Made by a program: the position numbers and the translations under genes
From: Mortierella sp. BCC40632
Taxonomy: Eukaryota; Mortierellomycota; Mortierellomycetes; Mortierellales; Mortierellaceae
NCBI GenBank assembly: GCA_011634665.1
Contig: WAEK01000006.1
Span: forward strand, 1,992,501-2,056,500
DNA length: 64,000 bases
Reading direction: 5' to 3'
Part shown: positions 1 through 64,000 of the stretch, piece by piece
Layout: each line of letters starts with the position of its first letter
Numbering within the stretch: position 1 is the stretch's first letter
The notes under the pieces: model-generated
Told to the model about the DNA's origin: nothing
What the model saw: only the letters and a program-made list of their open reading frames with translations
Database searches by the model: none

Positions 1-71
1 TCTCTATTGTTCTCTGTGGGTCTAGGCTCCTGTGGTCACGGTCACACATAGAATTTATCTAATATATCGCA

Positions 72-1196
72 ATGCTTGTAGATTCGGATGAAGAGGACTA
101 CGAGGGCGAGTCCCACGTCTGTCGTGTTCTTCGAGAGCACCGGAGCAAGAAAGACGAGATGGTCATTCAAGAGCGCATTGCTTTACTTGAGAAAAGAATA
201 GCACCTCCTTCAGCTCACCCTCAGCTTCATCTTGAGTCTAGCGAGCAGGACGTCCGACCTTCAATTGAGGAGCAAGGCAATAACAACAGCAATAACGGCG
301 GTGTCAACACTAACGACAACAACAACGACCGCGCTAGCGTTGACAGTAGTACCCTCGGAAGTGGATCGAGCGCCGGTCCTGCACCAATGAGGAATCACTT
401 TCTAGCTAGAGTGGCTACAGCCAGGAGAAATGGAGGTCAACTGTTGAACGAGACCCACGAAGAGAGACCAGACCCGACAGTGGACTATTACGCTCTGTCC
501 CTCCGGTCGCGAGGGATTTCGGATGAGACAAGCACGAGTGCTTCAGCCGAGAGTGTCTCTAGTCCTGGAAGAATAACTAGTCGCAGGGAAAGGGGGCATC
601 GGTCGTCTCGCTCTGAGGGGTGTATCAACATTGAGAGTATGTTAAACGATGACCCATCCGTACTTGGACGTTCTGCCACAACTGCAAGGGTCAAAAAGAC
701 AAGGCCCTCGGTAGCTCCAACCACAAAAGGGTCACCAAGGCCCTTTGGAAATAGAATGCGCACTTCGAGCGACGTGAGTCGCGATGAGGCGTTGAGCCGA
801 TTGGAGGGCAAGCGCGGAATGGATTCATTCGTGGCTCAGGTTGGGTTCTTGGGCAGCACAAGAGCTCGTTCTCCCCACCGAAATGCCATCCAGGGAAACC
901 ATTCGACACGGTCTGGCAATGACCACAGAACCGGCGAAAAGCCTGAGAACTTTTTTTCAGAACGCCATGGCGACGAAAACGGAGAATCTCTACCTCCACC
1001 GCCTCTACCCTTGTCTGGGAGGAGTCAGCGACAGAACCGTCCATTACCACCTCTTCCGCCACAGGAACCAGACAGGTTGGCAGAAATCAACGAGTCCTGG
1101 GATCGAGTAAGACCGCTTGTAAATAGAAGTACCACTAAGACCAGAGCTAACACAGAAGAGTCGCGAAGTCATATAGGTCGTCGTATTCAAAAATGA
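72..1196 (+). CDS. Disordered protein of unknown function, probably the last exon of a longer gene
   Basis: I do not recognise this protein. The open frame gives 374 residues. It starts with an acidic stretch (DSDEEDYEGE) and a short basic/charged helix-like segment (residues 15-45), followed by low-complexity sequence rich in Ser, Asn, Arg and Pro, including PPPPLPL and PLPPLPP proline runs near residues 310-330 that could bind SH3 domains. The apparent start codon is doubtful. A CTAAT branch-point-like sequence at 58-62 and a TTGTAG at 75-80 look like the 3' end of an intron, so the true coding exon may begin at about 81 with earlier exons outside the window. It is followed, 230 bp on, by another plus-strand gene. 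No enzyme motif is visible. Confidence 0.5.
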   Translation: MLVDSDEEDYEGESHVCRVLREHRSKKDEMVIQERIALLEKRIAPPSAHPQLHLESSEQDVRPSIEEQGNNNSNNGGVNTNDNNNDRASVDSSTLGSGSSAGPAPMRNHFLARVATARRNGGQLLNETHEERPDPTVDYYALSLRSRGISDETSTSASAESVSSPGRITSRRERGHRSSRSEGCINIESMLNDDPSVLGRSATTARVKKTRPSVAPTTKGSPRPFGNRMRTSSDVSRDEALSRLEGKRGMDSFVAQVGFLGSTRARSPHRNAIQGNHSTRSGNDHRTGEKPENFFSERHGDENGESLPPPPLPLSGRSQRQNRPLPPLPPQEPDRLAEINESWDRVRPLVNRSTTKTRANTEESRSHIGRRIQK

Positions 1197-1427
1197 CAAA
1201 ATAAACGTCTTTGTCCAACTCACAGGGCATCACGGGATGTTATCGTGATTCCATTGTGGGGGTTCGACGCGTTTTCGCTCTTTGCCAATGAATACATGAA
1301 GGCCTCTCCCCGAGAATACTGGCTGTATAAATACGTCCCTTAGCTTCTCTACCTTTGTTTTTTGTTTTTGTTTTTGTTTTTGATAACTTGACATTATTTC
1401 CCTATTGACATCTTTAAGTTTCTCAGT

Positions 1428-3344
1428 ATGCAACAACTCGACGAAGTACACTCTGGCCGGAACGATCTAATCCAGACTAGTTATAATACATCGTTACCAC
1501 CACCCTTGGGCGTGGACCCACCTTTCCAGCCCGAGAACCAGAGACAACACTTTCAACAACAGTACGAGGCTCAGAAGCCTGAGGCATCGGTGATGAGAGC
1601 AGGAGCTCCCTTGGGAGGCGATCAACTCCAGAGAAGTGAGTACCAGATTGCGGACGAGTCGATCGGCGGCACGGCGCAACCTTTCGATAAGGGGAGGATC
1701 GAAGAAGCCAAAGAGCACCTTGTCGAGGCCATGAAAGGCATCCCCCTCGAGAGACCCAAGCGCTCCGAAACCAAGAACAATAACAAAGACCATCTGGAAG
1801 TAAGCTGACCCACTGGGCGCATGCTGACGGTGTCTGTGCCTCGAATCCCGTGTTTCGCATTATCGTCACGTCTCTAGGCAGCTACATTTTTCACGCTTCA
1901 TAAACATCACTAATCGTTCGTCTGCTTTGTGTTCCAGGATGAGGCTTCAACGGACACGGCGAGGTACAACTCGACAGAGGCACCAAACGCAGCCGCTGCG
2001 TCGCCAATTGCCCTGCCACACGGACACATATCCACGGGGCTATTCGGCAGCGGCAAGGTTGATGAGCACGGTGCACTGAACAAAGGCTCGAATGCTGCCA
2101 ATACCAGCTCGGAGCATCTGCCAGCAGATTACTCCAGAGACCACATGGTCCACTCTGTCGAGCATGAAGTAGCCAAGGGCGATCACATGCCTGCCTCCAT
2201 GAAGGGCCAACCTGTTTCGACACCTGCGGTCATGGGGGCGATCTCTGCTACTTTCCCCGCCCCTCCAATGAACGATACTGTGATTTCAACCACAGATCTT
2301 CCTCCAACGGCGCCTGGCCAGGCCATCCCGGAAGGAGAGCAACACGTTGCCAAAGAGGAAGGAGAGCGCCGCACCTTCTTACCTGGATTCCATTTTAAGA
2401 CAAGGCGTCTCTCCGCGAACAAGACTCCCGAGACTGAGCATAGGGATGGGAAACAGACAGTCGCCGTTGGACCGGTCGACACAACTACCACGGAGGCAAC
2501 CAAGACAGTGGGGGAGGAACACCACAGCCTGGCGGAGAAATTCAAGAACGTGTTTCGTAGGCGAGGCTCAGCGGATAAAGCCAAGGACAATCTCGCTGGG
2601 ACTAGCGAGCCACATAGCCCAACCAAATCCGGAGTTCACCCCAGTGGCAGTAAGGATGCAGCCGCTGCTGCTACGTCCACGACCACGGCCTCTACTAATC
2701 CTTTCCCAGCTGACCCCACTTCCAAAGGAGACCAGTCCAAAGGCTTGAGCAAGGGACAACACATGACGATGGACAACAGCGGAGATGGTCCTAGTGGCCG
2801 TGGTATTGATAACCCAATGGTCGACCTTCATGCAGCACCAGGCATCCCTGCGACCAAGGTGGATGTTCAACCCACAACCACGTTTAATAATGGCCACAAC
2901 AGTGCTATGTCTCCTCGTACAAACACGAACGAGTCAGTAACAGCGCCTCCACCTGGTCGACGGCCCTCTCTGGCAGAAAAGATTGTAGCTCCAGTTGTTG
3001 GAGCTGCTACTTACCTCGGTCACAAGGCAACGACGGCCAAGGAGGCTGTCAAGGGATCTTTTCAAGGTGGTTCAAGTGCGGGTAAGGAAGGAAACCTTGC
3101 CAAAGGGGCCACTGCCGATGCTGCACAGAGTCCTACTACAGGGATAAACGCAGGGCCATCTCTCAAGGACAAGATTTCTGCACCTGTTTCCGGGGCAGGC
3201 ACGACTCTTGGAGCAGAAGGGTTGGAGGGGTACAAAGCAGAAAGAGAGACACCTCAAGACAGCAGGACCTATCCAACCACCAATGACAATCCAGTGTTGG
3301 TTGATACAACTGCTCGAACAGATCTTGATCAAAATGGAGCGTAA
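1428..3344 (+). CDS. Two-exon disordered protein with repeated SLxxKI-APV motifs
   Basis: Unrecognised. Exons 1428-1799 and 1938-3344 join in phase 0 across a GT-AG intron, giving about 592 residues. The first exon is Gln-rich. The second is hydrophilic and low in complexity (Thr, Ala, Gly, Pro, Lys). Two related motifs stand out in the C-terminal third: PSLAEKIVAPVVGAATYLG and PSLKDKISAPVSGAGTTLG, each followed by charged sequence. A looser relative, SLAEKFKNVFRRRGS, lies in the middle. Such amphipathic Lys/Ala/Gly repeats in a disordered chain resemble stress-protective LEA-like or membrane-associating proteins, but this is only an analogy. There is no signal peptide or membrane span. A run of TTTTTG repeats at 1356-1383 lies in the 5' region. 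Confidence 0.65.
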
Positions 3345-4270
3345 CTAAAGAGCCAAGATCCTTCAAGCACCTTCAAACACCCACCCGTACTCTGCTGGGA
3401 CGAGTGCCATAGAAGGTGGCTCTATCAGAGAAACAACACGGTAAATTGCCTTTATAACAACAATTAGCTTCCATAATTTATCAGACTAGCGTTGGGAGTA
3501 TGAACTGAGATTATATTCAAGAAGAAATGCTGTAAAAGCCATAGTAGTTTGTTGCAAATACACAAGATCACGTTGCCAGTAGTGTTTCCAATCTAGACGA
3601 TGAATCATAGGCTCGTGGTACTCAATAGATAAGCAACCTTTGGCAATAATATCCTTATCAGCAGTGAGGTAGTCAACGATAAGGTCAAGGGTTCATTAAC
3701 CCAGAAGCAAAGACAGGACTAGATTGATTGGAGCACGACCCTGTGGCATGAGAATCCATATGTTGTCAAGGTAGCATTCTCTATGACGTTTATGTTTTGG
3801 ATGACTAGCTGAACAAGCGTTGATCTCCTTCGTATTATTGCTCATTGTCTTAAAGGACACATTTCACTAACTCCCTCCACAATTCCAACGGGAAGATCTT
3901 CACAAAGTCTTTGACTGTTTGACAGCCTCGACTCTCCTGACGTTTGGACAATCGGCCAATATTAGATCCATGTTGCATTGAAGTCAAAGCAAATAAAAAC
4001 TCAGCGCTCGACCACCGCACGCGGTCAGCCTGGCCAACCTTCAAAGAAAAGTTTGTCGGTCTCTCTCACACCGTCACTTTCTCCAAGCTACCAGCCCTGT
4101 CCCCTCTCCCCCGCTCTGGTCAGTGGGTTGACACATGAGCTGATGCGCCACTAAAAGCCTTTTAACTTGGAGGGTACTCCGAGCTAAGATGTAATCTCAC
4201 TTCCATCCATCCTAAAGTTGAGTTCATTTGTAGTAGAAATTTATATATATAAAAAAAAAAAAAAAAAGGA
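3345..4270. other. Intergenic region, no gene seen
   Basis: About 930 bp between the disordered-protein gene and the outer edge of the RPB1 inverted repeat. Open frames here are short and lack splice context. It ends in an A-run (about 4252-4267) directly beside the repeat edge. Confidence 0.6.
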
Positions 4271-7200
4271 TGCTTGCCGCTTCTTCTGCTACCTCTGCTT
4301 CTGTTTCTTCTGTTTCTTCTTCTTCGACTTCTTCGGCTTCATTTTCTTGGATGTCATCTTTCTCTTGTTCTTTGCTCTATTCACACAGTATTCTTCAGAG
4401 ACTCGGTCTGATGACTCGGTCTCCACCTTGTTACTCTTCATCGTCCGAGTATCGATTGCCAGATCCAGGTGCGTTCTGTCGTGGCGTAGTTGATCCATTG
4501 CTGCCACTGCCTCCGGCTCCGCCTCCAGGACTGTACATCGATCCTGGTCGTCCTGGTGTCGCTGCTCCACTGTTCGCTCCTCCTGCTCCTCCATATCCCA
4601 TCGGTGAGAACGATGGTGTCGCTGAACTGTAGCTCGGACTATAGCTTGGGCTCGCCGGCGAGTACGAAGGGCTCGTTGGCGAATAGCTTGGAGATGTCGG
4701 CGAGTACGATGGCGATGTTGGCGAGTACGATGGGCTCGTAGGTAGGTGAGTAGCTCGGAGACGTAGGCGAGTACGATGGGCTTGTCGGCGAGTACGATGG
4801 CGAGGTGGGAGAGTACGATGGCGATGTCGGCGAGTACGAAGGGCTTGTCGGCGAGTAGCTCGGAGACGTGGGCGAGTACGACGGCGACGTCGGAGAATAG
4901 CTCGGACTCGTAGGTGAGTACGATGGAGATGTGGGGGAGTACGATGGAGATGTGGGAGAGTACGCTGGAGACGTCGCTCCATATCCATGGCTCGTCGGCG
5001 AGTACGATGGCGACGTTGGCGAATATGATGGCGACGTTGGAGAGTACGAAGGGCTCGTAGGCGAATACGATGGAGACGTCGGTGAGTAAGAGGGCGACGT
5101 GGGAGAGTACGATGGCGATGTAGGAGAGTACGATGGGCTCGTTGGCGAGTACGAAGGGCTCGTTGGCGAGTAGTTGGGCGATGTAGGACTGTAGCTCGGC
5201 GACGTCGGACTGTATCCAGGACTTGTCGCATACATCGGAGAGCTAGGCGAGTATCCAGGCGATGCTGGAGAGTACCCAGGGCTCGTCGCCCCAAATGGAC
5301 TCGATGCATCCCACGATCCTGCTCCCATCGGAGAGCTCGCTCCAGAGTTGCCCATCGGCGAGAACACCGCATCCATCGGCGATCCAGGATGCGAAAAGTC
5401 CACATACATCGGCGATCGTGAATCGTACGGCGTCATCGACGATGCCATACCCTCGCCTCCCATGCCTCCCATCGCTCCCATTCCCATTCCCATTCCCATT
5501 CCCGGTCGTGGTCCCTCCACAACCGTACTCAACAGCTTCTCATCCAGCATCAGGTCAAACTCGCCAGTACCAAGAGGCGCCAGCTGGCCCAACATAATGT
5601 TCTCTGCCACTCCTCGGCAATCATCAAGCTCTCCAACCGCCGCTGCCTCCATCAAAATCTCCACCGTCTCCTCAAACGAGCACCGCATCAACGCTCCCGT
5701 CTCCGCTCGGTTGATACCGTGTCGAGTAATCGCCATCAAGTGGCCTCGGTGCGTCATCACATCACACAGCAACGACAAGTGTCGGTAGTTGACATACGAA
5801 CCGTCAAACTCAATCACCCCGCGAAGCTCCTTCAAAAGCGCCTGACGTGCCGCCTCAATACCAAGAACCTGCATCACCTCCCCGCAGTTGTTCGAGTATG
5901 TCCGCGACGCATCCACATCCTCCTCGCACATCACCGCCTTCAAGTTCGATCCGCTCGTTTCCAGGTACCACTCCATCTGCGATCCAAACGTGCCGTCCGA
6001 CTTGATAAACGTCCGCTTCTTCTCCACCATGTACACTCGAGAAATGTTCTTGATGCCTCGCAGGCTAATCGAGCTCAGCAAGCTGTTCTCAATCTTCTTC
6101 AGGAACACATCCTCCTCCTCCTGAACCTCAAGTTCCTTGTCCGCTGCCTCCTCACTAATAATTCTGCATCGGATAATCAGCTTCTCCGCGTTATCGTCAG
6201 AGCAAATACACAGCAAGTCTCGCTGGAAATCCTCAGAGATCTTGTTCGACACATCTGCCATCGTCAATTTCTTGTCCAGCATCATCTTGCGGTTCAACTC
6301 AATACGAAGCAGCCATGGCGACGTTCGTGCAAGGTTCAGCTCGTCATCCGGCATCGCATAGTACGCCGTCACAAAGTCCTGATCCTCCTCAATCAGCGTG
6401 TTCTCCGGATCGGGGTCATAGTGAATCTCTGTCGCAGACGTCACCTTCCGCAAATTGGTATACTCCAGTGCCACCTGAACCTGTTTCGCTCGCTCCATGT
6501 TGCGTGCACAGTCCGGCGTCAGGTACACATTCAACGACGGCGTCTTGATGTTCGTCGCCACGTTGATAATCTCCTTCAGACGAGGCACTCCCAGCGTAAC
6601 GTTCTTGGACGACACTCCTGCATAATGGAACGTGTTCAGCGTCATCTGCGTCGCCGGCTCTCCAATCGACTGTGCCGCCACCGTGCCAACCATCTCTCCC
6701 GGATTCACCAAAGAGTGAGCAAACCGCGATCCAATCTCTCCCACAACCCAATCAAACGCCTCTCGTGTCAAATGGAACTCCTCAATCACTCGACGAACCG
6801 CAAGCGTCGATCGGATCAGCATCTTGAACAGCAACGTCGCATTATCCTGCGCCTCAATGCTAATCCGGTCAGTGCCACGCACAACCATCAACTGCTTCTC
6901 CAGGTTCTTGACACTCTCCAGAACATGTCGAGGGTCCAGATCGCTTGGTCGCTTGTGGTCCACATGGAACATCTGCTTCGAGTTCCAGATATACCGCTTA
7001 ATGTTCGTCGGCATCGGCCATCCATCATCTCCCTCCGTGAAAATATAGTTCCGGAGCAAATGACGGTCCGTCTCCAGCTGCTTAAACTCTTGCTCCAAAA
7101 GAGTCTGCAAATCTGGCTCTCCACGCTTCGACGCCTCCACATCCGCCTCCTCAATCGACTTTAGCACAGAGTAATCCAGAGCTCCCGCCTTGAATCCCTT

Positions 7201-10200
7201 GTTCTTGTCCGTCAAATCCACGTGGAACTTCTTCTCAAACTGTGTATTCGACATCTTGACCGTATCCAATCGCTGCTTCTCCACAAAACAGGCATCCATT
7301 CCATCCTCGCCATAACAGAACTGAATCACATGTCCCAGCGAGTTGCGCACCGTGCCATCGTACTTGACCATCACATCCTCCAGTGCCTTCACCAGACGAC
7401 GCTGGATATATCCCGTCTCTGCAGTCTTGACAGCCGTATCAATCAATCCCTCACGTCCTCCCATCGCGTGGAAGAAAAACTCTTGAGGCGTCAGTCCTCG
7501 CAGGTACGAGTTCTCCACAAATCCTCGACTCTCTGGTGAATGGTCATCTTTCGTAAAATGTGGCAATGTCCGGTACTTGAATCCGAACGGAATACGCTTA
7601 CCCTCCACGTTCTGTTGACCCACACACGCCGTCATCTGCGACACGTTAATAAACGATCCCTTCGATCCTGAAATAACCATCTGCTTCACGTTATTGTCCT
7701 CTCGCAAACTCTGCTGTGCCATCTTGCCTGCATCGTCTCGAGCCGTATTCAGCGCCCTGTTCACAAGTGACTCAAACGTCTCCCGAAGTGTCATACCAGG
7801 CTTGCACTCCAGCTTGTCCTGCTGTGCCTGGATAATCAAATCACTCACATTGTTCGTCGCATTGTTGATGATCGATGAAATCCCCAGAACCGTGTTCCTG
7901 TCTGCCACCGTGTCTCCAATACCAATACTGAATCCATGCTGAAGCAACCAATAGTTCACCACCGTCTGGCATCCATTGAAAAATGTCTTGGCCACCTCTG
8001 GTCCGTGCTGGTTCATAATAACGTGGATCAACCCTCCTCCAGACGTACCCACCGTCTTCTTGCACACAATACCGCAAATCAACTCTCCGTTCTCAACAAT
8101 CACCTTGGTGTCTCCTGGTGAAATGTCGCTCTCCTCATTATCCGGATGCGTCGAGTGGAAGGTCACACAGTTGATGCCCTTGGGAATAATCATACTCACC
8201 AACTGCTTTCCCGTCCACAACGGCTTTGGCTTCAGAATCGCCGGCGTTGGCAAGAATCCCTCCCATCCTGGCACCCACATCACCAAGTTCATCACCATCT
8301 CCTTTGACAGGAAACAGTCGCGCTTTGTAAACTTGCGGATTCCACACAGCGTATCCTGCACAATACCCATTACAGGCTTGTTCGACTGTGGTGATACAAT
8401 CTGTCGCGGAACCATACAGATCTGCGTAATCTCTGCTCGTGTCTCTACCGACTGAGGAACGTGCAAGTTCATCTCGTCTCCGTCGAAATCCGCATTGTAT
8501 GGCGATGTCACAGAGAGATTGAGTCGGAAAGTCGAGTATGGCATCACTCGGATTCGGTGCCCCATCATCGACATCTTGTGTAGTGAAGGCTGTCGGTTGA
8601 AAATAACAACATCGCCATCATTGATATGGCGCTCAACCTTCCATCCCAGCTGCAGTGGCACCTCTCGCTTGTTCCATCTCAGATCAATACGCTGTCCATC
8701 GTCTCGGATAACATACACTGCTCCCGGGTGCTCCGTGGGTCCATTCCGTACAAGCTCCTGCAGCTTGTCAATGTTATATGGCGTCACCAGCTCTGGGTAC
8801 GTGAGCGTCCTTGCAATACTGCGTGGCACTCCGACCTCGTCAATCGAGAGATTGGGATCTCCTGTAATGACTGTACGTGCCGAGAAATCAACACGCTTTC
8901 CCATCAAGTTTCCACGCAGACGACCCTCCTTTCCCTTCAGACGCGCTCGGATCGACTTGAGCTATAGTGGTGGCGAAATGGTGGTGGCGAAATGATGGTG
9001 GCGAAATGGTGATGGCGAAATGGTAGTAGCAAGATAGGAAACAGAAAAGAAGAAAAGTTGTTGAGGAAGAAAGAAAAAGCCAATGTTAATCACAGCGAGA
9101 GTAGACAATCATAGACAACATTAAATCATTGAAAAGCAACAGTGGACTATTGCAGGGCCATCTTGGTCTGTTGTGGCCCACACTGGTCCTCCCCTCCCCT
9201 CCCCTTCTCTCCTCACTCACAGGTCGTCCGTTCTTGTGTGCTGCAGCTGGTTGACCTGCAATATCATTGTCCATATATGTCGCAACATGGTACTGGAGGA
9301 GCTGTTCGTGCTGTTGAATCAAATGTCCTGGCGTTCCATCCTGTGCACATCGATACACATCTGCATTCGTCTTGATAATCGCAAACAGCTTGTGTGTCAA
9401 GTCATCCTCTCCTGTGCTCGATCCGTCCATCTGAATACTCGGACGCACCGCCAGTGGAGGCACGGGAAGCACCGTCATAATCATCCATTCCGGTCGAGCA
9501 AACTCAGGCGACAAACCCATTGCCTCAATATCTTCGGTCGAAATGCGCTTCAAGATATGGTATGCATCACTGGGAGTCAATGTCCTCTTGCCTTCAGGTT
9601 GAGAATCCTACGAATGACCAAGTCCAACAAGGACCAAGGCCGCAGAGAGAGAAAGAAAGAAGGGGAAAACACGAGAACATACAAAAAAAAAGTACATAAA
9701 AGCACGCAATAGCACACAATATGAAAACTCGGTTAGTATCCAAACTTTCTCTCAGTCTCTCTCCTTCTCATCTTGTTTCCTCACAACACATTATCGCCTT
9801 ACATCGTTTGCATTAGCCTTGAAATTAATGCTCAGCCCAAGACCCTCCTTGCGAAAGATTGGCTGGCGGTGGCCGCATCCTCCGTGTGATTTCTTCTTGG
9901 GGATTGGGAGTCCATTCTCATCAATCTCCGCTTCGTCACCCATTGCTCCCTCAATATCATCGCCTCCCTCACACACCATCTTGGTCTTGGCCAACTCCCA
10001 CACAGCCTTCAGTCGCACTTTGGGGTCCCGGATCCTGCGTGCTCGCACAAACTTGCTGTTATTCTATGATTTTTTTTTTTTTTTTTTTTTTTTTGCAGCC
10101 ATTCGCAATGAGACATGAAGATAGACAGAGAGAGACGGGGGGAGATAGAGAGGATCAGAAACGTCAATCAGGCCTCGAGTCCGAGAATAACAATATCAAT

Positions 10201-11495
10201 ACATCTTCTTCGACTCTGCTTCCATCATCTTCCTCCACTTACATCGTCCACCTTGAGCTTCGAGCACGAGAAACAGACACATTCAAGAATCTTTTTCACT
10301 TTGGTCAGGAAACCTATCAGAATCAAGTTCAGTTAGGTAATCGTGTAAGCTCGGCTTTTGACCTTGCATCTCCTAGTCCCCCCTTCGTCTCTCTCTCTCT
10401 TTTTCTCTCTTTCTCTCCTTCTCTCTCCTTCTCTCTCTCTCTCTTTCTCTCTTTCTCTCTTTCTCTCTCCTTCTCTCTCTTTCCTTTGTTCTATCACTAC
10501 CACCACCACTACCACCACCACTAAATTCATCCGCAACTCCCAGCTACATGGTACAACTAACCCCCCTCCTCATCACTACCACCACCACCTCCACTGCCTA
10601 ACCACAATCATGAATCATGGATCATTCTAATTCTTTACCATTGAGGTACACAGGCTTGGCTAGTTCAATATGTCCAAAATGTCCTGGACATTCAGCCATG
10701 CCCTCAGAACAGGTCTGACATTTGAAGTTGCGGTTGATCGTTCCCATCCTTGGGTCATGGAGACCTCCGATCTTGGGTCGTTTCGTGCCTTCGTCAATCA
10801 GCTCTGCGTGCTCGATCTTGGCTACTGACATGTTTTTCTGTAATGATGTTTCCACCACCACCCCGCACCCGCAGAGAAAGAAAGGAGCGAGAAGGAGGGC
10901 AGAGGATAAGGAAAATATAGGGAAAGAAGTTTGATCCATGTGTTCAGCCATACAGCTCAAAAGCAATTTTTTCTTTCTTTCTTTCTTTCTTTTTCTTTTC
11001 TTTTTTTCCTGCTCTGATTCTATCCACAGGTCCCAGTAGCACCAATAAAGAAAATAAAGACAAAAGAAGGAGTTGCAGCTGCACAATCACTCCATATAGA
11101 GTAAGGGGCGATGTGAAAAGGCCATTGTTCGAGTGACAGAGATGCAGTGGATAGCAGTGGATAGCAGTGGCAATCACCCATTGATAACCCAAATGCCAAG
11201 CGTCCAAGCGAGAAAAAGCGAGAAAGAAAGCGAGAAAGAGATTGTAGCCGCTTTATCAAAGACAAGGCTACTACCATCTTTTCACCCATGCTTATCACTA
11301 ACAGGCCGCGATGGAGTTGCATTTCGTGTGAACAGGGAGTCAAGGAGACAATGGAAGGGCACGTACGATTTCCTCGGGTGAGAGAATACCAAACTGGACG
11401 CAGTCAACGCGCCGCAGAGGTGCGGACGAGTATGCGAATCTGCTGGCACTCATGCTCGATGCTCACGACTCAAGAGAGGGAAGATAGAGGGGAGA
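4271..11495. repeat. Inverted-repeat arm A (whole RPB1 gene)
   Basis: This stretch is repeated in inverse orientation at 19035-26238. The outer edge is sharp: from 4271 inward the sequence matches the reverse complement of 26238 inward, while bases outside differ. The inner edge lies about 40 bp upstream of the RPB1 start codon, where similarity fades after a 5-bp indel. The arm therefore covers the gene from about -40 to about 160 bp past the stop codon. Introns are present in both arms, so this is a DNA-level duplication and not a retrocopy. The arms differ mainly by small indels and homopolymer length, for example the T-run at 10071-10095 in intron 3. Confidence 0.93.
4431..11453 (-). CDS. 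RPB1: RNA polymerase II largest subunit, copy A
   Basis: Catalytic subunit of nuclear RNA polymerase II. Six exons: 11367-11453, 10639-10837, 10243-10313, 9803-10063, 9221-9607 and 4431-8961, with consistent phases. About 1,843 residues are expected. Visible landmarks are the N-terminal [11 protein letters not shown], the clamp zinc site (CQTC and CPGHFGH), the catalytic [16 protein letters not shown] with its three metal-binding Asp, the bridge/trigger region ([21 protein letters not shown], then [11 protein letters not shown]) and a C-terminal domain of about 30 YSPTSPS heptads ending in SDDEE. One degenerate heptad pair ([10 protein letters not shown]) interrupts the array. A 4-bp CTAC duplication near 4738-4745 shifts the frame, so read literally the last five or so heptads are lost and the chain ends at 4639. 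The 340 bp upstream hold a GGTGACGTA element absent from copy B. Confidence 0.95.
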
Positions 11496-11687
11496 ACACG
11501 CGCTGATCACCAGTCGAAATGGAGCAACAAGGCGCAAAATGGCGTGCAGGCAACCCTAGAATTAGGTATCGTGGTGGCTCTGGTAGTCAGCTATGTCGAG
11601 TAAAGGAATGGAAATGGAGAAATTTGCAGAGCAATGATGACAGGAGAGTAGCACGATGGCGTGTGGATGGCGAATGGCTGGCGTTTG

Positions 11688-11709
11688 GCGTCCTAATTAC
11701 GTCACCGAG
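11688..11709 (-). promoter_or_regulatory. CRE-like GGTGACGTA element upstream of RPB1 copy A
   Basis: On the sense (minus) strand the core reads GGTGACGTAATTAGG, 235-256 bp before the RPB1 start codon. It matches 19 of 22 positions with the block 84-105 bp upstream of SF3A1 (38031-38052), and its core GGTGACGTA recurs upstream of SPT6 (32583-32591). TGACGTA is the known binding core of ATF/CREB-type bZIP factors. No copy is seen upstream of RPB1 copy B. Confidence 0.5.
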
Positions 11710-11740
11710 GCGACGCAATCGGGATCCCTACAGCCAAAAC

Positions 11741-11776
11741 GTGACTGACATGTTTGCAAACATGCATATAAGTCAC
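11741..11776. repeat. Long inverted repeat with a perfect 16-bp palindrome
   Basis: The outer arms GTGACT and AGTCAC enclose the perfect palindrome CATGTTTGCAAACATG (11749-11764). It lies 17 bp beyond the XPG-Fanzor stop codon, next to an A-run (T-run on the gene's strand). It could be a transcription end signal, a mobile-element end, a protein-binding site, or part of a structured guide RNA. The sequence alone does not decide. Confidence 0.6.
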
Positions 11777-11792
11777 TAAAAGAAAAAAAAAA

Positions 11793-14700
11793 CTACTCTG
11801 GCGCTATTGCTATCATTTTAGAGGGTCTTGGGTCATTTGATGCTTCGTCTGCCCTCCTTTTGGACTTGGCCCTGTGTTCCCATGTGTAATTCCCATCCTT
11901 GTCGACGGGCTGAAGATACCTTGGCCGCTGTTGGTCCACCAAGTGTCCCCGTACCACATTCGCGATGTTGTGACCCGCAAGTACATCCCGATGAATAAAA
12001 GCCTTACAGCGCGGGCAATACAGTCTGCGGATCTCCACTTCTGCCACAAAGTTGTGGCATACTGGGCATTTCTTGCTTGTGTAAAATTCATTTACACCGA
12101 CTACTAAATAGCCGAGAGATCGTGCCTAAAGGATTAGGGCGTACAGTCGTGAGTGATGAGCGATTGAAGGTTGCTCCAAGACCAAGTTGTAGTATCTACT
12201 TACCGTCTGAATAAAGAAAGACTTGAACGACTCGTGGAGAGAGGAGAGCCGACCGCTGGATGAGAATTCTCCGAGGCCAACGCCGATAATGACCTTCTCA
12301 TCATTCGATCGTCTCCTTCCTATGGACCCCCCAACCATCTTCAGCAAGCTATTGGCGATGTGCTTGTACTCCTCGTCGCGGGCCCTTCGTGCGTTCCACC
12401 TGTGCTTTTGTAGTTTCTCCTCGTTGTAAAATCCCTCGATCTGGTCCTCTATCTCTTTCAGAGCCTTGACATGATCGCTGATGCTCCCCTGCTCACCACG
12501 GAGTGGTGGTAGTCTACTTTCAAGTGTGCTGATTGTGACGTCCGAGCCCTCTGCAATTGGCGCGTTTTTCTTTCTTTCCAACCAAGATCGGTACTTGAAC
12601 GTGGGTTGATAAACGGCCTTTTGGTTCACAGTCAAGTTGACAAACTTTTGGGGTGCATTCTTCGAACTTGGCAGAAGTGCGCTCGCCCCCACAACGAACG
12701 ACTGCCCAAGATCGATGCCCAATACTTTGATTTCCTCGGGCTTGCACCCCCAAAGGTCCGAGACATCCTTTTTAGTCCGGATAACGTTCCGGACTTCGGA
12801 GAGGTAAAAGTCTGTCCCTCCGAGCGTGGAGTTGAGTTGGCTGGGCATTTCCTTCTGGGGATATCGCCTATACTTGACTCCATTCAACTCGTTAAGTTTG
12901 TATGCCAACGGCTGAAGGAGGAACCCATCGGTCTTGATGGATCCTTGCAGGGCATATCCGCGTGTTTGGTAAGCCTCGGCTACAAAAGGCTTCGTCTGAA
13001 GGCTTTTCAAGTGTTCTCTCATTTGATCGATTGGCATTGCGATTGTTTTTCTCTTGAACCCTCTGGGCGCTTTAGTCTTTTCCCCTCCATCTTCTGGCGG
13101 AGACCCGATGTCTGTCATCAATCGTGTGATGATAAATCCTGGCTCCTTACCTGACAGCCATAGCTCGATATCCACAAGGGCAAGATACTCCATGGGGGTG
13201 TTTGGGAAATCTTCAGAAGCATAAGACTGGAGCTTTTTCTTGAGGACCTCCTCTTTCCAAAATATTCCGCAAAGCTCTCGCTCGGTAAAAGAGAAAAACG
13301 ACGGCCCTGGATGCGACAACGGAGACGGCTTTCGTCGATTCTTGCAGGCATTATTCAGTCTTTTAAAGTTTTCAATCGAGGAAAGCTGTGGGTCTATTAC
13401 GCTCACTGCGCTTGGTGGCAATAGTCCTTTTTCCTTCATTGCAGCGTTCTGAAAAAAAAAAAAAAAATCGTATTAGTTAATGCATGATTGGTAAAGCGAG
13501 CTGCGAGCTAATTCAGACTTACTCTGTCGCAGACTTCTCGAGACCCATTCTTAAAGTGTTTCCGCAACTCTATCGAGAGTTGTAACGCCGCTGAGGCTAA
13601 GAATATACTGCCTGAACAACTGCTCTCATCCTTGATGGGCTTTGCCGGCAAAAGGTCCTTGACTTTACTGAAGAGCATGGTAACTTGAGGGACTACGGAT
13701 TTGGCACCTTCTTTGAGTTTTTTGACTGTAGGCGGCCGTCCGTTGTACACACTAACGAGGAATGACAGTAAAAATCGGACTTGTAGGTCTTTCGCCGCGT
13801 TCTCGGGCTGTTCGATGTACTGGCCTATTATTTGCTGGCAAGCGCGCTTGGTCTTCGAAGCCATCCGAGTCGCCTCCTTGATACATTTTTTTATCGCGGC
13901 CCCTACTGCAGAACCTTTGCCGTGTAGACGATTTAGGTTGCCACTGACCGTCCCGACACTGAGGCTTCGAAGGGGATGTTCCCACTGCATAAGCTTTTTC
14001 AACCCCGTCTTATCCAGATCTCCAATGGCTTTCGATGAGTAAGACTTAGTTGGGTTACTGACGTCTGGATTTTTTGTTGCAGATCTTGGGGTTACTTCTG
14101 GGCTCTCGGCTGACTTGGTGGGCGGCTTCCATGTGTACACCTTCATTGCGTCGGGGGGAGGATGTTCAGTCTGGCGGACACGCGTCGTGTGGGAGTACCG
14201 CTTTCTAAACTTGAACTTTCTCCCCGACGGATGAGGATCCGGCCACTGGATCGGGGGACGATTGAGCGGACAGTACTGATTGTCGGGTGTATCACCGAGA
14301 ACGCGTCTGTCAGTCCTCAAATCCCTATTACGAATGGATGGAGATTATGTTAGATCAGAGTATCAAATATCAAAGATCACGAGTTACAATCGGTGGGAAT
14401 ACCTTTGTGCCTTCTCCTTCTCAACTTTTAACTGTGTCTGCACGTTGTGGAGCCGCGCACACATCTTGTCGAGCTCTTGTCCTTGAGATTTCTTGAGGGA
14501 TGATGCTGACCGGATGTCAGTTTGCTCGCGATCTACGAACACTTTCAAGGCCATACCAAAACTTTTGCGAGTTTTGACTTTGCTTTTTACTTGGCCATGC
14601 TTCAAGTAGCTTGACACGAGACGCCTCGGATCTATGAGCCAGTGGATGGAGTCAGAGACGCATTCATAAATTCAGAATAAACGGTTTATATTTACAAATG

Positions 14701-15493
14701 ACTAGTTCCTACCTTCGACTGTACTCAGCGACTGGATAACCTTGAGATTAGTTTTTGGCCCCATCGTGGCAATGTGGGGGGTGTAGTCATTGCCACTTAC
14801 GACACACAGGGCCGTGAGTTGATGCCTTGAGATTTTGAGTAGCTCGCACAGCTCTTGTACATCATAGGCGAGGAATCGATTTCTTGAGATTGGCCTCCAA
14901 ATGGTGGCAACCGAGGCGTAGGCAAACATATCGCTGTCCATTGAAACAACAACATCTTCAGGTTCGGCATCCTGGGCGATTTGGACGTCTGCCTCGTGTT
15001 GACATAACCTAACGTCCCAGCCTTTAACTGTCATGTACTCGGCAAAGTGTTTCCTAGCTTCAAGGGTCCAGTAAAACCCAGATTTGAGCTTCTTGCTGAG
15101 GTTGATGAACTGACGCTTTCGGACGCGACGGCGCTCGCGCACTCGTGTTTCAATCGTTTCGAGGATTTCTTGAGCTTGTTCAAGGGCACCTTCACGTTTC
15201 TATTCACGGCTCTTGCAAGTTCGCAGCTTCTCGCTTGGAGTTTCGCCGTCCAAGTACAAGACCGACGATGCTGGAAGGAATCCACGTCTTAAAATCTCGG
15301 CCTCAAGAATTTCATGTGCGACGCTGGAGATGTGATGCATGAAAGCTGTGCGGATTTTTGGAAAGAAAGAGGAAAGGACATCGATTCGAAAAATATTGGG
15401 GGTTCCTGAGGTTGGGGGGCTAAACGGAGGAGAGAAGAGCGTTGCCTGATAGCCATGGTCGCGGATACATCCCCAAAGGCCAACAATCCCCAT
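11793..15493 (-). CDS. XPG/FEN1-like nuclease fused to a Fanzor (TnpB-like) nuclease, with one in-frame stop
   Basis: Five exons (14713-15493, 14403-14631, 13523-14324, 12204-13448, 11793-12125) join in consistent phase into about 1,129 codons. Residues 1-260 form an XPG/FEN1-type domain: MGIVGLWG start, then D38 (FRID), D82 (YLDGE), E167/D169 (HEADVQ), D186/D188 (SMDSD) and D236 (GNDYTPHI, in the helix-turn-helix). The spacing closely follows FEN1 D34, D86, E158/E160, D179/D181, D233. A basic, coiled linker follows. The Fanzor part has RuvC-I D850 (VLGIDLG), RuvC-II E998 (GVGLGEFS), TSKKC at 1035-1039, zinc-finger Cys 1039, 1042, 1056, 1059 and RuvC-III HRDVLAGHNIAN with D1066. This fits the published Fanzor pattern D-x(125-275)-[TS][TS]xx-C4-x(5-50)-RD. 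Codon 98 is TAG (15200-15202); the frame continues unchanged after it. Fanzors are RNA-guided DNA endonucleases carried by transposons; the role of the flap-nuclease part is unknown. Confidence 0.85.
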
Positions 15494-15561
15494 GGCTAGG
15501 GCCAATATGACATGTGGGGAGAGTGCAAAAAGTGCGAAAGTAAGAATGCCATCAGGGACAT

Positions 15562-15783
15562 TTAAATATAGGGCCTATTGTCAAGCGTAAACCCCTTCCA
15601 TGCAATCACCTTTTTCTTGCAGAGCGTGTGTTTCATGACCTTTGGCCCAGCCGCCTTCTTCACCCTTCTGTGTTGGCTGGTATCAATGTCGATTTCAACG
15701 ATGGTCCGAACGGTAACTCCAAATATTCCAGGGATGGTGCGTGCAACAATAACAGCACACTGGTATCTTTGAGCGAGACTCAT
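15562..15783 (-). CDS. Small basic ORF upstream of the XPG-Fanzor gene
   Basis: A 73-residue frame starting ATG at 15783, same strand as the fusion gene and ending 68 bp before its start codon. It is rich in Val, Ile, Lys and Arg and matches nothing I know. It could be an upstream ORF in the fusion's leader, an accessory element protein, or chance. I see no splice signal that would join it in frame to the fusion. Confidence 0.25.
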   Translation of the reverse strand: MSLAQRYQCAVIVARTIPGIFGVTVRTIVEIDIDTSQHRRVKKAAGPKVMKHTLCKKKVIAWKGFTLDNRPYI

Positions 15784-16565
15784 TTGGAGACCAATTTGCA
15801 GTACTCAATCCAAAGGCTTACTCCCTACTCGACTATGAGAGAGCCAAGCCAGGGGGGAAGAAAAGCGCCTACATTTGGAGCAGAGAAAGAGAGATTTCGA
15901 GGGCTCGCCCTTTCGACTCGGTGTCGTTAGGAAGGGGTAGGTTTCCTCAAGCAGATCCTATGCACTGTTTTTGACCTAAAGGTTGATGAGGGATGAGGAG
16001 AATCCAGTTAGTAAGAGAAAAAAGAGCAGAAAAAGTACATGGGAGAGAATTATCTTGCAAGTTGTCCGGTTGCGTTGGAAGATACGCGGCGACATCCTCT
16101 CATTCTTTCTCTTCTGTGTCTTTTGCTTTTTTCTTTTTTTTTTTTTTTTTTTTTGGCCTCAGACACGATCAATAATACCGGCAGAGTCCTCTGTCTCCTT
16201 TGCACAACAGATTGATGGCTTTCTCTTCTTCGCTACATATTGGTTCGGCGGCTGCCTGTGGTATGCTTGAGGAAAATATCTGTTGGTAATGAACTACTTG
16301 ACTTTGGTGTCCCCTGGCGTCCCTGTGACTTCAGATGCTGGTCATCTTCCTTTCCTGAACCACAAGCCAACACCTGTTTTTTTAGAATTGTAGACTGTCT
16401 ATGGTTTGACGACTAGATTGTAGTACGAGAGGATTTCATTCAAATCTAACTTCTCCACCTTCATGTTATTGCCCTTTCGTCGTTTTCTTCACTTTTGCTT
16501 CTGCATCGATGTCACTCCACGCTTGCATTTCTTACATTTCTTACGAGTTGGGGTTCGGATCCACC
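15784..16565. other. No gene seen; contains a T-run
   Basis: About 780 bp of non-coding-looking sequence between the XPG-Fanzor gene and its relics. A T-rich tract (about 16126-16154) produces a spurious Phe-rich frame. Nothing else is recognisable. Confidence 0.5.
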
Positions 16566-16874
16566 TCACTTACTCCTAAAAGGCACACTACCAAGGTCAA
16601 TCCCTAGTACTTTCACTCTTTGTCGGACCTCATCTGGAGAGCATCTCAAAAGATCTTGAGTGTCACTGACCAAAGCGAACACGCTTTTGACCTCCTTCAA
16701 GTAGTACTCAGTACCACCTGTGATTGACAGAAGTGGATTTGGTAGGTCTCTATCCGGGAACCGTTTGAAGTGCACACCCCAGCAATTCTTTCTTTTGATG
16801 AACGTGAAGTTGAGGTTTGTGCCTGTCGGTTGGAGCAACCCGCGCATGATGTAGCCTAAAAACCCACTCGACAT
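16566..16874 (-). pseudogene. Relic of an XPG-Fanzor relative: RuvC-I segment
   Basis: A 102-residue frame that parallels the region of the intact gene just before and through RuvC-I. Shared landmarks are the GxxLQP start, GGTEYYLKEVKSV (GGTDFYLSEVRNV in the intact gene), a Cys-x-Pro-[DE]-E segment and VLGIDLG. It then stops. Sequence is clearly diverged from the intact gene, so this is an older copy and not a recent duplicate. It lies downstream of relic RuvC-II/III sequence on the same strand, so it belongs to a separate copy or to a rearranged one. Confidence 0.75.
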
Positions 16875-16889
16875 TGAGGAAGAACAGAC

Positions 16890-17266
16890 TTCCCTAGCCT
16901 GGCATCCTCTCCTTTATGAGTTTCATCTGCCTTGCGTTTTACGACCTTTTCCTCATGTTGGTCTGGTTGCATATCGATTTTGTTTTGTCATGGGTAGTTG
17001 TCATCCGCATCAACTGGCTGTAGGAACTTGGGACGCGTCTGCTTGATAAGCTGTTGGCAAACTATATTGTATATGTTGCGCGTAGAGAGCACATCTGCGT
17101 AGAAAAATGTCCTGTATCGCGAATAGAAGAGACGCTAGATATCGACCTGAGCGACAAATTTCTGGGCAATTCATTGACGTATCAAGGATGCATAACCTAA
17201 CCTAATGATATTGCCTGTGAGCAACCAATGATCCAATCTTTAGGAATTTTTAGAGATCTTTGGGAA

Positions 17267-17300
<34 letters not shown>

Positions 17301-17530
17301 ATACTCATACTCATACTCATATTTTCTCGTCGGACGGAACTCTCCTTGAAAGACTTGTGGAGCGTCATGAGCCTTGACTTCGAAGAGAACTCACCTAAGC
17401 CTGCACCGATAATGGCTAGAGCATTCAAAGCTTTTGATTCACCCTTTACTTTCTTTGCCACAAATGGTTGGACAAGATTCTTGGGGGCTTCTGGATCGAT
17501 CTCTAGTCAGCTTCTCCAAGGCTTCTATTC
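16890..17530 (-). pseudogene. Relic of an XPG-Fanzor relative: RuvC-II, RuvC-III and C-terminal tail
   Basis: Reading down the minus strand: ALAIIGAGLGEFSSKSRL (about 17430-17360) matches the RuvC-II segment VIIGVGLGEFSSSGRL of the intact gene. After a poly-A stretch (T-run at 17270-17299), the 17150-16960 segment matches RuvC-III and the tail: YADVLSTRNIYNI corresponds to HRDVLAGHNIANV, and RPKFLQPVDADDNYP to RPRYLQPVDKDGNYT. The second cysteine pair is damaged (one Cys is now Tyr) and the Arg of the Arg-Asp pair is Ala, so this copy is dead. Several frame breaks interrupt it. Confidence 0.7.
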
Positions 17531-18164
17531 ATATTGAGCGAGATCTTCGGGTGGGCTGTGTTCATTATGTCTGTACCTGGTTTCGTGGGCATAGCGTCGT
17601 CCGTAGATGTTCTTCTTCTGACTGTCTTTGGGTGTGTGGGACAGGGGGTGATGCTTTTTGTTGTAGCGACCTCACCTATGGGTATCAGAGTGTCAGATTT
17701 TGCACATGACATCCTTTTCCCACGATCAAAGGTTGGTAAAAAAAAAGGAAAGGAGAGGAGAGGAGAGGAGAGGAAAGAAAGGAAAGACATCGAGATAGAG
17801 AGTGAAAAGAGTGGATGCTGTACCTGGACTGAGTTTTTTCCGCATGACATTCAGGCGGCCATCAAATTTTCAAGGTTTGCGCTGCCATCCCCAAGATCCT
17901 GATCCTTGGCTTCACTTATGGCTCCGTGAGATGACTGGCGAGCAAATACCCTCATTGATGTTTGAAAATTAGAGAGTAATCTCTACTTGCTTACGACTTT
18001 CTGGTACGAGACATATCCATCTAGTGTATTATCTGGCCCTAGTTACAAAAATCTAATTAGCAGCAGCTCATTTCGGGTGATTTGAGTACACACCAAAGCG
18101 GGACGATCTACATACCTCCAGGTTCGATTTACTTGATAGCGCCGAAGTTGGATATGACTGTTGA

Positions 18165-18330
18165 TGTATTGATGTTGTAGTCGTATTTTGCGATAGTGCA
18201 AGCAATTTGAGCTGATCTCAAATCACCAACACCTCGTCAACGCGATACTCTAAGACTCTGTACCAAGAGAGTGGCCTCCAAATGGTACATGCTGTGCCCA
18301 AAGTAGCAACAATATCATTGCGTACAGTAT
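18165..18330 (-). pseudogene. Relic of the XPG/FEN1-like domain
   Basis: The minus strand encodes TIWRPLSWYRVLEYRVDE, parallel to TIWRPISRNRFLAYDVQE in the XPG-I part of the intact fusion, with a matching D-x(9)-T lead-in (NDIVATLGTACT). An in-frame stop follows and then DQLKLLALS, parallel to HQLTALCVVS. It lies upstream of the RuvC-II/III relic on the same strand, in the order expected if that copy was also an XPG-Fanzor fusion. Confidence 0.65.
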
Positions 18331-19034
18331 TGTACAGTGGCTAAACTGGCCTCTCTTGTACAGGAAACAACATTCCAGCTTTTGCTTTCATGTGTTTAAC
18401 GAGTGACTCCTTGAATCTGCTGTCTAGTGATATGCTGCTAGGGCAAGTTTGTTGAGCGTGAAAGAATCTTGTTTTCTAAGCAAGGAGGTGTTGCTCCGTC
18501 TTGTCTAGGAACGCACAAATCGCGTGATCTTGACCTTGAAACTTATCACTGTATTTTTCTCGCATTTACTATTTCCCGCAGCGATAAAGTATAAAAAGCC
18601 AGCTCAGATCCATCTCACATCTCTTCCATCTTTGCTTCCTTTGTCTGTTTGGTCCTCTCTTGTTCCATTCTCTTGCTTTTTCTCCTTGGACCTGTGATCA
18701 GTGTGTGACAGAATTAGTGGCCAAAGAGTGTTCACGCCACCAATCAATCTCGGACAGAAAGAGAACAAAAGATCTAGCCGTTGTAGACAGACAACATTTG
18801 TTTGATTCACAAAGAAAGACAAAGCGAGCAAAAGGGAGACCAGGGATTAGATTGCTCCGAGCATCTGGATCAGGGACGAAAGCAAATCCAGCATTCGAAC
18901 GCAGTCTACGCTCTTAGTCATAGGATCGCACCTTTGAGCTTACTCCCCACTCCAATTTTTCATAGCATCCGCTGTCTTTCTGGGTTAAGAGCTGTGCAGT
19001 TCCGCAGCACTTAAGCACTCCACCCTATATATCT
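18331..19034 (+). promoter_or_regulatory. Upstream region of RPB1 copy B
   Basis: About 700 bp with no convincing gene. A TATA-like TATAAAAAG sits at 18590-18598, nearly 480 bp before the RPB1 copy B start codon, followed by pyrimidine-rich sequence. This region shares no visible sequence with the upstream region of copy A; the duplicated segment begins only at about 19035. Whether it drives copy B is not known. Confidence 0.35.
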
Positions 19035-26238
<7,204 letters not shown>

Positions 26239-26820
26239 AACACTAGTGGGTTACACCAAGTAACAATATGCCAATAAGCATAAAAACTATAGCCTCGATT
26301 TGACATTTTCTTTTTCTTTCTTCTTTTTTCTTTTTTTTTCCCCTCTACTTTTAATTAAATTCAAAAAACTATACTTTTCAAGGGTATCTCAGTGCTTTAG
26401 CAACTTCGCGATAGTTAAAAGAAAATTTGATTATCCTAAGCAGAGAATCTCGGATGCCGAGGAGGACAATAGAGTGTTACTTCTGATCGACGAGAAGCAT
26501 GGCCGTTAGTCTGAAAAAAAAAATCTTCCCTTCTCTCTTTCCCTATCTTATGCTTCTGGTTACATCTCTTTGTGCTCCTTTTAATCAAAATGTCGCCTTT
26601 CTCCCTCTCACCTGAATCTCTCTGCCTCGGGAGCTTTATTATAAAAAAAAAAAAAAAAAAAAAAAAATAGATAGACACAGGAATGAGAAAAAAAAAAGAA
26701 AAAAAGAAAAAAAGAAAAAGAAAAAGAAAAAGAAAAAGAAAAAAAGAAAAGAAAAGAAAAGAAAGAAAAAAAGGACAACATAATACAATAAAAAAAAAAA
26801 AACTGGGCTCCCTAAAATGT
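26239..26820. other. Convergent intergenic region with A-rich tracts
   Basis: Lies between the 3' ends of RPB1 copy B and SPT6. It holds an A-run (about 26642-26667) and a long A/G tract of GAAAAA-type repeats (about 26686-26770). Both genes must end here. No gene is seen. Confidence 0.6.
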
Positions 26821-29800
26821 TTAGTAATAAGGCTGCTGCCCTTGAGGTGGCATGAATCGACGTGGCGTGGGGGGTGCGCGCGAAGATCTTGATCCATATC
26901 CCTCATGGTGATGTGATCCTGTGGGAGGTCCGCTGCTACTATGATGGTGGTGTCCATGGTGACTTCCTCCATGATATCCACTACCACTTGGACCAGGGTA
27001 CCCATGTGGAGGAGGGTAGTGAGGGCCTTGGTGATGCCCGTGGTGATGGTTGTGATGGTGGCTGTGATGAGGTCCCGTCATGTGTCCACTGCCACTACTG
27101 CTACTTGGTCCTGTACTTCCACCAGGCGCCCCCGTCCATGGCGCACCACTCCAAGGTGTACCCCATCCATGAGCTCCGGATCCACTTTGAGGGCCGCTTC
27201 CTGATGATGACGGCTGTTGAGGACCATTACTTGAAGCAGAGGCCATGCTTGCTGCTGCCGCAGGTTGTTGGTGCTGGGAATGGTGAGGCACGTAATGATG
27301 AGATCCGATACCAGAAGATGAGGCTGATCCTGCGCCATATCCGTGGTGTGCTCCACCATTGGTTCCTCCCATTGTTCCACTCCGGTGCGCTCCACCGCCA
27401 ACAGCAGACGAGGACGAACCCATTCCTGCTTGTCCAGGCTTGGATGCCGCCGATCGACTCCGCTGCGACATCATCATTTCTTTAAATGAGTTGGAGAGAG
27501 ACACTACATCGTTGCACTCCTTCTTTGTAGGGCCCTTCAACACAAAATGTTCAGGGAAGACCTTAATGCTCCACTCCTCAATTGGACGATTTGCACCAAG
27601 CTTAAACACCAGCGAAAAGTATCCAGGGAACTTGCGATCAAGTGTAAATCCATAAACAGCTGCTCCTGGCTTCGCTTTTGTTTGCGTCTCCAACGAGTGA
27701 CCTGTTTTTTAGAGTAGTAGAATTCAATTAGAAGGTTGAAAAGACTATGTGGATCCCAGTCAAGGTATGGAGCAAACTCAGCAAACAAAGCACAAATGAT
27801 AAAAGTAGTGGGGAGGGGTCAAATAGTACTTACGGAGATCGGATCCATTCTCTTTGTATTTTGGACTGGACATAAGCGACTCCATCTTGCTGAGGATAGA
27901 CTCGATATGTGAAACCAACAGTTCATCGAGGTCGGTGTACTTGGCTGTATCAATCTTTAGAGTCTTGCCCAAGCTGAAATCATCCTTCTTGTCAATCTCA
28001 AGAATATCTGCAATAAACAGGAAATGGAAGGGTGAATACTCCGAATGTTAACCCCCTCTCTTCCTTCTCCTCCCGCTGCCGCGGAGTCTGGGCATGAAAA
28101 GACCCACAAACATAGCCTACTCTTGCCCCAACAAGGAGACGACTTACCAAAATGCTTAAAGAGATCGTCCGCAAGCTTGACAGTGATTGTTAGGTGGTCA
28201 GCGCCCTTCGTTGAGGGTCGGATGACAAGCTCGCCTCGGTGCTTGTCCTTTAGGAATTCAACCGCCTCATCTGCATTCATGTTCCTGAAAAGCGGATGGT
28301 TGATCTTTCGTGGAACAAATTGACCCTTCTTCATCTGCTGGTTCTTGCTCTGAATCTGATTTCGAGCCCTGTCCTCCTCAAACTGGTTAAACATCCGGTC
28401 CACGGGTAACTGGCGCAACCTCATGTCTCCCTGGCGAAGCTCACTCTCCTTGCAAGACAAATCGACAAAAAACTTTTCCTTCTCCAATCGAAGAATCTTT
28501 GCTTGAAGTGTCTGACCTTCACTCAGAACGTCAGTAATCGAACCAATCTTGGAATCGGCGACATTCTGGATCGCAATCACACCGTCAATGCCACAATCGA
28601 GGCGACAATGAGCCGTTCTGTCCTTTATCCTCTGAATAAGGACAGGGATGATGAATCCTTCTTTCAATGTCTGGTCTGTCTCTCCTGTCAACATCGTGAA
28701 CACTTGATCCGTCGAAGCCTTATCAAAGGGTTTTCGTGGGTCACGGAAGGGGTGTTGCAGCTCCACCTTGATTGTCTCGAGTGTCATTCGCTTAGGTTCG
28801 TGCTGAATAACCTCCAATTGATGTGCATAGTCTTCCAGCAAAAGATCGTTCAGCTTCTCAGCACCTTCATCACGCATTAACTCTTCGACATACTGAGAGG
28901 CATTCTCGTATTCTTCAAGACCCTCCTCATCGATTTCTAGAGCATCGGCTGCCATCTTGCGGGCAAGAGCATAGTCCTCAGAATGGATGCGGGTGTCGTC
29001 TAGAACATCGCCGTTCATGTTGGTGCGAACGCGGAGGAAACTGCAGCTGTTCATGAAGATCTTCCATGTCAACAATTCACGGATAACAAGGTCATAGCGC
29101 TTGTCAATACTGGCACCATTGTGGTCGTCTGACTCGATATTCTTGATAAGGTTTTGTGCCTTTCGAGGACCAAGACCACAAATGTACTGGAGCATATGTG
29201 CCTTGTATGGTGAGGCAACTACCTCATTGATATCCACGCCCACAGAGTTGATGATGTTGACCAATGCACGCTCCAGCAGTTCTCGAAGACGGCCTTCTCC
29301 CACAAGATGCTGTAGTGGGTGGTGTCGAATATTGATGAGGTCGCGACCAAGGGCAGCATATTCGTTCATTGGATTCTGTACAAGACGGGCCAAACTGATA
29401 CAATATCTCGTCAAGACGTTGGCCTCGGGATGCTCCTCCGTTGCACGCTTCGAGTTCTGATACAAGCGTGCAACCTCATCGTTCGTCATAACAACCGTCA
29501 CGTCGTCGCCTCGGAGATCGCGCAGGTCACTAACGACCTTCTCAACCTGCTCATGGAGCTTACGTGTCGACACTGTGAATCCACCAACGACCACAACATC
29601 CGGCCGGCGGCGGTCCAAGAAATCGATGAGTTCCTTCTGTGAGCCGGCATCACGCAGATGATCAAGTTTCAAATGATCCGAGAACTTGCTATTGTCATCA
29701 ACAAATACGACCTGGATGGCATCTTTTACTGTTCCAGCACCATGCGAGATGGCAACGACACGTGGTGGGTACATACGATCGCTCTTCATGCCCCGGCTCG

Positions 29801-32461
29801 TAAAGGGTGCAATGTTCAATTTCTAAATAATTTTCAGTGTCAAATTTGATATTAATATAGTGATTCCAAAGGCTAAAGGACAAAGCTGACAAGCATTTGG
29901 GTAAGAGAGTAAAAGTAAAAATAATAATAATAAAGACTAGCAGTGTTCCTTACCTCTTCCAGGCCCATCTGGCACTTCTTGGCGACCCATTCTTCGGCTT
30001 GAATCCTCAGCTTCTCCTTCAGACTTCGCTCCATCATGCCAAAGACATGATCCTTAAGAGACGTGGTAAGGATCTTGCTACGGAGTTGATTCCACTTCTT
30101 GGCTACCTCAGACACATTGTCGCTCAGGAAGTAATCTGAAAGACTTTGCAAGTACTGCGCCTCCTCTGGAATCTTGATCTCGACTTTGACAAGGCCATCC
30201 GACTGCGCCTGCAAGATTTGCAAGAATTGGCCATCGTGGAAGTCTCGAACATATTTTTGAGAGAGTCGCTTGAATGGATAGTATGGATGAAGTTCATCAA
30301 TCACAGTGGCTCCCTTCTCAGTTGGGATGACGGTGACACAAGCAGTACTCTCGTACTTGGCTCGGATGGCCTTTCGGACATGAGGATCAACAGCGATTTC
30401 CTGAGCGATCATGTTCATCGCCAAAGTGACCACTCGGTCCGCGGTAGCGAAACCCTGTTTAACATACTGTTGAGCAGCCTCCTCAGGCAGGGCTGTGACG
30501 TCATCAGGGAAGAAGCGTTTGTTGCCTTCATAGACATTGATTCCAAACTCGCGAGCAGGAAGACCAAAGTTCTTGATAAAGTCAGCAAGTTGCTCACGCT
30601 TGACAGTGTCGTATGATCCTCCAGATCCAGGTCGTTTGAAGGCCTTGGCTTTGTCGATCCGCTTGGAGAAGCGAAGATTGATATAGTCTGAAATATCCGT
30701 CAACTCTTCCAGCTTGTTTGATCTGAGCAGGCAGTCGTTCACATATTCGTCTGAAATACCCATCCGTGACATGAGCGCGGTGATAGCCTCTCGACGTTCA
30801 AGGAACGAACGGAATTTGAGATCCATGTCGTAGATGTACCAGAGATCTTCGCGCGAGAGCAACTCTGTCAACGTTTGACCATCCACCCTCGTGAAATAAT
30901 CCCTGCGGTGAGTCTCGATGAATGGTACTTCCATCAGTTCCTTTGACATGAACTTTAGGACAGAGCTAACATTTGTGGCCTGGAATGCTGGTTGATCAAC
31001 ACCTCGCCTGTTCTCGTTTAGCTGAGTAGTGATCCAATATGCCTCTTCCTCGATAATATCATCTTTCAGGACTCTGTCAGACTGGATGCCGGGACGAAGC
31101 TGCATTCGCTCAGGAACATCTTTGATCCTAATAATCTCATCCATGCCTGTCATCATCCTCTCTGCCAAGACTCCCGGTTCGAAAACATCCTTGAGGCGCG
31201 GCTCTGGTTTCTTTTCATAGTAGGAATCTTCTCCATTCTCCTTAACGAGAGCATATGAGTAATCTTCGCCATCGCCGAAGACTTCGTACCATTCGCCCCA
31301 AACACTACAGTGACGATACCACAGTTTAAGGAGAAAGCGAAAGAGGTTAGCTTAAATGGTTTGACGAAGGAGGGGGGTTTCGTAGTCGGGATTCCTGTGG
31401 TCCTTGATAAAATGTCTGAAACTGGAAATACTGCTTACTCTTCGTTAAGGCCTTCGATCGGTGCACGTCGTACTCTAGGCTTGACAGGTGCCTGTTCCCG
31501 TCGATCACGTCGGTTGTCTATATCACCTTCCTCCTCCTCATCGTCATCAATAAAGCGATCCATCTCGTCGTCATAGACCTCTCGGTCATCGTCCATGTCC
31601 TCGTCATCGTCGTCAAAGATCTTATAGAGAGCATCTTTCTTTGGTCCTGATCTGTCATCTTCTTCCTCATCTTCCTCGTGTCTGCGCTTCTTTAGTCGTT
31701 TCAGTTTCTATTTGAATCAAAGTCAAGGAAAAGATCCAGTACGGGAATAAGAGGAAGCAAGACACCATGAGAGAAGATATGAAAGAAAGAAAGAAAAAAA
31801 AAGTCAGCACATGCATGATATCAACAAGCGAGTAGTGCAAAGGAGGAGAAAAGGCAGATCTAGTACCTCGGGTCGTTTGATTCTGACACCAGTGTTTTCC
31901 TCCATAAGATCCAGATCCTCTTCATCGAGGTCTTCCTCTATATCAGTAGCATAGAAGCGGTCGTGATTAGCGTTAGCAGGGAAAGTAAAAAAAAAAAAAA
32001 AAAAAAGCAGAAGCAGACTAAGAGAGAAAGAGAGTAAGAGGGACAACACTGCCGCCTGTTGCTCAATGCTTACCAATGGTGTCCTTTCTCCTCTTCTTTT
32101 TCTTGGACCTCCTGACGACCTCCTCGTCCTCTTCTTCTTCTTCCTCGTCATCGTCTACAATGAAGCCATCTCGAACCTATCATTCAAGAGTTGATTGACA
32201 ATGTCAGGAGAGAATCAAAGAGTGATGCGAGCAAACCACTATACTAGAATATCTGCATCTCCTCAGGCATCCACCGTGGATCCGCAGATTTCAGACATAG
32301 TCCTAACTACTGCGGAAATCGTACTCCAATCACCTTACTTTTTGCATCTCTTCTTCATCGTCTTCCTCGTCCTCCGAGTCCTCATCAGGGTCACTATCAT
32401 CATAGCCAACATTTTCTCCTTCCTCATCTGAATAGTTGCGTCTCTCCTCGTCGTCTGACAT
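26821..32461 (-). CDS. SPT6: Transcription elongation factor Spt6
   Basis: Histone chaperone and elongation factor that binds Pol II and H3-H4. Eight exons with coherent phases: 32339-32461, 32074-32176, 31867-31937, 31439-31707, 29954-31304, 28148-29822, 27834-28007, 26821-27701, giving about 1,548 residues. In order: an acidic N-terminus (MSDDEERRNYSDEEG and later Asp/Glu runs), a segment around VWGEWYEVFGDG, the helical core, a YqgF/RNase H-like fold (PDVVVVGGF), a helix-hairpin-helix (YICGLGPRKAQNLI), an S1 domain (DGVIAIQNVADSKIGS) and the tandem SH2 region starting HPLFRNMNADEAVEFL with ELVIRPSTKG. The C-terminal 200 residues are Gly/Ser/His-rich and disordered. It is convergent with RPB1 copy B. 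A GGTGACGTA element lies about 125 bp upstream. Confidence 0.95.
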
Positions 32462-32582
32462 GGTGTGCAGGCCTGTCCGTTGATTGGGTAACCGAGTGGA
32501 GGGATGCACGCTCGATGAGTCGTTCAATGGTTTGTCAAGATGGATCCTGCTGCCTGGAATGAAAAACTCCCAAGAAGGACAT

Positions 32583-32591
32583 GGTGACGTA
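32583..32591 (+). promoter_or_regulatory. GGTGACGTA element between SPT6 and the thioesterase gene
   Basis: GGTGACGTA followed by AAAGTTA, 122-130 bp upstream of the SPT6 start codon and just past the stop codon of the thioesterase gene. It shares the nine-base core seen upstream of RPB1 copy A and SF3A1, here in the opposite orientation relative to its gene. Confidence 0.4.
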
Positions 32592-32614
32592 AAAGTTATT
32601 TGATTTATCGTGAT

Positions 32615-33582
32615 TTATTCGTGCAGGAGCATGGTCTCACACAACTCGAGCGCGTTCCCAACGGCTGCCCCGCGATCTGTCCACCCCGAGAAGGAGCTAA
32701 ACTCCTGGTCCTCCTTGGGCCAGAGCACAACGTTACCACCGTCTGCCTTCTTTTCTAGCTCTCTTAGTTCTACCACATCGTGACCAACCATCTCTAGCGC
32801 ATCCAGGAACGGGATGGTTTTATTTTTCCACGACCCGCCTGCATACTTGAGCACAAACTTCGAGATACCAATCGCACACAGGGTCGAGGTGGAAGACGAG
32901 CTTGGGCTGTACATACGATGTTCAAGCACGAACCATTTTTGGTTCCAGGCTAATAGTCGTGTGCGAATCTCGTACGACTGAAAGAGCGTGATTTCCTTCC
33001 GGAACCACATCTGGTTCCCACCGAGAGCAAACGCGATCCGACGCATCGGATGCAAAGGGAGCACACTTGGGCCCAACAACGAGATCACAAACTTGACCCG
33101 AGCATAGTCGCAGTTCTTGCCGTATGAGCTAGTCTCGCCATGGGTTGAGAAACAAGAGTTGTGAGAAAGGGAAGAGAAGAAGGAAATACATTGCTCGATC
33201 AGACAGACTTTTCCGACAGGGATCGAGGAGTGTGGTAGAAAACCTACCTGTTGGAAAAGTGAAAGTTGAGATCCAGATCATCAACCCAAACTCGTTCACG
33301 GACAATGCTTGTATCTGTAGGCAAGATCCGGAAGCCCTTGTGGTGGCGGATCGAGTAGAGCTGGACGGCAGCAATGCGCAGGGCCATCTTGGCGTGGAAG
33401 ACCCCAGGGAGGGACTTGAAGTTGAGCAGGACGACGAGCAAGATCAGGCGGCGGAGATGGCGGCGGACAAAGGCTTGATGGGGCTTCACATGCTGAAAGT
33501 AGAATGAGATGAGGTTGGCGGCATGCTGCAGGACGGGTGCTGGCATGCGCAACAAGATCTTGTTGATTGTCGATGGAGCCAT
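32615..33582 (-). CDS. Hot-dog fold thioesterase-like protein (THEM6 type)
   Basis: Exons 33248-33582 and 32615-33128 join in phase to give about 282 residues. An N-terminal amphipathic/hydrophobic stretch (RRHLRRLILLVVLLNF) may anchor the protein to membrane. The hot-dog signature follows: VWVDDLDLNFHFSNS then SYGKNCDYARVKF, equivalent to the D-x-x-x-x-HMNN type start of 4HBT_2/THEM6 proteins, and later FQSYEIRTRLLAWNQKWFVLEHRM on the central strands. Such proteins are thought to act on acyl-CoA or similar thioesters, but the substrate here is not known. The start at 33582 is the first ATG in frame; a TTG extension upstream is ignored. Confidence 0.75.
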
Positions 33583-33984
33583 GAGAAGATGAGTGGATAG
33601 TGACAAGGAGAGAAAGTGAAAGAGAACAGAGAAAAAGAGGAAGGTAATGGAAGAGGCAACACCTGTCCTGTCTGTGGAGGAACATACTCTTCCCTCTCGG
33701 CTCTCTCTCTCTCTCTCTCCTTAGTCATTCTCGCTCTATCCTCTCCAACCCACTCCATCTCTCTTCGGCAGAGCCCGCGGGGCCCTGCTGACGCTTTCAC
33801 ATGCATTCTCTCCCCCTCCCCCTCGCTCTCTGTCTATTCTCGCCAACGGTCCTACATCTCCCCCCCCCCCTGAGGAATGAACTACTCTTTCATGATTTAT
33901 ATTATTCCTTCTGCCTTGCTCCTTACTAGTCTATTGAACAGCGCAGCGCCCTCATGCGAAAAGCAGAGAGGCCTCTCGGGAAGA
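33583..33984. other. Intergenic region with (CT)n tract
   Basis: About 400 bp. It contains a CT microsatellite (about 33698-33721) and a C-run near 33860. No gene is seen. Confidence 0.5.
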
Positions 33985-34815
33985 TTACTGAAAGAGCGAG
34001 CGCACTTTTCTGGCCATCGATCGCAAACGCTCGTGTGATTTCGAAGCTTTTTTGTCCTTGACTCCAGTCGTTGCTACATGTTCAGGGACAGACCCTGATG
34101 CAGCAGCTGTTGTTGTTGTTGTTGATGATGATGAGAGATATGTCGATCGTGTCCGTGATCTGTACAACGAGTTCATCTCCTCTGAGGAAACCACATACGC
34201 TGTCATTGGATCAATGCTCTCTTCTGGCTGATCTCGACCTTCGCTATCACTGCTACCACTACTAAGATTACTACTACTAGTACTGGCAATGGAGGCCGTG
34301 CTTGTACACTTATCCTTCATTGGTCTGCGACGGCGGGGCGGGTCACTTGTACGATAGGCATGGCTATCTTCATGGGAATGATGATGAAGGTGACTCAAAG
34401 GTTGTTTCTCAGGCCTCTTCTGGCATTCAAGTGGGAAGTGCTCTTCAAGACTTCTCAGGCTACCTCGTCTCAGTAACTTTGAGCCACAGAATGTGCCCTC
34501 ATTAACACTCCCTTTATTCTCTTCACCACTCGTGGAGCTTGTATGTGGTGATACCGAAGACTGTGGCTGGACCAAAGATCGATGGCCGTGAAGATCACCG
34601 CTTTTAACAATATTGTTCTTGTCGCCCCCAGTAGACCGGGGCTCAGCAACGAGTGCTATACGGCGAACAACAATAGCTATGGGTGGACCATGGCGACGCC
34701 TCCCTGACCTTGACAGGGACTTCGAGGGCTGCGATAAATAGCAGCCAGGGGGTGTTGGAGACTGCAAAAGGCTCAGGCTTGTAAAAAGATTTGATGTTGC
34801 AGCGGACGTTTGCAT
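33985..34815 (-). CDS. Ser-rich disordered protein of unknown function
   Basis: A single open frame of 276 residues starting ATG at 34815. It is rich in Ser, Thr, Arg and His, with basic patches (SRSGRRRHG, PPRRRRPMKDK), a poly-Ser/Thr stretch (SSSSTTTTTAAASGS) and a short basic helix at the C-terminus (RLRSMARKVRSLFQ). No known domain is visible. Possible phosphorylation target judging by RxxS patterns. It could also be one exon of a longer gene. Confidence 0.5.
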   Translation of the reverse strand: MQTSAATSNLFTSLSLLQSPTPPGCYLSQPSKSLSRSGRRRHGPPIAIVVRRIALVAEPRSTGGDKNNIVKSGDLHGHRSLVQPQSSVSPHTSSTSGEENKGSVNEGTFCGSKLLRRGSLRSLEEHFPLECQKRPEKQPLSHLHHHSHEDSHAYRTSDPPRRRRPMKDKCTSTASIASTSSSNLSSGSSDSEGRDQPEESIDPMTAYVVSSEEMNSLYRSRTRSTYLSSSSTTTTTAAASGSVPEHVATTGVKDKKASKSHERLRSMARKVRSLFQ

Positions 34816-35715
34816 ACAACTAGAGCTGGAGAGTAAAGTAAAACAGGGGCTGGAGTAGAAACCAATGACAAAGAGTTACTTATGGGGTAGCGTAATGGGG
34901 AGGGTTGGACGGTGGGAAGGTCGGTGCAAGGAAGGGAAACACAATTGATGCTGTCTTTTGGTTTTGATGCAGGGCTGCGAAAGTGCGTGGTGAGTGGGTG
35001 ACCATCTTATATACTCAATTGGGGAAGCCCGCCGCCTTCGCCACAGCCAACCGATCTCGTTGGGAAGACAATCTCCACTGACCAGGACAACTTCATGGAA
35101 GCCAACGCCGCACATGATTCAAAAACCGCGGGCGAGCTTCTTGCTGCGGCATTCTCAGCGGAGTGCATTTTTAAGCTCACCTTACCAAAATTGAGTGGCA
35201 GAAGCACCGAGCACCTGCTCAAACCCCAGGCTATCGTCTCTCAAATTGATTAGCATCTGTCTTTGGGCCACAGCCGCGCCGAGTCCATGTGCATGGGCTG
35301 TCTCTGCCAAGTGCATGAATTATTGACAGAGACGCCCTCTTTCCCTTTTCTCCCTTTTCAGAAACTAGGAAAGGCACCCACAGCCCGAAAATGTCTAGAT
35401 TCGGAACAGATGTTCATTGGGAACATGGCTGTCGCTACCCTATTCAACGCCCTTCGACATCATCAGGTACTTTGATTGCCAAGTTGGGCAAGTCCATCAC
35501 CCCAGTGATACTGTTGTAGCGCATGTAAGAGGTCTTTCAATTAGCAAAGAACCTCTCAACTCTCAACTTTATACTCTAAACACCCCAAATGAGCCAGTAA
35601 CTCTGATCATCCAGCTTTTGCAATGAACGTTTGTGCCAGGAGTGACAATCACTTTATATATGCCCTATCTCCTGCCCTCTTTACTTCCAAGTACAAAAGA
35701 AAAAAAGGTTCAAGT
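34816..35715. other. Intergenic region, no gene seen
   Basis: About 900 bp upstream of the disordered-protein gene and downstream of SF3A1. Short frames on both strands lack splice context or recognisable motifs. Confidence 0.5.
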
Positions 35716-37947
35716 TCAAGAGCTGCCATGATCCTGCTTGAATCGCTTCGCATCTCGTCCAGTCTGTGGTCCAATTGAAGGTGGTGTCGGCTGCTGTTGT
35801 TGCATCAATGGATAAGGACTCTGTCCCGCTGCTAATGCTGCTGCTGCTGCTGCTGCTGCTGCCGCTGCATTTCTCTGAGCCGTCAAAGCCGCTGTCGAAG
35901 ACTGTCCATCCCACACATTGATCTCCTTCTCAATCCTACGCTTCCGCTCCTCTTCTGTGGTCTTTTGCTGCTCCTCGCTAGTGAAAACGTCTGGCCGATG
36001 AGATTTCAGCATATTCAAATTCCTTACCACATCAGTACCTAAAAGCACATCAATAACAAAAAAAGAAAATTGAGTCTGTTAATACTATTTACACTGCATG
36101 GTCATGAATACATTGTGTTATAGCCAAGCTGGGTCAATTGATATGAGATAACATTACCATCGCTGACCATGTTACTGGCCTTATTCTTCGCCTCTGCCTG
36201 CTCACGCTGCTCTTTCCATCGGGGGTCAAGTAATTCGATCCTTACGTGCTCTTCCATCTTAGATACTTCAATCTGTTGACCACACCGAGGGCAAAGCTGA
36301 GTTGTCTCCTTGAGAGCAGCTGCAGTGCGACCTTTGAATGCCTTTGGTACAAAATCTTCCTTGATCTTCATTGGTGCTGTTGGCTGGGGCGCCGTCATTA
36401 CGATCTCATTCACATTGCTGGTTTCAGGAATGTTGGCTCCTGCTGACATAACTGTCGAGGGTGCAAAGTCTTGATCTTCATCATCAGAGTCCTCCATATC
36501 GACGTCGTCGTCAAAGTCAACCTCGATATCCTGGGGTCCATCCTGGCCTCCAGCTGCAGTGGTGGTCGCCTGCTCAGTCTCAGCCAGGACTTGCATCATG
36601 CGCTTCTGTGCCAACGACATGTTTTCCAGCTCCTTTAGACTCTTGGGAAGCGGCAGATCCGTTGCCTCATCAGCCTCAGTGAACTCAATTGTCTCGACAA
36701 CCACAAAGTCCTGCCAATTAATGCTCAAGAAAGCCTCTAGAAAAGTCAAACAGTTGTGAAAAAAATTAGACCAACATCTAAACATCTTGCTGCTCTTCCA
36801 ATCAGAGAAAAACATTGACCTACGTCGCTCAGCGTCCTCCTTCTCGTCTTTCTTCTTTTGCAGCTCCTGTTGATAAGCTGTATACTCGACTCGCTTCATA
36901 ACAATCTCCTGGACAGAGAATTTGTCATTGGCTCTCGCCTCAACCTTCTCCAGCATGGTTGGGGTAGGCACAAGGATTTTTGTGTATTGCTCAACAAGTT
37001 TTGAAAAGTAGTTGAAGAGTGAATGATTTGGTCGAAGGAAATCAAACTGATAGTTGCGACCTTCTCTTTGTGCGAGAGAGACCATAAACTGTCGTCCATT
37101 TCTTGCCACGAACTGTGCTGTGAGCTTCAGAATATCCCTGTAGCAAAGACAGGCATTTTAAAAATATATGTATAAAATCGCGTTAGGATACCTACACATA
37201 TTTGATCCGCATAGAACTGAGACATAGCATTTTCTTAGAAAATAGGCTTACAGGTCCTGGGCAGATACTGAGGGCATGGGTGTCATAAATTCAAGAGCTG
37301 GTGGTTCTTCTGGGGGGCCCTTTACCGCCTCCTCGACTTTAGCTTGCACCTCAGCCTCGGCCTCTGTTTGCTTTGGAACTTAAAAAAAAAAAAAAAAAAA
37401 AAAAAAGGACAGTTTAGTTTGGTAATTGGATCAACCCATGCGATAGAATAGAGGAGGTTTTTGAGGTGTGTCCCGTTACACGTACCAATTCCAGCCTTGA
37501 CTTCCTTAATTTTGTGAAGGTAGTAGGCATGATAGTAATCTGTAGGGTTGAGGAAACAAAACTTGGCATTATTCTTTTCACTTTGACGGAGTCGCTCTTC
37601 CAAATGCGCTCCTGATCCACTGCTGGCGACCCATTGTGCTGTCTTGTCCGCGATGACTAAGTAATCATCAATGAGAAAAAATAGCGTCTCTAGACGTGAG
37701 TATGTCTTTTAACGTAGAATAGAGTACGATGCATGGACAAACATCATCCTTGACTGTCCCCAGGCTTTCACAAAAACCAACCTCGAATGTGCGCAGGAGG
37801 GTAAATGATGCCTCCTGATGTCGATTCTTCCGTTACAGATGTATCCTTGTCTTCATTGGCTTGCTGTGGCTCCACACCATTTTGTTGGGGGTTTTGATTT
37901 CCATAGGAACTAATAGCGCTTGGCAAAGGCGGCGGCACAACGGACAT
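35716..37947 (-). CDS. SF3A1: Splicing factor 3A subunit 1 (Prp21)
   Basis: Component of the U2 snRNP SF3a complex needed for prespliceosome assembly. Six exons: 37782-37947, 37486-37656, 37252-37378, 36824-37137, 36158-36736 and 35716-36038, about 559 residues, phases consistent. First SURP module: IIYPPAHIRVIADKTAQWVA then FCFLNPTDYYHAYYLHKI. Second SURP module: LTAQFVARNGRQF with FDFLRPNHSLFNYF. An acidic stretch (DDDVDMEDSDDED) follows, then a zinc-knuckle-like CPRCGQQI segment, a charged helix and a poly-Ala/Gln tail. The protein ends in KRFKQDHGSS, so the ubiquitin-like domain of the animal protein is absent, as in yeast Prp21. The first intron uses an unusual GTTGGT donor. A CRE-like block lies about 90 bp upstream. 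Confidence 0.93.
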
Positions 37948-38030
37948 TTTTGCAAAAGAGCAATTGATCAGGTCCAAGAAAAACGCAGATCCCACCACTC
38001 ATCGCATTGAATGGCGGCCTCAAGACAATG

Positions 38031-38052
38031 GACGCCCTAACTACGTCACCGA
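38031..38052 (-). promoter_or_regulatory. CRE-like GGTGACGTA element upstream of SF3A1
   Basis: Sense-strand core GGTGACGTAGTTAGGGCG, 84-105 bp before the start codon. It differs from the RPB1 copy A block at only 3 of 22 positions, which is more than a bare CRE would give. Confidence 0.5.
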
Positions 38053-40133
38053 AATCTGATTCATAGTATATACTGCTTTTTGCTCGGGTGTGGTACCTGT
38101 CGAGTGTCGACTAAGAAGAGGGTTTTGACCTAGGTGGCTATGAGGGGCGAGAAGAATCAAAACACACCATCTGGAGCCATGTTCGGTCGCGTCGGAACGC
38201 CGTTTGAACCTGTCGGGATTACGCTCATATTGATGTCGACCTTGAACGGGCGACCGATAACAGGAGTGACTAAGTGAAAAAAATTACCAACCTCGATAGA
38301 GCATGAACATGCCGGGCTTTGACTTCTATGCTTTGACTACACTGCATGGAGTGGGCTAGCCAAGCGCAGTCGTCCTGAGAGACCATTGCTTTGCAGAAAC
38401 TCCAGTGGGGTCTATTCATGGCCTAGAGCGCTTTTCTCAGTTCGCGTAAGTATCCATTCCTAAGGCCTATACTAACATCACTGCGTACCTTCTCACACTT
38501 TATCATCCTTACTTTACCTCTTACTGTACTCCTCACAGCCTGGATTGTCACCAGTTCACCTTGCCTCTTCTGGACTTCAAGTAGAAAAGAGCCATCTCCA
38601 GGCAATCCAGAGTGTGCCACGAGCTGACCGTAAACCAACTCATCTGGCTCTTACTGAGTCCGAATGCTTCAAGAGGTGCTACTCTTGAATGAGAACCTCA
38701 AGGGCCATTTGAGAGGTCATGCTATATATCACCCTTTGACCGAAGATCATACTACCAGCTCAGCTTGTCGAGATGTGGCCATGCTGTCAGGCGCTTTTAC
38801 CCATTATGATGGTGGCCCCTTTTCCTTCTTCTCGGCGAGTTCACTCTGCTTTCGTAATGGTGACTGATGGGCAAGAGACCTCCTGGAGAAGATGCTATGG
38901 ACCGTTCATATGGAATAGAAAAGGAGAGATCCAACAGGACTTGGTATTTCTCAAAGCCTTTCTCTGAGACACTCATACTGACTGACTCTGGAGAGAGCGA
39001 CCTCTGAAGTAAGTCAAGATCGACTTCATGACTTGGACCACTAGACCTTGGTCTGCTACATCTCTGGTCCACGGTGTCAGACCAGCTGATGGGGAAGAAG
39101 AACGCCTGATGGTCCGAAGAAGCAGATATACTGGCGCTGTCAGCGGAGAAACCGTCAGCTTTTGACTGAAGTCCCAATAATGTTGTCAGAATTGGATACC
39201 GTGAGACACCTCCAGAGTCTACAACAGATGTCTTTGTAGCGAAGAAAATCTCACAGTTCAATGGAACTGCTCCCATTTCTGTCGCTATCTTGGCCCTAGG
39301 TAGGAGTGAACATGATGGGGTTTGAGGAGAGGGGAGGAGAGCAAAGAAAGAAGATACATTTTTGAGTCGTCATGATACATTACATTAGGTGTTTTTTTTT
39401 TTTTTTTTTTTTTCCTGGGGAGTGAGAAAGATGTGGAGAGAATAGCCTTCATTCCAGTATGGGACCATATCAGCAGGGAATAAAAAAAAAAAAAAAAAAA
39501 AAGGCAGTGTCATAGAAAGAGAGCGAAGGGCCATCAAGCACAATCAGGGTCATTCTTTGTGTCCTTGTATCGACTAACATTGTTGAGTTGAGTTGTTTGG
39601 CTGGTCCTCAAGGCTCCAGTTCATGTGGCAGAAGAGCAAGTGGAGGGCCTTGACTAAAGCTTGCCTTCTTTCAAGGCTTGGTCTAGCAGATGCAGTTTCA
39701 ACTTTTTACCAACCCGATTGAGCTGGACAATGTCTTTTTTAAACAAAGGAGCTTTTTTTTTTGTGCATTCCTATACTAGAACGAACAGGGCTGCTCATCC
39801 AAGAGTTTCCATAAATTCATTGCCATTGACCTCAGCACAAGCTGTCCTTTTTGAAGTTTAACTAAACTCGCGCGTGAAGCCTTCCATAAACATAGAATTC
39901 TCGACTGTCGTCTATCATTCTCCTGGGTATAGAATACAAACAGCTGGCTGCTGTATCAGCGCAAAAGAAAAAAGAAAGAGTTGGCATACTGCACAAAAAA
40001 AAAATTAAGAACAAGACATTTTCTTGACAACAAACAGCGTTTGGAGAAGACATCATTTTTTCAGTGACAAGGAGCGTAGAATGTAGGATATGAATATTGT
40101 GACTAAAGACCGGTCGCCATTACTTTATTTTTA
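38053..40133. other. Two-kilobase intergenic region
   Basis: No confident gene. A 159-residue minus-strand frame (38797-39276) is the longest; it is Ser-rich, has no recognisable motif and may be chance. Homopolymers are prominent: a T-run at about 39392-39413 and an A-run at about 39482-39502. Confidence 0.5.
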
Positions 40134-43100
40134 CTATACGATCCGGCCATTCACCAGTCGTAAAATCAAGTAAGCAACGCACCCGATAAACCTGAATAGC
40201 GCCAACCCAGCAACCGACCAAAGAACTACTCCTAGGTAAATCGCACTCATATCCCGAAAGTCCACTCCCCACGCCGTTGACGTTACTCCAGCAACTAGTA
40301 ATGCATTGCTCACGATCCACGCGATCAATACTCTTGTTCGGATCTCACGGTAGTAATCCTCTTGCTTTGTTTTCGCATCTCGATGCGATCTTATCTCGGG
40401 AGTCTTAACAGACAATGCCGCAATAGCTTCTTCATAAGCGTTATTGATGTCGTGGCTGTCAGTTGGCACCGCGACCTCGACTCCGTCGTCTGTCTTCTTG
40501 GCAACTCCCAGATCTGTGGCCACTTCAGTATCACCTTTGGTGCCCCATGAGATGTCATGGATATTGCAGAATGCATAGACGTTCAGAATGTTGACATAGC
40601 TTGGAACCATAAACAGATACTGTAGGAAGGAATGGAACATATGCATCGGATCCAGGAACAAGAAGCTTGACACAAAATACAATCCATAGGTCGATGCTAA
40701 AGAGATCACTGTGTTACGGAACATGGCGTTCTGGAAATAGAGCAGGATAAGCGACATCCCAGACTCTTGGTGTTGCTTGGCGGCTTCTTGTTGAACTTTG
40801 GTAATTCCATTCACTGTCATGAATCCTGCGCCAAAGAGCATATAGCCCATCAAAAGCCCAAAAAAGACCATTGAAGTCGTGTACGCCCATTGAGAGCCCT
40901 GAGGGCGGTTTCCCATACTCATGATGAACTGGATAATGATCAACAGAATATAGATGTAGCGAGTAACGGTAAAAACCCAGAACCCAACGTTGTTTGCACC
41001 AAACGGACTGTTCTGTGCCACCGTTCCATCATCGTTTTGTAGGTAAATCATCGCATTGCTTAGGATGTAGAATGTCAAGTAGAAATTGGCCTGTCAATAA
41101 AAGTCAGTGAATACGAAAAGAAAAAAGAAATTAGTATGCTCCCATGTCTACTCTCCAAAACTTGGCAGCATAGTTTAGCATCAGTCGAGTCGAACCCTTA
41201 CCAGAGCAAACCATGAGAAAACCAAGGAAACGAAACTGTAGAAAAACTCAAGATGCAAGAAAAGTTTTCTTGCCGTAGAATGGTCCGACCGCCAAATATC
41301 CAAACTGTGTGTCAGGGCATAGATCGAGGCAAAAAAAGAGCCATTCAACCATCGGCGTCTTTGAGAAATGAACTCTGCAACAGTTCCGGGCACATCAGTC
41401 TCTCCATAAGCGGATTTCACATATTGGAGTACCCAGGCCGCATTTCTTTTGGCTACTAATTCGAAACAGAGAATCCGATCCTCTGCTAGGTACATGTTGG
41501 CTGTAAAGATGTTCGCATCTGACCCATGGAACTTTTCGCCTAGAAAATACTTTTCAAGTGGTCCTTGTCCTGAAGGGTCATTCTGTAGAGCTTTGTATCG
41601 GTAGGCCGAGAATGCACCAGGCAAAACGGAAATATACCCAAACACAGACTCGAGAGGTTTGTCCAGGATATTGGACATTTTGTACTCAAAATTCTGAGAA
41701 GCGACTAGAGGACTGAGTAGATGAACTCCACCTCGACCCAGCATTGCTCTGATTTCTCCACAGGCCCCGCCAACGTTGGAGTTCAGATCAAACGCTTTCC
41801 AGAGATGGTAAATCGATGTCGCTCCTGGCCGCGTTCCGACATCAAGTAATACGCACACGTTTGGTCTTAGTACTTGTCCAAATGCATTAAAGAACCAGCT
41901 ATAGGGATGTGAACAACCCCACCAAGAGGTTAGCCATTTAGGTAAGCGATAGTTGCTAGCACTGTTATCGGCTTGCTACAAAAGTCACCGATTATTTTAT
42001 CGACATACCGATGGGAGTTCAGTTTCTTTGCATTCTTTTCCTTGAGACAGAACAAGAGCTGCACCGGCACATAACCCTTGTCGTGCCCCGACCGACCCAT
42101 CTCTGGATCAATAGTAACCTGTGTTGTGTACTTGAGTCACAAAGATGAAAGAGAAAAAAAATTAGTCAACGTCAAATCCGAAGCCAAGGAATGTAGTATT
42201 GCTCAGTTTCATGCTCTCTCACTCTCTGGAAGGACAATCTATCGTACAGGCCTGGGAACTCTTTGAGCGTCTTTCTCCTTTTGGTGTGTTTACCTCGTAG
42301 ATGTGGGCTGTGACGGGCTTGTCATTCACAATGTTTTTGGCAATACCATCCTGATAGACTCCCATTGCTGCAAGGACGTTTAGAGTCTTTGGGTTGATCT
42401 TTGACCGGCCATCCGAGACGATACAAACAACCACCTTCTTCCATGAGTCTGGGCCCCAAGTCCGTGAACGGTCGCGGGTCGTCAAGTGGCGGATATTTTT
42501 CATCACGCCATGCATTGTTCTCGTAAATAACACTTCGTCTTCCTATTGTTATTTTCAATTTTTTTTTTTTTAAATGAGGTTCGATTAGCACAACAGCCTA
42601 AATAAACTAAGCCAGCAGTTGGCGTATGTGTGTTCAGCAATTGTGTTGCCCGGTTCATTAATATCGGGCGGCGATGCCACTTCCTTGACGAAAATAGAGA
42701 GCACTGGGGGTCACCCAACAGATCATGCACAAAGAGGGGCGAAAGGGAGTGAGTTGGAAAGAAAAAAAAAGGTGGAGGGGGCAGGGGGCAAGGGGTAGGA
42801 AAGGTGAGAGGGATGAAGGGGTAAAGAGGTGAGGGGTAGTAGGACTGACAAGTGTTGAGGGAGGCGCGAGACGAACGGGGGGATTTGCCCCTGGCTTACA
42901 TTGTACATGGTCATTACGATGAATAGCTCAGTTTCACGCGGCTGTCTGTCGACAAACAGGGGTCGTAACGTGTAGTTCTCTGCTGCAAAATCGTTGGGAT
43001 CACAAGTCGCGGCCGTGTATCGCATATGGGTGAACTCCTCCCCATCCTGAATCTTCAGAGACTTTAGGAACTTTGAAGGGACCGGGCATTCCAGAACGAG

Positions 43101-43640
43101 GTTTCCAGAGGTCAGTTTGACCTTCCTGGTAGTGAGGTAGCGTCGTCGCTGGGACGTTGGCACAGGACCGAAGTGTCTTGTGTCTGGTAGCGCGGACACT
43201 GACCCAGGTGATGGTGATATAAACTGTGGAAGCGCTGCTGACTGCATGGGCGACATGTATCCTGCTCCTGGGGCCCTGCCTGGCATATCAAAGTAGCCTG
43301 GTGACCGTGCAGGGTCTGAACTGTTGCCATCAAATGGGATCCGTTGGTGTTGTGGGTGGAACACACGAGGAGAGGGCATGCGGACCATTGGTTGCTGCTG
43401 TTGCTGCTGCATGTATGGAGAGACCGAGGGGCTGTGCGCTGGACTGGGACCCCTGAATGCGGAGGGGGTTGCCAGTGAAGCGTCTTGGCCGTACTCCTGT
43501 CGGATCAGTGGCGCATCATCCTCGTAAGGACTTCCCAAGCGGTTGTACCTGCCAGGAGAGGATGCAGGATGGACGTTCTGCATGGGATAGCCCAAATTGG
43601 GAGAGTTTGGGTGCGAGCGCGAGGGTGGGGGTCGTGACAT
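40134..43640 (-). CDS. Chitin synthase (class I-III type)
   Basis: Membrane glycosyltransferase that polymerises UDP-GlcNAc into cell-wall chitin. Five exons: 42900-43640, 42294-42542, 42009-42118, 41202-41898, 40134-41090, about 917 residues. The N-terminal 180 residues are Pro/Gln/Ser-rich. Then come [99 protein letters not shown], the EDR of [11 protein letters not shown], and the QRRRWLNGS product-binding motif. At least six hydrophobic segments follow, typical of the C-terminal membrane domain. Start is set at the ATG before SRPPPSRSH (43640); a 125-residue upstream frame runs through untranslated-looking sequence. It has no myosin head, so it is not class V or VII. Confidence 0.95.
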
Positions 43641-44524
43641 GGCTGACCGTACTGTTAGAGTAGAGCACAGTGGTAAAGGGTGAGATAGAGAGAATAGAGT
43701 CAAGTACGCTGGGAAATGGAATGCATCACTGGAGGAATGAAAAAAGATGAATAGGCAGATGGATGAATGGATGGAAAGATGATGAAAAAGGTAGAAGAGG
43801 TCCAGGAGTTGGAGGACATCATTGTGCCAATAGATTTGAGGTGTCAAGAGGCCTGCTGCACCCTCTCCACGCCTCCCTTGGCCACACAAAGACACAAAGA
43901 GGGCCAGCATCAGTCTGTCACTCAATTGCACCAACCTGAAAGCTGGTATAAAAATGAAGATGTCAGAGAGGCAATAGGCGCAAAATTGTGTTGGGGACCC
44001 CGTTAGAGGTGGCAAGACTGTGGGCGCTGGCCCAAAAGGGTTTCACTGGTGCCAGTGTCAACATTAGCAGTCTGATATCTGTGTGTGGCCAGGTCAAGTC
44101 AGGACCGTGTGTCAAGTTGGAATATCATCTCTCTCTTTGGAAAAACAGGATAGAACGAAAGGTTGAAGCGACACCAGTGAGTCTACTCTTGGTGAAAAAC
44201 GAGGCCAATAAGCTTGGATCCCATAGCTCAGAGGGGTGGTAGCCCCACAGCCCTTGCGACACTCTCTATGTTGCATTCACTAGGACAAGTAGCTAGGGGA
44301 GGATTGTTGCGTTGTCTAAACTGAGGAAATGGACGATAAAGATAATAAAGACATACCAAAGAGAGAGGTCAAAAAGTGGTGAAAGATCCAAGGTTTACCA
44401 GGTTGGGTCTGCTGGAGAGTAAAAAGGGGAAGTTTTTTTTTAATATAAATATATAAATATTAATGTCGCCGGCCCACCATCCTTTTTTGAAAAAGCATTT
44501 TGGTCACATCAACCAGTTTTATTG
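43641..44524. other. Intergenic region, no gene seen
   Basis: About 880 bp between the chitin synthase start and the PUF gene stop. It holds the chitin synthase 5' leader and PUF 3' end. No motif is recognised. Confidence 0.5.
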
Positions 44525-47500
44525 CTACTTTGTTGAAGACGCAGTAGAAGCGAGGAAATTTGGCTCTGCCGATGAAAACTCAACTAGTCCTGAACTGGCA
44601 CCTGTTGAGGCGGTCGGGCTAATTTCAGCGTCTTGAACTGCTGAGAATGTCGACGATCCAGAAGTGAATGGTATTGTACTTGAGCCTTTCTCTGCTGATA
44701 GTTGGGTCTCTTGCATTGCAACTATTTTATCTACCTCTAGTGATTGTTAATGGTGATGATGGGGAAGTTTATCATTAGTATGAAACTATAGAGTATTTTG
44801 ACATCAACAAATGCAGAGAAAAGTCGCCCTTGAAGACTTACTGTTAATAAGGTGTTTGCCATAAGTATATTTCTTAAGCGCTGGCAGGTGAGGTTTGATC
44901 TTGGTCACTAATTCATCACGTTGACCCCCATCAACAACATCCAGCATCTTCTGAATGACATAGTTGGCAAACTGGTCCTTCATCATCGATACAAGAGGTA
45001 GTGACAACGGTGGTGAGACTGCCGTAGCTGAAGATACTGTTGCGCTAATTAGTGTCGATTCCGATGGAACATCCGCTGGTGGCGGCAAGGATGGAGTAAT
45101 AGAAGGATCTGTCATCACTTCCTGGATCAATAGTCGCCGCTCTTCAGGCGTTCCATATGCAACGCATTTCTCAACCACGTTGCTTGCAAATTTGTGTTTG
45201 CTTAATGGAAGCACATGGCCCTTCACTCTGGATATGACCAAAGATTTTTCTTCAGTTGTTCCGCCCTCCAGGATGTGCTGTATAACATAGTTTCCATACT
45301 GGTCTTGCACCAAATTTGGGATAAATCGATCAAGTTCCTCCATCAGGGGCTACGAAATAGGGAAAGAGACAAAAGGTGTTTCGACAAATTAGGCACGTTC
45401 AATTCATCTAAAATTTGGCAGTTATTAGAGAAGCTGGTAGGCTAGACTTACCAACTTTGTCTCCAAGCAATGCTCCAGCATCCGTTGGATTACTCTGCAG
45501 CCATAGGGATGTGTTGCTAGTGCATACACCTGACCACGGAACGCCTCCATAATAAATCCAAGATGCTCTGCCGTGCAGCACTCTATGGCCTTCTGGATGA
45601 CATGGTTCCCATTCTGATCTTTGACACACTTTAGGACATGACCTCTCAGCTCGTTCACAATCTTTGACTGTGTATCTGCACCAAGATACTCGAGACCTTT
45701 CTGAACCACGCGGCAGCCATACATTTGCAATGCTAAAGAAAGGACATGGCCCTCCATCGATTTGACAAGTGCTTCACGCTGCTCGGTGTTGCCATATTCG
45801 AGAAGCTTCTGGATTACATAGTTGCCAAAGACGTCGGTCATAAGCTGAAGTGATTGGGGTATAATCTCTGGAAAAAGCGAAGCCTTTTCCTCCTCGGTTG
45901 CCACCTCAAGTTTTTGTTGAATAAAGCGCGACCCATGCTGGTCACTGCTGAATTCGACAACACACCCAGCGATATCCTAGATTGTTATTGTTAAATCGTC
46001 AATATGAGTCGAGGATATGTGGTTTGATGACTTTCTTCTAGCGACAATGTCGGACAACATGGACTTATTTGCCTTTCTTTACGCCATAAAGTATGTGAAC
46101 TTACCTTCAGTTCATATTTCTTGTTGCCTTTGTTGCTTCTAAACTCCTCCAACAGCGCACTTCGACCTCCATGACCCAAGTCTGCCTCTCCTCCTGAACT
46201 ATTACTGACTACACCATCGCTGCCTAGGCTAATCCCGATTCCGGTGATACTGGATTCCTCATTCAACTTAGTCATGGGTTGCTTTTGCAACGGAGTTGTT
46301 GTTGGTAATTGGGCAGTTGGGGTTATTGGCATAATAGGACCGGCGACGTAAGTGGTAGGCGATGCAGGTGTCTGCGAGAAGTCAGGGCCTGCAACACTTC
46401 CCCCCCGTGTGTTGCTGCTTTGGGGAAGAGGGGCTGAAGGGGAAGAAGGGTCTTCTTCTTTGGTATTAAAGAGCTGCTCAGATTTTTGACCATGTCTCTG
46501 TTTGGATTGCAAAACTGACTGCTGATTGTGGTACTGATTCTGGCCTTGATGAAATGAGTGAGTGGGTGAATGTGGCTGTGAATGTTGATGCTGGTGACTA
46601 ATAACTTGCGAATTCTGTACATATCCATGACTGCCTCCCAGACTCTGTTGTTGGTATTGCGGTTGATGTCTGGGTCGGTTATGCTTGAGCGGATACTGTG
46701 GGTGATGCTGGTGTGGATAATGTTGCTGGTGTGGATATTGTTGCTGGTGTGGATGCTGAAGAGGGTGCTGGAGGGGGTGGTAGTGACCAGGCTTAGTGGA
46801 AGAAGTATGGAATGCTTGAAGGCTATGTTGATGTTGTTGAGCCATCACTGAATGTGATTGGGTAAGAATATTCTGGAGCGCTTGTTGCTGTTGCTGTTGC
46901 TGCTGTTGCAGTTGTTGCAGTTGATTCTGTTGTAGTGGAAGATATGAGTGAGACTGTTGTTGAGTGTTTCCTGATTGAATATGAGCCCATGGCTGCTGGT
47001 GCTGCTGGAAATTGTGAGTCTGGTGTGTTTGAGCCTGAGACTTCTGTAAAAGTTGCTGCTGGTGGTGTGTGTGTCTCTTTTCCGATAGGGGAACGTTGAT
47101 TGCTCGCGCCGCTGCTCTGGCATCAGTAAGATCTAGCTCTGTACTCCTGGTTAGGCCATTGGCACCGACTTTGCCATTACCATTGTGGCTGTTAACACCT
47201 CTACTAAGTATAGTTGAGCCGAACTCCATAGAGTGAGGAGACAAAGCTCCTTCACTGTTTCCAGATGAAATTGTTGTAGATGTCGAGCGTTGGTTATTGC
47301 TGTGGCCTTGCTGCCGATGCAGTTGTTGTTGCTGTAATCTTTGACTTGATCCGGTATTCAGCACTCTTCGATCCTCCTCACTAGACTCTGCGTTTGGTGA
47401 ATGAAAGCGCGAAGGTTCATAAGTAAGATCATATCCGCGAATACCGAGAGATGCTTCATCATGTTTGGAAAACATCAAAATTATATCTAGAATGTGGTAG

Positions 47501-50464
47501 GTAGAGTTGAATTAGCTGCCATGACTTCGACGAAATGGAAATCTCTTTGAGCATAGCTATGATAATAGCCTAAGTTCTTACCATGTTTCTGGATTGAGCG
47601 AAGGTTATCCTTTGAGATTGCCACTTCCCCAATTGAGTCAGCAGCCGGATAATCTACCTCGTGCTGTGAGGACATACGGATTGCCTGGGAATCTCTATTC
47701 GCACTCCTGTGGCTATCGAAGAATGGAGAATAGGCAGTAACTGGAGTATGAAAGCTGTGGTTCCGCTGTTGGTAGAGCTGTTGCTGATGCTGTTGCTGTA
47801 CAGGCCGCTGTCTCTGTTGTTGCTTCTGAGGATTTGGAAGCATTTGTTGCCCTCTGTTTGGATGAGAGAAGCTCATATCGTTATCCTATTGATTTAGAAA
47901 TGAAAAAAAAAAAAAAAAAAAAAAGATCTAAATTTCTCAAACTTACTGGCTCAATGACCTAGTGATGCAAAGGGGCCGAAGGTCGAGAAAATGGTTTCTT
48001 ACCGTGACTGTCCCAAGCTGAAGATGTTGGAGGCTAGAGTCTATGGCTAATAGTCCTGAGTTAGAGCTGAATACGCCCTTTGCAGTCTCATCATCCATGC
48101 CAAAACCTGGTTTATGGGCTTCGATTAAGCCTACATCGCGCTCATGTCCTACAAATGTCGATGGCCTTGGTGGAGTCGAGTTCGATCGTTGGAGCGGGGC
48201 AAACTTTGAGAACTGAAGGGGCGGTAACGGCGATCGTCCGCTCATTTCATTTAGAAATGCATTGGTCCGGGTTCCGGCGTCCCCGATGATACCTGATGCT
48301 GGCATTGATCCGTCCGTGTCTAAAGGATAGGCAATTCCCCCAATTTGTTTTGTGGCTGTATTTAAACCACCAGAATTGCCACCAGCTCCACGAATCTCTC
48401 GATCATTATCTCCAAGTGCTACATCCAGAACAGATTTAACTTGAGATGTTGTCCTTGCTTCGTCATCGTGATCATTTCCAATCATGTTGTTTAAAACGCA
48501 TATCGATCCAAGGGAGTGCGTTGAGGAATCATATTGGGGATACTGCTCTCCGGGTATATTACTACCATAATCTAGGTCTCCAGTGGTTGGATTATCCTGT
48601 TGGTCGCCATGTAACACCGAGTGAACAGAAAGAGGTGATCGTACCGTTTGCCTAGGTGACAGATTTTGATGAGAATGATAGGCACTGTGGACCTGCTGTT
48701 GCTGTTGGTGCTGTTGCGTAAGAGGGCTATGGGTAGACTGAAAATGTTGGTGTTGTGAAGTATAATGAGGCGAAGCTGACCGTGAAGAATCTTGTGTATT
48801 CGCTGTAGCGGTTGGAGTGATACCCACTGCATTGTTGTTACTAAGATAGTTGCTTGGTAACGCCCAGATTTGGTGAAGCTGTTCGACAGACGAAGGAGAA
48901 CGCGCTCCAAACTGCGGAGAGGTTGGTACAGAGGCTGCGCTGCGGATAGTTCCCAGATTAGCATCCATACTCCGGGGATATCCGTATTGTCCGATCGGTG
49001 TGACCGAGCGATTGACAGAAGTTGTGCCAATGCTCTCAATACGGCGTTTTTGAAGTAAATGCGGCGATTGGGTCTCGCTTCGAATCACTGACTCGGGGGA
49101 TTTTGCTTCATGAGACATCCACAAGTATGGCGAAGACTCGGTGTTAATTGAAAGTTTTGAGCCAATGTTGAGTCCTGTCCCAGACGATGATTTTGGTGTA
49201 ACCGGGCTAAACTCCACTCGATCTATTCAGCAAAAGTGGATGTAAGAGATACATGAGGTTATATATATGAAGCCAGCAGTTGCAACGCAACAGCAGGAAG
49301 AGACACAACAGTCATTTCAACCCTACAATAGCTGGCACTAATGGCGCCAGAGACAGCTATGACAGGTCAATTTCATAATCCCAGACAACCCCTGCTGCTC
49401 GCACATGCCATTGAACCCCTCTTCCCCTTCCACACCCCGAAGATACAACCTTTCAGTAATAACTACTTTCAGTTACAACCACGTATGCCCAATAGTGTCA
49501 AAATGGACAGGGTGACTCTGTCTGGAATTCAACACCAACACACAGACAGTGCAGGCTTGTACGGCCAGCTCTCTGCTTCTCTAGATAGCGTTCTTGAGTG
49601 GCTTCGCTGCACACGAGCTATAAGAAAAAAAAAACATGAAGCGTACCTTGCCTATACACGAATTGAGCGCTTGCTTCTTCAGTAGGTGATCTTGGTGTAC
49701 CCAATCCGATTGTGGTGGTTGTAGAACCAGAGAAAAGTTGCCATGTTGAGCCGGGCGAGTAAAGTCCGTTTTTGAGTCCATGTTCTTGGTCAATATCTTC
49801 TCTTGGTGACAAAATATTGTCTGATTGTTTAACAAGGTAAGGTCCAGATGGGGGGAAATCATCTGCCATAGACGTGGCACCTGTTCTAATGGTCGAGGTA
49901 GTTCCAGTTGACGATGCGTTTACAGGGTTGTAGCGATTGATATGCGTTCCTGAAAGCGCCTGTGAGGATACGCCATGAGGAGTCAAGAACGACTCTAGGT
50001 CGAAGGTACCGCGCCCAAACCGTTCAGAAGGTTGTTGCTTTTGTCTGGGAAAGATCTGTCTGCCTTCGCCTAGGTCACCGATACCACTACCATAGACACG
50101 GCTGTTATTTGGCGGTGCAGAGTTCGATCGTGATAGAATGCCCTGGTTACTGCCGGATGATTCTGAGAATCCGTTGGCATCGTACATTCTATCCTTGAGC
50201 AGTGATACCAAAGGTTTCTATGATCGGAGGTGCAAGATTCATAAAAAAAGTCAGTGTAGGTCCATGTGAGACCGCAGACTCGCGATAAGGTAGGTCATTG
50301 CATACTACGGAGACTTGGGTCAACTCAAAACGCACCATTTGTACTGATGTTGGTTGATGAATGTTTTCATTGGTTCCTGATGCAGTAAAGAATGTTTGGT
50401 CATCACTACTCAGCCCTTCAGGGGCCAATGTTGGTCCTGTGTTCCGAAAGAGATTGTTGTTCAT
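44525..50464 (-). CDS. Pumilio-family (PUF) RNA-binding protein
   Basis: Cytoplasmic mRNA regulator that binds 3' UTRs. Eight exons: 50336-50464, 49647-50217, 48003-49222, 47582-47885, 46105-47486, 45452-45976, 44842-45349, 44525-44736; phases agree and give about 1,616 residues. The first ~1,140 residues are disordered and rich in Ser, Gln and His, with a Q10-plus run. The C-terminal PUM homology domain has eight repeats whose RNA-reading cores are SRFIQ, NYVIQ, CRVVQ, NHVIQ, CRVIQ, NYVIQ, SNVVE and NYVIQ. These match animal Pumilio, so the expected target is UGUANAUA. Repeat 7 to 8 carries a Ser/Pro-rich insertion of about 45 residues. A short acidic, Ser-rich tail follows. Confidence 0.95.
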
Positions 50465-51321
50465 CCTAATGGTAGTTGTTCAGTCGTCCTCTCTGCTCAA
50501 CTTGATGTTTCTTCCTGAAGGCAAGGCTCGGCGAACAATCCGAGCGTGCGGAGTAATAAATAAAAAATGAAGAATGAAGGTATAATGTTGAAGAGCAGGA
50601 TACGCGAAAAGAGAAGGACAAGGGATGGGGCAGATGCGACCGAGGATGCGAAAATGGGTAGGGAGGCTACGGTTGCACACGCATGGCCATCACTGGGGAG
50701 AGCAAGTGTCTGAATGCAAGCGGATTGATCGAGTCGCGCCCTGAATCCAGGATCCTATACCCAGAACCTCGTATTCCGTGTCCTGGACGGCGAAAGGTAC
50801 TCAGAGACAGCGTGGATCCTGAAAATAGTGCAATGAAATGAGAATAGAGTGATAATGGCACTCGGCAAAACTGTCTTCGATGGCAAGAGTCAAGAAAGAT
50901 GCAACACCAAGTAGTCGAAATATTCTTCTCCCACGCCCCTTCGGTCGGTCAGTCTGTCAGTCAGTCAGTCTGTCGTCAGTCAGTCTGTCTACCTGTCTGT
51001 CTGTCGTCTGTCTGTGTGTCTTTTTTTTTTTTTTTTTTTTTCTCGCGCTGTTACTGAGGACTGTTTTATTAATGGCCCGCTCGAGGGTAGGCGTGCAGCC
51101 AAACAGCTTTTCCAAGGCTTAGCCTGTCAGTCTGGCACTGTCTGTCTTCTCCTTTCTGCTTGAATCACCATCCTGCGGATCCTCCAAAAGTGATACAGTG
51201 GTCTTTCCCGAAAGACTCGAGTATGATCAATTTGCTGTGGACAGCTCAACTTCACCTCACCGCATTTCAAATGGTACGAGGGTAGGAGCACAAGAAGAGA
51301 CTTACCCGTAGATAATTCACC

Positions 51322-51372
<51 letters not shown>

Positions 51373-51536
51373 CGTGTGTGTGTGCGTGTGTGTGTTATGT
51401 TATAAAGATTGGGTCCACTGCCCTCTCCTCGTCCACTCTCTACACTGTGTGTTGATTGATCACTCTCCAACTGACCTTTGAAGTGGATGGTGATGGTTGC
51501 AGCTGCAAGTTCTCAGTTATGAGTTTCACTTAGCTA
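50465..51536. other. Intergenic region with microsatellites
   Basis: Upstream of PUF. It contains a CAGT/CTGT-type tract (about 50950-51020), a T-run (51021-51041) and a compound (CT)n-(GT)n tract (about 51326-51395). No gene is seen. Confidence 0.55.
51326..51395. repeat. Compound (CT)n-(GT)n microsatellite
   Basis: About 30 bp of CT followed by about 40 bp of GT with occasional GC interruptions. Confidence 0.9.
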
Positions 51537-52142
51537 ATGCTGAGATCCGTCTTTGGGCCAGCGTCCAGCGACTCAAGGACATCGAGCTTTGGGGAGAACA
51601 CCTATAGGATACTTTTTGTGGTCCGGGATCCTGGCCTAGCTGTCAACCTTGATCCAAACCATTCCTCCTTCAGCCAGTTCATCGCCACGACGATGAAGCA
51701 GGAGAGAGCCCCGTTGGGTTCAGCGTACATTCCCACAGTTACCCCTCCTCAAAATGAGCTATTTCTGTTTATCTTTTCTTATCCAGAGGCAAGAACCCTT
51801 CGGAAACTTGAGGTCGAGGCAACTTTTACTAAGGTATGCAAAGGACTATTGCCATCAGTTCCGTTGCGAAAACAGTAGTTCGTTCTCAAGTGGAAGTCCA
51901 TCCAAAATGCCAATGTCCTCACGGAAATTCCCAATGCCACAAGTGTCTTGGATCTGAAGTTCAGGAATGACAAGCTTCAGGCCAGTCAGGTTATCGAGGA
52001 AAAGATGATAAAGAACGCTCCACTCAGCAACAACTTCGTGAAGACATGCGTAGCCCGGAGATTACAAGGTGGAGAGATGACGGTTACACGATCACGCCAG
52101 TTCTTGTCGCCATCATTGGACTTCTTCTCTGGACTCCTATAA
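51537..52142 (+). pseudogene. Broken coding-like stretch of unknown origin
   Basis: A 113-residue frame from ATG 51537 has protein-like composition (for example ENTYRILFVVRDPGLAV and QNELFLFIFSYPEA). After a stop at 51878, coding-like sequence resumes in the same strand (WKSIQNANVLTEIPNATSV, then DLKFRNDKLQASQVIEEKM in another frame). This pattern suggests a decayed gene or a gene with an unrecognised intron. I do not recognise the family. Confidence 0.3.
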
Positions 52143-52475
52143 TATCTTCAGAAGCATATGTTGCAGCTCTGTATCAATATTTGCAATGTCCTTCTAGAAC
52201 AGCTTGAATTAAATATTTGCCATTCACAACTATTCTACTTCTGCCTTTCCACTTTCTTCCCTCTTCTCCTTTCACTATCACCTACAAGCAATTGTAGTAG
52301 GGTAAGTTGACTGCAAGGACATCAATGAGTGCGCCCTTGCATGTGCCAACGATACCCACTCACCATCCGTCGATGTGCGATTTCCTTAATAGATTCAGTA
52401 AGTGCCACCCTTCGAGCCTCTTACTCCCATCTTACGCTTCTCAGTGTATAGGAAATAGCAACAACACGATCCCTC

Positions 52476-52512
<37 letters not shown>

Positions 52513-52688
52513 AAAATGTACCTGCAGTGAACCCTGGCCCTGCTTCAGTGCGTAGACTGAGGAGTCTGATACAGCTGTTTTTAAAATATTGGGAAGAAAA
52601 ACCCATTTTGTTAGCACATTTTTGTCAGATATTTTGGCACATTTTTTGTCATTTTTTGAGTCTTGCCGCTCACCTTTGTGTATCCCTC
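52143..52688. other. Intergenic region with T-run; possible left flank of the second mobile region
   Basis: A T-run at about 52481-52506 and short imperfect direct repeats of the form GCACATTTTT(G)TCA (about 52613-52651). I looked for an inverted copy of the right-hand CATCCCAA sequence and did not find one. Confidence 0.4.
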
Positions 52689-55600
52689 TCAGAGGGAGCC
52701 CCCATGGCTCCGCATTGGGAGTTGAGGGCGGGTTTTGGATCCAGCAATTAGCGACTGGTGTTCATGTTGATATGGCCTGAAAGGTCGAATAGGCTTTCGG
52801 CCCCGCTTTGGCTTGGGACTCTTGGCCTCCTCCACCTCCATACTTTCTTCCTCCTTCTTTTCCTCCTCATCCACTTCCATATTTTTCTCAATCACCTCCT
52901 CTTTCCCCATCATTTCCTCCTCGCCGTTCTCCTCACCTAACCCCAGAGCAGTGAATCCTGCGATAGCAATGTTCATGCTCGCTTGGCCGTCCCGAGAGGC
53001 CTCACCGTGTACCCGGCCAGAAAGCCACAGCATACAGGGTTGATACACTCGACCGCACCATGGATCCGAACTATCTTGGACTTGCCATCGATCAGTCTAC
53101 GCTGGCGCGCGAGCCTCGTTTTCTGAAAACACAGGTGGCAAGTTTTCGAAGTCATAAATTCGTCAGTGATGCACACTACACTGTGCTGCCTGTGCTCCGC
53201 GCGGATCTTGGTGCCCCCTCTGCGGGCGTGGCCTCCCAAGCGTGATCCAACAGCAGATCCCGCCGCACCAACAAATCCGACATATCGCACGTCAGGCCGG
53301 GTCTTCGTGCAGTAGCCTGGGTGGCAGAACCTTGTCGATGAGTTTTTCTGAAACTCAAACCGGGAACAGCGGCTGCAATAGCCACTGTCTTTGTCGACCG
53401 AGGCCAGACCATGTGCCTGAGGTGGTAGCGATTGGATGGCACGTTCAGCTGCCTGACGCCGTACAGCACTGCAGAGTGCTGCTTGGGCCCTTCTGGAGAA
53501 AATGACCTGAGTCTTCTTGGCCTTGACGAGAGATCGGGTCTGGTTAAATTCACGCAATGTCGCCGACACCGATGCTCTGGCTGCTTGGGCAGTCTCCACA
53601 GCGCTTATTGTCGAGGCGTTTGCAAACGATGCATCTATGGAAGAAATGCTGTCTAGTGCCTGTTGTACAAGCTCATTCTTCTTGTGTTTCAAGAGATCCT
53701 GTCGGACTTGGGCGAGTTTTCGGGTCCTTGACACCTCGTTCAGTTGTCGGGCAGTGATGGTGATGGTGTCGGGCAATTTCAACGCCTTTGCCTCCTTCCG
53801 GAACTGCTTTTTCTCCTCCAGAGTTCTTGGCAAAGGTGGTGGAAGATTAATGTCGCTATCCTCCAAACCTAAAAAGAGAAGTAAGCAGAATGAGAATGGG
53901 CTTGAAATTGGCAAAACAACCATTGGTGTATTCTCTTTGCATAAACTTACTTTCCAAAACGTGGAAGCGGTTCACTGCGACCTGGATTTCGGGAATAGTT
54001 ACTGGTAAGTTTTCCGACATCTTGACCAGCCCAGGATCTTCGGCCCATGTGGCCACCACTCGAGTCCTTCCTGCTTGCGACTTTGTCCCGTGTGATGACG
54101 CCAAGTCAGAGATATCAATGCCCTTGAGGTGTGTCCTCTGCTCGACTGTGGTCCCAAGTCGAGATGGTAAGGGTCGGTTTGTTGGGGTTCATCGCAGTCT
54201 TGCTTTTAGATGAGTTAGAAGCAGTACTCTTGGCCCCGGTAAGGACCCGGGACCAATAGTTCAAAATACTTTTTTCGCTTGTGCATAAGCGTCCTCCAGC
54301 TTCATGAGCTTTTGCTCTTCGATCCGCAGTTGATACTGTTGGTCCTTGAGTTGTCCGAGCTGATGATGGCGCTCTTCCGGTGAACTCTGCTAAAAAGGCG
54401 CGTGCGGCGACAGTGCAACGTCTCCGCAAGGTGCGAACAATCTTTCTTGGATCATCCAGTGTCTTTTTCAGATCATTGATACTCGATTTTGTTGTGTCGA
54501 TCTTGGCCTCGACCTCCTCCTTCGTGAGACCACATTGTACGAATGCTCGCTTCCATCGACCAGTGTCTACAGTGCCTCTGGTAACTTTGATTTTGTGCTC
54601 ATATGTGCTGACGACAGGTTGCCGTGTGCCACCGGCAGGGATCTGCGGACCAGAGAGCTGAATCATGCCTTTGTTGATGTACACCATGCTACAATGAGAG
54701 AGAAAGCGTGTGAGTGTAAAAGTTAATTGGACTGCTCGTAACAAGAGAGAACGTGCTCAGAGTAATAAAAAAAGATCTCGGTGCATACCGTTTGCCAAAC
54801 CTGAAACCGTGGTCCACACAGGCCTTTTCTATCTTGTGCCAGTCAAAGAACGATTTGAATACCTGGGACTTGTTCGACTCTGGGCTTGTGACATTCTGAA
54901 CATTGGTGAGAGACTGTCCCTGGACGTCTAAAATATCAAAATGGCCTGCCTTCTTGTTGCATAGTGTCTCGAATAGCTGTTGTGCGCCTAGAATAAGGCC
55001 ATGAAGGCTTCCTGTCGCCATGTGCGGGCAAATCTTGCGTGCGTAATCCTTATGACCCAATAATCCAAGTATTGCATTTGAGATTAAGATCAGAGGCGCG
55101 TCGAGTGCAACATGTTGAGTGTGTGGACGGTAATTCCCTTCGACTGGACCTTTGTATCGCTTAGGGACGTAAGGTCGGAGGCAATTAACGATTCTCGTTA
55201 CTACGGAGAGCTCTTTGTCGGTAAAATCCTTGTCTTCAAAGGCAGATTCACGGACATGCTCAAGGGAGTAGTTAGTCCTGGTCGACGGCGACTCCAATAA
55301 GACTTTAGCTAATGCCTGTAGCGATGCGAGGCGTTTGCGATCTGGCTCCGTGACTTTTTTGTGTCAACAGCGGTCGGGTTTGCGAGGATACTAGGTGCTT
55401 CGACATCCATGAGCTGGTCTTGTGCAACTTGCATGTCAAACTCAAGCATCTTGAGCTCATATTCACCATCCAGATCACTCGGTTCTTGCTCGTCCAACTC
55501 TTCCAACTCTTGTTTGTCAAGCATGTCTTCGTCAGTAGTCATTTCGGGCATCGGCGGTAGAGGCTTGATTAGTGATGTGTCGCCCCCCGCTCGGTGCAGT

Positions 55601-57880
55601 CTTAATGTCGTTCAGTCGTTGGATGTTGAGAATAAAGCGCCTGATGGCCGTATCCTGACTCTTCTGAAGACTGTCACACAGATGGTCGCACTCCTTCTTC
55701 ATAGCATGTCGCCAGTGGGAGGCTGTCAGGCCTGACTGCTTCCTCTGCATCTCCTTCTTCGCCTTCTTTTCTTTCTTCTTCTCTGCGTATTTGGACTTAT
55801 TCGCTTTGTTGCTGGCCGCTCGGTTCGGTGCAAGATGATACCTGAATAAGAACCTTAAAAAGGTGGTCGAGGCTTTTGTTGAATCCGATTCCTTCCCACA
55901 TGTTCGAGATCATGGTAGCGCACTGGCGAAGATGAGCTTCCATAAGCTTTGTTGTACCCTCTCTTGCCGTGAATAGTGGGCGATGGTCAGATTCACGGGA
56001 CAGTGACATAGAGAGATTGCTCCACTGCGGGTGGTCAGTACTGTCCTTGCGTGAGAGATGAGAGGGCCATTCTCAGCTGCTGTCGGGCCAGATGAGGATG
56101 ATGAGATATTGGCAACCTTACGATCAGTGAAATGGGTGACAACTTTGGACAGGTGGTTTTGGGAAAACAGGTCCACAATGTCTTTATGAAAGTTTCCTTT
56201 GCCCTCCTCAATCGTGTCTTGAAGGCCCATGGGGAGAGGAGACACATCAAGGTACCTCTCCTCCTCTGGAACGGAGACCCCTTCCGGAAGCAGTTCAGAC
56301 AGGTCGAGGCGGCCTGCTGTGCCATACAGATCCCCCCGGGCCACCTACAAGGAGTTAAGTAAAAATCAGTCACCACCTTACACCATGGCCATGTCGAATG
56401 TTAACAGCGATAGACAGATGTGGAAGGTGTAACTTACTATCAAAGTCATCTTGTGCACTGTCGAATACATTTGCTCGACCATGTCCGACGTTGAGCGTTG
56501 CTGCGCGTCAAGCAGTTCAACAACGTGTTGCGTCCAGTTCTCCGAGCCATCTACTGCCATTTCATTGTCGCCATCGACATCGAAATCGTCTCGGAGAACT
56601 TGCCCCAGCGACACGGAACATGACCTCCAATTTTTGGTGTCGGGCTCGTCATCATCGTCACCGGCGGTACCTGACGGAGCCAGTGGTCCAGTTTTTGCAA
56701 TTTTCTTTCCAGTGGCCCTTACCGTCTCTGATTCCCTCATATCAAATGCGGCTGTCCAAATTGCATCGGCGTTGTTCTCCACTGTGGCTCGCCATAAAGT
56801 GATCACATCACTGTCAGCTGCAGCCCTCATGTCATTCTTCAAATTTACCGAAGATCGCGAAATGATATCACCGACGTTGTTCCGGTAGTAATCCTCCGCA
56901 AACGTCATCGTCCTTTGGGGGGAGGACAGCCAAAGCGAGCTGTGTTTCCTTGAATGCGCTCTGGCGTTGTGATGAGGCTGCATCTCGGGTATTCTTGTCT
57001 TTGGTTGACTGGAAGAACTTTGTGATGTCTGCTGCTGCGTCCTCTTGAAGGCGCCGTAAGCTATTTTCAAGAGTCGATGAGAGAGTCAGTGGGCAGTGGT
57101 ATGTTTTGTATGAGAGGTGAGAGTGGATTCTGCCTTACCATCCTTGCTTCAGAGCTTCAATCATGCTCGCTTTAGTGTCATCTGCCAACTTTCTCTTTTG
57201 TCGCAGCGGTTCCTTCCTCGCGTGGTCGCGATATGTCGCGCTCTTCCCGGGTGAGGCGATACTGCGCTGTACCTGCAGGGACGGTGACAACTGTGGTGTA
57301 TTAAAAACTCGTTGTATGCGCCTCGTTGTTGCACGGTTGGTGAACTCTAGAACCAGGTACTCGCTTGTTCCAGCGATGCTATCTATGCAGTGGAATAGGG
57401 CGCAGACCTTGGTGGGTTGGGGTGACACTCCAGAGACGGCAGGTCGAAAGACGCGTGGTTTTGCGCGATTCGAGAATAGGAAAATGGTGTACCCGAGATT
57501 CTCGGCTACAAACTTGAATAAGAGGAGTGTCTTTGGCGGCACCAGAATTGGTTCTACCTCAGGGTCGTCCGTTGTGAGTCGCAAGTTGTAGGCTGGTGGC
57601 CCTGGCGTCAGGAAGGTGTCCACTAAGAATCGCCCAAGGGAAATTCTGACTGCCAGTGTTCACGAAGACTCCGTGGTCCAGCAGACCTTTCAGGGGCGGC
57701 ATTGGTATTCTCGCGACAATCAAACAAATCGCTGTCGACCAAGGCATGCTCTAGACGATCCAAAAACTCTTTTGGGAGCAGGAGTCGCTGCCCATTTGGC
57801 GATTGCTGCTTTCACCCACCCGGCCATGGTGGAGGGTCGGCTCCTGGATTAATATTTGTCGTCACAGGAACGATTTCGAT
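52689..57880 (-). pseudogene. Fanzor1-like nuclease, frameshifted
   Basis: A second, different Fanzor. Reading the minus strand: divergent N-terminal segments (57.6-55.3 kb), a middle region (54689-55297 and 54115-54744), RuvC-I AEDPGLVKMSENLPV (about 54030), and, after a phase-1 GT-AG intron (about 53870-53948), a long helical segment. Then come GFVGAAGSAVGSRLGGH, TDEFMTSKTCHLC, the second zinc pair CINPVC and the RuvC-III SRDGQASMNIAIAG, followed by an acidic tail and a basic PKPKRGRKP segment. The order and spacing fit the Fanzor signature, with a DPG type RuvC-I that differs from the DLG of the XPG fusion. A 2-bp insertion at about 52994-52997 separates CINPVC from the Arg-Asp motif. Further shifts lie near 54165-54180 and 55845, and the N-terminal exons do not join cleanly. 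As written it cannot make a full nuclease. Confidence 0.75.
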
Positions 57881-58347
57881 GGTGACTGACATGATGGTAC
57901 GTGGTGGGAGGGTGATGGAAGAGCGATAGATGGAGAGTGATAGATGAGGATGGAGGAGGAGGAAGAAGTGATGAAATGGAGGAGGAATGATGGAAGAAGA
58001 GTGATGGACGAGGAGTTATATAGACGACTGTGGACACACAAACCTTGATGACCACGCTATTGATTTGAGTACATGGTTTGTGTTTTCCTTTCTTTGTTAC
58101 GTTGTACGGTTCCACCCAAGCACCTTTCCACATCCCTTTTTTCACCCGCTCTTCGACTATCCACAGTCTTCCCTTGGAATAGCTAACAATGGAGCGGTTA
58201 GAGCCGTACCCTATCAAGGACTGTAGCCACTGTAATGATTGACTCCTCGGTTTGAGATGTGAGGGACTACTCGCCAAGGAACGATTTCAAAAACAGTGCT
58301 TGGTAACATATGTTTGAACGCTCTGGATCAACTTCTAATTATAGTTT
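57881..58347. other. Purine-rich spacer between Fanzor and transposase
   Basis: A G/A-rich tract with irregular GTGATGGA and GAGGAGGA repeats covers about 57900-58015. A 142-residue minus-strand frame across this interval is largely low complexity and has no known motif. Confidence 0.45.
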
Positions 58348-59643
58348 CTACAAATGTTGTTCTCTAGCGCACTTCGGGAAAAACGACAGGGAATGCATGA
58401 TCCAGCCGTGAATATTCTCCGTGGTGATGGACCTTAAAGATTCTTTAATGCGACTCTCTACCGTCTCCGTCTTGTTGATTACACGACTCCCAAAACAGGA
58501 CTTGACCTTGGACCAGCATTCCTCAATAGGATTCAAAAATGGTGAGTATCGTGGCAAAGGGAGGTACCGATATCCACGCAGCTGAATGATGTCTGCAACA
58601 CCATTGTGGATGGGCGCATTATCCATCACCAAGGTGCAGCCCTTCATCTCGGTTTTGTCCAATTGGTCCATGAGGCTAAAAACAAAGGCCCGAAAGTGCT
58701 TGGCTGTGGTTCCCTTTCGTTCATTTTCCGAACCAGTCCTCAATCTACTCTTCTTGCTCGTCGAAGCCGACTTTGGTAGAACAACAGTCATGTCAACGAT
58801 ACCCTGCACACAAATGGCTCCGATGACCGTGTAATTCTTGCCCTTGCTGTTTGGGACAAGCTGTGTTGCTCGCTCACCCTCTCTAGCCCATCCCACGCGA
58901 CGAATGATGTGCATGTTGAACCCTGCCTCGTCAATAAAGATACAGCGATTGACAAAATCGTTGTAATGGCCTGTCCATGCCTCGACCCAGTTGTATCGCT
59001 CGTTGATGACACTCGGATCGTTCCTGATCTGAGGAATCTTGATAACACGTTTCAAGGATAAGCGACATTCATTCCTCATATGCGTGTAAATCGTTGATTT
59101 TGACACTTTCAATGCTTGGAACTTCTCATTCAGGGTTTTATGAATGCTCTCAACTGTCAGGGTCGCCTGGTTTGCGACCAGTGACAGGATGAACTCTGTG
59201 TGCTCTTTGTGTCAACTGCCTTTCGGGCTTCTTCGTCCTGGGGTTTCTCTTCAGCATCATTGAAAGCTCGACATCTGGGTTGTCCAGATAGCATCTAATG
59301 AATCGATATGCGGTGCTCCTAGGCAGGTTTGCGTGCTTTGCTGCCTTGTCCACCGACAAATCTTTGATCATGAATGCCTCGATCAGCGACTCAAGTTGCT
59401 TCTCTGAGGCTTTAGTGTACGTAGATCGAGGGCCACACTTTATCTTTGGAGCTTGATCGGACGCCTTCTCCCTCCGACTACCAGGGTCAGAGGCAGAGAG
59501 GTTTTTTTGTGCTGGGCAGCCTGGAAGTCGTGTAAATCCATCAATGACCGCAGACGACTGTCATTCCTGGAGGTGTTGGAGTCAGCATTATGCTCAACGC
59601 CGGTGCCTTGGGACTGGATGAGCTGTGGTGCTGGGAAGGCCAT
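58348..59643 (-). pseudogene. IS630/Tc1-mariner-type DDE transposase, two homopolymer frameshifts
   Basis: Cut-and-paste transposase. The N-terminal part has a helix-turn-helix (DKAAKHANLPRSTAYRFI), then a second DNA-binding region, then the RNase H-like core. Catalytic residues: D in IFIDEAGFN, D in LVMDNAPIHNG and E in YSPFLNPIEE, with 32 residues between the second Asp and the Glu of NPIE, and the SPFLNPIE box typical of this superfamily. Two frame breaks are visible, both in A-runs on the coding strand: near 59500 (a base short) and near 59208 (a base too many). Correcting either would extend the frame without stops, so the gene was recently intact or is intact with sequence errors. It is upstream of, and codirectional with, the Fanzor1-like gene, a pairing known from Fanzor-bearing DNA transposons. 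Confidence 0.85.
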
Positions 59644-59712
59644 TTCTAAAGTGATAAAGTTGTGCTCTTGCTCTTCCAAATTCTCTTATATTTCCCAAAT
59701 TCCTTTATCAGA

Positions 59713-59765
59713 CATCCCAAATATCTATGTTGGGACATCCCAATTTTTCGAATCAACCATCCCAA
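59713..59765. repeat. Three CATCCCAA direct repeats with an inverted TTGGGA
   Basis: CATCCCAA occurs at 59713-59720, 59736-59743 and 59758-59765, spaced 23 and 22 bp, with a TTGGGA-CA-TCCCAA inverted repeat at 59730-59743. The set lies 70-120 bp upstream of the transposase start and 155 bp before RPN13. It may be the subterminal transposase-binding site of the element or a promoter element. Confidence 0.5.
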
Positions 59766-59919
59766 AGAAAAAAAAAATGCAGTAGCTCCATTGTCCCATA
59801 GAAAGACTAGGTGGCTTATGCTACACGTATCCTTTGCAGAATTCGCCTGTGGAATAAGGACACCCACTGTATGTTTCAAGGAACGCGTAATCATCTTTCT
59901 ACCGCTCCATCTTTCTACC

Positions 59920-60533
59920 ATGTCACACGCTGCTGCACCATTGCTTCAATTCAAGGCTGGACGATGCAATAGAGAAGGAGACACAAATACCGTCAAGCCA
60001 GATCCCACAAAAGGGTAATCCAGACCTTGCCATTCTCATTTAAAAGAGCACACAGCTTCATCGTGCACTGAAGCTTGCTATGGTTGCTCACCGCAATGTC
60101 ATTTACTTTGATATTTTAGAATGGTCAACATGGAGGAGGACGATGGACTTCTTCATTTCTACTGGAAAGACAGAACAACAAACAACAATCCAGAGGTATA
60201 GCCTATTCTGATTTCCCATGTCCCTGTCACCTCTCCTGTATTCTAATAGACTCAACCAACACAACTTGGCCTTTCTAGGATTTGGACTTGATCCTCTTCC
60301 CAGGCGACGCAGAGCTCGTCCCTGTTCCTCAATGCACCACTGGACGTGTCGTCATGCTTCAATTTAAGTCATCTCCACAGAAGCACTTCTTCTGGCTTCA
60401 GGAAAAGAACACAGATCGCGACCAGATCATCCTCCAGCAGGCAAACGCACTCATAAATCAAGGACAGCATCTAGGCGATGACGATGACGACGATGAAACA
60501 GGCCACTTTGATGAAGATGTTCGCATGGAATAG
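59920..60533 (+). CDS. RPN13: Proteasomal ubiquitin receptor Rpn13 (PRU domain)
   Basis: Subunit of the 26S proteasome lid-base region that captures ubiquitin chains. Exons 59920-60014, 60120-60195 and 60279-60533 join in phase to 141 residues. The Pru fold is clear: LLQFKAGRCN, a DDGLLHFYWKDRTT strand pair, DLDLILFPGDAELVPVPQ, CTTGRVVMLQFKSS and KHFFWLQEKNTDRDQ (the FFW and the following Asp are part of the ubiquitin/Rpn2 interface). The protein then ends in an acidic DDDDDDETGHFDEDVRME tail. It lacks the C-terminal DEUBAD domain that recruits the UCH37 deubiquitinase, like the budding-yeast protein. The mobile region ends only about 150 bp upstream. Confidence 0.92.
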
Positions 60534-61713
60534 ATACTAGTTTAGCCATTAGCCAGGCACAAACTGTAATTGGTATTCAATTTCAGGCGCCGGTTAACCA
60601 GCCATGGAAAGCCCCTTCGTACATACACATTAAATGCCCCACCAACTATCAGTAGTGCAAGTGTGCGCTTAATTGAGATCTGTATAGGTGCAACCACACG
60701 GCAGTGTATAATAACAATATAGGAAAGACTCTTCTTCCCATGTCTTGATCTTGAGTCACTCTCAAATGGGTGTACCTTACACCAACAGTGCAAACTTTTA
60801 TTTAGGTGGAGTGTCCTGATCTTAACTCGGTTAGCGCTTCTCTGACCAGAAGCAATCGCCTCAGAGTGCAGGAGCTACCAAGATCTAGAAATCATTAGTA
60901 GATTTCTGCTCCAAAGAATGGGGCCAGATATAACTTAGATAACTTCTGGGTACCACAAAAGATCGCACCTCAGCTCAAACCTATGAAGAATCACACAGGA
61001 TGCAAGAGACGAAAGTCACAGGGCCTCCTCCACATATATGATGGGTGCATAAGCGTGAGATTTGTTCTCATCCCCTTTCCTTTACACTTGTAGGGACAGG
61101 TCAGTGGATACGCAAGGGGTTTCAGGGAGCACTGTACTAGGCGCTAACGCCTTGTTCCTCAATCCGCAGTTTTGCTTTGAGATCAGGGTTATTATGATCC
61201 AGGCAACCAATACGAATATTTCCTGTGCTTTTGCAATGATTTTCGCAGACCATCTACGGAAGATTTGCCCAGCTCGGCAAGCCTCCTGCATGACGGGACC
61301 TACATGTCGTGCGCCAGAGTACTATCTATCGCTTTTACTTCAATCGGAAGTTCTACCAGGTTCCTCTCTTCAGTAACCAGGATACATTTTCCTTGCTTTG
61401 AAGATTCTGAGAAAGGAGGCCATCTTATGTTGCCGACTCCTCACATTCTTCTAACTAACTAATAGCCGAGGTTAATGCTCCCCTCGCTCATCTCCTTGAC
61501 CCCTCAGTCCCCCCTTTTGCATCCCCAAGTATAGCTGTGGCCTGTCATGAAATGATGAACGTTCGCGCTGCCGATAAAACCCAGGCTCGAGTTTCGAGAT
61601 CCTGCTTATATCCTCTTCTTGTTTATACCAACTCCCTCCCCCCCCTCATAACCGCCCATTGTTGCTTCTTGTATCATTACCTTTTCTCTCATAGCCATCT
61701 GCCATTGCCAAAG
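60534..61713. other. Intergenic region, no gene seen
   Basis: About 1.2 kb. Short frames only. C-rich tracts near 61505-61515 and 61635 lie in the likely leader of the next gene. Confidence 0.5.
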
Positions 61714-63300
61714 ATGCGAATTCTACGATATCCTTCGTCAATACCGCACATCCGGTTCCTACCTGCGGCTTTACTATCAATCCTCCTTAGCTCTATCCAT
61801 CTTCTGCCTGTTGCTTCGTATCCAGTATCAGCGACAATTCCAGCAGTCACTCCCACAGCTTCATTTACTTCTTCGCAACGCTTACCATTTGCCTCGATCA
61901 TCGATAACGATCCAAACATAAACCAACGGGTTAGTCCCAAGTTTCCGGTCAAGGCAAACATAACGGCGACTTCAAATGATGCGACACCTCGTATATCCAC
62001 TTTGACTACCACCATTACTGCCGCTACTACTACTACCACTGCCACTGTTCCTATCACTACTACTACTACTTTGCCCATCTCCCACTACCTCTCACCATTT
62101 TACCTATTTCAAACCACTTTTGATGACGCTGTTCTTTTTTTTTTGATTATTTTGATTCATTATTTTTTATATGATTTTGATTTTTATTTTTTTCATTGTT
62201 TTTCATTTGTTTTTTTTATTTTATTTTTTGATGATTTCTTTTTTCTTTCCTTTTTCTTTTTCTTTCTTTCTTTCTTCTTCTTTTCTTCTTTCTTTCTTTT
62301 TTTTCAATGCCATTTTTTTCCATTTCTTTTCTGCTCCTTAAATTTTCCATCATCCTGGATCTCCCCCCCCCCCCACTCTACTTCTTTTGCTGTTGATTTT
62401 TACCACTTCTACCACTTCTACCACTGTCGCTGCATCCTCCACAATCTCCCCCCCACCCCCACTACTACTACGACTATTACGACTACTACGAATACATACC
62501 CGTCTACATCTACTATTATAACTTCCACCATCTCTAATACAACAACAACAGCGACAACAACAACATCAGGAATTGTTACTACCACCACCGCTGTCGATCT
62601 ACCCGTTGTAACCACAACTCTATCATCCACTGTCCCAATTTCTTCTACTAATACAACCTTTATTACAACACCAAAAGGACCGACGGCATCGACGACTCCA
62701 CTTTCACAGAGCACACCTACGTCAGGAAAAACACCCATTCCTCCAGACCAAATCGCTTCTCCATTATCGGATGGTGAGAGAAAGCTAGAAGGAGGCAACT
62801 TGAAGGAAACAGATTCAAATCAAGGCCCGGATCTACAAAAGGTGCCATCGCAGTCGAACACTGAGGGACCATCCGGTAACAAAGGACAAAGCCTGGGCCA
62901 ACAGCCGGTGAATGCGCCCAAGGATACTTCGTTTGCAGGAGAAACTCCAGTCGAGTCAGATCCATCAGCAGGGAGTACTCAACCTGGTAATGCTGAGTTG
63001 CCAGGGGAGGAGACGGAAGATAGTCCAATAGGTTCAATGGAAATCGATGCTTGTTCATCTTGGTGTGTTGAGGACTTATTGGGGAAGCCTAACTACATGG
63101 ATCTCAAGGCTACCTATGATACTACCAAGCCAGAGTGCATGTCTCAAGGGCCAGAGTCAGAGATTAGCCAGGAATGCAAGAATACTAGGCTTGCACAAAC
63201 GTTACAGGCACACCCTGTAGCGTCAAGAATATTTTTGACAGCCGTTGCCAAGTGCGCAAAGGTTCGCAAATGCCTTTCAACAAAATCCACTCGGTTTTAG
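61714..63300 (+). CDS. Secreted Thr/Ser-rich protein with Phe-rich insert and Cys-bearing C-terminus
   Basis: Unrecognised. The chosen ATG at 61714 starts a signal-peptide-like sequence (basic start, then FLPAALLSILLSSIHLLPVASYP); a longer upstream frame from 61537 would bury it. The mature part is Thr/Ser-rich, as in O-glycosylated cell-surface proteins. From about 62130 to 62400 the coding strand is almost pure T and C and encodes about 75 residues dominated by Phe. No AG dinucleotide occurs between about 61953 and 62549, so an ordinary GT-AG intron cannot end inside the T-rich tract, though a longer intron ending at 62549 is possible. The C-terminal 80 residues contain at least five Cys (CSSWCVEDLLGKPNY onward), suggesting a small folded extracellular domain. 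About 528 residues if unspliced. Confidence 0.5.
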   Translation: MRILRYPSSIPHIRFLPAALLSILLSSIHLLPVASYPVSATIPAVTPTASFTSSQRLPFASIIDNDPNINQRVSPKFPVKANITATSNDATPRISTLTTTITAATTTTTATVPITTTTTLPISHYLSPFYLFQTTFDDAVLFFLIILIHYFLYDFDFYFFHCFSFVFFILFFDDFFFLSFFFFFLSFFFFSSFFLFFQCHFFPFLFCSLNFPSSWISPPPHSTSFAVDFYHFYHFYHCRCILHNLPPTPTTTTTITTTTNTYPSTSTIITSTISNTTTTATTTTSGIVTTTTAVDLPVVTTTLSSTVPISSTNTTFITTPKGPTASTTPLSQSTPTSGKTPIPPDQIASPLSDGERKLEGGNLKETDSNQGPDLQKVPSQSNTEGPSGNKGQSLGQQPVNAPKDTSFAGETPVESDPSAGSTQPGNAELPGEETEDSPIGSMEIDACSSWCVEDLLGKPNYMDLKATYDTTKPECMSQGPESEISQECKNTRLAQTLQAHPVASRIFLTAVAKCAKVRKCLSTKSTRF

Positions 63301-63535
63301 AAGAGGTTAACTCAGGGAGTGGTCAAGCGGGGAGAGACGGATGCTGAGGAAAAAAAAAGTTCGCCCCGGATATCACTCCCCGCAGTCACCAGCGCTTATT
63401 AATAAAGAGCATTGCATTCATCTTCCTGGAGAATCCCCTTCTTGTAAATCTCTGTTTTCCTCATCCATCCTACCCAAACGCACGCAATTACACATAAGCC
63501 CCGTTCCCAAAGGATTCAGCCAGCAAAGAGTCATC

Positions 63536-63838
63536 ATGCAGAATCCTCCGCAGCTCGATGGAGTCAAGCACATTCTCCTAGTAATGTCCGGAAAAGGTGG
63601 AGTTGGCAAGTCATCTGTTGCCACCCAACTCGCATTGTCTTTGACTGCTCGTGGCAAGACGGTTGGTGTGCTTGATATCGACCTCTGCGGGCCTTCGATC
63701 CCCCGTATGCTTGGACTTGATGGTAGAAATGTCCATCAGTCTTCTGCAGGGTATGACAGTTAATATCGGAGCTCCCAGACGTATTTATCGAAAGCTCCCA
63801 TTGTTGAGTTTATGCATGACAGCTCTTTGACGAAGCTA

Positions 63839-63874
<36 letters not shown>

Positions 63875-64000
63875 GCTAAAGATGGGTACCAGTATTTGCA
63901 GACGAGAAAAAACAGCTGTGTTGTATGTCGATCGGATTCATGCTTGCAAACAAGGATGACTCTGTAGTCTGGCGTGGCCCTAAAAAGACAGGTAAGAGAG
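63536..64000 (+). CDS. CFD1: Cytosolic Fe-S assembly ATPase Cfd1/NUBP2 (cut by window end)
   Basis: P-loop NTPase scaffold of the cytosolic iron-sulfur assembly machinery, acting with Nbp35. Exons 63536-63750 and 63882-63991 join in phase; a GTAAGA donor at 63992 shows that more exons lie beyond the window. The deviant Walker [12 protein letters not shown], the switch segment [17 protein letters not shown] and SSAG-WVPVFAD are typical of the Mrp/NBP35 family. There is no N-terminal CxxC extension, so this is Cfd1 and not Nbp35. The intron has a T-run of about 31 bases (63841-63871). Confidence 0.92.

What the first reader, a model, noticed from the sequence alone, without database searches (positions are those of the whole stretch)
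11793..15493. XPG/FEN1-type flap nuclease fused to a Fanzor RNA-guided nuclease
Seen: five exons join in phase into one protein. It has all the metal-ligand positions of the FEN1 fold (D38, D82, E167, D169, D186, D188, D236, codon 98 being the stop) followed by a complete Fanzor module (D850, E998, TS at 1035-1036, C4 finger, RD at 1065-1066). Known: Fanzors are eukaryotic TnpB homologues that cut DNA guided by an RNA, and FEN1/XPG enzymes cut 5' flaps and bubble structures. Inference: one enzyme could make the guided cut or R-loop and process the resulting flap, or the XPG part could mature the guide or help element repair. I do not know of a described XPG-Fanzor fusion, but I could not search for one.
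Basis: partly seen in the sequence, partly recalled or inferred. Interest (0 to 1): 0.92.

Follow-up and report, generated by a model that had tools for sequence, protein, structure and literature searches.

The report
Flap nuclease fused to Fanzor nuclease
In Mortierella-type soil fungi, a family of jumping genes encodes one long protein that joins a DNA-repair-type flap-cutting enzyme to an RNA-guided DNA cutter of the Fanzor kind, a pairing I could not find described, although the copy read here carries a stop codon that probably silences it.

Summary
Five exons at 15493-11793 (minus strand) join in phase, with one in-frame TAG at codon 98. The N-terminal part is a FEN1/Rad2-family 5' nuclease with all its active-site residues; the C-terminal half is Fanzor1-like. 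The fusion recurs: 24 of 43 XPG loci in this genome are followed on the same strand by a Fanzor match (0.14 expected), copy C9 is open end to end, and 21 of 130 public proteins, from five Mortierellaceae genera, carry both parts. Seven of eleven copies examined lie beside a MULE-type transposase; some have 8-bp target duplications, and a right-end motif follows 19 Fanzor copies. No paper found names both Fanzor and XPG. Inferred role: RNA-guided R-loop or cut plus 5'-flap or end processing, favouring recombination that restores the element. The window copy is probably a recently disabled member. No structure prediction was possible.

The parts
14713..15493 (-). exon 1: ATG and first ~260 residues of the FEN1/Rad2-type 5' nuclease (ligands D38, D82, E167, D169, D186, D188, D236; K89, R96)
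15200..15202 (-). in-frame TAG at codon 98, the only stop in 1,129 codons
14403..14631 (-). exon 2: end of the FEN1-like fold (the family profile aligns to an archaeal FEN1, 1a76, up to its residue 319) and coil
13523..14324 (-). exon 3: linker and middle region (MID), conserved in the family, no Pfam match
12204..13448 (-). exon 4: Fanzor part with T-D-G motif and RuvC-I D850
11793..12125 (-). exon 5: Fanzor catalytic E1032, C4 zinc finger, RuvC-III D1066; TAG stop 11793-11795
14632..14712 (-). intron 1 (phase 1)
14325..14402 (-). intron 2 (phase 2)
13449..13522 (-). intron 3 (phase 0)
12126..12203 (-). intron 4 (phase 0)
11749..11764 (-). hairpin CATGTTT-GC-AAACATG just after the stop; comparable hairpin in 8 of 9 lineages chosen; candidate part of the guide RNA or a 3'-end signal
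11696..11707 (-). right-end motif CGGTGACGTAAT, found downstream of 19 of 64 Fanzor loci, each time on the same strand

Best explanation
It is a member of a multicopy, mobile gene family of Mortierellaceae whose product is one polypeptide: a FEN1/Rad2-family 5' nuclease, a middle region of unknown fold and a Fanzor1-like RNA-guided RuvC nuclease (shown by sequence; my confidence about 0.95). Better-kept copies lie in MULE-type DNA transposons with a divergent transposase gene next to it (about 0.85). Most likely working (inferred, about 0.35): the Fanzor half, guided by an RNA read from the element's right end, opens an R-loop at and cuts the empty donor site or an allelic site; the 5' nuclease half then cuts the R-loop flank, removes 5' flaps or resects 5' ends there, so that repair copies the element back by recombination instead of sealing the empty site. 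The copy in the window is probably a recently disabled member (one stop, no recognisable transposase).
For: One protein: the four splice positions and phases recur in C9, which is open from Met to stop; exon 2 continues the FEN1 fold; exon 2 plus MID share one exon in C1, and MID plus most of Fanzor one exon in C18; 19 of 130 public proteins carry XPG, MID and Fanzor and 2 more XPG and Fanzor. Both nucleases: family profile to RAD2 4.2e-12 and an archaeal FEN1 6.3e-11; the nine FEN1 positions are kept in 131 of 133 residues compared, summed over positions, in public proteins, and Fanzor D850 in 118 of 118, E1032 in 43 of 43, D1066 in 35 of 36. Constraint: dN/dS 0.24 in XPG and 0.16 in Fanzor between copies C7b and C18. 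Element: SWIM, MULE and FAR1 matches, transposase pieces just upstream in 7 of 11 copies, target duplications, right-end motif, hairpin. Substrate: PMC7286691 reports that purified human XPG cuts one flank of R-loops (passage), so a Fanzor R-loop is a plausible substrate.
Against: No structure prediction, no transcript, no small-RNA data. XPG is below Pfam's cut-off, or unmatched, in the window protein and in 5 of 6 public proteins scanned. RuvC-I reads D-L-G, not the D-P-G said to be near-exclusive in Fanzors, in the window and in 98 of 129 rows. No transposase found beside the window copy, C1, C18 or C7b. 40 of 64 Fanzor loci have no XPG match within 5 kb; the few I could look at were 5'-truncated or differ upstream, so XPG-less relatives are not excluded. 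19 of 43 XPG loci have no Fanzor match; of 7 of these examined, 4 keep pieces of MID and 1 a Fanzor end, 2 (L017, L023) show neither within 1.5 kb. The link between the two activities is inference only.
Confidence: 0.55

Rival explanations
1. The XPG half serves the MULE transposition itself (trimming flaps or gaps at excision or insertion), and the Fanzor half acts separately; fusion only keeps them together.
For: The fusion sits beside a MULE-type transposase in 7 of 11 copies; 8-bp target duplications imply ordinary staggered insertion.
Against: Other MULEs move without such a nuclease (recalled); does not explain why the two nucleases stay on one chain across divergent subfamilies.
Confidence: 0.25
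2. The XPG half matures the guide RNA (cuts a 5' flap or structure of the right-end transcript).
For: A hairpin lies 10-56 nt after the stop in most lineages looked at; FEN1-family enzymes can cut structured 5' ends (recalled).
Against: TnpB and Fanzor relatives process or use their RNA without such a domain (recalled); no RNA data here.
Confidence: 0.15
3. The XPG fold is a non-catalytic DNA- or protein-binding module.
For: Some XPG-like proteins (Mkt1, Asteroid) are thought to lack activity (recalled); Pfam scores are weak.
Against: The seven acids and the two basic residues of FEN1 are kept in nearly every sequence; dN/dS 0.24.
Confidence: 0.08
4. Two neighbouring genes joined by annotation or by my exon choice.
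For: Exon 1 alone would end in a stop three codons after the donor site; P0010 and P0011 are XPG-only records.
Against: Exon 2 belongs to the FEN1 fold; C1 has exon 2 plus MID, and C18 MID plus Fanzor, in one exon; recurring intron phases.
Confidence: 0.03

Closest known systems
Fanzor1 (SpuFz1, PpFz1, GtFz1; PMC10432273, PMC11423790) and the Fanzor1 transposons of Bao and Jurka 2013 (PMC3627910)
   Same: RuvC triad with Glu six residues before a C4 zinc finger, T-D-G motif, carried by eukaryotic DNA transposons; Mucoromycota Fanzor1 elements of MuDR type without a transposase gene are described in PMC3627910 (one section read)
   Different: An N-terminal FEN1/Rad2 nuclease and a middle region are fused on; RuvC-I mostly D-L-G; several elements keep a transposase gene. 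The extra domain known in PpFz1 is a RuvC insertion that binds cyclophilin, not a nuclease (passages)
FEN1/XPG(Rad2)/EXO1/GEN1 5' nucleases
   Same: same fold by profile over residues 1-~320 and the same catalytic acids, Lys and Arg
   Different: part of a mobile RNA-guided nuclease; one single-sequence search found no free-standing close relative, only one partial record
TnpB of IS605/IS607 elements
   Same: works like: element-encoded guided nuclease with a conserved right end (role of the right end recalled)
   Different: no second nuclease on the chain; eukaryotic MULE-type context with target duplications

Membership tests
FEN1/Rad2 5' nuclease family | profile similarity over N and I regions | tested here: met
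   RAD2 4.2e-12, archaeal FEN1 6.3e-11, best chain named only Flap endonuclease 1 (5zog) 1.6e-8; Pfam XPG_I below cut-off
FEN1/Rad2 5' nuclease family | seven acidic metal ligands and the Lys/Arg of the active site (FEN1 numbering recalled, pairing from printed alignments) | tested here: met
   all present in the window; 131 of 133 residues in public proteins summed over nine positions
FEN1/Rad2 5' nuclease family | 5'-flap or 5'-exonuclease activity | not testable with these tools
   needs purified protein
Fanzor1 | Glu six residues before CxxC...CxxC...D (Ealt) | tested here: met
   window residues 1032-1066 match; 37 of 142 sequences match the whole string, many others being partial; definition from PMC10711439 passages
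Fanzor1 | D-P-G at RuvC-I | tested here: not met
   D-L-G in the window; P in 11 of 129 rows, C18 being D-P-G. So I call it Fanzor1-like
Fanzor1 | T-D-G motif in the wedge domain | tested here: met
   GSIKTDG at 773 in the window; 80 T-D-G and 20 T-N-G in 142 sequences, many partial
Fanzor1 | RNA-guided DNA cutting with a right-end RNA | not testable with these tools
   only a conserved right end was seen
MULE/MuDR transposon | MULE transposase gene in the element | tested here: met
   C25 element: SWIM 7.9e-7 above cut-off, MULE 3.8e-4 and FAR1 3.2e-3 below cut-off; pieces in 7 of 11 copies, not beside the window copy, C1, C18 or C7b
MULE/MuDR transposon | about 9-bp target duplication and terminal inverted repeats | tested here: inconclusive
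   read by eye: 8-bp duplications at C3, C15, C2b (a run of A) and C1 (its right end is of another subfamily); none at C4b; C25 5'-truncated; no clear inverted repeat (on the truncated C25)

The most novel reading that the evidence does not exclude
A natural single-chain machine in which an RNA-guided nuclease and a structure-specific 5' nuclease act in sequence: the Fanzor part opens an R-loop or cuts at a site chosen by the element's right-end RNA, and the FEN1/XPG-type part cuts the R-loop flank, resects or trims that end, biasing repair to recombination, so that the transposon re-enters its sites by programmed homing.
Probability: 0.33. Interest if true: 0.93.

Novelty: new variant of a known kind. 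Interest (0 to 1): 0.82.

Why it matters
Fanzors are the eukaryotic RNA-guided nucleases and their biological role is unsettled. A lineage that has welded one to a repair-type 5' nuclease and keeps both active sites, in several copies beside a transposase gene, makes the role directly testable: if the pair favours recombination, it supports a homing model and offers a natural cut-and-process enzyme. It also points to an annotation blind spot: 20 of the 21 fused public proteins carry no XPG domain in their precomputed Pfam labels.

Tried and rejected
Rejected: E998 as catalytic Glu (6 of 114). Two separate genes (see rivals). A viral source: one scan of viral contigs, which used two short patterns from the XPG start only, gave 26 stretches and no confirmed relative. 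Free-standing XPG ancestor: one single-sequence search found one partial record; the tool needs shared short exact words, so distant ancestors are not excluded. A clean target motif next to each insertion: I could not define element B's 5' end. A first pattern for the right end had a wrong spacing and was not used. Structure prediction: not available. dN/dS of the window gene against C9, C25, C6b and C1: synonymous sites saturated or nearly so.

Papers. PMC3627910: passages and one whole section. PMC10711439: passages. PMC10432273: one passage, an author's name. PMC11423790: passages. PMC12719977: passages; Fanzor only in a reference title, FEN1 for prime editing. PMC7286691: passages; XPG on R-loops, TnpB in another paragraph. 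All other papers: search listings and abstract starts only. Not in print, by these searches: Fanzor with XPG 0 papers; Fanzor with Mortierell- 0; TnpB with XPG 1, the Cas12a paper above; TnpB with flap endonuclease and fungal 0; Fanzor with flap 15, ten listed, reviews or editing papers by title; Fanzor with Rad2 none among eight listed of 154 that hold two of three terms; broader lists (20 of 1,761 listed; 15 of 1,016 listed) show none. The Sci. Adv. 2023 Fanzor survey is not held.

Full report
What is there. On the minus strand, 15493 to 11793, five exons join in phase through four short GT-AG introns. The product would be 1,129 residues; the only stop inside is a TAG at codon 98. A Pfam scan of the joined protein (X at the stop) finds the Cas12f1-like TNB zinc finger (2.3e-12, above cut-off) and XPG_I (0.0018, below cut-off).

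The N-terminal part. A profile of five family members matches solved structures of Rad2 (4.2e-12), an archaeal FEN1 (6.3e-11), XPG, FEN1, EXO1 (8e-5) and GEN1 (2.8e-4). With ten rows the match to the archaeal FEN1 1a76 (M. jannaschii, recalled) runs to residue 319 of that chain, so the FEN1 fold spans exons 1 and 2. In public proteins the nine FEN1 active-site positions read D38 9 of 9, D82 12 of 13, K89 13 of 13, R96 12 of 13, E167 15 of 15, D169 15 of 15, D186 17 of 17, D188 18 of 18, D236 20 of 20. The FEN1 residues to which they correspond are recalled; the pairing follows the printed alignments, the first Asp by eye. A count that adds this genome's copies, some of them counted twice or nearly identical, gives the same picture.

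The C-terminal part. E1032 stands six residues before the first CxxC, the 'Ealt' of Fanzors (passages of PMC10711439), and the whole E-x6-CxxC-x(12-18)-CxxC-x(4-8)-D string matches in the window and in 37 of 142 sequences, many of which are partial. The T-D-G motif that this paper gives for Fanzor1 is present at 773. The D-P-G that it calls near-exclusive is not met: D-L-G here, D-P-G in 11 of 129 rows. A sequence search of solved structures with the Fanzor half lists LaTranC (9e-5) and the TnpB-like protein L79 (6.3e-4), no chain named Fanzor. I therefore say Fanzor1-like.

One protein. In this genome of 49.9 Mb, 77 Fanzor-part and 46 XPG-part matches (lower bounds by the tool's own note) merge to 64 and 43 loci; 24 XPG loci are followed on the same strand by a Fanzor locus within 5 kb, 0.14 expected. 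Of the 19 unpaired XPG loci I examined 7 fetched ones: 4 keep pieces of the middle region, 1 a Fanzor end behind a deletion, 2 (L017, L023) neither within 1.5 kb; several of the other 12 are weak matches that may be host repair genes (not checked). 40 Fanzor loci have no XPG match; two further XPG queries did not find XPG beside the better ones such as C6:2147744, C6:2605049 and C11:1387960, with one N-terminal piece near C10:1036339 as an exception. Of gene models of 11 copies, C9, C6b, C1 and C3 have no stop, and among these only C9 is free of dubious extra introns; the splice positions of the window gene keep phases 1, 2, 0, 0 there. C1 carries exon 2 and the middle region in one exon, and C18 the middle region and most of Fanzor in one 760-residue frame. 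Among 130 public proteins from two searches (the second returned 194, of which 120 were listed) 19 hold XPG, middle and Fanzor, 2 XPG and Fanzor, 3 XPG and middle, 2 XPG only, 27 middle and Fanzor, 77 Fanzor only; in none of the last two groups do more than 250 residues precede the match, so they are short at that end and show no other N-terminal domain. Length limits of the tool keep the longest proteins out of the second search, so these shares are not frequencies. The 21 fused proteins are named from five genera, Mortierella, Linnemannia, Dissophora, Podila and Actinomortierella; one species of each was looked up and is in Mortierellaceae.

Selection. Between copies C7b and C18 dN/dS is 0.24 in XPG (249 codons), 0.16 in Fanzor (501), 0.53 in the linker (105); 0.13 in the middle region (219), where dS is saturated and the alignment poor. 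Both copies carry stops. The window copy has no near-identical sister (best 54%) yet only one stop, which suggests recent loss, a sequencing error or read-through; I cannot tell which.

The element. Copies C25 and C3 are 99.1% identical over 6.9 kb that include, upstream and on the opposite strand, a gene with SWIM, MULE and FAR1 similarity. FAR1-type pieces lie in the same place in C3, C2, C4, C11, C9 and C6b at 33-49% identity; none was found beside the window copy, C1, C18 or C7b. Flanks, read by eye, show 8-bp duplications at C3, C15, C2b (a run of A) and, pairing a 5' end with a right end of another subfamily 14 kb away, C1; not at C4b, and C25 is truncated. The motif CGGTGACGTAAT occurs 49 times against 7 for the reversed control; 19 of the 49 lie within 1.5 kb downstream of a Fanzor locus, all 19 on the same strand, none within 1.5 kb upstream, 0.09 expected per side (64 loci, the 13 further pieces of the same loci dropped). 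Near-identical copies are among the 19. The window copy has it at 11696-11707. Between stop and motif lies a short hairpin. I took 9 loci, one per lineage, out of 13 with a readable stop (of 19 tried), after seeing the sequences; left out were D_C18, F_C12, C6d and C7c, the last two with 5-base stems only. Of the 9, 8 have a stem of 5 or more within 80 nt, its 5' arm holding TGT, with different stems; C6b has none. No shuffle of 1000 reaches 8 of 9; singly, 10 to 264 of 1000 shuffles reach the stem seen, for C6b 861. Such right ends are where guide RNAs of Fanzor and TnpB come from (recalled); here that is inference.

How it may work. Shown: two nuclease parts with kept active sites on one chain, in several copies beside a MULE-type transposase. 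Inferred: guided R-loop formation and cutting by the Fanzor part and R-loop-flank, flap or 5'-end processing by the XPG part at the same place, to favour recombination that restores the element. PMC7286691 reports that purified human XPG cuts the 3' flank of R-loops (passage). Rivals are given with their odds. Nothing here measures activity.

Novelty. I found no paper with Fanzor and XPG, nor with Fanzor and Mortierell-; the library lacks most subscription papers and the Sci. Adv. survey. Public records of the fused proteins call them hypothetical or unnamed. It is a new architecture of a known kind.

Noticed in passing
window 4271-11476 and 19052-26238: 7.2 kb inverted duplication, 99.3% identical, that carries an RPB1-like gene (named by eye, no search) on each arm; the fusion gene lies in the 7.6 kb spacer. 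Differences are 9 mismatches and 17 gap openings, and frames are broken in the right arm; a real fold-back duplication or an assembly artefact.
   Followed up: partly
window 16566-17506, minus: Broken second fragment of a related Fanzor just upstream of the fusion gene (the longer frame by eye).
   Followed up: no
window 52973-55363, minus: Frames with a different Fanzor-like string (E-x6-CxxC by eye; the one frame scanned has no Pfam TNB match), about 3 kb from a DDE_3 transposase at 58348-59211 (1.6e-21): perhaps a mariner-type Fanzor element.
   Followed up: partly
L057, L058, L063, L064, L068, L072: Element A sits directly after the 3' end of element B, separated only by A's apparent target duplication, at two places (C2, C15); at C1, C3 and C4 a TGACGT- or TGACAT-like string also lies just upstream of A. 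Target preference unexplained.
   Followed up: partly
L005, L083: A 1.9 kb copy (98.1% identical to C1) that holds only the Fanzor exons, starting near the exon 4 acceptor and keeping the last intron.
   Followed up: partly
L004: A Fanzor copy 74% identical to subfamily F whose upstream 0.7 kb shows no middle region but another open frame of 198 codons.
   Followed up: partly
genome G000: 30 of the 49 copies of CGGTGACGTAAT are not within 1.5 kb of a Fanzor locus; they may mark non-autonomous elements or target sites.
   Followed up: no
L029: Subfamily D copy in which the Fanzor end follows the XPG part directly, the middle apparently deleted.
   Followed up: no
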